From the NCBI GenBank assembly GCA_030066985.1, contig JASJAN010000041.1, forward strand, positions 1-48,762: 48,762 bases of DNA, given 5' to 3'. The translations under genes and the position numbers were made by a program. Every line of letters begins with the position of its first letter. Position 1 is the first letter of the stretch. The notes beneath the pieces are model-generated. The model was not told where the DNA came from and made no database searches. It saw only the letters and a list, made by a program, of their open reading frames with translations. This DNA is from Desulfobacterales bacterium. GTDB taxonomy: Bacteria > Desulfobacterota > Desulfobacteria > Desulfobacterales > JAHEIW01. Shown here in pieces: positions 1 through 48,762 of the stretch.

Positions 1-584
1 AGGGTGAAACTGATCTGATCCCATGGATCTGCCCTTTTATTTGCCAGAGGCTATATTTTACAAGCCAATGTTTTGACGCCAGATTCAATAATACGATAAG
101 TTACAATATCCATTTGGTATCTGAAATTATTTTGAAAAAATTGATATTTGGTAGTTTCTCATAGTTACTGTAGTTTTGTTTTAGGCCTTCCTAATCTACA
201 ATTCAGAGACGATAGTACGTATAACGTAACAAATCGAAAAGGTAAAAATTCCTATCTCGATTAAATTTATTTGTAATTTGGTTTAGGTTTATTTATAGAA
301 AGAAATACATCTGTAAATCTTTATAACTATTCATTATTATTTATAATAATTGCTATTTTTGTTGACATGATACAAGGTGGCATGCTATCAGATAAACAAT
401 TCAGGTGATTCATCTGCAGCCAACAGTCAGTCACCTGGTTTCTTCTTTGTTCTCCTCTTTAACAGGCGATCCATACATACGGCGTGGGTCGCCTTTTCCT
501 CATTTTTCGTGCCCACTGTTTGACACCAGGTTTTCTATTAAGATAAGCTGCATTTATCAAAATAAAAAATTTATGGAGGCAGAG
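1..584. other. AT-rich non-coding stretch
   Basis: No convincing gene is seen on either strand. The sequence is visibly AT-rich, with no open frame that has both a ribosome binding site and protein-like composition. The open frame that reaches back to about 405 is only an upstream extension of the small membrane protein gene that begins at 585. The word TCATAGTTACTG at 159-170 recurs at 1145-1156 on the other side of the IS110 remnant, which may be chance. Confidence 0.6.
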
Positions 585-700
585 ATGCCTGAAATTCTAC
601 TTGGTGTCATAATTGGTGGATTAATTGCAAGCTTATCTCCAATAGCCTTGATAATTTTAAATCACAAAAGATGGCAGAGACAAGCATCCCTTGATCAGCT
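585..700 (+). pseudogene. Small membrane protein, 3' end lost at the IS110 remnant
   Basis: A GGAGG at 575-579 precedes the ATG at 585 by five bases. The product starts with a hydrophobic stretch (about residues 4-26, rich in G, I, L, A) followed by a basic HKRWQRQ segment. This looks like the start of a single-pass protein with a cytoplasmic basic tail, a layout I associate with small bacterial membrane proteins of unknown function. The frame stays open to a stop at 717-719, but from about 700 onward the bases belong to the transposase gene read in reverse, so the true C-terminus is missing. Function unknown. The call of a truncated gene rests on the junction, not on recognition of a family. 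Confidence 0.5.
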
Positions 701-1070
701 GAACCCACACACGCTTTAACAGCCCCTTAGCTAACAGCTGGGCCAGTTTGCGGCTATCAAGACGATCGGTTTTTACCCGATTGCCATACTGTTGAGGAAT
801 CAGGCTCGGCGGGGTTACGATACAGTCAACACCATAATGGATTAAAAGATCAAACAACCAAAATCCAAGATAACCCGCTTCATATACGGCATTTATCCGA
901 CAACCCTTATACCGACTCAATATCCTGCGCAGGTCCTCCCATCTTCCGGCAATACTGCTGCTGAAGATTTCAACATCAAAGGTTCTAACGGTGACATGCC
1001 ATCTGCGTTTATGCAGATCGATGCCGACAAATAATTTTTCGCCCTGAATCTGCTTATTGATACTTTTCAT
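701..1070 (-). mobile_element. IS110-family transposase, N-terminal fragment
   Basis: The ATG at 1070 has a well-spaced GGAGG upstream. The first 120 or so residues are a typical IS110 DEDD (RuvC-like) N-terminal domain: FVGIDLHKRRW carries the first Asp, YEAGYLGFWL the Glu, and VKTDRLDSRKLAQLL the next acidic residues. After KGLLKRVWV, near base 700, homology stops and the frame runs into unrelated sequence, ending at 657. The C-terminal Tnp_20-type domain with the catalytic Ser is absent, so the copy cannot transpose. IS110 elements usually lack terminal inverted repeats, so the right end cannot be placed; it probably lies within 100 bases beyond 1070. Confidence 0.85.
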
Positions 1071-1447
1071 AAATGCCTCCTGTAGGTTGTGGTTGACAAA
1101 TTGTTAAATATTCCAATACCCTACAAAAGACAGTCTACTTTGCATCATAGTTACTGCACCTAAAAGATATTTAAATCCAGAAAAAATATTGATTTTTGGT
1201 CTGTTCCAGGCTCCCCAATTCGAATCCCTTACCCCGTCAATTCTTTTCTACCTCTGTTTCATCATATTACATTGATCAAGAAATCAAGTGCATTTCAGAA
1301 TTTTCAACTGGTTAATAGAATCTGATCCTTCGCTGTTAGTCTTTAGGAGGATCTTCCGATCTTACTAAAGTTTAAAGTTCAGTTTCATTATTGCCGATAA
1401 GATTAAGTGTAAAATCAAGATATTTTATAATTAAAGGGGGGTAATCA
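1071..1447. other. Intergenic region between IS110 remnant and hypothetical gene
   Basis: The region includes the leader of the transposase and probably its outer end, then AT-rich sequence leading to the gene at 1448. I see no further gene or clear hairpin. A ribosome binding site (AAGGGGGG) lies at the right edge and serves the next gene. Confidence 0.5.
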
Positions 1448-1825
1448 ATGATAAATTTTTCTATAGATAAAAATACAGTTAAAGAGGCAAAGCGTGAATT
1501 GATTAATCAGTTAAAATCGAAAATTAATCAATCTGACATAGAGATGATTTGCCGCGAACAATATGGCATCGAATCAATCGAGTCCTGTGAATGTATTAAT
1601 GGCGATATCATCATCGATAATAATCAGGTCGCTTATAAGCTTGATTTTGAAGTGCGTATTCCCCTGTCAATTTTAATCAATAATGGCGAGAATAACGCTA
1701 TCGCATTGTCTGATAAGGACGTTCGCATTTTATCAGAATTTGATAACAGTCTTGAAAAAATAGAACCTCAAGAAATTGATGATGCATTGGATAACGAACT
1801 TCCTGATATCGAGTTTGAATACTAA
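1448..1825 (+). CDS. Hypothetical acidic protein, 125 aa
   Basis: The ATG has a strong AAGGGGGG ribosome binding site about eight bases upstream, so this is very probably a translated gene. I do not recognise the family. The N-terminal half begins with a helical, charged segment (KEAKRELINQLKSK) and contains two Cys around residues 35-49. The middle looks like a beta-rich segment (YKLDFEVRIPLSIL). The C-terminus is strongly acidic (EPQEIDDALDNELPDIEFEY). There is no signal peptide or membrane segment. It precedes the double-PilZ gene by 80 bases on the same strand and could be co-transcribed with it. It lies in the accessory region inside the presumed attachment site. Confidence 0.7.
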   Translation: MINFSIDKNTVKEAKRELINQLKSKINQSDIEMICREQYGIESIESCECINGDIIIDNNQVAYKLDFEVRIPLSILINNGENNAIALSDKDVRILSEFDNSLEKIEPQEIDDALDNELPDIEFEY

Positions 1826-1905
1826 GCATATATTATATAACAATTAAATCTGCTTGAAAGGCAAATGGTGTACGCTGATTTTCACAAAAAAGGTTCGGAC
1901 AAATT

Positions 1906-2538
1906 ATGAAACGAAAAGCTGAACAAAATTTTGAAAATATTGAAAATAGGGATAGTGCTCGATTGCATCACAGGTCATCTATTCAGGTTCAAGATATAGA
2001 GTCGGGAAAAATTCACAAAGCCAAGATGTTCAATTATAGCAAAGAGGGGTTCTATTTTGAGTCTGACAGTGTCTTGAATCCGGGCATGCAAATCTATATT
2101 GGTATTCAAAATTCACCCTACGCCTCAATTCCTGATGTTTTGGAATATCACCGAGGAGAACTAATGTGGCGAAAGAAATTGAAAAAATCATTTTTTCGAT
2201 TTGGTTATGGCGTTAAATTGGAATCTGTTGCCAATCAACAAGATTTGAAATGGAACGAAAGGAAAGAAACAAAAAAAACAAAAGGGCCAAGGAAGCATCC
2301 AAGAAGACAATATAATCAATTCACTCTGTTTACGTCTCAAAGCGGAGTCTTTGAAGGCTCAATAAAAAACATCAGTCCTTCTGGTGTTTTTATCATGGCT
2401 GAAAAGGCCTTCGAAGTGGGACAAATCCTTACGCTGGTACTGCCACTAAAAAAGGGCAAACAAATCAAAGCCAAAGGAAAAATTGTTTGGACGAATGACG
2501 AAGGATTTGGCCTGAAATTTTTGAGCATTGACAAATAA
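1906..2538 (+). CDS. Tandem PilZ-domain protein
   Basis: This is a probable cyclic-di-GMP receptor with two PilZ-like domains. The N-terminal one (about residues 18-110) has an RLHHR segment and NYSKEGFYFES, matching the N-x-S-x-x-G-x-x-x-x pattern, but the first arginine motif is degenerate. The C-terminal one (about residues 125-208) shows a clear arginine motif (HPRRQY) and NISPSGVFI, the two c-di-GMP contact motifs of PilZ, followed by a beta-barrel-like end (GKIVWTNDEGFGLKFL). A short basic linker (KKTKGPRKHPRR) joins them. The N-terminal domain resembles the PilZ protein at 26215-26655, so the two loci share a subfamily. The start ATG has only a weak upstream GG-rich site. The target process is unknown. 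Confidence 0.85.
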   Translation: MKRKAEQNFENIENRDSARLHHRSSIQVQDIESGKIHKAKMFNYSKEGFYFESDSVLNPGMQIYIGIQNSPYASIPDVLEYHRGELMWRKKLKKSFFRFGYGVKLESVANQQDLKWNERKETKKTKGPRKHPRRQYNQFTLFTSQSGVFEGSIKNISPSGVFIMAEKAFEVGQILTLVLPLKKGKQIKAKGKIVWTNDEGFGLKFLSIDK

Positions 2539-2571
2539 TTGTCTCCCACAGAGAAAAAATAATTTTAGATA

Positions 2572-3093
2572 TCATTGGTACTTAAGATAATCTGGAGGAG
2601 CCTTGGCAAGCTCCACCAGCCGGGTTTGCCCAGCGCCAAAGTCATCAAATGCCAGTCCTATGTTTAGTTTTTCCAAACCATTGCGAAGCCTCGACATTTC
2701 ATTTTTGGTGGTAACAGCCTTTTCATTAATTTCGACTACGATTCTGTTCGAGGGAGCCATATCATGGATTTTCTTGAACGACCCCAAGAGATCATCTGTC
2801 TTGTAAATTTCCATTTGTGTAGTGTTGACAAATAAAACGGGAGATCCCAGCAAGTATCTCCCAACTTCAACTCCCACTTCACGGAACAAGGCGCTAAGTT
2901 CAGAGTCATACCCAAACTTCTGAGCTAGCTCTAATAGCTCAGAAGGATTCGATGGCAGGTACTCGTCAGAAATCCTCCCAAGAATCTCGTAACCGATTAC
3001 CTCCATATTTGAAAATTTTACGATGGGTTGAAAATGTGGAATTACGTTTCTATCAATAAGCAAATTGCTCAATTTGGGCTCCAACGCTTCCAA
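2572..3093 (-). pseudogene. EAL-domain (c-di-GMP phosphodiesterase) remnant
   Basis: The protein matches the first two thirds of an EAL domain: HFQPIV near the start, YEILGR in place of the EAL-x-R signature, FVNTT, VVEINEK, and an intact LAFDDFGAG. It stops at PDYLKYQ, where active enzymes continue with a KID-type strand and the later catalytic Glu and Gln residues, so the C-terminal third is absent. The only start is a TTG without a visible ribosome binding site. The EAL-like frame also reads on upstream (FLKFKD) to a stop at 3118-3120, which suggests the 5' end is broken too. It is convergent with the PilZ gene, 33 bases away. It is probably dead, or at best a non-catalytic c-di-GMP-binding fragment. 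Confidence 0.75.
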
Positions 3094-3174
3094 ATCTTTA
3101 AACTTTAAAAACCTAAGTCATGAATTTTCTTACAGGTTAGAACGCAAAGTGACCCAGATGCAGGGATGACTTCT

Positions 3175-3738
3175 CTATAACTTCCTATCACTTCTTCGAT
3201 CCACTCCGCTCCTGCGGTCCACTCCACTTCTGCGATCTATCCCACTTCTGCGGTCCTGGCCGGATCTTCTTTCTTCAACATAGCCTGACTTTAATATTTT
3301 ACGCCTATCACTTGCTTGCCGTCTGTCGACTGCACCTCTTTTGTCGCGATCTGTATTAGTTAATCCGGATTTGGACCTATCTAATTCAAAATCATGTTTC
3401 TCTTTAATCAATATTCCAATTAAAAAATGATTTTTAAATCGCCCCTCATCTTGCTTTGATATATGCTTTACCTGAGCTTTGAAAAAACCACTAGGTTCAG
3501 ACCTGTTATCTGTCCAGTACTTCATTTTTAGTTCTTGACCGACCTTTAAATAATCTATTATCGAAGAATCTTCATGAACCAAAATACATCTTCCGTGCCC
3601 AGATATATCTCGTAATTTTAATTGATAAATGGGTAATGGGCGACCCAGGTCAATTTCCACACTATAGAGTTCAGCTAGTGTAATTCTGTTTTCAGACCTT
3701 CTTTCTTCAAGATTGTTTGTGGAGACGTCATCCGGCAT
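3175..3738 (-). CDS. PilZ-like protein with C-terminal DRR-repeat tail
   Basis: The start is taken at the ATG at 3738, preceded by GGAGG at 3751-3747 with eight bases between; a TTG 18 bases upstream is also in frame. Residues about 12-115 look like a divergent PilZ domain: ERRSENRITLAELYSVEIDL at the front, then RDISGHGRCIL in the position of the D/N-x-S-x-x-G motif. From about residue 130 the protein becomes an arginine-rich repeat: DKRGAVDRRQ, then ERRSGQDRRS and three more six-residue units of the form G-x-DRRS. The DNA carries an 18-base tandem repeat here. The same repeat forms the separate small protein just upstream (3805-4029), so this looks like a fusion of the two modules. The role of the tail is unknown; nucleic acid, polyphosphate or membrane binding are guesses based on charge. 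Confidence 0.75.
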   Translation of the reverse strand: MPDDVSTNNLEERRSENRITLAELYSVEIDLGRPLPIYQLKLRDISGHGRCILVHEDSSIIDYLKVGQELKMKYWTDNRSEPSGFFKAQVKHISKQDEGRFKNHFLIGILIKEKHDFELDRSKSGLTNTDRDKRGAVDRRQASDRRKILKSGYVEERRSGQDRRSGIDRRSGVDRRSGVDRRSDRKL

Positions 3739-3804
3739 GTCGCTTACCTCCGTCAACTAATAGTTAGAGCACTAAATGCAACCTTAGATAGTCTTTCCCC
3801 AATA

Positions 3805-4029
3805 TCATTTATTTCTATTTTGATTTCTAAATACATCTCTCCGTTCAACAGCTCCGTCATCCAGGTACCGCCGACGTCCCAATCCGCTTCTGCGATCATA
3901 GCCTTTACGCCGATCCCTGCCGGTTCTTCTGTCTGGATTCCGTTTAGACTCATCTACTTGTCGCCTTTCAACCCTTAGGCGGGAGCCACCATTATCCTTT
4001 GAATCTGATTTCTGTTCTGATTTTGGCAT
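3805..4029 (-). CDS. Small arginine-rich DRR-repeat protein
   Basis: The product is 74 residues, very basic, with an N-terminal KDNGGSRLRVERRQ segment, a core DRRTGRDRRKGYDRRSGL, then RRR and a C-terminal ERRDVFR. The same order of motifs occurs in the proteins at 25929-26165 and 27776-27988, so this is a true family, not a chance frame. It lies 66 bases upstream of the PilZ/DRR fusion on the same strand and is probably in its operon. There is no signal peptide or membrane segment. No ribosome binding site is obvious before the ATG at 4029. Function unknown; the repeated link to PilZ genes suggests a role in c-di-GMP signalling, which is inference. Confidence 0.7.
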   Translation of the reverse strand: MPKSEQKSDSKDNGGSRLRVERRQVDESKRNPDRRTGRDRRKGYDRRSGLGRRRYLDDGAVERRDVFRNQNRNK

Positions 4030-4644
4030 AAATAAGCTTATAATAAAAAATAGTTAGTCTTGGAATGGTATATTCATTAAGAATTTTCTCAAAAAAATTC
4101 ATAATGTCATCTAATTTGAAATATTACAGATGTGAAAGAAATATCACAAGACTTTTCACATTGTGATTTGCAAAACAAATACAACAAAAACCCGTCTGTT
4201 GAAAATTGTGGACTACGTGCCTGAACCACCAATTCCCTTTTATTGTGGATTTGCTATGCATATCTGAAAATATTACGCACAAAAAAATTACAGATTATGT
4301 AAACGTATTGTATTTCAGCTTTTTGTCAGATTAGATTGTACCTTAATTTTAAAATGAAAAATTGAATCCTGGTCATTGTTCATAAAGTGGTATTATTTTT
4401 TAAAATCGACTTGTCTTAATTAATTTATTTTGGATGTTTAAAAAACCCTTTTGTAAATTTAACACACTGGCAGTCTTTACATATTAATGCCAAATAGCAA
4501 TGGCCCCTATCCCCCCGCTTCATTCGTCAGGACCTATTTTAATTGGGGTATCCTCTGGGGTATTTCTTTCTGTAAAGATAGACAAATTCAGTAAAAAATA
4601 CCCCTAATCTTACCCCATCTTTTTTTCACCATTGCTCTAAATTC
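4030..4644. other. AT-rich region with integration-arm repeats at its right end
   Basis: About 600 bases without a gene. The left 500 are AT-rich and show nothing clear. The right end holds the nested GGGGTA repeats listed separately and leads to the tRNA 3' fragment. Confidence 0.55.
4545..4616. repeat. Nested GGGGTA inverted repeats, possible integrase arm sites
   Basis: GGGGTA (4545-4550) and GGGGTATTT (4557-4565) are mirrored by AAATACCCC (4596-4604) and TACCCC (4611-4616). Both inner and outer pairs are separated by six bases, so the array is symmetric. It lies about 80 bases to the left of a tRNA 3' end. Short GGGGTA-type repeats of this kind are common at the ends of elements that integrate into tRNA genes, where they bind the tyrosine integrase or its accessory factor. 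No integrase gene is present nearby. Confidence 0.45.
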
Positions 4645-4697
4645 GAAAGGTTGCTCATTTTCAAACCATTATCAAAATCAGCGTCATGTGCCTCAAA

Positions 4698-4735
4698 CCC
4701 CGGTAACGGGGGTTCGAATCCCCCTGGGATCACCA
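4698..4735 (+). tRNA. tRNA 3' fragment (tRNA-Glu-like), putative att site
   Basis: A perfect T-arm is visible: stem GGGGG (4708-4712), loop TTCGAAT (4713-4719), stem CCCCC (4720-4724). It is followed by a seven-base acceptor strand TGGGATC (4725-4731), discriminator A and CCA. The run GGTAAC before the T-stem and the TGGGATC acceptor are typical of tRNA-Glu. The matching 5' acceptor strand (GATCCCA or GGTCCCA) and a D-arm are not found upstream, and no valid anticodon stem can be drawn, so only the 3' part is present. This is the usual footprint of an element integrated at a tRNA 3' end. The isotype is inferred. Confidence 0.5.
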
Positions 4736-4744
4736 CAGAAAAAC

Positions 4745-4770
4745 AGCGCTTCGAAATGAAGCGCTTTTTT
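4745..4770 (+). terminator. Rho-independent terminator after the tRNA fragment
   Basis: Stem AGCGCTTC (4745-4752) pairs with GAAGCGCT (4758-4765) around the loop GAAAT, followed by a run of six T. It lies nine bases after the CCA and is most simply the original terminator of the tRNA gene. Confidence 0.85.
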
Positions 4771-5094
4771 CGTGGGTGGTTCGGAGCGTCCTTTTCAGTT
4801 AACACAATATGTTGTGGCGATAATTTATTGACAAACAATAGCCTTCTGCTTTATTATATCCAATAAAAGCAAGTTGTTATCCAGGTTCTTCAACAAGACT
4901 GCCCCCAAAATGTTTTGTAACTTGCTCTAAACATTGCGTAAAACAATTTTAACGATCTCTAAATGGACACATCCACGCACCCTGGATTTGTCCTGTAGGG
5001 GTAAACACGCAACCTTCCCATAAGAAATGATATGTCCATGGATGCGAACTGAGAGTGCCAATACCCAGGGGAGTCATCAGGGTAAATATCCCGC
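4771..5094. other. Intergenic region before the MinD-like gene
   Basis: No gene or clear hairpin is seen. It presumably holds the promoter of the MinD-like/bactofilin operon, but I cannot name a convincing -35/-10 pair. Confidence 0.45.
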
Positions 5095-6408
5095 ATGGCG
5101 CTTTCCAAGCAAACATCAAAAGTTTATTCAATGCCCGCGCAATTAGAAAACGATACGAAAATAGCAAAGAAAAAGGCGCAAATCTTAAAAATACCTTTTG
5201 TCGATCCGCTGCGGGCTGCCATCGAACCGTCTGCGCTTAGCCTTCTTGAACCGGAAATGGCCGTCAAACGACAGGCCTTGCCCATCCGCGTGGTGGATAA
5301 TGTCCTGCTGGTCGCCATGATGACACCGGAGGAACCCGTCGCCGTTAAAAGCCTGGAATTGCTCACCGGGTTTAAGATTCGTCCGGCGGTGGCGCCTAAA
5401 AATTCCCTCTCGATCGCACTAAAAAAGTATTATGGCAACGGATACGCTGCAGCGCTATCTGTGAAAAATCGCCCCGCAAAGACAGTTCAAAAACCGATTT
5501 CTGCAAAAAGCCAAAAAGATGCAAGCGCCGCAACCACCATCTCAGTGATCTCAAACAAGGGGGGGGTCGGCAAAACCCATATTTCCATCAACCTGGCCTA
5601 CAGCCTGGCTAAAAAAGGCGCCAGGGTGCTGCTAATTGATGCGGATCTGGGCAATGCAGATGTCTCAAACAAACTGGGACTGTTTCCCAAAAGCCACCTG
5701 ATCGATTTTCTGGAAAAAAATAAAAAACTGGATGAACTTCTTTTTCGTACAGCATACGGTTTTGACCTGATCGCCAGTTCCTACGGAGAATTTAAACTGG
5801 CGAATTTGTACTATGTCCAGAAGATAAAATTTATCAACCACTTTAAAAAAATCAGTCAACGATATGAATTTGCGATCTTTGACCTGGGCGCCGGCATATC
5901 CCGCATGGTGATGGATTTCGCATTGGCGGCTGATCACACGATTATTGTCACCACGCCCCAGGACTTCATCAGTGGTTACGCCTGCACAAAGGCCGCATTT
6001 TCCCGGTTTATTGAGATCGAAGAAAGACTGGAGTCCAAGCATTCCAATTACAGGCCCCAGTGGATATTTGCGCCGATCCTGCTGATCAATCAGGTCAGTC
6101 ATCTGCGCCAGGGATTCAAGCTTTTTGATACCCTCACAAAATCAGCCGATAAGAAGCTCAATTCACATGAAGGCAGGTTTCGCATCAAACCCGAGTATCT
6201 GGGGGCTATCCCATATGAGAGAACCGCAGTGCGAACGGCAGAGATAAAAAAGAAGCCTCTACTTCTTACCGCTCCCCGTGTAAAGGCCGCCCAGAGCATA
6301 CAGCACATGTCCACACGATTTTTTTACCCAGAGACAGTCTACAACCCAAAGGTCAAATTCAAACAACCGCTGGCACGTTTTGCAGCTATTCTCTCCCAAA
6401 AAAATTAG
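5095..6408 (+). CDS. MinD/ParA-family ATPase with N-terminal T2SSE_N domain
   Basis: The protein is 437 residues. Residues about 30-113 match the T2SSE_N domain of GspE/PilB-type ATPases: ILKIPFVD, ALSLLEPEMA, LPIRVVDNVLLVAMMTPEE, then LLTGFKIRPAVAP and ALKKYYG. Some domains of this class (MshEN) bind cyclic-di-GMP, but the RLG-type binding motif is not visible here. After a linker, residues about 149-400 form a MinD/ParA ATPase with deviant Walker A SNKGGVGKT, then DADLGNADV and IFDLGAGIS. It is followed 36 bases later by a bactofilin gene, so the ATPase probably positions or regulates the bactofilin polymer. A second, decayed MinD-bactofilin pair lies head-on at 7107-8814. The start is uncertain: ATG at 5131 is also possible, and neither has a strong ribosome binding site. 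Confidence 0.85.
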   Translation: MALSKQTSKVYSMPAQLENDTKIAKKKAQILKIPFVDPLRAAIEPSALSLLEPEMAVKRQALPIRVVDNVLLVAMMTPEEPVAVKSLELLTGFKIRPAVAPKNSLSIALKKYYGNGYAAALSVKNRPAKTVQKPISAKSQKDASAATTISVISNKGGVGKTHISINLAYSLAKKGARVLLIDADLGNADVSNKLGLFPKSHLIDFLEKNKKLDELLFRTAYGFDLIASSYGEFKLANLYYVQKIKFINHFKKISQRYEFAIFDLGAGISRMVMDFALAADHTIIVTTPQDFISGYACTKAAFSRFIEIEERLESKHSNYRPQWIFAPILLINQVSHLRQGFKLFDTLTKSADKKLNSHEGRFRIKPEYLGAIPYERTAVRTAEIKKKPLLLTAPRVKAAQSIQHMSTRFFYPETVYNPKVKFKQPLARFAAILSQKN

Positions 6409-6444
6409 CAGCTTAGGGTTGATCGCAAAGAGAGGAAAAAACAT

Positions 6445-6897
6445 ATGAAAAAATTGGACAAGGATATTCAAATGCTGGGACCGCAGGCGGTTCTGGAAGG
6501 AAACCTTGTATTTGAAGGAACGCTGTTTATGAACGGTCACGTCAAAGGCGGAATTGAAAGCCGTGCCGGATCGGTTGTTATCGGCGAAGATGCCGTGATT
6601 CATGCCGATATTTTTGTTCGAACCGCCACTGTTAACGGTGAAGTAAATGGGACGGTTCGCGCCACAGAGCGCATCGAACTCAACCCCCCGGCGCGCATGT
6701 ACGGAGATCTCACCGCGCCTGTCGTCGTCATTCATGAAGGAGTTATTTTTGAAGGCAATTGCACCATCAAACCCAAAGATGATAGCCTCTCGCAAGCAGA
6801 GCCGAAGCTGTCAACCATTGCAGATGAATCCGCAGAAGCGCTAGAGTCATCCCGCAAATCTAACAAATCATTGGGTTCCGCCAAAATTGCGAAATAG
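6445..6897 (+). CDS. Bactofilin (polymer-forming cytoskeletal protein)
   Basis: The 150-residue product has the glycine- and valine-rich right-handed beta-helix of bactofilins: LEGNLVFEGTLFMNGHVKGGIES, then VVIGEDAVIHADIFVRTATVNGEVNGTVRATERIEL, ending in EGVIFEGNC. A short N-terminal tail and a disordered Ser/Lys-rich C-terminal tail (about residues 112-150) flank the core. Bactofilins polymerise without nucleotide and scaffold cell-shape or polar functions. AGAGG stands eight bases before the ATG. The gene follows the T2SSE_N-MinD fusion and probably forms a pair with it, as ParA-like proteins do with bactofilins in other bacteria. A hairpin terminator lies at 6982-7016. Confidence 0.92.
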   Translation: MKKLDKDIQMLGPQAVLEGNLVFEGTLFMNGHVKGGIESRAGSVVIGEDAVIHADIFVRTATVNGEVNGTVRATERIELNPPARMYGDLTAPVVVIHEGVIFEGNCTIKPKDDSLSQAEPKLSTIADESAEALESSRKSNKSLGSAKIAK

Positions 6898-6981
6898 GCA
6901 TTGCTGCCGGAAGTGCTGCTGTGGTTGGCGTCACTTAACAGGAAGCACCGGAAAATCACTTTAACGGGGGCCCTTAAATAT

Positions 6982-7016
6982 CACAAGGGGTCATTCTAAT
7001 CGAATGAACCCTTGTG
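6982..7016. terminator. Bidirectional hairpin between convergent bactofilin genes
   Basis: CACAAGGGGTCATTC (6982-6996) pairs with GAATGAACCCTTGTG (7002-7016) with one G-T pair and a five-base loop. It is followed by TATTTTC on the plus strand and by an A/T-rich tract on the other side. Its position between convergent genes suggests it serves both. Confidence 0.75.
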
Positions 7017-7106
7017 TATTTTCAAAACGACGGCTTGCGGTGATGAATTTGTCATCATCACTTGTCGGCATTTTTAACCGGCTTGGTTGGAGCGGGGTGC
7101 GGGCTG

Positions 7107-7573
7107 CTACTGTGGTTCAGATTTGCTCATCTTGGCTGCGGCTTTCTTATGGCTTCCCCGGCTGAGTTCCACCGTGCCGTTAAAATCCGCGCCATTCTCC
7201 ACTGCGATGCCGCTGGCATGAATCTCGCCCTGAAAATTGGCACTGTGGCTGATGTCAACATTTCTTTGGGCCAATACATTGCCAACCATTTGACCACTGA
7301 TGCTGGTATCCTGGCGTGGATCTTACCTTCAACGCTTCCGGTGGGGCCAGTGGCAAAATTTTAATCTTCCAGCTCGATGTTGCCCTTCACCGAAACCTCA
7401 ATCACCAGATTGCCGTAACCACGAATGTCGCCCTCAATAGCAATATTTTCACTGATAATTGATTTTTCATTTCTTTTCATCTGGCTTGAATCCTTTGTGA
7501 AGCTTTTTAAGTCGAGAAATTTATCGGCATCAGACGAACGGTCGTTTTTAATTTTTCTGTCTTTTTTTAGCAT
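7107..7573 (-). pseudogene. Second bactofilin gene, broken by a stop and a frameshift
   Basis: Read on the minus strand, the N-terminal part (to 7361) gives ENIAIEGDIRGYGNLVIEVSVKGNIELED and then a TAA. Reading through the stop continues with NFATGPTGSVEGKIHA. At about 7310 one base appears to be missing, after which the next frame gives TSISGQMVGNVLAQRNVDIS, NFQGEIHASGIAVENGADFNGTVEL and a basic tail. Joined together these pieces make a complete bactofilin. The gene follows the broken MinD-like gene by nine bases, the same order as the intact pair at 5095-6897. Two independent lesions favour real decay over a sequencing error. Confidence 0.8.
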
Positions 7574-7582
7574 GGGCTCTCC

Positions 7583-8814
7583 TTATCTTATATATGGTAC
7601 TTCGGTCGTCATGATATCTAAAATCCTCCGAAAACTTTGACGCAGTTTCGGTGACTGGTCATATATAGCGTTGGTCTGGCGAACCGTTAACCCATCCAGA
7701 GTCATTTCGTCTGGGCAGATTCGATCTTTAGCCTCACTTCGGATCCATTTAGCTTTTTGCTGGAGCTCAGCACCATTGGCGCCGTTTTCGCGGTCCAACA
7801 GAATGGCTGCCAGCATCTGATGAATGACCTTGCTGGGCTTGGATCGCGGATTGTCAACGATAATTGGCGTAAAGCTGCGGGCTGCTTTGCGGACAAGTTT
7901 ATCATATGGAATCGTTCCCAAAACACCGACATTCAGAAAGCATTTTTCTTTCAAAAGCTGCTGCATCGACTTGGCAATAGTAAAATCCTTGCGATTGTCG
8001 GCCATGTTGACCACCAACGAGACGCCGAATTGTTCATAGCGCTGCTTTAATTCCATGTAGGCCCTTGAATCTCTCTGGCGGACTCGTTCATAAATAGTAT
8101 CCAGTGAAAAATTTTTCGCATCTTCCAGCGAGCCATCTTTAATTTGCAGGCTCAGTTCTTTGAGCGATTTGTATTCTGAAAAAAACCGCTCCAAAAAGCG
8201 ATAGAAAGTCACTTTTACAAAACTGTAGCTGTCCAAAATTGACGCCGGCTCAGATCCGCTGACCACGATCTTGTGATCGGCAAAAAGAAAAAAATCCAGC
8301 ACATTATAGGATGAATTGCCCCCCAGATCGAGAATCAGAAAGTCACCATCCAAATCTCGCAGGTGTCGCAAAATCTTTTGTTTTTGGTGATAAGGGAGGT
8401 TTTCACTGCCCAGTTTGGAGGAGTCGCCGCCAATCAATGACAAACCGTCAAAAGGCGTGGGGGTCAAAATTTCCTTTATAGAGGAGACTTTTTTGTCTAA
8501 AAAGTCATTCAAGGTTTTAGCAGTGATTTGACGCCCACATACAGATGCACATCCGCGCCCCTAAGTCGAGATCTGCCAGCACCACCTTCCGGCCCAAAAG
8601 GGAAAGGCCAACAGCCAGGTTGGCCGCAATGGCAGATTTACCGACCCCGCCTTTAGATCCGCCAATAGCAAAAATTGTCTTTTTTTCTTTTTGCTATCGG
8701 AAGCGTCAGCTTTCGATGACGGCTTTTTTCGGTCGTCAATTTTCCCGAACTGTTGTCAAATGCACTTAACGGTTGGCCGGTGGTTCGGCCATTGGCGTCC
8801 TGTTCAAATGCCAT
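7583..8814 (-). pseudogene. Second MinD/ParA-like ATPase gene with several frameshifts
   Basis: An ATG at 8814 with AGGACA upstream opens a frame (MAFEQDANGRTTG) that loses phase in an A-rich tract near 8690. The next frame gives IFAIGGSKGGVGKSAIAANL, a MinD Walker A, and VVLADLDLG. Another base is missing near 8575, after which ADVHLYVGVKS follows. A third shift near 8530 leads to TLNDFLDKKVSSIKEIL and a long intact remainder to 7583, with FLILDLGGNSSYNVLD, VVNMADN and GVLGTIPYD. At least three single-base losses are needed to rebuild a protein of about 410 residues. There is no T2SSE_N domain in this copy. A truncated product could start at an internal TTG at 8512 but would lack the ATP site. 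Confidence 0.78.
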
Positions 8815-9264
8815 ACAAGGTGTCCTAATTTCAGGTTAATTGAAAAGTAAGCGTTCCCCGCGGCGGTGCTCGCAATGATAAAATGAATACGTGCTTTTTT
8901 ATCAGCGCACCGCTGGATTCGAAAAGCAAAGCTTATGCCACGCTTTAAAAAAATTAGTCACCATAATATCAGACGCATATAAAATTAGGTGGGGGAAGAA
9001 TTTCCCGGTGAGCGCGCTGGGTAGGTCAAAAATTTGACAATGAACTAAATTGGAATTGAATAATTGGATACCGACGCCGATGCAGCCCGTGACGAAACGA
9101 AATCCTTAACTTAATCGGCCTGCGCCTTTATGGCGCCTATACCCCTGGCATAGGGATGCTGTTAACCGTTGACAACAAAGACCACTAACAAAAGCAGTGC
9201 GTCGTAAGTGGAGCGCTGCTATTTGCAGTAGGTGGTTTGCTGACTGACGGCTTAGAGGAATTGA
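8815..9264. other. Intergenic region between MinD pseudogene and sixA
   Basis: About 450 bases without a gene on either strand. The left part would hold the promoter of the decayed MinD gene. I see short GC-rich palindromic bits near 9125-9160 (TGCGCC, GGCGCC) but no clear terminator with a T-run. Confidence 0.5.
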
Positions 9265-9762
9265 TCAGATGACATGCTTTTTTGGAAATTCAAAGAAGAT
9301 CATTTTGCCGCATTGCTCGCTTATGTCAGCCCAGGATGATATGTTGAGCTCCGCACAGAAGACGCCACAGGTGGGGATGTTGCTGATCGACTGATCACCG
9401 ACATAATTGGCCAGCCCGGTGATGCCCGGGTTGTGGCCGAAAAGCATAACGGCTTTCAGTTCATCGTCGATTTGCTGGATCACCTCGATCAGCGCAAATT
9501 CACTGAACTCATAAATCGCCTCGCTGTACTGGATGTTTTCAAGCGGGTAATCTATGGCTGCCGCAAGAACCCGGGCGGTCATGGCGGCCCGGTTGGCCGG
9601 GCTGGATATGATCAGGTCCGGTGCCACCTTTAGCTTGGCCAGAACAATGCCCATCAGTGGCACATTTTTGCGACCGCGTTTGTTCAAGGGTCTTTCAAAA
9701 TCATCCAGTTTTGGATATTTCCAGCTTGATTTGGCGTGCCGGGCCAGGTAAAGCGTTTTCAT
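9265..9762 (-). CDS. sixA: SixA-type phosphohistidine phosphatase
   Basis: The 165-residue protein belongs to the histidine phosphatase superfamily. The N-terminal YLARHAKSSW carries the catalytic RH pair, LIISSPANRAAMTARVL holds the next Arg, and MLFGHNPGITGLANY the second catalytic His. The size fits SixA, a single-domain enzyme that removes phosphate from phosphohistidine, for example on HPt domains or PTS proteins. It sits at the edge of the polyphosphate island, next to CHAD and PPK genes; SixA-like phosphatases are often found in such clusters. The substrate here is not shown by the sequence. Confidence 0.88.
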   Translation of the reverse strand: MKTLYLARHAKSSWKYPKLDDFERPLNKRGRKNVPLMGIVLAKLKVAPDLIISSPANRAAMTARVLAAAIDYPLENIQYSEAIYEFSEFALIEVIQQIDDELKAVMLFGHNPGITGLANYVGDQSISNIPTCGVFCAELNISSWADISEQCGKMIFFEFPKKHVI

Positions 9763-9846
9763 CTATTCCTACCATTTGCAGGTAAACGTCATATGCCGTA
9801 TCTGTTTAGCGCATGAAGTTGCCTGATATGACATGGTGCTATTCGT

Positions 9847-10014
9847 TTAATACTTCAATGCAGTTGGTTTATGCAGGTAGGTTTTTTTATTCGAAACCCA
9901 GCCGCATTTTTTACATGCGTATTTCGGTTTTCTGACAATACCTTTGAATTTTCCAAAATCTGCGGAAACATCTTTCTTCTTCCAAGAACACAGCTTTTTT
10001 GCCTTTTTACCCAT
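9847..10014 (-). CDS. Small conserved basic protein with a CxxC motif, 55 aa
   Basis: The ATG at 10014 is preceded by AGGAG nine bases upstream, and the frame closes at 9847. The 55-residue product is Lys-rich: MGKKAKKLCSWKKKD at the start, KFKGIVRKPKYACKKCGW in the middle, then TYLHKPTALKY. One CxxC (CKKC) plus an earlier Cys and a late His could form a zinc site. I have an impression of similar short proteins in related bacteria, but know no function. Separate gene, 84 bases beyond the sixA start. Confidence 0.7.
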   Translation of the reverse strand: MGKKAKKLCSWKKKDVSADFGKFKGIVRKPKYACKKCGWVSNKKTYLHKPTALKY

Positions 10015-10186
10015 TGTTTAACTCCTAATTTTTAAGACAGTCCAAGATAGGTAACGGTCATTTTAATTGGATTGATTTTCTTGAATTATCAAAAAATCTA
10101 ATTACGATCCCATCACTTGTAAATGAAAATTCTTTGATTTATTTCATCAAAAAAGGGAACGGGTCCCAGGACGGTAAGCGCAGCCA

Positions 10187-10939
10187 CTAACGCGCAGCGA
10201 AGATGGTGCTCTCAACTTTGTCCCATAAATTTTGGTATGACTTTGAAGCCACTGATTTGGGTGCAAAGGCCGACACCGGCGCCCGGTGAATCCCCATTTT
10301 TTCCACTTGCGCCAAATAAGGCACAAAGCTTTGCAAAACGCCTTTAAAACCCCTTGACACGCTGAGCATCAATTCACGGTGCATTTTTTTGTGCCGATCG
10401 ACCATTGAAAAAAAAGGGTACATTTTGCTGGTGTCATATCGTTTCTTATTGGCGAACGCCAGCAATTGGCGGTAGGTTCGCACCGAAAGTGTCGTGGGAA
10501 TCATGGGCACAAGGACGTGGTCAGCAGCGTTGAGAATGTTTTCAGCTAAAATGCCGATGGTCACCGGACAATCCAGGAGGATGTACTTATATTCGCACGC
10601 AAACGGGTAAAGCATTATTTTAAGGCGTTTTTTAGAGTTGCCGAATTTATTGTACAACACGTCTAACTTGCGGAGTGAAAAATCCGCCGGGAGAATATCC
10701 AGGTTTTCAAAATCGGTGCCTTTAACGCTTTTATAAACTCCTTTGGCGCCTTTGACATAACCTTTGGGGCCGGACTTGAGCTTGGGCTTTACCCGGAAGT
10801 AATAGGAAGCTGAGCCCTGTGGATCTAAATCGCATATCAAGGTTTTGGCCCCCGTTTGGGCAGCCAGGTAAGACAAGTTTACGGCTGTGGCGGTTTTGCC
10901 CACCCCACCTTTATTGCTGAAAATTGCCAAGGTTGTCAT
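10187..10939 (-). CDS. ParA-family ATPase, coupled to CHAD gene
   Basis: The 250-residue protein has the ParA deviant Walker A FSNKGGVGKTATAVNL at residues 7-22, CDLDPQGSASYYF (Walker A') and ILLDCPVTIGILAENIL (Walker B). Such ATPases form dynamic gradients on the nucleoid and move a cargo: plasmids, chromosomes, carboxysomes or protein clusters. No ParB or parS site is visible. Instead the gene overlaps the end of the CHAD gene by four bases (ATGA), and the CHAD gene follows ppk1 by 11 bases. CHAD domains bind polyphosphate, so the cargo may be the polyphosphate granule, with the CHAD protein as adaptor. That role is inference; the operon layout is directly seen. Confidence 0.9.
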   Translation of the reverse strand: MTTLAIFSNKGGVGKTATAVNLSYLAAQTGAKTLICDLDPQGSASYYFRVKPKLKSGPKGYVKGAKGVYKSVKGTDFENLDILPADFSLRKLDVLYNKFGNSKKRLKIMLYPFACEYKYILLDCPVTIGILAENILNAADHVLVPMIPTTLSVRTYRQLLAFANKKRYDTSKMYPFFSMVDRHKKMHRELMLSVSRGFKGVLQSFVPYLAQVEKMGIHRAPVSAFAPKSVASKSYQNLWDKVESTIFAAR

Positions 10940-12495
10940 GAAGTGTTCTTTCTGGATTTGGGGCTGAAAAGTTCTTTAAACAGCTTCTGATTTGCAGGCG
11001 CTGCAAAGTCCTTGAAGGTCGTGGCAAATGCTTCTTTAACAGCCTGTTTTCTGTGGCTCAGTGATTGAATCAGGCTGCCGATGGCGACCAGCGTCTTTTT
11101 GACTTCTTGTTGACCGTCCGGCATCTCCGCGCTGATATTCAGCAAATAGTCCTGCTGAACACATAGATCGTTGAAATCACCGAGATTGTCCTGTAATTTT
11201 TTGAGTTGACCGATCAGGGCATTCATCTTCCTGCGCTGGAACAGACCGGCGAAGAATTCCAACAGGTAGCGCAATTTCTTACACTCAATTCTGAGGGCAT
11301 GCAGCAGCTCATCTTCGGTGTTGGCCAGGATCTGATTACCCGCTTTAACAATCCCCTTGTATTTTTTAAAAATTCTGCGACGCGCCAAGTCAATGACCGC
11401 AATTTTTGCATTTGGAGCCGTCGGCTTATCCGGCGATGGCTGCTTTAAAAATGCCTCCCAGTCATTCATAATCCTGGCATATTTTTGGGTCTTCAGGCCC
11501 CGCAGGACATGCTGAAATGCGCTTTCCCGCTTTTTATGCAAATAGCTGAACAGCGGATCGATGTCATCACGCAATTCAGCAGAAAGCATTGCCTTATAAT
11601 CATCCCGAGCCAGCAGATAGACGTCAAGGTCCCTTAAAACGTTGGAGAGTTTCCCCACATAAGCAAAGCCTTTCTTAAATCGATTGGTGGTTCTTGCGGG
11701 AAACACGCCTTTGACCTGAGCCAGGGCCGAGCGCGTTCGGCGAATTGCCACCCTGAAATCATGCAGAACTTCGGTGTCCAAATCTTTTGCAAAAATGGCC
11801 TCATTGGCGCGCATAACAGCCAACAAAAAGCGCAATACCTCTTTAGTGGCCTCATCCGAGCGCATCGCCGGATCAAGTTCAACGTTAACTTTGGCAGAGT
11901 AGCTGCCCGGTTTTCGGTTAACGGATGCCAGCGCATTAAAATAAAATTCCTTTTCGCTGCCGCTGGTTAGGCCGGCTTTTTTCAGGTTTTTGGCCAGATG
12001 ACGCGCATACTTGGGATATCCCTTGACGGGTCTCAACAACAAATGCTGGGCTAAGGCCGCTCCACTTCTTTTTCGCGGGCGGCGAAATTCTTCGAACACC
12101 AGGTAGGCCACTGTTTTTTCAGCCGGGCCCAGGATTCGATAGGAGGTTGATCGGCAAGCAGCATCAAAAAGCTTCAACAGGGCGCGCATTTTGATGATCG
12201 GCGCCAGCATTTGTTTTAATTCACCGTCGGGAAAATCCCAAATAAACACCGGCGGCCGGCTGAAATCGACGCTTTCCAGGATGCCGCTTTTTGACAGTTT
12301 GCGCAAATAAAACCGGTTGCCGGATGAGTACAAAACAAGGGACTTTTTAAACAAGCGCCAGTCAAACGTATCGTATATCGCAAACTTTTCAGTTGCTGTG
12401 GGTATTGGCTGAATGGGATACGGATCGGCCAGCTGACGCATCAATTGTTTTTCATCATGGTCGTCCGGCAAATGGAATTTCAGGTTTTTGATCAT
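10936..12495 (-). CDS. CHAD-domain protein with CYTH-like N-terminus
   Basis: The protein is 519 residues. The N-terminal part (about 35-210) has the character of a degenerate CYTH domain: EKFAIYDTFDWRLFKKSLVLY followed by FYLRKL, but no ExExK. Residues about 225-500 form a CHAD domain, an alpha-helical repeat with conserved His and basic residues: TEVLHDFRVAIRRTRSAL, KLSNVLRDLDVYL, LLHALRIECKKLRYLLEFF and KLQDNLGDFNDL. CHAD domains bind polyphosphate through this basic face and localise to granules. It lies between ppk1 (11-base gap) and parA (4-base overlap), so the three are almost certainly one operon. Confidence 0.9.
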   Translation of the reverse strand: MIKNLKFHLPDDHDEKQLMRQLADPYPIQPIPTATEKFAIYDTFDWRLFKKSLVLYSSGNRFYLRKLSKSGILESVDFSRPPVFIWDFPDGELKQMLAPIIKMRALLKLFDAACRSTSYRILGPAEKTVAYLVFEEFRRPRKRSGAALAQHLLLRPVKGYPKYARHLAKNLKKAGLTSGSEKEFYFNALASVNRKPGSYSAKVNVELDPAMRSDEATKEVLRFLLAVMRANEAIFAKDLDTEVLHDFRVAIRRTRSALAQVKGVFPARTTNRFKKGFAYVGKLSNVLRDLDVYLLARDDYKAMLSAELRDDIDPLFSYLHKKRESAFQHVLRGLKTQKYARIMNDWEAFLKQPSPDKPTAPNAKIAVIDLARRRIFKKYKGIVKAGNQILANTEDELLHALRIECKKLRYLLEFFAGLFQRRKMNALIGQLKKLQDNLGDFNDLCVQQDYLLNISAEMPDGQQEVKKTLVAIGSLIQSLSHRKQAVKEAFATTFKDFAAPANQKLFKELFSPKSRKNTS

Positions 12496-12506
12496 GATCG
12501 GATTTT

Positions 12507-14756
12507 TTAAATACCTGTTTTTTTACCAATGAGATCGATAAAGACTTCTTGAGCGGCGTGGGGCCTCTGGTTTTTATGCGGGCGCCGTTTTACATAACTG
12601 TCATCCGGCTGCATATCCCAGGCAGAGCTGTTATCGCTTTCGTAAACCTGCAGAGTCTGCTCTAACTCCAGTTTGAGCTCCGGGTCGGTAACCGGCACGA
12701 TGGTTTCCACGCGGCGATCTAAATTGCGCTGCATCCAGTCGGCCGAGCCGATGAAAAATTCAGGATCACCGGCATTCTCAAAGCGATAGACCCGTGAGTG
12801 TTCTAAAAAGCGGCCCAGAGTACTGAAAACCCGTATGTTTTCCGATAATCCGGAGACACCCGCACGCAGACAGCACAAACCGCGAATGTTGAGGGAAATC
12901 GGCACGCCGGCCTGCCCGGCACGATAAAGCTCGCGAATCAAACGTGCGTCCTGGAGCTGATTCATTTTTGCCCAGATACCTGAAGGGAGCCCGGCAAGGC
13001 TGTTCTGTGCTTCACGTTGAATCAGCTCAGTAAACCTTTCACGCAAATTATAGGGCGCCACCATCAGTTTGCCATAATCCTGAGACGGCATGGCACTGGT
13101 CAACTCATTGAAAAGGGCTGCGACATTGGCGCCCAGCTCCGGGTCACAGCTCAGAATGCCCATGTCTTCATAAATACGGGCCGTAACGGTATGGTAGTTG
13201 CCGGTTCCCACGTGGACATAGCGGCGAATACCGTCCTGCTCTTCGCGGACGACCAGAGCCAATTTGACGTGGGTTTTAAGCCGTTCCACGCCATAGGCCA
13301 CGTGCGCGCCCTCCCGCTCCAGTTGACTACCCCAGGCAATGTTGGGGGCTTCATCGAAACGGGCAGTGATCTCCACCAATACCGCGACCTGCTTGCCCTG
13401 CTGTGCGGCTTCCATCAGCGCCTGAATGATGGGCGAATCACTGCTGGTGCGATAGATTGTTAGCTTGATGGCCAACACTTGCGGATCAACTGCCGCACTT
13501 CTTAAAAAATGTAAGATGGAGCTATCAAAGCTGTGATAGGGGTGGTGCAGCAAAATATCCCCTTTGCAAATCTCGGTAAATATGTCTGCCGATTGGCTAA
13601 AATCGATGTGCCGCAAACGCGGGTGGGTGATCGGATGATGGGGCCGATCGCGCAGCTCCGGATATCCCTCCACTTGAAACTTCATCAAATCGGCCAGACT
13701 CATCAAACCCTCTACAGTTTCCAGTTCATCGGGTTCCGCTTCGAGTTGCTCACAAAGCCAGCGTTGCATTTTTTTGGGCATATCGGCACTCACCTCTAGG
13801 CGTGTTACACCGGCAAATTTGCGGGCGGTGAGTTCTTTTGTGACCATGCCGATCAGCTGTCCCGGAGCCAAATCCGCGTCAGGGTCCTCCAGAATATTCC
13901 CTTCCCATGGGTCATCCTTAGCGGCCCGGGTGACACGGAAATAATAACACTTAAGATCGGCGGCTTTGGGAAAAAGCAGTGTCAGACTGGCGGCAATCAC
14001 CTGCTCTAAAGGTACAAATCCGGGTGCATCAGGCAACGGTACCCAGCGCGGGCGGTTGGCCGGCACTTTGATGCGCACAAAGCGATTGCGTTTTTTTTTG
14101 GTTTCCTTAACCTCTACTGCAAGGTTGAGCCCTAGGGTGCTGATAAAAGGAAAAGGGTGAGACACATCCACAGCCAGCGGTGTCAAAATAGGCTCCACCG
14201 ATTCAAGGAAATAGCGCTGCATCTTTTTTTGCTGTTTGTCACTTAACTCGGAATATTCCAGAATGGGGATGCCGGCTGTGGCCAAATCGGGTCGAATCTT
14301 ATCGGTCACCAGACGGGAAACCAGACACGCCTGTTTAACCAATTCTTCCCGGCACGCCTGCAGTTCCTCTTGGGCAGTAAGACCGTCGGGGGAGCGTTTG
14401 GTTTTCTTTTTGTGTTTTCTTTTCTCTATCTTGCGTTTAAGTCCCCCCATGCGCTTCATTGCAAACTCATCATACAGCATACCCATAATGCCGGCGAATT
14501 TGACACGCTCAAGTAATGGCACATTCGGATCTTCAGTCAGTGCAAGCACCCGGCGGGCAAAACTCAACCAGCTTAACTCACGGTTGATCAGGGCACTCGG
14601 GGAGTCGATGTCGATTTTCTCGGGCTTTTTTGAACTCGCCTTGTCTTTTTCTTTAACACCACTCTTGTCAGTTGCAATTTCTTGCACCCGATCGTCTTTA
14701 GCCTGTATGGGATCTTTTTGTTGCTGTACTTGAGGGCTCATGATGTTGGCTTTCAT
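12507..14756 (-). CDS. ppk1: Polyphosphate kinase 1
   Basis: The enzyme makes polyphosphate from ATP. It is recognised by INRELSWLSFARRVL near the N-terminus, DILLHHPYHSFD, AIKLTIYRTSSDSPI, RYVHVGTGNYHTVTARIYED with the catalytic-loop His, and FIGSADWMQRNLDRRVE near the C-terminus. An extra Lys-rich insert (KRKIEKRKHKKKTKRSPDG) lies near residue 110 of the chosen product, and a charged tail precedes the conserved start. At about 749 residues it is slightly longer than the usual 690. The start is uncertain: ATG at 14756 is placed too close to GGGAGG, and ATG at 14741 is somewhat far. A promoter with a palindromic operator lies at 14926-14955. First gene of the ppk1-CHAD-parA operon. Confidence 0.93.
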   Translation of the reverse strand: MKANIMSPQVQQQKDPIQAKDDRVQEIATDKSGVKEKDKASSKKPEKIDIDSPSALINRELSWLSFARRVLALTEDPNVPLLERVKFAGIMGMLYDEFAMKRMGGLKRKIEKRKHKKKTKRSPDGLTAQEELQACREELVKQACLVSRLVTDKIRPDLATAGIPILEYSELSDKQQKKMQRYFLESVEPILTPLAVDVSHPFPFISTLGLNLAVEVKETKKKRNRFVRIKVPANRPRWVPLPDAPGFVPLEQVIAASLTLLFPKAADLKCYYFRVTRAAKDDPWEGNILEDPDADLAPGQLIGMVTKELTARKFAGVTRLEVSADMPKKMQRWLCEQLEAEPDELETVEGLMSLADLMKFQVEGYPELRDRPHHPITHPRLRHIDFSQSADIFTEICKGDILLHHPYHSFDSSILHFLRSAAVDPQVLAIKLTIYRTSSDSPIIQALMEAAQQGKQVAVLVEITARFDEAPNIAWGSQLEREGAHVAYGVERLKTHVKLALVVREEQDGIRRYVHVGTGNYHTVTARIYEDMGILSCDPELGANVAALFNELTSAMPSQDYGKLMVAPYNLRERFTELIQREAQNSLAGLPSGIWAKMNQLQDARLIRELYRAGQAGVPISLNIRGLCCLRAGVSGLSENIRVFSTLGRFLEHSRVYRFENAGDPEFFIGSADWMQRNLDRRVETIVPVTDPELKLELEQTLQVYESDNSSAWDMQPDDSYVKRRPHKNQRPHAAQEVFIDLIGKKTGI

Positions 14757-14925
14757 ACCTCCCGCTAAGGTTGCCGGTGCGCATAGACTATGATTTAACA
14801 AGGCAGAACAGATCGAGTTGGCAGTAATGCGCACTGGATGAGATGGCGAGACGGAAAAACGGATTGTGAATCCAATACAGAATTGCCGCAATTCATTGAA
14901 TTAATTATTTCCCCCGAATCTATTT

Positions 14926-14955
14926 CTTATAGATGACATTGCAAGGCAATGTCAA
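14926..14955 (-). promoter_or_regulatory. ppk1 promoter
   Basis: On the minus strand TTGACA (14955-14950) and TATAAG (14931-14926) are separated by 18 bases, a good sigma-70 layout. Transcription would begin near 14919, giving a leader of about 160 bases before ppk1. The spacer overlaps a perfect palindrome listed separately. Confidence 0.6.
14934..14954. promoter_or_regulatory. Palindromic operator candidate in the ppk1 promoter
   Basis: TGACATTGC (14934-14942) and GCAATGTCA (14946-14954) form a perfect nine-base inverted repeat with a three-base centre. It covers most of the -35 box and the spacer of the ppk1 promoter, the position of a repressor site. It does not match a Pho box as I know it. 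The region between ppk1 and ppx is about 480 bases, so it could also affect the divergent genes. Confidence 0.5.
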
Positions 14956-15235
14956 CCTGAATAAACAGAGCACGCTGATAACATCCTAATTTTAAACCAT
15001 TTAGAGCCTGCAACGGTTGTGTTCGAGGGGATAATAAAAGATTAACCGACATACTGTAAGTCTTTTGATGAAAAAAAGAAGCTGTACAGGGTTTGACTTT
15101 CTGGTAAAGCTGTTTCAATATATCTAAGGAAATCGATTGATAAATTCCTGCCGGGAGAAGGTTTGCTTAGGATGCATCAAAGGCAAGGCGACCCTTCATT
15201 AACTCCATTAAATCTTCATATAGAGCATATACATA

Positions 15236-16183
15236 ATGGAATCGATATTAAAGTTCGCGGCAATTGATATTGGCTCAAATGGCGTGCGACTCCTGTTGTC
15301 CGGTGTTTTCGAAGAAGGGTATACAGCGACCTTCAGAAAAATGTCACTTATTCGTATGCCCATTCGCCTGGGTGATGATGCCTTTACCCAAAAACTCATC
15401 TCAGAACGCAAGGTCGCAGAGCTTGTCAAGAGCATGATCGGATTCAAACACCTGATGGAAGCCTTTGAGCCGCTGGATTATATGGCTTGCGCCACCTCGG
15501 CAATGCGTGAGGCTGAAAACGGGCCAGAGATCTGCAATCGAATTTTGGCCGAGGCGAACATTAAAATTGATATTATCGACGGCAAAAGAGAGGCCGAGTT
15601 TATTTTTGAGAATAAAAGCGCCGATCTGTTCGGTCAAAACGATGCTTATTTATACGTGGACATCGGCGGCGGCAGCACCGATATTACCCTATTTTCCCGG
15701 GGGCGGAACATTGCTTCCAGGTCATTTAACATCGGAACCATACGGCTTATGGAGGGTCTGGTGTCAAAGGCCTATTGGAAAAAGATGAAACAATGGCTCA
15801 AAAACTACTCTGCACCCTTCACAACCATGGCGGCAATCGGCAGCGGCGGAAATATTAACAAGGTATTTCGTCTGGCAAACTGTAAAAACGGCAGACCGCT
15901 GACAATCAAAAAAATGATGAAAGTCCGCCGCTTTCTGAAACATTTTACGGTTAAGGAACGCATTAAGGAGTTGGCTTTGCGGCCGGATCGCGCCGACGTC
16001 ATCATTCCGGCCTTGGATATCTACCTTAAAATTATGAAGTGGGCCGGAATCGACGTCATCTATGTTCCTCAGGTCGGTCTGGCCGATGGTATCGTTCGCA
16101 TTCTCTACAATCGGTATAAAGCATCGCAACCTGATAGTGATGCAGCAGTTCTCTGCCAAGGCATCAACCTAGAAGTGAAATAA
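15236..16183 (+). CDS. ppx: Ppx/GppA-type exopolyphosphatase, short form
   Basis: The 315-residue protein has the ASKHA fold of Ppx/GppA phosphatases: FAAIDIGSNGVRLLL (phosphate 1 motif), CATSAMREAENG, YLYVDIGGGSTDITLF (phosphate 2) and AAIGSGGNINKV (adenosine-like motif). It lacks the C-terminal HD-like domain of the long E. coli Ppx, as many bacterial members do. It would hydrolyse polyphosphate from its ends, or (p)ppGpp. It is divergent from ppk1 and is followed after 60 bases by two ppk2 genes, so polyphosphate synthesis and use are encoded side by side. Only a weak GAG-type ribosome binding site is seen before the ATG. Confidence 0.9.
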   Translation: MESILKFAAIDIGSNGVRLLLSGVFEEGYTATFRKMSLIRMPIRLGDDAFTQKLISERKVAELVKSMIGFKHLMEAFEPLDYMACATSAMREAENGPEICNRILAEANIKIDIIDGKREAEFIFENKSADLFGQNDAYLYVDIGGGSTDITLFSRGRNIASRSFNIGTIRLMEGLVSKAYWKKMKQWLKNYSAPFTTMAAIGSGGNINKVFRLANCKNGRPLTIKKMMKVRRFLKHFTVKERIKELALRPDRADVIIPALDIYLKIMKWAGIDVIYVPQVGLADGIVRILYNRYKASQPDSDAAVLCQGINLEVK

Positions 16184-16243
16184 GCAATTCAAAGCCTAAA
16201 CAATACATCTGATTTGGGTGCTGATATGGGAGACAAATAAGCC

Positions 16244-17206
16244 ATGCAAAGCAAGCAAAAAGGTTCAGGGCATAAAATGACGGATTCTAAAACTCAGATC
16301 AAGGAGATAGTGAAAGAGATTGAATTGGATGCCTGCTCAGCGACAATTGACAAACGACTTCGGAAAATCTTGAAAGTTCTCAAAAAAAAAGAAAAAAATG
16401 AAATTCTCGAGGCCGTATTGGTAAAATATTATAACGCAGAGGAGTTAAAACCCTACCAGGCGGAATTGATCAAAATGCAGCGCCATCTGGAGAGAACCGG
16501 AAAGAAAATGGTGATCCTTTTTGATGGCCGGGATGCCTCCGGCAAAGGCGGCACCATTCGCCGCGTGACCCGCTACATGAATGAGAAAAGATATCATGCG
16601 GTGGCGCTGGGTAAACCCAATGAATATCAAAAAACAGAATTGCATATCAAACGCTATATCGAGCATTTCCCGCATGCCGGAGAAGTCGTATTGTTTGACA
16701 GAAGCTGGTACAATCGCGCCCTGGTTGAGCCGGTGATGGGGTTTTGCACGGATAAGCAATATAAGCGTTTTTTAAAAAAAGTGAACACCTACGAACAAAA
16801 TTTTTTAGAAGATGAAGGCCGAACCATACTGGTAAAACTTTATTTTTCAGTCAGCAAAGAAGAGCAAGCGCGACGCTTTGAGCGTCGCAAAAATGATCCC
16901 TTAAGACAATGGAAGCTGTCGGAAGTGGACTTGCAGGCCCAGGAACTGTGGGATGAATTTACAGAAAAAAAATTCATGCTTTTAAAAAGGACACATACTA
17001 AAGAGTCGCCCTGGCATGTTATTCGATCCGATGATAAGCATCTTGCCCGACGCGAATCCATGAAGGTTATTCTCAATGCGGTGCGCTACAGAGGCAGGAA
17101 ACGAAAGCTGAATTTTAGCCCGGATCCAAAGATTGTTATCCCCGGTGACAAAGAATTTAAACTGATGAAAGAACAGCGTAAAAAATTTGGCAAATCACTG
17201 GTGTGA
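16244..17206 (+). CDS. ppk2: Polyphosphate kinase 2 family protein (first copy)
   Basis: The 320-residue protein carries the PPK2 Walker A FDGRDASGKGGTIRRVTRYM and the lid/Walker B region VVLFDRSWYNRALVEPVMGF, then QARRFERRKNDPLRQWKLS. PPK2 enzymes use polyphosphate to phosphorylate nucleoside mono- or diphosphates, or run in reverse. An N-terminal extension of about 70 residues (charged, helical) precedes the core. ATG at 16244 and ATG at 16277 are both possible; the first has GGGAG about a dozen bases upstream. It lies between ppx and a second ppk2 gene, likely in one operon. Which nucleotide it prefers cannot be read from sequence alone. Confidence 0.92.
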   Translation: MQSKQKGSGHKMTDSKTQIKEIVKEIELDACSATIDKRLRKILKVLKKKEKNEILEAVLVKYYNAEELKPYQAELIKMQRHLERTGKKMVILFDGRDASGKGGTIRRVTRYMNEKRYHAVALGKPNEYQKTELHIKRYIEHFPHAGEVVLFDRSWYNRALVEPVMGFCTDKQYKRFLKKVNTYEQNFLEDEGRTILVKLYFSVSKEEQARRFERRKNDPLRQWKLSEVDLQAQELWDEFTEKKFMLLKRTHTKESPWHVIRSDDKHLARRESMKVILNAVRYRGRKRKLNFSPDPKIVIPGDKEFKLMKEQRKKFGKSLV

Positions 17207-17253
17207 CCTCTGAGCTGCATACGCACGCTTACGATTTAGAAGGGGGGAGAAGC

Positions 17254-18093
17254 ATGGCCAAGAAAAAATCCAAATCCAAAAATAAGCCGAAAAATAAGCC
17301 TGATAAGTCTGAAGGCAAGCTTTCAAGGAAGGCGTATGAAAAGGAACTTGCCAAGCTGCATGCCGAGCTGGTCAAGCTGCAATTGTACGTCAAAGAGAAG
17401 GGGCTTAAGATCATTGTCGTCTTTGAGGGGCGCGACGCTGCCGGCAAAGGGGGCGTGATCAAACGGATTACTGAAAGAGTCAGCCCCCGCGTGTTCCGGG
17501 TGGAGGCCCTGCCAGCCCCCACCGATCGCGAGAAAACCCAGATGTATGTCCAGCGCTATATCAGCCGTTTTCCAGCCGCCGGCGAAATCGTGCTGTTTGA
17601 CCGCAGCTGGTATAACCGCGCCGGTGTCGAGCGTGTCATGAATTTTTGCACCAAAGATGAGTATGAAGATTTTCTAGAGAAGGCACCGATCTTTGAACGC
17701 TGGATGGTTGAATCCGGCATTCAGCTGATCAAATACTGGTTTGACATCAGCAAAGAGGAGCAGGAGCGCCGTTTCCGCGCCCGTATCGAAGATCCACGAA
17801 AGGTTTGGAAGCTCAGCCCCATGGATGTGGAGTCATTCAAGCGCTGGTATGATTATTCGCGTGCGCGTGACAATATGCTGGCCGCCACAGACACAGGCTG
17901 GGCACCGTGGCATATCGTGCGCGCAGATAACAAAAGACGTGCCCGGCTCAACTGCATTACGCATTTGCTGAGCCTGATTCCGTACAAGAAATTATCCCGC
18001 AAGAAGGTTGATCTCGGCAAACGCAGCAATAAAGGAAAGTACGACGATCAGGCCTCTATTGCCCAGCACAGCTTTGTTCCTGATGTATATTGA
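17254..18093 (+). CDS. ppk2: Polyphosphate kinase 2 family protein (second copy)
   Basis: The start is taken at the ATG at 17254, preceded by AAGGGGGGAGAAGC. The first 30 residues are almost only Lys, Ser, Asn and Pro, an unusual basic tail that might bind polyphosphate. The core has FEGRDAAGKGGVIKRITERV (Walker A), ALPAPTDREKTQMYVQRYI, IVLFDRSWYNRAGVERVMNF and WAPWHIVRADNKRRARLN, typical of a single-domain PPK2 of about 280 residues. It is divergent in sequence from the copy 47 bases upstream, so the pair is probably an old duplication with distinct substrates rather than a recent repeat. Confidence 0.93.
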   Translation: MAKKKSKSKNKPKNKPDKSEGKLSRKAYEKELAKLHAELVKLQLYVKEKGLKIIVVFEGRDAAGKGGVIKRITERVSPRVFRVEALPAPTDREKTQMYVQRYISRFPAAGEIVLFDRSWYNRAGVERVMNFCTKDEYEDFLEKAPIFERWMVESGIQLIKYWFDISKEEQERRFRARIEDPRKVWKLSPMDVESFKRWYDYSRARDNMLAATDTGWAPWHIVRADNKRRARLNCITHLLSLIPYKKLSRKKVDLGKRSNKGKYDDQASIAQHSFVPDVY

Positions 18094-18175
18094 GGCTTGA
18101 TGGGCAAGCGCCATTCACAGCAGGATGATCAACGGTAACTGATGTGTCAACCGATGGGCCTGCTGTTAAAACATT

Positions 18176-18646
18176 TCATTCTGGCGCACTGCTTTGGCCG
18201 TTGGCGGGGTGGGAGCTGATTTTCGGTATGACAAATTCCATCTCACCTAAAATATCGCCAAGGCCCTTGTGTTTGACCGTTGCACGGGCATCATCGATGC
18301 TGCGCCACACCCTTTCGCGAAAATATTCTTCCGGCCAGTGGTCCAATAAGTGGGTGACCGCCATTAGAAAAACTTCCACCTCGCAGGTTCCCCCCCATTT
18401 ATGATATTGATAGCGACCCACACTGATTCCATGCAGCTCACCCTCAATGCCAGCTTCCTCGTAAGCTTCCTGAACAGCCGATTCCGCCGCTGACATCCCA
18501 TCTTCAATGAGGCCCTTGGGTATGGTCCAGTGCTTGCGGCTGTTGGTGGTAATCAGCAAAATCTCAATCTCTCCGTTTGTCAATCGAAACGGGATGACAC
18601 CGGATTGGGGATAATGCATGGATGGATCAACAGCTTCAATGCTCAT
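18176..18646 (-). CDS. NUDIX hydrolase with altered Nudix box
   Basis: The 156-residue protein has the fold and spacing of diphosphoinositol-polyphosphate/Ap4A-type NUDIX enzymes: SGVIPFR, WTIPKGLIEDG, then QEAYEEAGI. The Nudix box (about residues 45-67) differs from consensus at two places: Met where the first Glu is usual and Gln where the Arg of REUxEE is usual. The metal-binding EAYEE glutamates are kept. Members of this family cleave Ap4A, diphosphoinositols or polyphosphate, which fits the neighbouring genes. It is convergent with ppk2 and lies downstream of the CYTH gene, with a GC-rich hairpin in between. Confidence 0.85.
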   Translation of the reverse strand: MSIEAVDPSMHYPQSGVIPFRLTNGEIEILLITTNSRKHWTIPKGLIEDGMSAAESAVQEAYEEAGIEGELHGISVGRYQYHKWGGTCEVEVFLMAVTHLLDHWPEEYFRERVWRSIDDARATVKHKGLGDILGEMEFVIPKISSHPANGQSSAPE

Positions 18647-18702
18647 GTCAATGTCCTGCGAAGGCGGCGTGAAAAGCGGAAAATTTTAGGCATGCGTTTA
18701 CA

Positions 18703-18717
18703 TCCGCCTTCGGCGGA
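18703..18717. repeat. TCCGCCTTCGGCGGA hairpin repeat, copy 1
   Basis: A perfect palindromic stem (TCCGCC/GGCGGA) with a stable TTC/TTCG-type loop. Identical 15-base copies occur at 27737-27751 and 44470-44484, always in non-coding DNA. Here it lies between the CYTH and NUDIX genes. Confidence 0.8.
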
Positions 18718-18764
18718 ATGATGATTCATGCAGCGATGTAATCAAAAACGGCCTGACACGTTGC

Positions 18765-19238
18765 TCATGCTTTGGTTGCTTTCGGCAAACCGTGAAGCGC
18801 CAGTTGCCGATTTTTATAGTGCCTGTCTTCGGTCACCTCATTTCCAAACCAATCTGGCGGCATGAAGGTATTGCTTTGTTCAACGCTATCAAATTCAACT
18901 TCAACCAACTGCAGTCCTTTTAACGGTTCGCCAAAGATATCGACCTCACAGATGAGATCACCGAGGGGCAATTTATACCGAACCTTCTGGATTCGGCGGC
19001 TTTCAGTCAGTGGCCACAACGATTTAAATTGGTCGCGTGTCAACTCAATTTCATATTCCTGCCGAACCAGACCGGAGCCCTGTTTGATGGTTTGATAAAA
19101 AGAACCGTCTTTCTGCCGGAACCGCAACTCAAAGTCGCTGTCTTCAATTGCAACATACCCTTGTCGAATCGAGATCCCAACAACCGAATCCAATTCGGGC
19201 GGAAGTTCTGTGACTAAAAATTTCCGTTCTATTTCCAT
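18765..19238 (-). CDS. CYTH-domain protein (inorganic triphosphatase type)
   Basis: The 157-residue product begins MEIERKFLV, the ExExK signature of CYTH proteins (E2, E4, K6). It continues with paired basic and acidic beta strands of the triphosphate tunnel: IRQGYVAI, ELRFRQKDGSFYQTIKQGSG, RQEYEIELT, KVRYKLP, CEVDIFG and LVEVEFDS. Small stand-alone CYTH enzymes usually hydrolyse tripolyphosphate. Its presence beside PPK, PPX and CHAD genes fits a polyphosphate island. It is followed by the NUDIX gene on the same strand. Confidence 0.9.
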   Translation of the reverse strand: MEIERKFLVTELPPELDSVVGISIRQGYVAIEDSDFELRFRQKDGSFYQTIKQGSGLVRQEYEIELTRDQFKSLWPLTESRRIQKVRYKLPLGDLICEVDIFGEPLKGLQLVEVEFDSVEQSNTFMPPDWFGNEVTEDRHYKNRQLALHGLPKATKA

Positions 19239-19632
19239 ATTTCTCCATCTGCGAATTATATCGTTTATTCAACTAGAGTATATGAATTCTATTGATAAAT
19301 GCAAATGCTGTAGATCATCATGTTCCTCCTCTGGAAAATGATCACTTCGGTGTCCGGTATTTGGTAAGATCCCCTGATCTATGCCCCAACATTTGAACAG
19401 GCAGGATAAACGATCAAAAATTCAAGAATGCTAAAGATGTCCAGAACTATTTTCGGTTTTTACCTAATTTCTGGACCTGGAAAATAATAATAGTTATTGT
19501 TAGAATTTTGTTAGCAAACACATTAAAATTTAACAATTTCCAGGGCCGACAGAAAAATCATTCTGAAAAAATTGATGGGTCGTAAAGCGGGCTGGATTAA
19601 TAACAAAGACGGGATTTTAAAAGATTAAGCGC
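19239..19632. other. Intergenic region
   Basis: About 390 bases, AT-rich on the right side. An eight-base inverted repeat GTCCAGAA / TTCTGGAC (about 19439-19475) is the only structure seen. It has no T-run and its meaning is unclear. Confidence 0.45.
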
Positions 19633-20013
19633 TTAGAGATTTTCGATTTTCCACTTGGTAATGGCTTCGTTTAGGCTTTTGACCAGATTTTCGATTTCTT
19701 CGATGGTGTTCAAGGCAGCGACTCTCAAATTGACGCGCAGCTCATTTTCATAGCGTCTCTTTTGCCGTTCGACTTCATCATCAACCTGCTCTTTACTCCA
19801 AGTGAGATGGGATTTCATAATTTTGCGACGGGTCATAAACTCATCGAAAGAATGTTCAAAGTCACGGTCTAAAACCGAGATCATTTCATCGTAAGAAGGG
19901 ATTTCATAGGTGCCCGCCAGGATTTGTTCCAGCGATTCCCTAACCATCTGGCGCGCACAGGTCTTGGCGTCAGATACGTAAAGCGGTGTTCTTTCTTTAT
20001 GAAGTGTTTTCAT
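19633..20013 (-). CDS. Hypothetical helical protein, 126 aa
   Basis: The family is not recognised. The protein is soluble, highly charged and probably mostly alpha-helical; the C-terminal half (WSKEQVDDEVERQKRRYENELRVNLRVAALNTIEEIENLVKSLNEA) could form a coiled coil. Two features near the N-terminus are a Cys in the segment SDAKTCARQMV and an acidic segment around MISVLDRDFEHSFDEF. The gene stands alone between the polyphosphate island and the small RNA candidate. Codon use and composition look like those of real genes nearby, and no alternative frame competes. Confidence 0.65.
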   Translation of the reverse strand: MKTLHKERTPLYVSDAKTCARQMVRESLEQILAGTYEIPSYDEMISVLDRDFEHSFDEFMTRRKIMKSHLTWSKEQVDDEVERQKRRYENELRVNLRVAALNTIEEIENLVKSLNEAITKWKIENL

Positions 20014-20330
20014 TTTTAAATATAAAGATAATCACTAAGGAGGCACTGTCTAATAATCATCCTGGCACCCAAACAGGATCTAGCTGCAAGCCGTGTCATG
20101 CGGGCCAAATTGGATCACATCAGCAATAAGTTGCCACCATGGATTAAAGCGCTTCTTGCTGCGATTCTCAAGTTAAATCGATCGATAGTTGCCTGCGAAT
20201 ATACACCATTTCGTCAAATTTAGGGAGTATATTTCAATATTTAGCAAGCTCAAAGCTATAAACTGCGAATAGTAAAGCTTTTTGCCTTATTTTGCCGCAA
20301 TCCGGTACCATAAAAAAATGAAAAAAAAGC
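20014..20330. other. Intergenic region upstream of the small RNA candidate
   Basis: No convincing gene. The open frame on the minus strand between 20256 and 20528 crosses the promoter and terminator of the small RNA candidate and has no ribosome binding site, so I treat it as spurious. Confidence 0.45.
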
Positions 20331-20360
20331 TTGACATGCCACAATGTAGTAGTCTATAAA
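20331..20360 (+). promoter_or_regulatory. Strong sigma-70 promoter of the small RNA candidate
   Basis: TTGACA (20331-20336) and TATAAA (20355-20360) are 18 bases apart. The -35 box is perfect and the -10 box is off by one. Transcription would start near 20367. No open frame follows directly. Confidence 0.7.
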
Positions 20361-20366
20361 TAACCT

Positions 20367-20449
20367 ACCCCACAGATCTATGCTTCTAATGCATACCTCT
20401 ATGTCCTCCTCATCTGGCGACTCATATCCCCATGAGTCGCCATTTTTTT
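20367..20449 (+). ncRNA. Candidate small RNA, about 83 nt
   Basis: The segment runs from the predicted start of a strong promoter to a strong terminator: stem TGGCGACTCAT (20415-20425) and ATGAGTCGCCA (20432-20442), then seven T. The part before the terminator is mostly unstructured and contains GTCCTCCTCAT, an anti-Shine-Dalgarno CCUCCU run typical of small RNAs that block translation starts. No coding frame with a ribosome binding site lies inside. The next gene, pal, starts 170 bases later and has its own promoter candidate, so the unit seems independent. It could instead be an attenuator of pal. Confidence 0.55.
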
Positions 20450-20538
20450 GTGCCTTCGCCTTCTGTTCGCCCTGCCTGGCATCATGATGTGGATCGTCCA
20501 ACCAGCCGCTGAGACATACGAATGCCAATGGGCTTATT

Positions 20539-20567
20539 TTGACAATTCGACCGCTTTGAGATATGTA
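20539..20567 (+). promoter_or_regulatory. Possible pal promoter
   Basis: TTGACA (20539-20544) is followed after 17 bases by TATGTA (20562-20567). The -35 box is perfect and the -10 box is poor. It lies 60 bases before the pal start codon. Confidence 0.4.
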
Positions 20568-20622
20568 TGGGTTGTAAAAAAAGTCCCGTTATGCCGTGAA
20601 CCCTTTATAAAAGGAGGAAAGA

Positions 20623-21198
20623 ATGAATCACAAAAGGTGGGCACTTCTGGTCTTCTTGCTGGTCATTTTCGTGGCCTTTTTAGCGCCTTCGTGTGCTAAA
20701 AAAGAATTAAAAACTGAACCCACGATGTCTGAGGAAGAAGCCCGCAGGCAAGCAGAAGAGGAGGCTAGAAGACGGGAACAGGAGCGTCAGGCGGCCATAA
20801 AAGAAGAGGCCCTTAAAGAAGAGGCCTTCCGTGCCGAAGGCGAAAGAATCCAAACCGCGAGGGAAAGATTCGAAAACGAGGACGTTCTTTTTGAATTTGA
20901 CAGCGCCAGCTTAACAGCGGAAGCTCAGGAAATTTTGCGTGAAAAAGCGGAATGGCTCAGAGACAACCCGAGTGCGCGGGTAATCATCGAAGGCCACTGC
21001 GATGAACGCGGTACCAATGAATATAACCTGGCATTGGGCGACAGGCGCGCATACAGCTCCAAGGCCTTCCTGACAGACCTGGGCATTGAAGACTCGCGCT
21101 TAACCACAATCAGTTATGGCGAAGAGCAGCCGATTGCTGCAGGTTCAACAGAAGACGCTTGGGCCAAAAACAGGCGCGCTCATTTTGTGATCAAGTAA
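20623..21198 (+). CDS. pal: Peptidoglycan-associated lipoprotein
   Basis: The 191-residue protein anchors the outer membrane to peptidoglycan. A basic start and hydrophobic stretch (residues 4-22) lead to a lipobox-like APSC, so Cys24 would be lipidated. A long charged helical linker rich in EEEARR (about 38-75) follows, then an OmpA-type domain: [42 protein letters not shown] and ISYGEEQP. The [12 protein letters not shown] segment is the Pal hallmark. AAAGGAGG precedes the ATG. The usual tolB-tolQR genes are not next to it, and the coiled-coil-like linker is longer than in E. coli Pal. Confidence 0.93.
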
Positions 21199-21308
21199 GG
21201 TTTGCCGGTGCCTGCGAAAACAAATCTTTTACCAGGTCCACCGCTTTTCTCAATATCATTCGAAACGGATAAGACCCCCATCCCGTCTATCTTACTGCCG
21301 ACACACTT

Positions 21309-22412
21309 ATGACGGTTCGATCTCGGCGGGCAGGTCCTGCCAAACGCATAGCTGTTTTCATAACACCGCACGGTTTCGGACATGCCGCACGCGCAGCCGC
21401 TATCATGGAGGCGTTGACGGCCATCGCGCCTTCAATTCAGTTTGATATTTTTACCACCGTGCCACCATGGTTTTTTGCGCAAAGCAATTCTTTTGCATTC
21501 ACCTATCATGATCTGCTGGCGGATATTGGCCTGATTCAGAAAACACCCTTTCAGGCTGATTTGCCGGCTACCGTTCAACAATTGAGACAGCTCATGCCTT
21601 TTGACCCGGTCCAGATCAAGACTCTGGCCAAACAGCTGCGCCGGCTAAATTGCGCCGTGGTGATCTGTGATATCGCGGCCATGGGCATCCGGGTGGCCCA
21701 AAAGGCGGGGGTGCCCTCGATCCTGGTTGAAAATTTTACCTGGGACTGGCTCTATCAGGGATATGACGATAAAGGGCTAAATGAATTTAATCGATATTTG
21801 AAATCCATTTTTGCTGAAGCCGATGTCCATATTCAAACCCAGCCCGTCTGCAATGTCGCTGCAGCCCAATTGGAGGCCGCTCCGGTCAGTCGAAAAATTC
21901 AGATGTCTGGCGTCAGCATCCGCCGCAAGCTGGGAATATCACCAAACGACAGGGTCGTCATGATCACCGCCGGAGGAGTGACCAAAGACTATGGTTTTAT
22001 CGACAAGCTATCATCGGCGCCCGACATCCAATTTATTGTGCCCGGTGCGGCCGCTACAGAGATCATAAAAAAAAATCTGGTTCTGCTGCCGGAAAATTCA
22101 GATTATTTTCACCCTGATTTGATCAATGCGGTTGATGCGGTGGTTGGCAAGGTCGGTTACAGCACCATCGCGGAAATATATCAGACAGGGGTTCCGTTCG
22201 GATACGTTGCCCGGCCTGAAAACCGTGAAATGAAATCCCTGGTTGGTTTTATCGAAAACCATTTAGGCGGTATGCCTATCAAAGAATCTGATTTTCAGAA
22301 TGGTGCCTTTACCAAGGATCTGGCGGAGCTTCTACGGATACCGCGCGCCCGAAATAAAAAGCCCAACGGGGCCGATCAGATAGCCGGTTTTGTCGCCTCC
22401 TTGTTAAATTAA
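21309..22412 (+). CDS. GT-B-fold glycosyltransferase-like protein
   Basis: The 367-residue protein opens with VFITPHGFGHAARAAAIMEAL, the glycine/His-rich first loop of GT-B nucleotide-sugar transferases related to MurG and MGT proteins. The second half has RVVMITAGGVTKDYGF and AVVGKVGYSTIAEIYQTGVPFGYV, the pattern around the sugar-nucleotide site where the donor-binding E(I/A)xxxG-P is usual. No membrane segment or signal is seen. The acceptor is unknown. The closest kind I can name is the glycosyltransferase-like domain that accompanies sugar kinases. It starts 110 bases after pal and may be co-transcribed with uvsE, 30 bases downstream. Confidence 0.75.
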   Translation: MTVRSRRAGPAKRIAVFITPHGFGHAARAAAIMEALTAIAPSIQFDIFTTVPPWFFAQSNSFAFTYHDLLADIGLIQKTPFQADLPATVQQLRQLMPFDPVQIKTLAKQLRRLNCAVVICDIAAMGIRVAQKAGVPSILVENFTWDWLYQGYDDKGLNEFNRYLKSIFAEADVHIQTQPVCNVAAAQLEAAPVSRKIQMSGVSIRRKLGISPNDRVVMITAGGVTKDYGFIDKLSSAPDIQFIVPGAAATEIIKKNLVLLPENSDYFHPDLINAVDAVVGKVGYSTIAEIYQTGVPFGYVARPENREMKSLVGFIENHLGGMPIKESDFQNGAFTKDLAELLRIPRARNKKPNGADQIAGFVASLLN

Positions 22413-22442
22413 ATTTACAACACTTTAAAAAGGAAACCGCGC

Positions 22443-23366
22443 ATGCTGCGTTTGGGATTGTGCTGTCTTTTTCGTGAAGCACCCATTAAATTCAGACGGA
22501 CAACCGCCAAATACCTGGCAACAAAATCCCGTCAGCAACAAAAAGCATATCTGTCAGAAATATGCCTGCACAATGCAAATGCGCTGATGAACGCTTTGCA
22601 ATTTTGTCAACAAAATAGGATCGGCGGCTTTCGTGTCAACAGTCAAATTTTGCCGCTGAAAACCCACCCTGACCACCGATACGACCTGCAAGTGCTGCCC
22701 GATTATCAGCAAATCTTAAGGCAGTTTCGAAAATGTGGTGCGTTTAGCCGCAAGCACAACCTGCGTGTCACCTTTCACCCGGATCAGTTTATCTTGCTAT
22801 CATCGCCGGATTCAGGCGTTACCCAACGGTCTGTTGCCGATTTAACATACCAGGCAGAAGTGGCTTCTTGGATACAAGCAGATGTGCTCAACATTCATGC
22901 CGGAGGAGCTTACGGCGATAAGCCCCAAACCCTGCGTCGCCTGGCCCGCCGCATTGAAAAACTGCCAGAAAATGTCAAAACCCGTTTAACACTGGAAAAT
23001 GATGATCGCATATTTACTCCCGCTGATTTATTGCCGTTTTGCAAAGAGACCGGCATTCCATTCGTCTATGACGTGCATCATCACCGTTGCCTGCCCGATG
23101 GGATGGATGTAGAATCGGCCACCGAGCAAGCGCTGGAAACCTGGGATCGAGAACCGCTGTTTCATATTTCAAGCCCGTTGGGCGGCTGGAAAACCAATAA
23201 TCCCCGGCCACACCATGACTACATCAACATCAGAGATTTTCCTAAAAATTGGTTGGATTTGCGCATGACTGTTGAAGTTGAAGCCAAGGCCAAAGAACTG
23301 GCGGTTTTGAAATTAAGAAAAGATCTGCTCTGCAAACACCGTTGCACAGAGGCATTGAAAAAATGA
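22443..23366 (+). CDS. uvsE: UV DNA damage endonuclease
   Basis: The 307-residue protein matches UvdE/UvsE, a TIM-barrel, metal-dependent endonuclease that nicks DNA 5' of UV photoproducts. Seen motifs are LGLCCLF at the start, GGFRVNSQILPL, VTFHPDQFILLSS, VLNIHAGGAYGDK, LTLENDDRIF and FVYDVHHHRC, which supply the His, Glu and Asp ligands of the metal centre. AAAAGGAAA precedes the ATG. The stop codon overlaps the start of the next gene (ATGA), so the two are translationally coupled. Confidence 0.92.
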   Translation: MLRLGLCCLFREAPIKFRRTTAKYLATKSRQQQKAYLSEICLHNANALMNALQFCQQNRIGGFRVNSQILPLKTHPDHRYDLQVLPDYQQILRQFRKCGAFSRKHNLRVTFHPDQFILLSSPDSGVTQRSVADLTYQAEVASWIQADVLNIHAGGAYGDKPQTLRRLARRIEKLPENVKTRLTLENDDRIFTPADLLPFCKETGIPFVYDVHHHRCLPDGMDVESATEQALETWDREPLFHISSPLGGWKTNNPRPHHDYINIRDFPKNWLDLRMTVEVEAKAKELAVLKLRKDLLCKHRCTEALKK

Positions 23367-24184
23367 CGCTTCGCTATAATCCCCTAAATGTTTTTAAGGC
23401 CAGTACGACACCCGCCGGTTTATACGCCCGGCAAAAGTGGCTTAACGAAGAGCAGACGCTTCGATGGCAGAGCGATTTCGAGATGACCACGGCGCAGTTG
23501 ACAGAAGGCCAAGACAATAATGGGTCGTGGGGCGCTTCGGCGACCCTGACGACCCGGCAGCTGTTTGGGCTGCATTTAACCATCCGTCAACCCACACTGC
23601 AGATAAACAATGCCCTGGATTGGCTTTTGCAGCAGGCTGAGCGCCAGCTCCACCCGAACACCAGTCAAACCAAAGAATCAGTGCACATCAAAGTGCTCGA
23701 TCAGCTGCCATTTGTGGCCGGTCGCCGGGATGGTTTTTTACTGGGAGCCACTTTGTTTTTAGCGAGCATCTTCCACCGCCAAAATCATGCGCAAATCCTT
23801 TCGCTTTATCAATCGCTCAATGATGATGCCGAAAAAAATCAGCTTTTTTGGAGTGACCCGGCATGCTTTAACAATCTGTTCAGGGCATTTGTGGTTCATC
23901 CGGTTTATGCAACTGAAAGTGCCGTGCATGCGGCTGTTAAGCGGCTTGAAAGTCTACAGACGGCAGCGGGCGATTGGGGACCGCACTTGCCGTTTTTTCA
24001 GGTGGTCAATGCGCTGGCCCATCTTGAGATGCCACAGGTGGACTCGCAACTCGAGCGTGCCTTTCAATATTTGGTTCATTTACAGCGACCGGACGGGGCC
24101 TGGAGCACTGATCAACCGGAATGGCATACGTTTCTGGTGGTCCATGCTCTCAATAATAAAAATCAATTTATTGTTCAGCAATAG
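23363..24184 (+). CDS. Alpha/alpha-toroid (terpene cyclase/prenyltransferase-fold) protein
   Basis: The start is the ATG at 23363, inside the uvsE stop (ATGA). The 273-residue protein contains three QW-like motifs of the squalene-cyclase/prenyltransferase fold: EGQDNNGSWG near residue 50, QTAAGDWG near 200 and QRPDGAWS near 245. The repeats fit an alpha/alpha toroid, but the catalytic DxDD of cyclases is absent and the length is less than half of a cyclase. It is therefore a repeat-fold protein of unknown activity. Tight coupling with a DNA repair nuclease is unusual. Confidence 0.7.
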   Translation: MTLRYNPLNVFKASTTPAGLYARQKWLNEEQTLRWQSDFEMTTAQLTEGQDNNGSWGASATLTTRQLFGLHLTIRQPTLQINNALDWLLQQAERQLHPNTSQTKESVHIKVLDQLPFVAGRRDGFLLGATLFLASIFHRQNHAQILSLYQSLNDDAEKNQLFWSDPACFNNLFRAFVVHPVYATESAVHAAVKRLESLQTAAGDWGPHLPFFQVVNALAHLEMPQVDSQLERAFQYLVHLQRPDGAWSTDQPEWHTFLVVHALNNKNQFIVQQ

Positions 24185-24338
24185 TTGCGATGGTCTGGCT
24201 GTTCGCTTGACAAGCTTTGGATTTCCTGCCAAATGTAACATTGTGGCAGGCGCTGAATCTATATGTTAGCGTTCTGAAAATAATCTTGACCACCGAGAAA
24301 AGGAAAAATAGCTGTATTTGCGAAAAGGAGCCCCCCGC

Positions 24339-25430
24339 ATGGATGATCTCTACATTCGTCTGGCCAAACACCTGGAAAGCCTGATTATGGGTTACCCGTA
24401 CACCGAAGAGCTCCTTGATTTGCTAAAGGAGATGTTTAGCCCGGCAGAAGCCCAGGTCGCCCTGGCCATCCCCAATGACCTGGAGCCGCTGCAGGTGGTG
24501 AGTCTGGAAAAGATCGCCGAGCGTGCGGATCTTCCCGTACCAGAGGTAGCGAAAGCCTTGGACTCCATGGCCGGACGCAATATGCTCTATACGGCACCCA
24601 CCGCTGACGGCCCCATTGGATATGCACTGCTGCAAGTCGGTTACGGGTTGCCCCAGACATTTTTCTGGAAAGGCATACAGGATGAGACGACCAAAAAAAT
24701 GGCCAAGCTGGTACTCAAATATTTTACCGTACCGACCACACACAAAATTTATGGTGGCGTCCGCACCAAATCGTTTAAATACAGTCCAGCCAACAGCAGC
24801 ATCGAGATACCGATGCAGGGCGTGATGCCGAATGAACAGATCGGCCCCATCGTTGAGGCCGCCACCAAAATAGCCGTCGCCCATTGTCCTTGCCGTATGT
24901 CGGCCAAAATTCTGGGTCGCACGGATTGCCCCCATAGTCTCGAAGTGTGCGTCAAGTATGATGAGATGGCGGAATTTGTTATCGATAAAGGTCTGGCCCG
25001 CGAAATTTCAAAAGATGAAGCCCATCAGATAATGGCAAACAGTGAAAAAGAAGGGCTGGTGCATATGGTGGACAATACCCAGGGGCAGATAAAACATACC
25101 TGCAATTGCTGTGGCCACTATTGTTGGAATGTCGGTATTCTTCGGCGGCGTAAAATACCGCGCGACCAGTTAATGGCCGTCTATTTTATACGTGAAACCG
25201 AACTCGATGAATGTATTGGCTGCGGTGCCTGCGCTGAGATTTGCCCGGTGGATGCGGTCCAAATGGTTGATGACAAACCCCTGGTGGACCCGGATTGGTG
25301 CATTGGATGTGGCGTGTGTGCCATTCAGTGCCCGGCAAATGTGATATCCATCAGCCGTCGCATCGCACATCAGGGACCAAGGGACTTTGAGCAGCTGCAT
25401 CGGCAGATTAAGAAGGAAAGAAACCTTTAA
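24339..25430 (+). CDS. 4Fe-4S ferredoxin-domain protein with extra cysteine clusters
   Basis: The ATG at 24339 follows AAAAGGAG by nine bases. The product is 363 residues. Residues about 60-85 look like a winged-helix segment (LEKIAERADLPVPEVAKALDSM). The middle holds cysteines in AHCPCRMSAKILGRTDCPHSLEVC and HTCNCCGHYCWNVG. The C-terminal part is a classical two-cluster ferredoxin: CIGCGACAEICPVDAVQ and CIGCGVCAIQCPANVIS. It would carry two [4Fe-4S] clusters and perhaps another bound by the central cysteines. Proteins of this type are common in sulfate reducers and related bacteria. No partner gene is beside it, and the electron donor is unknown. Confidence 0.85.
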   Translation: MDDLYIRLAKHLESLIMGYPYTEELLDLLKEMFSPAEAQVALAIPNDLEPLQVVSLEKIAERADLPVPEVAKALDSMAGRNMLYTAPTADGPIGYALLQVGYGLPQTFFWKGIQDETTKKMAKLVLKYFTVPTTHKIYGGVRTKSFKYSPANSSIEIPMQGVMPNEQIGPIVEAATKIAVAHCPCRMSAKILGRTDCPHSLEVCVKYDEMAEFVIDKGLAREISKDEAHQIMANSEKEGLVHMVDNTQGQIKHTCNCCGHYCWNVGILRRRKIPRDQLMAVYFIRETELDECIGCGACAEICPVDAVQMVDDKPLVDPDWCIGCGVCAIQCPANVISISRRIAHQGPRDFEQLHRQIKKERNL

Positions 25431-25928
25431 TATCAGCTATGATGGACCTCAGGAGCATTATCCTGGATTTAGTGGTATCACCCATCTTATAGGTCATATC
25501 ACACCAGGTTAAGCCCGTTGCCCGCTTGTCCGCCTTTGGTGGGTTAGCCCGTTGCCTGAAAAATTAAAATCAGACATTATCCTTATAAAGCCGCGTTCAA
25601 ACCCGCTATGTACCGCCTCTCAATTTGAAGAAATGTGAAATAAAATTCACACAAATCAGGAATCCGTTTCATAAGATCTAGTACGTAAAAGCACCAACTT
25701 TAAACGTTCTTACGCCAAACTCCCATGATACCTGCCTTCCCGTTTGCATATCCCTTGGCATAAAGCTTGCTATCTAAAGATAGGCGTTGGAGGCATACCA
25801 GGCTTTTATAAAACCCGAACGCTACTGCGGGCTGCACCAAATCGATAACCAACACGCCTTGAGCGTCGCAAATATTTTATCGATTCGCATTTTAGCGGCT
25901 GCGGATAGAAAAAGGAGGGTAAAGAGCA
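25431..25928. other. Intergenic region with a duplicated 11-base word
   Basis: About 500 bases without a gene. The only clear structure is the AGCCCGTTGCC direct repeat around a GC-rich hairpin, listed separately. AAGGAGGG at the right edge is the ribosome binding site of the next gene. Confidence 0.5.
25512..25556. repeat. GC-rich hairpin flanked by an 11-base direct repeat
   Basis: AGCCCGTTGCC occurs at 25512-25522 and again at 25546-25556. Between them lies CCGCCTTTGGTGG, a weaker form of the TCCGCCTTCGGCGGA hairpin found elsewhere in the window. The layout looks like a short element inserted with target duplication, or a simple tandem duplication. Confidence 0.5.
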
Positions 25929-26165
25929 TTGGGCATAAAAGGGGGAGAGGTAAAAATAAGAGATAGAGGCGGGACGCGATCAGGCAATGACAGGCGGCAG
26001 AAGCATCAACCCTATCGGGGTGTGGAAAGAAGGTCCGGCCGTGACCGCAGAAAAGGCTTTGACCGCAGAAGCGGACTGGCAAGACGCAGAATCCCGAGTC
26101 GCAGAAGCGAAAACAGCTGCTGGGACGGGACCTGCATCGAGCGCCGCGATATTTTTCGAAAATAG
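25929..26165 (+). CDS. Small arginine-rich DRR-repeat protein (second copy)
   Basis: The frame starts at a TTG, eight bases after AGGAGGGT (25913-25920), a very good ribosome binding site. The 78-residue product reads RDRGGTRSGNDRRQ, then ERRSGRDRRKGFDRRSGL, RRR and, at the end, CIERRDIFRK. It is the closest relative of the protein at 3805-4029: the central 18 residues differ at only three places. Two Cys between the core and the ERRD motif are specific to this copy. It is followed 49 bases later by a PilZ gene, so PilZ and DRR genes are neighbours at two separate loci. Confidence 0.75.
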   Translation: MGIKGGEVKIRDRGGTRSGNDRRQKHQPYRGVERRSGRDRRKGFDRRSGLARRRIPSRRSENSCWDGTCIERRDIFRK

Positions 26166-26214
26166 CGAAGACATCAAAAGAAGTGACCCAAACCAGCACA
26201 ATATATGGGATACT

Positions 26215-26655
26215 ATGGCCATTGAAAAAATAATATTTATCACCAACAACCCGCAAACATCCAAAGGGCATCCATCTGCCGCAGACCAAAGATTCAGTAA
26301 GCGCTTTGAGCATGAGGCCCCTTTGATCATTAAAGATTGCGATAATGGAACCTATGCATACGGTAGAATGTACAACTACAGCCGCGGCGGCATTTACTTT
26401 GAGTCCGATGCAGTGTTTAAGCCTGGCACCTGTGTTCGAGTCGACATCGAAAGAGCTCAACACAGTCTGGCCGCCGATAGTTATTATGCAGCAGTAAGGT
26501 GGTGCAAAGAAATATTCGATGCGGTGGTTTTATATGATTACGGAATTGGTATTGAATTTGACCGCAAAATAAACCGCAGTGCAGCCATCGGAAGACTGCG
26601 TCTTATTCAAGGCGGCAACGACCAGAGCGATATCCCTGACCTTCTCACACCTTAA
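26215..26655 (+). CDS. PilZ-domain protein
   Basis: The start is taken at the ATG at 26215. The 146-residue product has a single PilZ-like domain: KRFEHEAPLIIKD at the front with a reduced arginine motif, then RMYNYSRGGIYFESDAVFKPGTCVRVDI in place of the D/N-x-S-x-x-G segment, and ending VLYDYGIGIEFD. This is close to the N-terminal domain of the protein at 1906-2538 (NYSKEGFYFESDSVLNPG). The missing second arginine may weaken c-di-GMP binding. It follows a DRR-repeat gene and is closed by a strong terminator. Confidence 0.75.
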   Translation: MAIEKIIFITNNPQTSKGHPSAADQRFSKRFEHEAPLIIKDCDNGTYAYGRMYNYSRGGIYFESDAVFKPGTCVRVDIERAQHSLAADSYYAAVRWCKEIFDAVVLYDYGIGIEFDRKINRSAAIGRLRLIQGGNDQSDIPDLLTP

Positions 26656-26682
26656 CAAAAAAGGTGTGCCCCTGACCCACGT

Positions 26683-26716
26683 AAGGCAGAGCCTTTAGAG
26701 GCTCTGCCTTAATTTT
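26683..26716 (+). terminator. Rho-independent terminator of the DRR/PilZ operon
   Basis: AAGGCAGAGCCT (26683-26694) pairs perfectly with AGGCTCTGCCTT (26699-26710) around a four-base loop, followed by AATTTTTT. It lies 28 bases after the PilZ stop. Confidence 0.92.
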
Positions 26717-26941
26717 TTATGGAAGCGCCCAGCATTTGAGCAACATTGCCGATCATTTGATACCACCCCCCCAAAAAAATTCAATGTGTTACCGATGCCA
26801 GTAAAATACTTTGCCCGGCTCGATGTTGACTGTTGAATCTTAGACCCTAACTTTAAATCATTGACAATTTCACGTAAGGCTTGCCTGTTGAACTGTTCGA
26901 AGAGGGGGCCGTGCTATTAAGTATTGTTGGAGCTTATGCGT

Positions 26942-27607
26942 ATGCAAACAGAAACCGTTATACCCATATTCCCGCTGGGCCTGGTGTTGTTGCCCCAGAT
27001 GTCTTTACCCCTGCACATTTTTGAGGATCGTTATAAGCAGATGACCAAAGAATGCCTGGCAAGCAATAGGGCTTTTGGTATTGTGTATTTTAGCGGCAAA
27101 CAATTCGAAACCAAGGGGTGTACCGCGCGCATCATCAAAATACTGAAACGCTATGATGATGGCCGTTTAGACATTATTACCAGAGGTGAGAACCGTTTCA
27201 GCATCAAAGAATTGTATGACAAAAAGCCATATTTAGAGGCAAGCGTTGAATTCTTTGATGATCAGCCGCAGCAACATTCAGAATCAGCGCAAAAAATGGC
27301 CCACACCTGTATTCAGCTGCTCAGACAAATTAACGCCATGACCGGTCAATACACCGATGGTGAGTTCAGCGATCAGCTGGATACGAAATCAGTATCCTTT
27401 CTGGCCGCGGCCTGCGATGGTTTCAGTTACCGTGAAAAACAGCGGTTTTTGGAGATGACACACACCAACAGCCGATTGCAAAAGACCGCCGAAGCCCTTG
27501 AAAAATTGGTTCATCGTCTAAGCATTACCAGTGAAATTGAACGGATTATTGGCGGAAACGGGAATTTGCCCGAATCGCTACAAGATGGGGTCAAACAGAA
27601 ACACTGA
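26942..27607 (+). CDS. Lon N-terminal-domain (substrate-binding) protein
   Basis: The start is set at the ATG at 26942, nine bases after GGAG (26929-26932). The 221-residue product shows the N-terminal domain of Lon: VIPIFPLGLVLLPQMSLPLHIFEDRYKQM, then FGIVYF, GCTARIIKILKRYDDGRLDIITRGENRF. Helices follow in the second half. It lacks the AAA+ and protease domains, so it is a stand-alone LON protein whose role is poorly known in bacteria; substrate binding for a protease or chaperone is a common guess. Confidence 0.88.
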   Translation: MQTETVIPIFPLGLVLLPQMSLPLHIFEDRYKQMTKECLASNRAFGIVYFSGKQFETKGCTARIIKILKRYDDGRLDIITRGENRFSIKELYDKKPYLEASVEFFDDQPQQHSESAQKMAHTCIQLLRQINAMTGQYTDGEFSDQLDTKSVSFLAAACDGFSYREKQRFLEMTHTNSRLQKTAEALEKLVHRLSITSEIERIIGGNGNLPESLQDGVKQKH

Positions 27608-27697
27608 TAACACCACACCACAAAGCCCATGCCGCTAATCGTGTGAGGTTAACGCCATGGGCTTTGCATTGTCGAAAATCTATCAAAGAAACGCCAT

Positions 27698-27779
27698 CTA
27701 GAAGCAATTTCAAAAATAGCAGATATCGGCCAAGGATCCGCCTTCGGCGGATTAGATGCATTTTTGAGATTGCTTCTAG
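27698..27779. repeat. 20-bp inverted repeat enclosing a TCCGCC hairpin
   Basis: CTAGAAGCAATTTCAAAAAT (27698-27717) pairs with the segment at 27760-27779 with a single T-C exchange. The 15-base palindrome TCCGCCTTCGGCGGA (27737-27751) sits near the apex, so an RNA of either strand would fold into a long arm capped by a second hairpin. The right arm overlaps the stop codon of the DRR gene on the minus strand. It probably ends transcription from both sides. Confidence 0.75.
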
Positions 27780-27988
27780 TTAGAATACTTTTCTCTAAAC
27801 GCCTTACGACGCTCTCTTTTTTTGCGCAGCTTGAGACTCTGCAAGCTTCTTCGATCTGAGCCACTGCGACGATGGCGCAAAAAGCGCCTCTCGGGGAAAT
27901 GTTCGGAAGAAGTAAATTGACGGCGATCCGGCAGTGAGCGCCTTCCGCCTCGATCTTTGATTGTACGGGCATCTACTTTATCGACCAC
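27776..27988 (-). CDS. Arginine-rich DRR-repeat protein (third, divergent copy)
   Basis: The frame begins with GTG nine bases after AAAGG. The 70-residue product reads IKDRGGRRSLPDRRQF, then FPERRFLRHRRSGSDRRSL, and ends in RERRKAFREKYSN. The order of an N-terminal D-R-G-G-x-R...DRRQ, a central RRSGxDRR and a C-terminal ERRxxFR matches the proteins at 3805-4029 and 25929-26165, though the core repeat is worn down. It stands 171 bases downstream of an ECF sigma/anti-sigma pair on the same strand and ends in a long inverted repeat. No PilZ gene is directly attached here. Confidence 0.65.
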   Translation of the reverse strand: MVDKVDARTIKDRGGRRSLPDRRQFTSSEHFPERRFLRHRRSGSDRRSLQSLKLRKKRERRKAFREKYSN

Positions 27989-28158
27989 TTTGTAAAGCCT
28001 TTGTCAATGAATCGATTTGCCGTCCCGCAGGTGGCGGGCGACTTTAAGGGTTTAATATTTTAGAGTTTTATCCTGAACCTAATTTTACAATTTACAGGCA
28101 CCGTTTCTTTTGTCAAGCGATAGTTGATCATCGAAGTAGTTTAATGGTCCAAGCCATA

Positions 28159-28431
28159 TTACTGGGTACCGGTTAAATGGTTCTTTAAAAATTCTTTAAG
28201 CCTTTCTTTGCCATCACTGGAAAGTGCACGGGAATCATCTAGTTCTTTTCCGTGCAGTTCCTCATAACGACTGGCAGCCCTGAGCGTTTTAAAATGCTCT
28301 CTGCACCTAGCACAGTATTTGCACATCAGAAGGTGCATGCGCATCAGCACACGCTGATAAATAGGCAAAGCCCGATCCATGGATTCTGAAATCATTTCAG
28401 AAACTTCCTTGCAGTCATACATCCAGCGCAC
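28159..28431 (-). CDS. Anti-sigma factor with zinc-finger (HC2-like) domain
   Basis: The GTG at 28431 follows AAGGAG by seven bases. The 90-residue protein has YDCKEVSEMISESMDRALP followed by MRMHLLMCKYCARC, the C-x(n)-H-x3-C-x2-C layout of zinc-binding anti-sigma domains. There is no membrane segment, so it would be a soluble anti-sigma factor. It lies 12 bases after the ECF sigma gene, and the ribosome binding site overlaps the sigma stop region, so they are coupled. ZAS-type anti-sigma factors often sense redox or metals. Confidence 0.85.
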   Translation of the reverse strand: MRWMYDCKEVSEMISESMDRALPIYQRVLMRMHLLMCKYCARCREHFKTLRAASRYEELHGKELDDSRALSSDGKERLKEFLKNHLTGTQ

Positions 28432-28443
28432 AGATTTACTCCT

Positions 28444-29031
28444 TTAAGACCCAGGGTTGAGCCACTTGTTTTCGAGGCAGCGCCGCAGAGACATACGGGC
28501 ACGATATAGCATAACCCAGCTATTCGTCGCAGTTATTCCCAGCTCCTTACAAATATCATCTGTACTGAGGCCATCCATCTCACGCTTGATAAACGCATCG
28601 GCCAAACGTTCTGGCAGTTCCGCCAAACAATGATAAAGAACATCTATAAATTCTTTTTGTTCATATAGCTTTCCCGGATTCACCGCCCACTTGCCTGGCA
28701 GTATCTGCCAGTGCCCGCGCTCGTCGAAGTCCGGGTCAGACTTGTCTGTCAGGGCTTCGATCTTATCTGTAGACGGTTCCCGAATTTTTTTGCGGATATG
28801 ATCGACAATTTTATGCTTAAGTATGGCAATCAGCCAGGTTCTGCCGGCGGACTCACCCTTGAAGTTTTCTCGGGCACGCAGGGCCGCCAGGAAAGTCTCT
28901 TGAACCAGATCCTCCGCAACGGAGGGATCTTTAACCCTCGAGAGTGCAAAACGATAAAGGAAATCGCCGTAACTATCGACCCATGATTCAGGATTATCGA
29001 TACTGGCGGGTTCAGATTTCCGATGGCTCAT
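28444..29031 (-). CDS. ECF-type RNA polymerase sigma factor
   Basis: The 195-residue product (ATG at 29031; a TTG 45 bases upstream is also possible) has sigma region 2 (WVDSYGDFLYRFALSRVKDPSVAEDLVQETFLAALRA, WLIAILKHKIVDHIRKK) and region 4 (LPERLADAFIKREMDGLSTDDICKELGITATNSWVMLYRARMSLR). An insert of about 35 residues between them (TDKIEALTDKSDPDFDERGHWQILPGKWAVNPG) is typical of some ECF groups with soluble zinc anti-sigma partners. Its partner is the gene directly downstream. The regulon is unknown. Confidence 0.92.
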   Translation of the reverse strand: MSHRKSEPASIDNPESWVDSYGDFLYRFALSRVKDPSVAEDLVQETFLAALRARENFKGESAGRTWLIAILKHKIVDHIRKKIREPSTDKIEALTDKSDPDFDERGHWQILPGKWAVNPGKLYEQKEFIDVLYHCLAELPERLADAFIKREMDGLSTDDICKELGITATNSWVMLYRARMSLRRCLENKWLNPGS

Positions 29032-29121
29032 AGCTTTATGATGAAGATAAAAGAAGGAGACAAGTGTAAACCGCAAAAAGCTTCCAATAATTCTACATCC
29101 AAAACGATTGTCTACGAAATG

Positions 29122-29367
29122 TTATCCGCTCGATCGCCATGAAATAAGCTTGGATAATGCCTTTTGGCCATTTCCCGATTGAAATCGAATGTGCCCTTCT
29201 TTCTTAGCGTTAAATTGATTGAAATGGGTATCAGTAACAACAAAAGACACATTAAAATCGCTGCAAATGTCACAAACAACATTGCCTACCGCTTTCTTTT
29301 GCATGTTGATAACGAAATAACCAGGTAAAAGGCGTTGAAGCCGCTTGAACAAATGCTGTTGAGACAT
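29122..29367 (-). CDS. Hypothetical small protein, 81 aa
   Basis: The frame gives an 81-residue product with VVCDICSDFNVSFVVTD in the middle and a basic N-terminal helix (HLFKRLQRLLPG). I do not recognise it. No ribosome binding site is clear before the ATG, and the frame may be fortuitous. It stands alone between tpx and the sigma factor. Confidence 0.35.
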   Translation of the reverse strand: MSQQHLFKRLQRLLPGYFVINMQKKAVGNVVCDICSDFNVSFVVTDTHFNQFNAKKEGHIRFQSGNGQKALSKLISWRSSG

Positions 29368-29540
29368 AATGGGTTTTGGATGACTATATCAGCAAATTAA
29401 ACGGGTTGCAATGACCGTTCTTCATGGATTTCACCGAGGAAACATCAAATAGTCGATTAGATTATGGTGCTCATAAACGGTGACTTTGCAGCGGCAAAAG
29501 CATCATTTCAAATGTATTTTTGCGGCTTTTATCCCAACAT

Positions 29541-30056
29541 TTAGCCGATTTTTTTGACGGCCTCGATGACCGCATCATAATCCGGCTCTTCGGAGAGCTC
29601 CTTAACATGCTGGATATACTGAATGATGCCATCGCGGTCCACAACGAAAATTGACCTTGCCAGCAGGCGCAGTTCTTTGATCAACACGCCGAAAGCGCTG
29701 CCAAAGACAGCATCGCGGTGATCTGAGAGGGTGATGACCTTATCGACACCGGCGGAACCACACCAGCGCTTCTGGGCAAAAGGAAGATCCGTGCTGACCG
29801 TTAAAATAACGACATCATCACCCAGTTGACCGGCTGTTTCGTTAAAACGGCGGGTTTCCATATCACATGTCGGCGTGTCCAAGGACGGCACTGCCGAGAT
29901 GACACATATCTTACCTCTAAATGACGAAAGTTTAACTGCATTTAAATCGTTATCCAGAACTTCTAAATCGGGAGCCGCATCTCCCACGTTGAGCACCGTT
30001 CCAATCAGTGTGAGCGGGTTACCATGCAGGGTAACGGCTGCGCTACGTTCCTCCAT
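29541..30056 (-). CDS. tpx: Thiol peroxidase (atypical 2-Cys peroxiredoxin)
   Basis: The start is the ATG at 30056 with AAAGGAGA upstream. The 171-residue protein reduces hydroperoxides. It shows VNVGDAAPDLEVLD, VISAVPSLDTPTCDMETRRFNE with the peroxidatic Cys, and LPFAQKRWCGSAG with the resolving Cys, the characteristic Tpx pair. It ends EPDYDAVIEAVKK. Both cysteines are normal Cys codons. It is a single gene with no partner thioredoxin nearby. Confidence 0.95.
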   Translation of the reverse strand: MEERSAAVTLHGNPLTLIGTVLNVGDAAPDLEVLDNDLNAVKLSSFRGKICVISAVPSLDTPTCDMETRRFNETAGQLGDDVVILTVSTDLPFAQKRWCGSAGVDKVITLSDHRDAVFGSAFGVLIKELRLLARSIFVVDRDGIIQYIQHVKELSEEPDYDAVIEAVKKIG

Positions 30057-30345
30057 TTTAATCTCCTTTCGATGTGAGATGTGTTTTTGTGAATTGCAGA
30101 ATGTTTTGAGTTGCCCAAACATAAGACTTTTTCAAATGAAATCAACACGCTTAAGAGATGGTTTTTACATCATAATACGAAGGACTTTACAGTGTCCGGC
30201 AGTTTCTTGACTAAGGTGGTTCAACCCTTATTGTAATTTGTAAGTTTCAAGACTGTCGTTCGACCAAGAGCAGACTTTGAATGGTAGCCTCGATGATAAA
30301 ATCGGGCATTTAATAAAATTGAATTGACTGGAAAGGATTTTTAAA

Positions 30346-31113
30346 ATGAATCAGCGCTATTTGGGGCTTGCTCTCATAATAAATCTATCGCTTGTAGTCG
30401 GAACGCTTGGGTCAGCCACACCGGGCCAAGCTTCGACCGTGAATCATGAAATTTGGGCCAAACTGCTTGGCAAGTACGTCAAGCCGGGTGGTGTGGACTA
30501 TGCCGGTTTTAAGAAAGAAGAAGAGCGCTTGGATCAGTATTTAAAAATGCTTGAAAACACGGATCCGGAAAAGCTACCCCGCAGAGAACAGTATGCCTAC
30601 TACATTAATGCATACAATGCCTGGACGATAAAGCTGATTTTAAGTGGCTATCCGGGAGTCGAGTCAATTAAAGACTTTGGTTCAATTTTTCAAAGCCCTT
30701 GGCAAAAGAAATGGGTGCGCGTCAACGGTAATGTCATTACGCTTGATCATGTTGAGCATGATATCCTCAGACCGCGCTATAAGGATCCCCGTGTCCATTT
30801 TGCCATTAATTGTTCGGCTGTCAGCTGCCCGCCGCTCAGACCGGAACCCTATCTGGCTGATATCCTTGATCAGCAATTAGACGATTCAACCCGTTCATTT
30901 ATTAATGACGCCAACAGCCATCGACTGGAGGGCAATACCCTGTATGTCAGCCGGATTTTCAAGTGGTTTTCGGAAGACTTTAATGAAGACGCTCTGGGAT
31001 TTTACCTACAATATGCCGAAGGTGATTTAAAAGAAAAATTAACCCGCCAAAAAGACAACATTCAGGTGAAATACATGCACTATGATTGGTCGCTGAATGA
31101 TGTCGAGGGTTAA
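30346..31113 (+). CDS. Exported DUF547-domain protein
   Basis: The 255-residue product begins with a signal peptide (LGLALIINLSLVVGTLGSATPGQAS, with AxA-like cleavage near residue 29). The mature part shows DUF547 marks: EQYAYYINAYNAWTIKLIL, VITLDHVEHDIL and VHFAINCSAVSCPPLRPEPY. Its function is not established. In my recollection DUF547 genes are often found near FAD-oxidoreductases, TVP38-type membrane proteins and arsenosugar enzymes; a FAD remnant follows at 31291 and TVP38 and ArsS genes occur in this window. The stop is followed within a few bases by the ACTCCA inverted repeat. Confidence 0.85.
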   Translation: MNQRYLGLALIINLSLVVGTLGSATPGQASTVNHEIWAKLLGKYVKPGGVDYAGFKKEEERLDQYLKMLENTDPEKLPRREQYAYYINAYNAWTIKLILSGYPGVESIKDFGSIFQSPWQKKWVRVNGNVITLDHVEHDILRPRYKDPRVHFAINCSAVSCPPLRPEPYLADILDQQLDDSTRSFINDANSHRLEGNTLYVSRIFKWFSEDFNEDALGFYLQYAEGDLKEKLTRQKDNIQVKYMHYDWSLNDVEG

Positions 31114-31117
31114 AAAC

Positions 31118-31221
31118 TCGGAGTAATGGAGTATTGGAGTGGTGAAACACACTGGAGTATTGGAGTGTGATAAAATACTTACAAATTTCACCAAATCAAT
31201 CCCATTACTCCAATACTCCAG
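31118..31221. repeat. ACTCCA-type inverted-repeat element, copy 1
   Basis: The left arm has tandem GGAGTA/TGGAGT words at 31120-31140 and again at 31152-31167 (CTGGAGTATTGGAGT). The right arm ATTACTCCAATACTCCAG (31204-31221) is their reverse complement. It starts seven bases after the DUF547 stop. Relatives lie at 38394-38521 and 39931-40024. Confidence 0.85.
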
Positions 31222-31290
31222 CAAAATTACCAGTTGAGTCCATCTTGCTTTGTTTGCACGATTTGGCAAGGGAAAGATTGAGGGAACGAA

Positions 31291-31419
31291 ATGCCAACTT
31301 TTGAGTGTGATATTGGGATCATCGGCGGTGGCGCCGGTGGGTTAACTGTGGTGGCCGGAGCTGCCCTACTGGGGGCCAAAACGCTTTTGGTTGAAAAAGA
31401 AAGGGGGGCAGAAGCATGA
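31291..31419 (+). pseudogene. FAD/NAD-dependent oxidoreductase, N-terminal remnant
   Basis: A 42-residue frame begins CDIGIIGGGAGGLTVVAGAA and ALLGAKTLLVEKE, the FAD-binding start of a mercuric-reductase-like pyridine nucleotide-disulfide oxidoreductase. It stops at TGA 31417-31419, before the redox-active CxxxxC that would follow. The stop overlaps the gnd start (ATGA). The rest of the enzyme is missing, so either a deletion joined this stub to gnd, or it now serves only as a translated leader. Confidence 0.75.
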
Positions 31420-32324
31420 AACTCGCAATGATCGGCTTGGGGAAAATGGGGATGAATATGGCCAAACGACTGATGCAGGGTCATCATGAGATCGTCGCCT
31501 ATGATTTGTCCGAGGAGGCGGTTCAACAAATCAGCGCTGAAGGCGCCAGCGGGGCAAATTCGCTGCAGCAGGTTGTCGAAATGCTTTCAGGACCCCGCAT
31601 TGTCTGGATCATGCTGCCGGCCGGCAAGCCGGTAGAAGAGACCATCAACGGCTTAAAAGAATTGCTGAGCCCAAAAGACATCATCATTGACGGCGGCAAC
31701 TCCTATTATAAGGATGATCGGCGCCGCTACGATATGCTTCAGGAAGCGGGCATTCACTATATGGATGTCGGTGTCAGCGGCGGCATCTGGGGTTTGGAGG
31801 CGGGCTACTGCATGATGATGGGCGGTGATGAAGCTATTTTTCACCTTCTTGAGCCCATCTTTGAAACCCTGGCCCCCAAAGACGGTTATCTGTATTGCGG
31901 TAAAAGCGGGGCGGGCCATTTTGTCAAAATGGTCCACAATGGAATCGAATACGGTTTAATGCAGGCCTATGGCGAAGGATTTGAAATTCTGGATGCCTCC
32001 GAGTTTGCCGAATCCTTTGATTACGCCCAAATTGCCCATCTGTGGAACCAGGGCAGCGTGATTCGCTCCTGGCTGCTGGAGCTGGCCGAAGATGCCTTCA
32101 ATAAAAACGCCGAATTGACCGACATCACCGGCTATGTCCAGGACTCCGGCGAAGGGCGCTGGACGGTGCAGCAGGCAATTGATACCGCAGTCCCGGCAGA
32201 AGTGATTACCCTTTCACTGATGCGACGCTTCCGCTCACGACAGCAGGATCCTTTTACCGAGCGCGTCTTGGCAGCCCTGCGGCGGGAGTTTGGTGGACAT
32301 GCGGTGGTTTCCAAAAAAGAATAA
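31416..32324 (+). CDS. gnd: 6-phosphogluconate dehydrogenase, short (GntZ-like) form
   Basis: The 302-residue enzyme oxidatively decarboxylates 6-phosphogluconate to ribulose-5-phosphate. The N-terminal Rossmann site is AMIGLGKMGMNMAKRL, the substrate motif is DVGVSGGIWGLEAGYCMMMGG, and the catalytic Lys lies in SGAGHFVKMVHNGIEYG. At about 300 residues it is the short type, often NAD-linked. AGGGGGG precedes the ATG, which overlaps the end of the FAD-enzyme remnant. It begins the pentose-phosphate group and is followed by zwf after 86 bases. Confidence 0.94.
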   Translation: MKLAMIGLGKMGMNMAKRLMQGHHEIVAYDLSEEAVQQISAEGASGANSLQQVVEMLSGPRIVWIMLPAGKPVEETINGLKELLSPKDIIIDGGNSYYKDDRRRYDMLQEAGIHYMDVGVSGGIWGLEAGYCMMMGGDEAIFHLLEPIFETLAPKDGYLYCGKSGAGHFVKMVHNGIEYGLMQAYGEGFEILDASEFAESFDYAQIAHLWNQGSVIRSWLLELAEDAFNKNAELTDITGYVQDSGEGRWTVQQAIDTAVPAEVITLSLMRRFRSRQQDPFTERVLAALRREFGGHAVVSKKE

Positions 32325-32410
32325 GCTCAGGTTGAATGGTAAGTATCGAATTCTTTTGATTCTGAATTGGACGACAATGTAAATTAAGGGTTAATTTAGG
32401 AGAGATTAAT

Positions 32411-33973
32411 ATGGACACTAAGACCGCTGATACCGATAGTGTCGAAAAAACCATGGCAACGGTAAGCGCGCCGGATCTGGGCCTGGCGCCGCAGGAATGC
32501 GTCATGCCGGAGCCCAGCGAACCCTGTACCATCATCATAATGGGGGCCACCGGCGATTTAACCGCGCGCAAGCTGATGCCCCAGCTATTCAATTTGTATT
32601 TGAATGCCGGCCTGCCGGAGCCCTTTTTAATTGTGGGCACCAGCCATATCGATATTGCCGAAGCGGAATTCAAAGACAGCATGCAAGCGGCTTTGAAAAA
32701 AGCCGGTGTTTATGATGAAACCCGCTGGTCAGATTTTGCCCGGGCGCTCCATTATCGCTACGCTGATTTCGCGCATCTGGAATCGTTCACCCAAATGGCC
32801 CAGGCTTTAAGGGAGCTGGACCAACAGTTTAACACGCGCGGCAACCGCATTTTTTATATGGCGCTGCCACCGTCGGTCTACAAATCGGCTGCCCATTTGA
32901 TCGGTAAGGTCGGCCTGGCAGATGAGCATCAAATCGGCAACGGCTGGTCACGGATCGTGGTGGAAAAACCCTTTGGTACCGATCTGGAAACCGCTGTCGA
33001 TTTGGATCAGAGCCTGAGCCGCGATTTTGCCGAACACCAGATTTTTAGAATCGACCATTACCTGGCCAAAGAAACCGTACAAAATGTATTGATGCTGCGC
33101 TTTGCAAACTCCTTGTTTGAGCCCATATGGAATCGACGCTATGTGGATTATATTGCCATCACCGCCATTGAAGAGCTGGGTGTCGAGCATCGCGCCGGAT
33201 ATTATGAACAATCCGGGGTTTTAAGAGACATGTTTCAGAACCATATGATGCAACTGCTGGCGTTGACCGCCATGGAGCCGCCCTCCCGATTCGAAGCCGA
33301 TCATGTCAGAGATGAAAAAGTTAAAGTATTCCGCTCCTTGCGCCCCTTCCAAGTCGATCGTCTGACGGACAACCTGGTGCTCGGTCAATATTTAGCCGGT
33401 ACGGTTGACAGCCAGGCGGTACGCGCCTATCGCGAAGAGCCGGGCGTAGCGGCCGACTCGTTAACACCGACCTTTGCTCTGATGAAAGTTCATCTGGATA
33501 ACTGGCGCTGGCAGGGAGTACCTTTTTACCTGACTTCAGGTAAACGTCTGGACCAAAAATTAACCGAGATTGCCATTCAATTTAAAAGCGTCCCGCATTC
33601 AATGTTCCGCCATACTTTGGGCGAAACCATTGCAGCCAACCGGCTTATTCTGGGTATTTATCCTGAGGAAAAAATTACCCTGACGTTTCAGACTAAAAAC
33701 CCCGGTGCCACTGTTTGTCTGCGCACCGTTACAATGGACTTTAATTATCAACAAAGCGCCAGCGGTCCTGTTCTGGACGCCTATGCAAGAGCACTGATCG
33801 ATTGCATGCTTGGTGACCAGATGCTGTTCTGGCGCCAGGACGGTGTTGAGCTGTGCTGGAAGTTTTTGACACCCATCTTAGATCGCTGCGAGGTCTGTGA
33901 TGATCAGGCCGACCTGCTTCACTTCTATGAGGCCGGAACCAGGGGGCCGAAGGCGATCGAGCACATTACATAG
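32411..33973 (+). CDS. zwf: Glucose-6-phosphate dehydrogenase
   Basis: The 520-residue enzyme makes 6-phosphogluconolactone and NADPH. Visible motifs are IIIMGATGDLTARKLMPQLF (nucleotide site), VVEKPFGTD and RIDHYLAKETVQNVLMLRF with the catalytic His, and then EELGVEHRAGYYEQSGVLRDM. An N-terminal tail of about 38 residues is extra. AGGAGA precedes the ATG. With gnd it forms the oxidative branch; a 6-phosphogluconolactonase gene is not seen in the window. Confidence 0.95.
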   Translation: MDTKTADTDSVEKTMATVSAPDLGLAPQECVMPEPSEPCTIIIMGATGDLTARKLMPQLFNLYLNAGLPEPFLIVGTSHIDIAEAEFKDSMQAALKKAGVYDETRWSDFARALHYRYADFAHLESFTQMAQALRELDQQFNTRGNRIFYMALPPSVYKSAAHLIGKVGLADEHQIGNGWSRIVVEKPFGTDLETAVDLDQSLSRDFAEHQIFRIDHYLAKETVQNVLMLRFANSLFEPIWNRRYVDYIAITAIEELGVEHRAGYYEQSGVLRDMFQNHMMQLLALTAMEPPSRFEADHVRDEKVKVFRSLRPFQVDRLTDNLVLGQYLAGTVDSQAVRAYREEPGVAADSLTPTFALMKVHLDNWRWQGVPFYLTSGKRLDQKLTEIAIQFKSVPHSMFRHTLGETIAANRLILGIYPEEKITLTFQTKNPGATVCLRTVTMDFNYQQSASGPVLDAYARALIDCMLGDQMLFWRQDGVELCWKFLTPILDRCEVCDDQADLLHFYEAGTRGPKAIEHIT

Positions 33974-33976
33974 GAA

Positions 33977-34111
33977 GGTTTCAGGTGTCGGGTGTCAGGT
34001 TTCAGGCCTTCGATAATCAGTTTGAAAACTTTGTAAGCCAGTAGCAATGGCGATCGCTTTTTTTTCTTTGTTTTCAGATTTTAGTCTTATGTTTCCTGAC
34101 ACCTGACACCT
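33977..34111. repeat. GTGTCAGG-type inverted-repeat element, copy 1
   Basis: The first 36 bases (33977-34012) consist of TTTCAGG/GTGTCAGG words and differ at two positions from 44341-44376. The far end CCTGACACCTGACACCT (34095-34111) is the reverse complement of these words. A T-rich segment precedes the right arm. The element starts four bases after the zwf stop. The second copy follows icd. Confidence 0.85.
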
Positions 34112-34219
34112 ACTTTTTAGTTATAACTGAAACCACTATGAGACTGAAAGTCTCAAATAGAAACTGATGACAAATTTGGCAACAGAGATACTGATCTTGA
34201 CATCTGAGGAGAGTTCGAT

Positions 34220-34921
34220 ATGGAACAGGTTATGCAACCAACGGTTAACAGCCGCAAAAAAGCGCTTGTAAAAGCGCTGATACTAGTGGCATTTATTGTC
34301 GGCGCCATTTTGATGGTGCGCCTAACGCCGATCAAACAATATCTGACTCCTGATGCGTTGGGTCAGTACCTGGACATGACCGGGTTTTGGGGGCCGATCA
34401 TATTTATCATTATCTACGCTGTCGGGATCTGCCTGTTTTTACCCGGCACCTTACTGACCGGACTGGGCGCGGCCATTTTTGGCGCCTACTGGGGATTTGT
34501 GTGGGTATGGATCGGTGCCATGATCGGCGCCACCGCGGCCTTTATTATCGGGCGGACATTGGGTAGAGAATTTGCAGCATCCCTGATTGGCGATAAACTC
34601 AAAAAATATGACGACGGCATTGAACGCAACGGCTTTGCCACCGTGTTATACTTGCGGCTGGTATACTTTCCATTTACGCCCATGAATTTCGGGATGGGCT
34701 TGACCAAGGTGCACTTTTGGGATTACGTTGCGGGGACCGGATTGGGTATCATTGTCGGTACTTTCATTTTCACATTTTTCATCGGTACGCTAAAAGATGT
34801 CTGGACCTCGGGCAACTGGGGGGAGCTGATTTCGTTTAAGGTGTTTTTCTCCATCGGCTTGTTTATATTTTCGTTTTTTATCCCCAAAATCTTAAAAAAA
34901 ATCAAAAAAGAAGAGAGTTAG
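34220..34921 (+). CDS. TVP38/TMEM64-family inner membrane protein
   Basis: The 233-residue protein has about six hydrophobic segments. Recognisable parts are YAVGICLFLPGTLLTGLGAAIFGAYWGFVWVWIGAMIGATAAFIIGRTLGREF and RLVYFPFTPMNFGMGLTKVHFWDYVAGTGLGIIVGTFIFTFF, matching the DedA-like VTT domain. Proteins of this type may act in lipid transport or membrane homeostasis. GAGGAG precedes the ATG. It lies between zwf and tkt; in my recollection TVP38 and DUF547 genes also accompany arsenosugar clusters. Confidence 0.9.
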   Translation: MEQVMQPTVNSRKKALVKALILVAFIVGAILMVRLTPIKQYLTPDALGQYLDMTGFWGPIIFIIIYAVGICLFLPGTLLTGLGAAIFGAYWGFVWVWIGAMIGATAAFIIGRTLGREFAASLIGDKLKKYDDGIERNGFATVLYLRLVYFPFTPMNFGMGLTKVHFWDYVAGTGLGIIVGTFIFTFFIGTLKDVWTSGNWGELISFKVFFSIGLFIFSFFIPKILKKIKKEES

Positions 34922-35231
34922 GACAGTAATTAAAGCAAACCTAGTAAAATCTCTCTCAGAAAAGTCATCTTGATATGTCAAACGAGCTGAAACTCGACAT
35001 CCGAAACTCGAAATAAATTTTAAATCCTAATTTCAAATGTTTAAAACGCTTCCGGCCGTTAACAAACATTATTTTCATGGTTTTGATTCTGGAATTTGAA
35101 AAATTTGTATTTGTTTCGGCCATTTTAATAAAATCAGGTGTGCTTCGATATTCGAATTTATCAGATGCTTAAAGATTTGAAGGCGCAAAACCACAACAGT
35201 TGACGTTTGAATAGGAAGAAAAGGGGGGATA
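34922..35231. other. Intergenic region before transketolase
   Basis: About 310 bases, AT-rich, without a gene. Loose inverted words such as TTTCAAAT and ATTTGAAA occur (35030-35105) but no arm long enough to call. AAGGGGGG at the end is the ribosome binding site of tkt. Confidence 0.5.
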
Positions 35232-37235
35232 ATGTCGAGCGAACTTGACCAGCTCTGTATCAACACAATTCGAATGCTTTCAGTCGATGGGGTGCAAAAA
35301 GCCAATTCCGGGCATCCCGGGATGCCCATGGGCGCGGCTGCCATGGCCTATGTTCTCTGGACGCGCTTTTTGCGCCACAATCCAAAAGATCCCACCTGGC
35401 CCAATCGGGACCGCTTTGTGCTCTCAGCCGGTCATGGCTCGATGCTGATCTACAGTCTGCTGCACCTGAGCGGTTATGACCTGCCGCTGGAAGAGATTCA
35501 GAATTTTCGCCAATGGGGCAGCAAAACTCCCGGGCATCCGGAATACGGTATCACACCGGGTGTGGAGACCACCACCGGCCCCTTAGGCCAGGGATTTGCC
35601 AACGGTGTGGGTATGGCTCTGGCCGAACGGTATCTAGCGGCGCGCTTTAACGAACCCGGTCATCAAATTATCGACCATTTTACATACGGCATCGTCAGCG
35701 ACGGTGATCTAATGGAAGGCATTTCGCATGAAGCTGCCTCGCTCGCTGGCCATTTGGGTCTGGGCAAATTAATCTATTTCTACGATGACAACCAAATCTC
35801 CATTGAAGGCCATACCGATATTGCTTTTACGGAGAATCGCAGCGGCCGTTTCGAATCCTATGACTGGCATGTTCAATACGTGGCTGACGGCAACGATCTG
35901 TCGGCATTGGAGCAGGCGCTTGTCGAGGCCCAGAATGAAACTGATCGGCCATCATTGATCTCAGTGCGAACAAACATCGGCTATGGAAGCCCCAACAAAC
36001 AGGATACAGCCAGCGCCCATGGGGAGCCATTGGGACCTGAGGAAGTTCAGCGCACCAAAAAAAATCTGGATTGGCCACCGGAGCCAGGTTTTTTGATTCC
36101 CGATGACGCCTTGACGCATTTCCGGCGGGCCATCGAAGTCGGTCAGAAGCTGGAATCCCGATGGCAAAATGCCTTTGAAGCTTATCAAAGCGAATTTAAA
36201 GAAGACGCCGCTGAATTGCGGCGCTGGATAGACGGCCAGCTTCCGAAAGGATGGGAAGAAGATCTTCCGCTGTTTGAGCCCGATGAGAAAGGAATGGCGA
36301 CCCGGGTCGCTTCCGGCAAGGTGCTCAATGCCATTGCACCCACCATCGCTAACCTTGTTGGGGGTTCGGCGGATCTGGCGCCATCCACAAAAACCTTAAT
36401 TGACGGGGAAGATGATTTTCAGGCCGACAATTATGGCGGCCGTAACTTGCGTTTTGGTGTGCGCGAACATGGGATGGGCGGCATTTTAAACGGCATGGCC
36501 CTGCATGGCGGCCTTATTCCTTATGGCGCCACTTTTCTCATTTTTTCCGACTACATGCGTCCTTCCATTCGTCTGGCCGCCCTCACAGAACAACAGGTGA
36601 TTTATGTGTTTACCCATGACAGCATCGGTTTGGGAGAAGACGGCCCCACCCATCAGCCGATTGAGCAGCTGGCGGCATTAAGGGCCATACCGAACTTGAT
36701 GCTAATCCGGCCCTGTGATGCCAATGAAACCACCCAGGCTTGGCGGGCCGCCATTCAGCACAGTGATGGCCCGGTAGCCCTGGCGCTGACGCGCCAAAAT
36801 CTTCCCACCCTTGATCGCAATGGACAATATGCGTCCGCCGAGGGTCTGCACAGGGGAGGTTATGTGTTGCGCGAGGCGGCAAACGGACAACCGGAGGTGA
36901 TTTTGATCGCCAGTGGCTCGGAAGTGCATATAGCCCTCAAAGCTGCCGAAATGATAGATGCCAAAGGACCGGCCACCCGGGTGGTCAGTATGCCGTCCTG
37001 GGAATTGTTTGAGGTCCAATCAACAGAGTATTGCGACCAGGTGTTGCCCCAGACCGTCAAAGCCAGGGTTGCCATTGAAGCCGGCAGCCCCCAGGGCTGG
37101 CATCGCTACGTGGGTGACGCCGGACGGATTGTTGCCCTTGACCATTTCGGTGCCTCAGCACCGGCGCAGACATTGTTTGAAAAATTCGGGCTGACAGCCG
37201 ATCGGGTGGTTGAAAAAGCGCTGGAATGCGTTTAA
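35232..37235 (+). CDS. tkt: Transketolase
   Basis: The 667-residue thiamine-diphosphate enzyme transfers two-carbon units in the pentose phosphate pathway. It has [43 protein letters not shown], the ThDP motif [22 protein letters not shown] (here SDGDLMEG) with [24 protein letters not shown] and [20 protein letters not shown]. Length and motif order are as in E. coli TktA. AAGGGGGG precedes the ATG. It is followed by tal after 45 bases. Confidence 0.96.
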
Positions 37236-37280
37236 AGATAGATTCGATTGGATCAAAAATCTGATGATAAGGAGAACGGT

Positions 37281-38393
37281 ATGTCAAAACTGATCGAACT
37301 TGAGAAAATGGGCCAATCCATATGGCTGGACTACATCCAACGCTCGATGTTAACTTCCGGCAAGCTTAAGCGGCTGGTCGATACCGGTTTGCGGGGGGTG
37401 ACTTCCAATCCGGCGATTTTTGAAAAGGCCATTGCCGGCAGCAATGACTATGATGATGATTTAAAGCAGCTGATCCAAACCGATGGCTCAATCGAACAAA
37501 TTTATGAAGCCCTGGCGATAAAGGATATAACCCTGGCCACCGATACGCTGCGCGGTGTGTATGATGTTACCAACGGCAAAGACGGCTATGTCAGTCTGGA
37601 AGTCAGCCCTGAGCTGGCCTACGAAACAGATAAAACCGTTGCCGAGGCCAAACGGCTTTATGAAACCGTCAACCGGCCCAATGTGATGATCAAAGTGCCG
37701 GCCACAAAAGAAGGATTGCCGGCAATTACTGAATTGATCGGTTGCGGCGTCAATGTCAATGTCACCCTAATCTTTAGCCTGCAAAATTATAAGGGGGTTG
37801 CCGAAGCATACCAGGCCGGTCTCGAACAGCTGGCTACCGCCGGCCCCAGTGTTAAAGGGGGGCATACGGTTGATCGGGTGGCCTCGGTGGCTTCTTTTTT
37901 TGTCAGCCGTGTGGATACGGCCGTGGATAGGGCATTAGAGCAAATTGGCAACTCAGCGCTACAGGGCAAGATTGCAGTGGCCAACTCCAAGATGGCTTAC
38001 GCCGAATACAAACATATTATCCAGCAATCCCGCTGGCAGCAATTGGCCGCTAAAGGCGCGCAAATGCAACGCGTTCTGTGGGCGAGCACCAGCACGAAAA
38101 ATCCAGCCTATCCGGACAATCTCTATGTGGATGAGCTTATCGGGCCGGATACGGTCAACACCCTTCCGCCCGCTACATTAGACAGTTTTATGGACCATGG
38201 CCAGGTCGCAGAAACACTCACCCAGGGACTTGCAGAGGCTCAAAGCCAGGTAGCTCAGTTGGCCGATCTGGGTATCGATCTGGATGCCGTCACCCAGAAA
38301 TTGCAGAACGACGGTGTCGTGGCGTTTGCCAAACCCTTTGCCAAACTGTTGGAAAGCATTGCCGAAAAATGCAAGCAACTGAAAGCGGCATAG
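37281..38393 (+). CDS. tal: Transaldolase
   Basis: The start is the ATG at 37281, after AAGGAGAACGGT. The 370-residue product belongs to the long transaldolase class (type TalB-like fused length in actinobacteria and others): SIWLDYIQRSMLTSGKLKRLVDTGLRGVTSNPAIFEKAI, VSPELAYETDKTVAEAK, VNRPNVMIKVPATKEGLPA with the Schiff-base Lys, NVNVTLIFSL, and RVLWASTSTKNPAYPD. It works with tkt and rpiA in the non-oxidative branch. The stop is immediately followed by an inverted-repeat element. Confidence 0.95.
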   Translation: MSKLIELEKMGQSIWLDYIQRSMLTSGKLKRLVDTGLRGVTSNPAIFEKAIAGSNDYDDDLKQLIQTDGSIEQIYEALAIKDITLATDTLRGVYDVTNGKDGYVSLEVSPELAYETDKTVAEAKRLYETVNRPNVMIKVPATKEGLPAITELIGCGVNVNVTLIFSLQNYKGVAEAYQAGLEQLATAGPSVKGGHTVDRVASVASFFVSRVDTAVDRALEQIGNSALQGKIAVANSKMAYAEYKHIIQQSRWQQLAAKGAQMQRVLWASTSTKNPAYPDNLYVDELIGPDTVNTLPPATLDSFMDHGQVAETLTQGLAEAQSQVAQLADLGIDLDAVTQKLQNDGVVAFAKPFAKLLESIAEKCKQLKAA

Positions 38394-38521
38394 TTGGAAT
38401 AATGGAAAAATGAAACATTGGGTAGGGAAAACAGATGCTGCACTGATGTCACTTTTCAAGGCGACCATGAAAATAGATCCTGTTCCGCCAAGCCCAATAT
38501 TCCAGCCTTCCAGTATTTCAT
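38394..38521. repeat. ACTCCA-type inverted-repeat element, diverged copy
   Basis: The left arm begins at the base after the tal stop with TTGGAATAATGGAAAAATG and AAACATTGG (to 38421). The right arm at 38494-38521 reads CCAATATTCC, AGCCTTCCAG and TATTTCAT, close to its reverse complement. The words are related to the ACTCCA family but more diverged. Confidence 0.65.
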
Positions 38522-38576
38522 GGCATTAATGTACGGTAAAGCCAGCGAACTTTGATTTGATCAAAGGATTTAGCCT

Positions 38577-39281
38577 ATGGCTATAAAAAAACAAGACGAA
38601 CTAAAACAAAAGGCCGCCCATCGCGCCGTAGAATCAATAGAATCCGGCATGATCGTGGGACTGGGTACCGGCAGCACGACATCATTTGCCGTGATTCGAA
38701 TCGCAGAGCGTATCAAATCCGGTGTTCTAAAAGACATTGTCGGTATTCCCACCTCCATCCGTACCGAAAAGCTGGCCCGGGACCGCAATATCCCTTTAAC
38801 CACCCTGGACGAGCAGCCTGAGATCGATGTCACCATTGATGGGGCCGATGAGGTCGACCCGGAGTTGAATTTGATCAAGGGCGGCGGCGGGGCGCTGCTG
38901 CGTGAAAAAGTGGTTGCCCAGGCCAGCCGCAAAAATATTATCATCATCGATGAAAGTAAACTGTCTGAATGTCTGGGCACCCATTGGGCTCTGCCGGTAG
39001 AAGTGATTCCCTTTGCCGCCCAGACCGAATCCAACTTTCTGCAATCGCTGGGAGCAACAGTCAGCCTGCGTAGCGATGAAAACGGGCAACCTTACACAAC
39101 CGATCAAGAAAACTTTATACTCGATGCGAATTTTGGTAAAATGTCGGATCCTGCTGCTTTGTCAGCCAAATTAAATGAACGCGCTGGCATTGTCGAACAT
39201 GGGCTATTCCTGGGTTTAGCCAGCGAGGTCATTGTCGCAGCTGAAGATGACATCCGGCATTTGCAACACAAACGCAAATGA
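38577..39281 (+). CDS. rpiA: Ribose-5-phosphate isomerase A
   Basis: The 234-residue enzyme interconverts ribose-5- and ribulose-5-phosphate. It carries MIVGLGTGSTTSFAV, DVTIDGADEVDPELNLIKGGGGALLREKVVA with the substrate Asp, Lys and Glu, and LPVEVIPFA. AAGGA precedes the ATG. Its stop overlaps the start of the molybdopterin-protein gene by four bases (ATGA), so the two are coupled. Confidence 0.95.
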   Translation: MAIKKQDELKQKAAHRAVESIESGMIVGLGTGSTTSFAVIRIAERIKSGVLKDIVGIPTSIRTEKLARDRNIPLTTLDEQPEIDVTIDGADEVDPELNLIKGGGGALLREKVVAQASRKNIIIIDESKLSECLGTHWALPVEVIPFAAQTESNFLQSLGATVSLRSDENGQPYTTDQENFILDANFGKMSDPAALSAKLNERAGIVEHGLFLGLASEVIVAAEDDIRHLQHKRK

Positions 39282-39940
39282 AAACACGTCGCCAATTCAT
39301 CACATGGGCCCTCAAGGTGCTAACAGGCCTCGGTCTGTTGGCCACCTCCATTAAGGCCTTTTTACAAAGAGCTTGGGCTCAAACCAAACGGTTTATCGTT
39401 CCACGCGATACGGACTTGTCGACATTGCGCAATAAAAATCCGGCTACGCTGGATACCAGCCAACTGGAAGTTCTTCCATTGGAAGCGTTTGAAACCATGG
39501 GGTTGAAAAACCATGCCGTGCACCTACCTTCATGGCGCCTGATCATAGACGGCAATGTCGCCGTACCAACCCGACTTCCCTATTCGGAAATCATCAAGCT
39601 TCCCTCGATTGAACGCAATGTTTTGCTGATTTGTCCCGGTGTCTTTGTCAACCATGGCAGATGGAAGGGGATATCTCTGATGACGGTATTAAATCTAGCC
39701 CAGATGCAGGAGGATACGACGCATATCACCGTTTACGGGCCAGAAGGCCCCAATGAGAAAGTAGAGCGCTTTCCGATTGAGGATGTCGGATCGGATAAAG
39801 TGTTTTTGGCCTATCAAGTAAACGGTGAAAAATTGCCGATTAAGCACGGATTTCCCCTGCGCATCGTGGCTGAAGATTACTACGGGGATGATTGGGTCAA
39901 GTATGTATATAAGATTGAAGCAATCAAAAAACTGGAGTGA
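39278..39940 (+). CDS. Exported molybdopterin-binding oxidoreductase (sulfite-oxidase fold)
   Basis: The 220-residue product has a twin-arginine start, TRRQFITWALKVLTGLGLLATSIKAFL, indicating Tat export with a folded cofactor. The mature part resembles the molybdopterin-binding domain of sulfite-oxidase/MsrP-like proteins: LPSWRLIIDGNVAVPTRLPYSEIIKLPSIERNVLLICPGVFVNHGRWKGISLMTVL, where the Cys of LLICPG would be the Mo ligand, and HGFPLRIVAEDYYGDDWVKYV near the end. It is short, so it would be a single-domain enzyme. It is coupled to rpiA with no evident functional link. The stop lies inside the left arm of an inverted repeat. Confidence 0.85.
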   Translation: MKTRRQFITWALKVLTGLGLLATSIKAFLQRAWAQTKRFIVPRDTDLSTLRNKNPATLDTSQLEVLPLEAFETMGLKNHAVHLPSWRLIIDGNVAVPTRLPYSEIIKLPSIERNVLLICPGVFVNHGRWKGISLMTVLNLAQMQEDTTHITVYGPEGPNEKVERFPIEDVGSDKVFLAYQVNGEKLPIKHGFPLRIVAEDYYGDDWVKYVYKIEAIKKLE

Positions 39941-40024
39941 TGGAGTGATGATTACTTTCATCTACTGATCTTTCTTGATTTCTGCTTTTCCGGTACTCCA
40001 GTACTCCAACACTCCAGTACTCCA
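39931..40024. repeat. ACTCCA-type inverted-repeat element, copy 3
   Basis: The left arm ACTGGAGTGATGGAGTGATG (39931-39950) contains the stop codon of the preceding gene. The right arm (39994-40024) is TACTCCAG TACTCCAAC ACTCCAG TACTCCA, four tandem ACTCCA words. The middle is T-rich. The right end touches an alternative upstream ATG of acnA. Confidence 0.85.
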
Positions 40025-40050
40025 TGAATTTTGAAGAAAAGGAGCCATTG

Positions 40051-42792
<2,742 letters not shown>

Positions 42793-42799
42793 AGCGAGT

Positions 42800-42875
42800 G
42801 TTTCAAATTTAAAAAGATATTATGAGTACTTATATTAAATGAATATTATCAATTTATATTTTTTAAATTTGAAAC
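42800..42875. repeat. 16-bp perfect inverted repeat after acnA
   Basis: GTTTCAAATTTAAAAA (42800-42815) is exactly mirrored at 42860-42875 with 44 AT-rich bases between. It begins seven bases after the acnA stop. It may end transcription, or be a small non-coding element like the other stop-adjacent repeats, though the words differ. Confidence 0.8.
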
Positions 42876-43112
42876 CCCAAGGGGCTTGCCGATCTCACCG
42901 CATCTACTGTGTCAAATGCCGTCCCGCATAGTTTAACTATAGCGGAACGACATTTTCCTTGTAGCTGCGGCAACCTCGGCAATCACTCGCCCTTAAATAT
43001 ACTCTTTGGGTTAATAGAGTAAACCCAATAGACACAGCAAGGGTGGTAAAAGTCTTCTGTAAAAACAATCAGGCTCTGAGCCGCCCTGTTCCAAAAGAAG
43101 AAAGGCTGAAAC

Positions 43113-44336
43113 ATGGGAACTGAAAATCGGATTGCCATAAACCCGGACGGCACACTGAATGTTCCGGATACACCCCAAATTCCGTTTATCGAAGGCGACG
43201 GCATTGGGCCGGAAATCTGGCAGGCTACGCGTCTGGTTATCGATGCAGCTGTAGAAAAAGTGTATGATGGCAACAAAAAAATTATATGGCTGGAGGTTTT
43301 GGCGGGTGAAAAAGCATTTAAGGAAACCGGCAACTGGCTGCCGGACGAAACCCTTGCCGATATTGAAAAATATGCGGTGGCCATCAAAGGCCCCATGACG
43401 ACCCCGGTGGGCAAAGGCATTCGCAGCTTGAATGTGACGATCCGCCAGGCGCTCGATCTTTATGCCTGTGTGCGCCCGGTGAAATATATAAAGTCGGTTC
43501 CCAGCCCGGTCAAAGATCCGCAAAGCGTTAACATGGTCATTTTTCGGGAAAATACCGAAGACCTGTATGCGGGTATCGAGTATCAATCCGGCAGCCCGGA
43601 TGCGGATAAAGTACGGCAGTTTTTAAACGAACAAATGGGCACCACCTTGCCCACCGATGCAGGCATTGGCATCAAGCCCATCAGTGCGACCAACACCAAA
43701 CGACTGGTGGCCAGAGCCATTGCGTATGCCCTCGACAACGGCTTTACCAGTGTAACCCTGATGCACAAAGGCAATATCATGAAATTTACCGAAGGCGCTT
43801 TCGCCCATTGGGGTTATGAGGTCGCTGCCGAAAAATTCAAAGACCTGACGATCACGGAACAAGAGCTGTGGGATGATTATCAGGGCAAGCAACCGCACGG
43901 TAAAGTGGTAATCAAAGATAGAATCGCCGACATGCTTTTTCAACAGGTTCTGCTGCGACCCAATGAATTCGGCGTTATTGCCACACCCAACTTAAACGGT
44001 GACTATCTTTCAGATGCCCTGGCTGCCCAGGTAGGGGGATTGGGGATGGCACCGGGCGCCAATATCGGCGATCTTTGCGCGGTTTTTGAAGCCACCCATG
44101 GCACCGCTCCAAAATATGCGGGACAGGATAAAGTCAACCCCAGCTCTTTAATCCTTTCAGGCGTCATGATGCTGGTTCATATGGGATGGCGCGAGGCTGC
44201 CCGCCTGGTTCGCGATGCCCTGCAGGATACCATTGAAGCCAAAACGGTTACCTATGATCTGGCCCGTCAGATCAAAGATGCCCAACAACTAAAATGCTCC
44301 GAGTTCGGTCAGGCAATCATTTCACACATGGGATAA
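43113..44336 (+). CDS. icd: Isocitrate dehydrogenase, NADP-dependent type
   Basis: The 407-residue enzyme makes 2-oxoglutarate. It has [50 protein letters not shown] with the substrate Ser and Arg residues, [57 protein letters not shown] and [23 protein letters not shown]. The downstream region and length match the bacterial dimeric type I, E. coli-like family, normally NADP-linked. GAAAGG lies upstream. It follows acnA, so two consecutive TCA steps are encoded together. Confidence 0.95.
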
Positions 44337-44340
44337 CCCT

Positions 44341-44498
44341 GGTTTCAGGTTTCGGGTGTCAGGTGTCAGGCCTTCGGTGGTAGGTTTTGGGTCCTTGTTA
44401 ATCAAATCCTGCAAAGGTCGCTTGATTTTTTAATTCTGATTTTTAGTCCTTTGTTCCTTGACACCTGAATCCGCCTTCGGCGGAACACCTGACACCTG
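44341..44498. repeat. GTGTCAGG-type inverted-repeat element, copy 2, with inserted hairpin
   Basis: The first 36 bases differ from copy 1 at only two positions. The right arm TTGACACCTGA (44458-44468) is interrupted by TCCGCCTTCGGCGGA (44470-44484) and then resumes as ACACCTGACACCTGA (to 44498). The uninterrupted form in copy 1 suggests that the 15-base hairpin was inserted. It starts four bases after the icd stop. Confidence 0.85.
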
Positions 44499-44569
44499 AT
44501 ATGTAAGGATCACCACCTATTGACGACATAGAGGAGTCGATTGAAGAATAAACAGAGGAGACATATTAA

Positions 44570-44902
44570 ATGGACACCTATTACAAGCCGGAAGATCTTC
44601 CCAAGTTTGAAGACATCGGCAAAGAAGCGCCTGAGTTGGCGCGCAAATTTTTTGACTATTACAACGCTGTTTTCGCTGATGGAGAGCTAACCGAACGCGA
44701 AAAAGCGCTGATTGCCCTGGCCGTCGCCCATACCGTCCAGTGCCCCTATTGCATCGATGCCTACACCCGGGCCTGCCTTGAGAAAGGATCTAATCTGGCT
44801 GAGATGACCGAAGCGGTCCATGTCGTCACCGCGATCCGGGGTGGCGCTTCCCTGGTACATGGTGTTCAGATGCGCAATATTGCAGACAAATTATCAATGT
44901 AG
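44570..44902 (+). CDS. Carboxymuconolactone-decarboxylase/AhpD-like protein (arsenosugar-associated)
   Basis: The 110-residue all-helical protein has the AhpD-type CxxC in AVAHTVQCPYCIDAYTRACLEKG, with the upstream EREKALIALAVA. Such proteins reduce peroxides through the CxxC pair. A subfamily is found beside ArsS genes and is annotated as an arsenosugar-biosynthesis-associated peroxidase-like protein; this one lies 10 bases before arsS. GAGGAG precedes the ATG. Its exact role in the pathway is not known. Confidence 0.85.
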   Translation: MDTYYKPEDLPKFEDIGKEAPELARKFFDYYNAVFADGELTEREKALIALAVAHTVQCPYCIDAYTRACLEKGSNLAEMTEAVHVVTAIRGGASLVHGVQMRNIADKLSM

Positions 44903-44912
44903 CAGAGGCCCA

Positions 44913-45923
44913 ATGCTCGATAAAGCCCACATAGAAGACATCGACGCATCCTCGCAGGTCACTGCTGCGGATATCGTGCCCTTTAAGGCCACACTGGCCC
45001 GGCACGATCTTAGGCTGGTGCGCCGGACGACCGCAGCATTACAGATCAATGTGGGGCTGGTGTGCAACCAGCTCTGCCGTCACTGTCATCTGAATGCCGG
45101 GCCGGGCCGCACAGAAAATATGGACGCGCAGACGCTAAAAGCGATCGTCGCATACGCGCGGCGATGCCGATTTGAAGCCATTGATATCACCGGTGGGGCG
45201 CCGGAACTCAATCCGTTGCTGCCAGATTTAATTCGACAACTGTCACCTTTAACGCCGCGAATCATGCTGCGCTCTAATCTATCGGCCCTCAGTGAACAGA
45301 TGAATCGCCTGTTGAAGGTGCTGATCGCGCACCGGGTCGTCATCGTGGCATCCTTTCCATCGTTAAATCTGTCCCAGACAGATGCCCAGCGCGGAGAAGG
45401 CATTTTCGAAAAAAGCATTGCCGTACTGAAAGCGCTCAACGCTTTGGGCTACGGACGTGCTGCATCCGGTCTGGAGTTAAACCTGGTCTCCAATCCCACC
45501 GGCGCTTATATGCCGCCCGGCCAGGAGCAAATCGAAAAACGGTATCATCAGATCCTGGAACGAAAATGGGGGTTGAGGTTTAACCACCTGTTTAATTTCG
45601 CCAATGTCCCCCTGGGGCGGTTCAAACAGTGGTTGATCCAAACAGGCAACTATGATGCTTACCTCAACAAGCTGGTTGCCCAATTTAATCCCTGTGCGAT
45701 CGAAGGACTGATGTGCCGCAGTCAGGTCTCGGTTTCCTGGGATGGCTATTTGTATGACTGCGACTTCAACCTGGCACGGGGCCTTTTTACGCGCGGCAAG
45801 AAAATCCATGTTTCCGAAATGGCAGGGCCGCCTGAAGTGGGCACCCCCATTTTTACTGCTGATCATTGCTACACATGTGCAGCCGGCTCGGGCTTTACAT
45901 GAGGCGGCACCATCACCACCTGA
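44913..45923 (+). CDS. arsS: Arsenosugar biosynthesis radical SAM (seleno)protein ArsS
   Basis: The start is the ATG at 44913 with GAGG upstream. The radical SAM CxxxCxxC is GLVCNQLCRHCHLNAGPGR, followed by DITGGAPELNP. The C-terminal part has CRSQVSVSWDGYLYDCDFN and ends HCYTCAAGSGFT, then UGA (45900-45902). ArsS proteins end with C-x-x-C-x-A-G-x-G-S-S-C-x-G, where the last Cys is replaced by Sec in some members. Reading through the UGA gives GFT-Sec-GGTITT and then a stop at 45921-45923, so the UGA falls exactly at the C/U position. A hairpin follows in the range expected of a bacterial SECIS. With Sec the protein has 336 residues. The gene is in an operon with the CMD-like and glycosyltransferase genes. 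Confidence 0.85.
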
Positions 45924-45934
45924 GTTCAGGTAGG
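45903..45934 (+). promoter_or_regulatory. Candidate SECIS hairpin of arsS
   Basis: Downstream of the UGA, ACCTG (45918-45922) pairs with CAGGT (45927-45931) around AGTT. The stem can be extended by CC (45916-45917) with GG (45933-45934) around a bulged A. The loop lies about 21 bases after the UGA and contains GU. Position and size fit bacterial SECIS elements, but the fold is small and needs testing. The right arm is next to the ribosome binding site of the next gene. Confidence 0.4.
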
Positions 45935-45943
45935 AGAAACCCC

Positions 45944-47287
45944 ATGTCCGCAGCGCGGCCTGAACGCTTGATTGTCTTCACTCGGTTTCCCGAGCCCGGA
46001 AAAACCAAAACCCGTTTAATCCCAGCCCTGGGCGCACGGGGGGCCGCTCGTCTGCAGCGTCAGATGACCGAGCGCATCATCACTACCGCAATAGCGCTAA
46101 AGGGTCAAAATGGGCTAAGCATCGAAGTCCGCCATGAAGGTGGCGATGCGGCTTTGATGCAAGATTGGTTGGGGTCGAATCTGGTTTACCGTCCGCAGGG
46201 CAAGGGGCATTTGGGCCAGCGCATGCAAGAGGCTTTCACCTCGGCCTTCGAGGAAAATACGGCGGCAGTGGTTATTGTCGGCAGTGACATACCAGGGATT
46301 TCAACTCAAATTATTCGGCAGGCCTTTGAAGCGTTGCACCAAAATGACCTGGTCATAGGCCCGGCCTCGGATGGGGGCTATTATCTGGTGGGCCTTAGCC
46401 ACTCTCTGGCGACGATTGCCTATGGTCAACTGTTTGAAGGAATTGACTGGGGCAGCGACAGGGTTTTGGCTCAGACCCTGCAGATTGCCAGCGGCTTGAG
46501 ACTGACGTTAACTCAACTGGAACGTTTGCCAGATGTGGATCGACCTGCAGATCTGTCTGTCTGGCATCAGACCCAAAAGACTGCGGCGCGGTCGACAAAA
46601 CTGTCGATCATCATCCCGACACTAAATGAGGCCGATACCATCGAGCGCACCCTTTCCCAACTCAAAGAAATCAATAACCTGGAAGTGATTGTCGTTGACG
46701 GCGGCAGCAATGATAAGACCGCTGACCTGGCCAGATTACAGGGTGCCAACGTGATCAAAACCCAGCCAGGCAAAGCCAACCAGATGAACAGCGGGGCTGC
46801 TGCGGCAACCGGAGAGGTGCTGATCTTTTTACACGCCGACACCCGCATGCCCGCAGGCTTTAATCATCAAATCGTCGCGGCCCTCGCTCAAAAAGGGGTG
46901 GTGGCCGGCGCCTTCCGACTGGCCATTGACTCACCCGCTGCGGGTATTCGCTTCATTGAACGCGCGGCTGATTTGCGCTCGCGCTTTTTTCAGCTGCCCT
47001 ATGGCGATCAGGCCCTTTTCATGAACAAGGCAGTCTTTGAAACCATCGGCGGTTTTGCCGACCTGCCGATCATGGAGGATTTCATTTTGGTTCGCCGCTT
47101 GCGGCGTAAGGGCAAAATCATCATCTTGCCCACTGCCGTCACCACTTCACCCCGCCGCTGGCAACATTTTGGAATTCTGAAAACATGGCTGGTCAATCAG
47201 ATGATCATTATCGCCTACTATCTGGGGATATCGCCTGAACGACTGGCCCGCTGGTATCGCCGTGAAGCCGGTAAAGGCAGAAACTAA
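45944..47287 (+). CDS. Two-domain arsenosugar-type glycosyltransferase fusion
   Basis: The start is the ATG at 45944 with AGGAG upstream. The 447-residue protein joins two enzymes that are usually separate. Residues 1-205 match the DUF2064 / TIGR04282-type glycosyltransferase: LIVFTRFPEPGKTKTRLIPALG, VVIVGSDIPGIS, ASDGGYYLVGL. Residues about 215-447 match the GT2-type TIGR04283 family: LSIIIPTLNEADTIERTL, VIVVDGGSNDKTADLA, LIFLHADTRMP, FFQLPYGDQALFMNKAVFETIGGF. Both families are found beside ArsS genes and are linked to arsenosugar formation. The fusion supports a direct hand-over between the two steps. Confidence 0.9.
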   Translation: MSAARPERLIVFTRFPEPGKTKTRLIPALGARGAARLQRQMTERIITTAIALKGQNGLSIEVRHEGGDAALMQDWLGSNLVYRPQGKGHLGQRMQEAFTSAFEENTAAVVIVGSDIPGISTQIIRQAFEALHQNDLVIGPASDGGYYLVGLSHSLATIAYGQLFEGIDWGSDRVLAQTLQIASGLRLTLTQLERLPDVDRPADLSVWHQTQKTAARSTKLSIIIPTLNEADTIERTLSQLKEINNLEVIVVDGGSNDKTADLARLQGANVIKTQPGKANQMNSGAAAATGEVLIFLHADTRMPAGFNHQIVAALAQKGVVAGAFRLAIDSPAAGIRFIERAADLRSRFFQLPYGDQALFMNKAVFETIGGFADLPIMEDFILVRRLRRKGKIIILPTAVTTSPRRWQHFGILKTWLVNQMIIIAYYLGISPERLARWYRREAGKGRN

Positions 47288-47302
47288 CCGTGAGAATAAA
47301 AT

Positions 47303-47863
47303 ATGTGGACTAGAAGGCAATGGCTAAAATTCGGTTTAGCAGGATTGATCGGCACCACGGGAACATTTTCATTTGTAAAACATTATAAACAAAAACACGA
47401 TATTATTGATATCGTTGAATTTCCGCACCCAGTTTTGCGTAGCCCTTCGCAACCGATAGATGTTATCGAAGACAGCGTCGACACCCTCGCAAAATCGATG
47501 ATCGCCATTTTACAATACAACGCGCCCTTCGCATTTTTACTGGAGGGCTCCCTTTATAGAGGGCTGGCAGCCCCCCAGATCGGCATCCAAAAACGATTGA
47601 TTGTATGCGGTCTTCGCGGCGAAATCAAAATTCTGATCAATCCAGAAATAGTCGAAAAGAAAGGTGCTTATACCAACAGCGAATCTTGTTTGTCGCTGCC
47701 GCAACATGGTCATAAATTGATCACACGCTCCCAATACGTGCAGGTCAAGTATAAAACCCTTGAAAATACTGAAAAAATTATCGGCGCCCAGAACAGTTAT
47801 GCGGCACTTTTGGAACACGAAATCGATCATCTCAATGGGGTGCTCTATATTGATTATGCATAG
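47303..47863 (+). CDS. Peptide deformylase-like protein with a Tat-type N-terminus
   Basis: The 186-residue protein has the three deformylase motifs in modified form: YRGLAAPQIGIQ (motif 1), SESCLSLP (motif 2, with Ser instead of Gly before Cys) and LLEHEIDHLNGVLYIDY (motif 3, HExxH). Metal ligands Cys and two His are all present. The N-terminus MWTRRQWLKFGLAGLIGTTG is a twin-arginine signal (TRRQWLK plus hydrophobic stretch). Deformylase normally works on nascent chains in the cytoplasm, so export would imply another substrate. It is 15 bases after the glycosyltransferase gene and could be in that operon. Confidence 0.82.
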   Translation: MWTRRQWLKFGLAGLIGTTGTFSFVKHYKQKHDIIDIVEFPHPVLRSPSQPIDVIEDSVDTLAKSMIAILQYNAPFAFLLEGSLYRGLAAPQIGIQKRLIVCGLRGEIKILINPEIVEKKGAYTNSESCLSLPQHGHKLITRSQYVQVKYKTLENTEKIIGAQNSYAALLEHEIDHLNGVLYIDYA

Positions 47864-48287
47864 ATCCTACCCTGCCCCGCTTCCCCCTTGACTTAATGAT
47901 TCGGCCCCTTATGTTAGGCGTTCGTTTTTTTTGTGCAAAATTTCGGCGTTAAGTTTGACACGCTATGCGCCGATATAATAGAAAAGCAACTCCGCTAACG
48001 GACACAATATGGCGTTATTTGGAATTTGATTAATGACGTTTGTTTTGTTATATTGACATTATCATTGAGAATCTTTGAGCGGTAATGGAGCTAAATAGAG
48101 CTGAGCGATCTGCACCTCCCGATAAGATTGCCTGCCATTCATAACCATTCTCCGTTTTTACAATATCCTAAAAATGTGTGAAACCAGTTGCTCCCATCTC
48201 AGTTGGATTCTCCTGAGAATATTGACATCGTGCGCCTGAAACCGTTGAGCGAATCGACACGAGACAATTGAGCAGAGAAGGGGAAAA
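47864..48287. other. Intergenic region before the PHP gene
   Basis: About 420 bases without a gene. TTGACA (47955-47960) and TATAAT (47974-47979) are both perfect but only 13 bases apart, so they cannot work together as a normal promoter. AAGGGG at the end serves the next gene. Confidence 0.5.
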
Positions 48288-48762
48288 ATGATTGATCATC
48301 ATCGAATTCAGTTCGAACGACCTGATTTAACCAAACTAACAGAAAAACATACTGTAGTGGATCCACATTTTCATTCCCACTATTCAGACGGATATAATTC
48401 GGTCGAGACCATTGCCCAAAAAGCCCGCGAACTGGGTATCGGCATCGCCATAACCGATCACAACGAAATCCGCGGTGCCGTTGAGATTGCCCAGCAACGG
48501 GATATCTTTAGCATCCCGGGCATTGAGATGACATCCTTGGAGGGGACCCACGTTCTGATCTATTTTTATCACCTGGATCACCTTGAAACCTTCTACAACC
48601 TCAACGTGATCCCCAATATGGGCAATGATATCATGAGTTCCACCACGCTTCCGATGGAAGACATTATCAAGCGGGCCCGCAATTTCAAAACCGTGATTAT
48701 CTTTCCCCACCCTTACTGCGGGGTATATACCGGTATCCAGAACTCGTATTTTTCAGAAGATC
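48288..48762 (+). CDS. PHP-domain protein, partial (runs off the window)
   Basis: The ATG at 48288 follows AAGGGGAAAA. The first 158 residues contain PHP metal-binding motifs: VVDPHFHSHYSDGYNSVETIAQKARELGIGIAITDHNEIRGAVEIA, SIPGIEMTS and VIIFPHPYCGVY. PHP proteins are metal-dependent phosphoesterases, often phosphatases of small substrates or nucleotides. The gene continues beyond the end, so the class cannot be fixed. It is not part of the arsenosugar operon, as 420 bases separate them. Confidence 0.88.
   Translation, partial: MIDHHRIQFERPDLTKLTEKHTVVDPHFHSHYSDGYNSVETIAQKARELGIGIAITDHNEIRGAVEIAQQRDIFSIPGIEMTSLEGTHVLIYFYHLDHLETFYNLNVIPNMGNDIMSSTTLPMEDIIKRARNFKTVIIFPHPYCGVYTGIQNSYFSED

Follow-up and report, generated by a model that had tools for sequence, protein, structure and literature searches.

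The stretch of DNA analysed here, called the window below, comprises 48,762 nucleotides of a Desulfobacterales bacterium contig and carries an arsS gene whose product matches the family TIGR04167 with 368.7 bits, above the curated cut-off of 300 (Table 1). From ATG 44913 the frame reads ...HCYTCAAGSGFT-UGA-GGTITT-UGA, and the ORF obtained with translation table 11 stops at 45902, as the sequence-only reading had expected of a standard annotation, which would cut the protein at the first UGA. The radical SAM CxxxCxxC motif is CNQLCRHC, its three Cys being invariant in 13 aligned genes out of the 56 that carry UGA at the same position, and the C-terminal tail, CYTCAAGSGFT-U-GG, has the CxxC...G-x-G-x-x-[C/U] pattern of ArsS. 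The neighbouring families TIGR04169, TIGR04282 and TIGR04283 are all arsenosugar-associated by NCBI naming. The name of ArsS itself also comes from NCBI curation, and the formation of arsenosugar is a predicted activity. An ArsM above its cut-off is encoded elsewhere in the same genome, and its gene is without TGA.

Table 1. Features at the arsS locus of the window (positions count from the first nucleotide of the window).
Feature	Position	Strand	Description
TIGR04169 AhpD/peroxidase-like protein, arsenosugar biosynthesis-associated	44570..44902	+	193.3 bits, cut-off 120
arsS	44913..45923	+	predicted radical SAM selenoprotein, arsenosugar biosynthesis; 336 residues with Sec as residue 330; TIGR04167 match and TGA-read-through translation
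UGA codon, almost certainly read as Sec	45900..45902	+	UGA or Cys in aligned relatives; Sec machinery in the genome
Putative SECIS hairpin, ACCUG-AGUU-CAGGU	45918..45931	+	5-bp stem, 4-nt loop with G second; fold, conservation and covariation
UGA, very likely the true stop	45921..45923	+	in frame, within the SECIS stem/loop; same place in 48 of 56 UGA forms
Shine-Dalgarno AGGAG of the next gene	45932..45936	+	directly 3' of the hairpin; L069 and L089 have AGGA here too
Fused transferases, TIGR04282 and TIGR04283	45944..47287	+	208.2 bits (cut-off 134) and 274.1 bits (cut-off 182)

ArsS is already known as a selenoprotein family, and the window gene is a well-supported further member, in its Sec form and with a SECIS of its own. 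Excerpts of PMC13188914 and PMC9312934 place TIGR04167 among predicted selenoprotein families, with the example AAR34688.1 and the motif GxxU, and the NCBI name of the family includes "(seleno)protein". A literature search for the accession found it in these two papers and not elsewhere, searches of the same literature collection for ArsS together with selenoprotein and radical SAM, and with arsenosugar biosynthesis, yielded no paper and one paper, respectively, and the matches listed for ArsS chemistry made no mention of radical SAM. The window gene shares with the family the motif (G-F-T-U) and the arsenosugar-associated neighbours TIGR04169, TIGR04282 and TIGR04283, and shows no new biochemical feature; it differs in having its two transferases joined in one protein, which begins 44 nt past the Sec codon. 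Apart from the tight packing of the hairpin, the true stop and the start of the next gene, nothing about it is out of the ordinary. The AlphaFold model of ArsS has a mean pLDDT of 75.2 and falls below 50 at residues 282-299, in the Sec tail; the model is unsure in this tail, and we therefore make no structural statement on Sec. A search of PDB sequences with the ArsS profile returned six distinct sequences, with matches confined to profile positions 7-144.

A search of the class, covering 291 genomes, placed ArsS above the cut-off in 77 of them, with 81 rows in all. Three genes that end before the C-terminus (G120, G198 and G241) were left out, and the 78 ArsS genes examined are those of the window and 77 further loci. 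At the Sec position, 56 genes have UGA (UGA forms) and 21 have Cys (Cys forms; 13 TGC and 8 TGT), and one, L096, runs off its contig and was left out of the residue and hairpin counts; L045 and L097 were placed by their own motifs. The proposal of an ArsS with an in-frame UGA at the Sec position is backed by the family match, by the codon at 45900-45902 and by the alignment with ArsS proteins that had been suggested as a check, in which exactly this position holds Cys or UGA in 77 of the 78 genes, the remaining one being truncated. The second codon after the Sec UGA encodes Gly in all 56 UGA forms (columns 7-8 invariant). A TIGR04169 relative lies upstream of arsS in 49 of the 56 UGA-form and 14 of the 21 Cys-form loci, counted within reach of the stretches examined and with the window included.

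In a second set, made of the best 80 loci of a scan of genome contigs, 11 loci have UGA, 68 have Cys and one gene is truncated; the script gave 10 and 67, respectively, L141 and L210 being added by visual inspection. The titles of the 11 UGA loci (L133-L143) name Deltaproteobacteria, Desulfobacterales, Desulfarculaceae, Desulfarculus or Syntrophaceae. One of them, the deltaproteobacterial arsS of L141 (3280-3460), keeps the UGA and the SECIS hairpin; its frame is damaged ahead of the UGA, and the CxxC stretch that should directly precede this codon in the tail is missing, perhaps by a deletion or an assembly error.

On the tree, 54 UGA forms make up a group free of Cys forms, and the 21 Cys forms are joined by two UGA forms, L024 and L045. 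The UGA and Cys labels follow two old branches, with two changes needed, so the 56 UGA rows are not independent events. Genome G186 has three ArsS genes (L024, L072 and L093), all with UGA, and its L024 lies on the mostly-Cys branch with a hairpin type of its own.

The genome of the window (5.07 Mb in 81 contigs, 97.8% complete) was searched for the Sec machinery, whose absence would have spoken against Sec. All parts were found: tRNA-Sec scored 75.2 bits (gathering score 47), with ARAGORN in agreement and the anticodon tca, and SelA (614.1 bits), SelB (376.4 bits) and SelD (355.8 bits, with its own in-frame TGA) all scored above their cut-offs. The host cell is able to make selenoproteins, as tRNA-Sec, SelA, SelB and SelD are all encoded. 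The co-occurrence of SelB was also considered as a discriminator of UGA and Cys forms and fails as such: SelB is above the cut-off in 50 of 53 UGA-form genomes and also in 17 of 21 Cys-form genomes, one genome having both forms.

The bacterial SECIS model, as given in an excerpt of PMC13188914, has a loop of 3-9 bases, a stem of at least 4 bp, a G among the first two loop bases, a spacing of 16-37 and an energy of at most -7.5 kcal/mol; an excerpt of PMC1088965 agrees on a small loop with a G. The hairpin behind UGA 45900 has the loop AGUU, a 5-bp stem and a spacing of 20, and reaches -9.0 kcal/mol with a predicted lower stem that holds a bulged A and extends it to about 45914-45937 (the perfect stem alone has -5.1). 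It departs from the model in that the gene's stop falls within it, which leaves the 3' half of the hairpin outside the coding region. We take 45918-45931 as a putative SelB-binding, Sec-inserting element. The sequence-only reading had seen a hairpin that fits a bacterial SECIS 21 bases downstream; position, pairing and covariation favour that claim, and the distance is corrected here, as the stem begins 15 nt and the loop 20 nt after the Sec UGA.

Across the genes examined, hairpins that fit the SECIS model with an energy of at most -5.0 occur in 53 of the 56 UGA forms (13.4 in shuffles) versus 6 of the 21 Cys forms (4.1 in shuffles), and with the published limit of -7.5 in 34 UGA forms (6.2) versus 2 Cys forms (2.3); they are thus far commoner than chance in UGA forms and close to chance in Cys forms. 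The published limit is missed by 22 UGA forms, including L089 (-6.4) and L066 (-5.5), and L069 passes it (-8.2); L068, L073 and L074 fail even at -5.0. L045 (UGA) and L040 (TGC), which are sisters in one genus with 83% identity over 294 residues, differ in this respect, a hairpin fitting the model at -5.0 being present in L045 but not in L040. In a simpler scan, 50 of the 56 UGA forms have the loop of their best hairpin starting 21-24 bases downstream of the U of the UGA, and p 0.05 is reached individually by 25 UGA forms and one Cys form; the window, with p 0.14, misses it. The fold of the window alone has no excess stability over shuffles (z -0.19; 84 of 200 shuffles do as well), the minimum-energy fold of 61 nt from the close relative L069 lacks the hairpin, and an Rfam scan of the window gave no match at the gathering score.

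We judge the hairpin to be real because it is conserved and covaries across relatives, and not because of its fold stability. Covariation was assessed in UGA forms only, in 47 of the 56 that were selected for the inner UG/CA. At +18 the two bases form a standard pair in 41 of these 47 rows, with a shuffled mean of 25.9 and a highest value of 33 in 1000 shuffles; the pair occurs as AU, UA, GC and GU, and the count falls to 10 to 29 when the 3' side is slid by 1 or 2 bases. This concerns one pair, as the two pairs beside the inner UG/CA vary too little and the pairs beyond +18 stay within the highest shuffle. L024, L052, L062 and L098 have quite different stems in the same layout.

The family, the position of the codon, the Sec machinery and a conserved hairpin in which one pair covaries were all established here by computation. 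From these we infer that UGA 45900 is almost certainly read as selenocysteine, which makes arsS a bacterial selenoprotein gene of ordinary type within the ArsS family (probability about 0.95). SelB bound to the hairpin at 45918-45931 would bring Sec-tRNA-Sec, and UGA 45900 would be decoded as Sec; the ribosome would then open the hairpin, add GGTITT and terminate at UGA 45921, within what had been the hairpin. As with the Cys of related enzymes, the Sec would be the reactive residue that ends the Cys-rich tail of this radical SAM enzyme. The gene end would accordingly move to 45921-45923 from the 45900-45902 of the table-11 translation. Were UGA 45900 a plain stop, the protein would end in ...GSGFT, and the Gly-rich codons and the hairpin behind it would be there by chance. 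Such a stop would agree with the table-11 ORF end and with the ordinary stability of the hairpin taken alone, but it is very improbable, given the invariant Gly at the second codon past the UGA, the alignment of the UGA with the Cys of relatives, and the presence of the Sec machinery together with a conserved hairpin.

The second UGA is very likely a genuine stop. In 48 of the 56 UGA forms the stop is a UGA seven codons past the Sec codon; the other UGA forms have their stop elsewhere, three of them with UAG and one with UAA, and the stops of the 21 Cys forms are UGA (10), UAG (6) and UAA (5). A stop UGA that recurs inside the SECIS, 21 bases past the Sec UGA, makes for a notably compact arrangement. 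Since the two codons are alike and the second has GTTCAGG behind it in many rows, both might be decoded as Sec to give a longer tail, an idea to which we give hardly any credence: a SECIS-like hairpin follows the second UGA in 4 of 47 rows (counted without a shuffle control), and the extension past it varies from 3 to 71 codons. Moreover, the 3' arm lies one base further on in 12 of the 47 rows, where the arm is kept and the reading frame is shifted, so the conservation past the stop is that of RNA and not of protein.

The gene of the fused transferases follows the second UGA closely, and its ATG is placed 44 nt downstream of the U of the Sec codon in the window as well as in L069 and L089. 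In these, which are all three same-genus genomes with a complete gene end (G198 is truncated), AGGA stands directly after the hairpin. The ribosome binding site had been read as overlapping the 3' side of the hairpin; the direct adjacency holds, and the overlap does not extend beyond the lower stem predicted in the window, where GG 45933-45934 pairs with CC 45916-45917 and AGGAG stays outside the perfect stem. Of the four sequences folded (window, L089, L069 and L083), the window alone has its Shine-Dalgarno paired with the SECIS stem, L089 pairing it elsewhere, and we rejected this pairing as a conserved feature. The same-family genome G267 (L066) has no transferase within 2015 bases from the Sec codon, and the same-family genome G221 has no ArsS above the cut-off. 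Elsewhere, with starts projected from the alignment, UGA forms have the transferase at +74 (L056) and +89 (L065), and Cys forms, with no Sec codon to serve, have it at +41 (L042) or overlapping at +16 (L025, L029, L030 and L034). In the UGA forms L044, L047, L072, L083 and L095 an ORF of another kind follows, with a possible start at 47-64, and genera other than the window's may also place a gene start closely behind the SECIS.

The 44-nt spacing is most likely close operon packing, and some Cys forms pack the transferase as tightly. The sequence-only reading had suggested that Sec insertion and glycosyltransferase translation might influence each other, a suggestion that draws on the layout. 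This layout would also allow a selenium switch, in which SelB on the SECIS and a ribosome stopped at 45900 shut or uncouple the next start; upon Sec insertion, the ribosome would run to 45921 and open the hairpin, termination would take place about 21 nt instead of 44 nt ahead of the start, and reinitiation at 45944 would make the transferase in step with selenium-loaded ArsS. The abutting Shine-Dalgarno and the ATG at +44 in all three same-genus genomes are consistent with such gating of the transferase by the arsS SECIS in this genus, as is L083 from outside the family, where the possible start of the ORF is at +47 and a purine-rich site at +34. There is also a precedent for a SECIS in translational control: Thanbichler and Boeck (2002) reportedly described a SECIS-like element that controls selAB translation in E. 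coli, with no Sec inserted there. That hairpin, too, is said to bind SelB and to lie near a ribosome binding site, whereas the window hairpin would serve Sec insertion first and its control of the next gene is putative. Against the switch stand the Cys forms with a tightly packed transferase, the lack of a transferase within 2015 bases from the Sec codon in G267, and the lower stem holding the Shine-Dalgarno, which is predicted in the window but not in L089, L069 or L083, and we consider the gating unlikely. If it were true, two steps of one arsenic pathway would be tied to the selenium supply via one hairpin. A literature search on SECIS elements beside a ribosome binding site or in translational control did not find this layout in titles or abstract openings, in a coverage that is thin for subscription journals and does not prove its absence. 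The layout of hairpin and Shine-Dalgarno provides a small and clean test case for coupling between Sec insertion and the translation of a neighbouring gene.

The genome likely holds at least two further selenoprotein genes, selD and an ArsM-like gene. The selD gene (G000:C48:37903-38817, minus strand; L018) has its in-frame TGA near the N-terminus, in TCG-U-AAK, followed by a hairpin recognised by eye. The ArsM-like methyltransferase gene (G000:C4:212259-212942; L213), which is below the family cut-off, reads WTG-UGA-IAGG, followed by a long inverted repeat, also recognised by eye.
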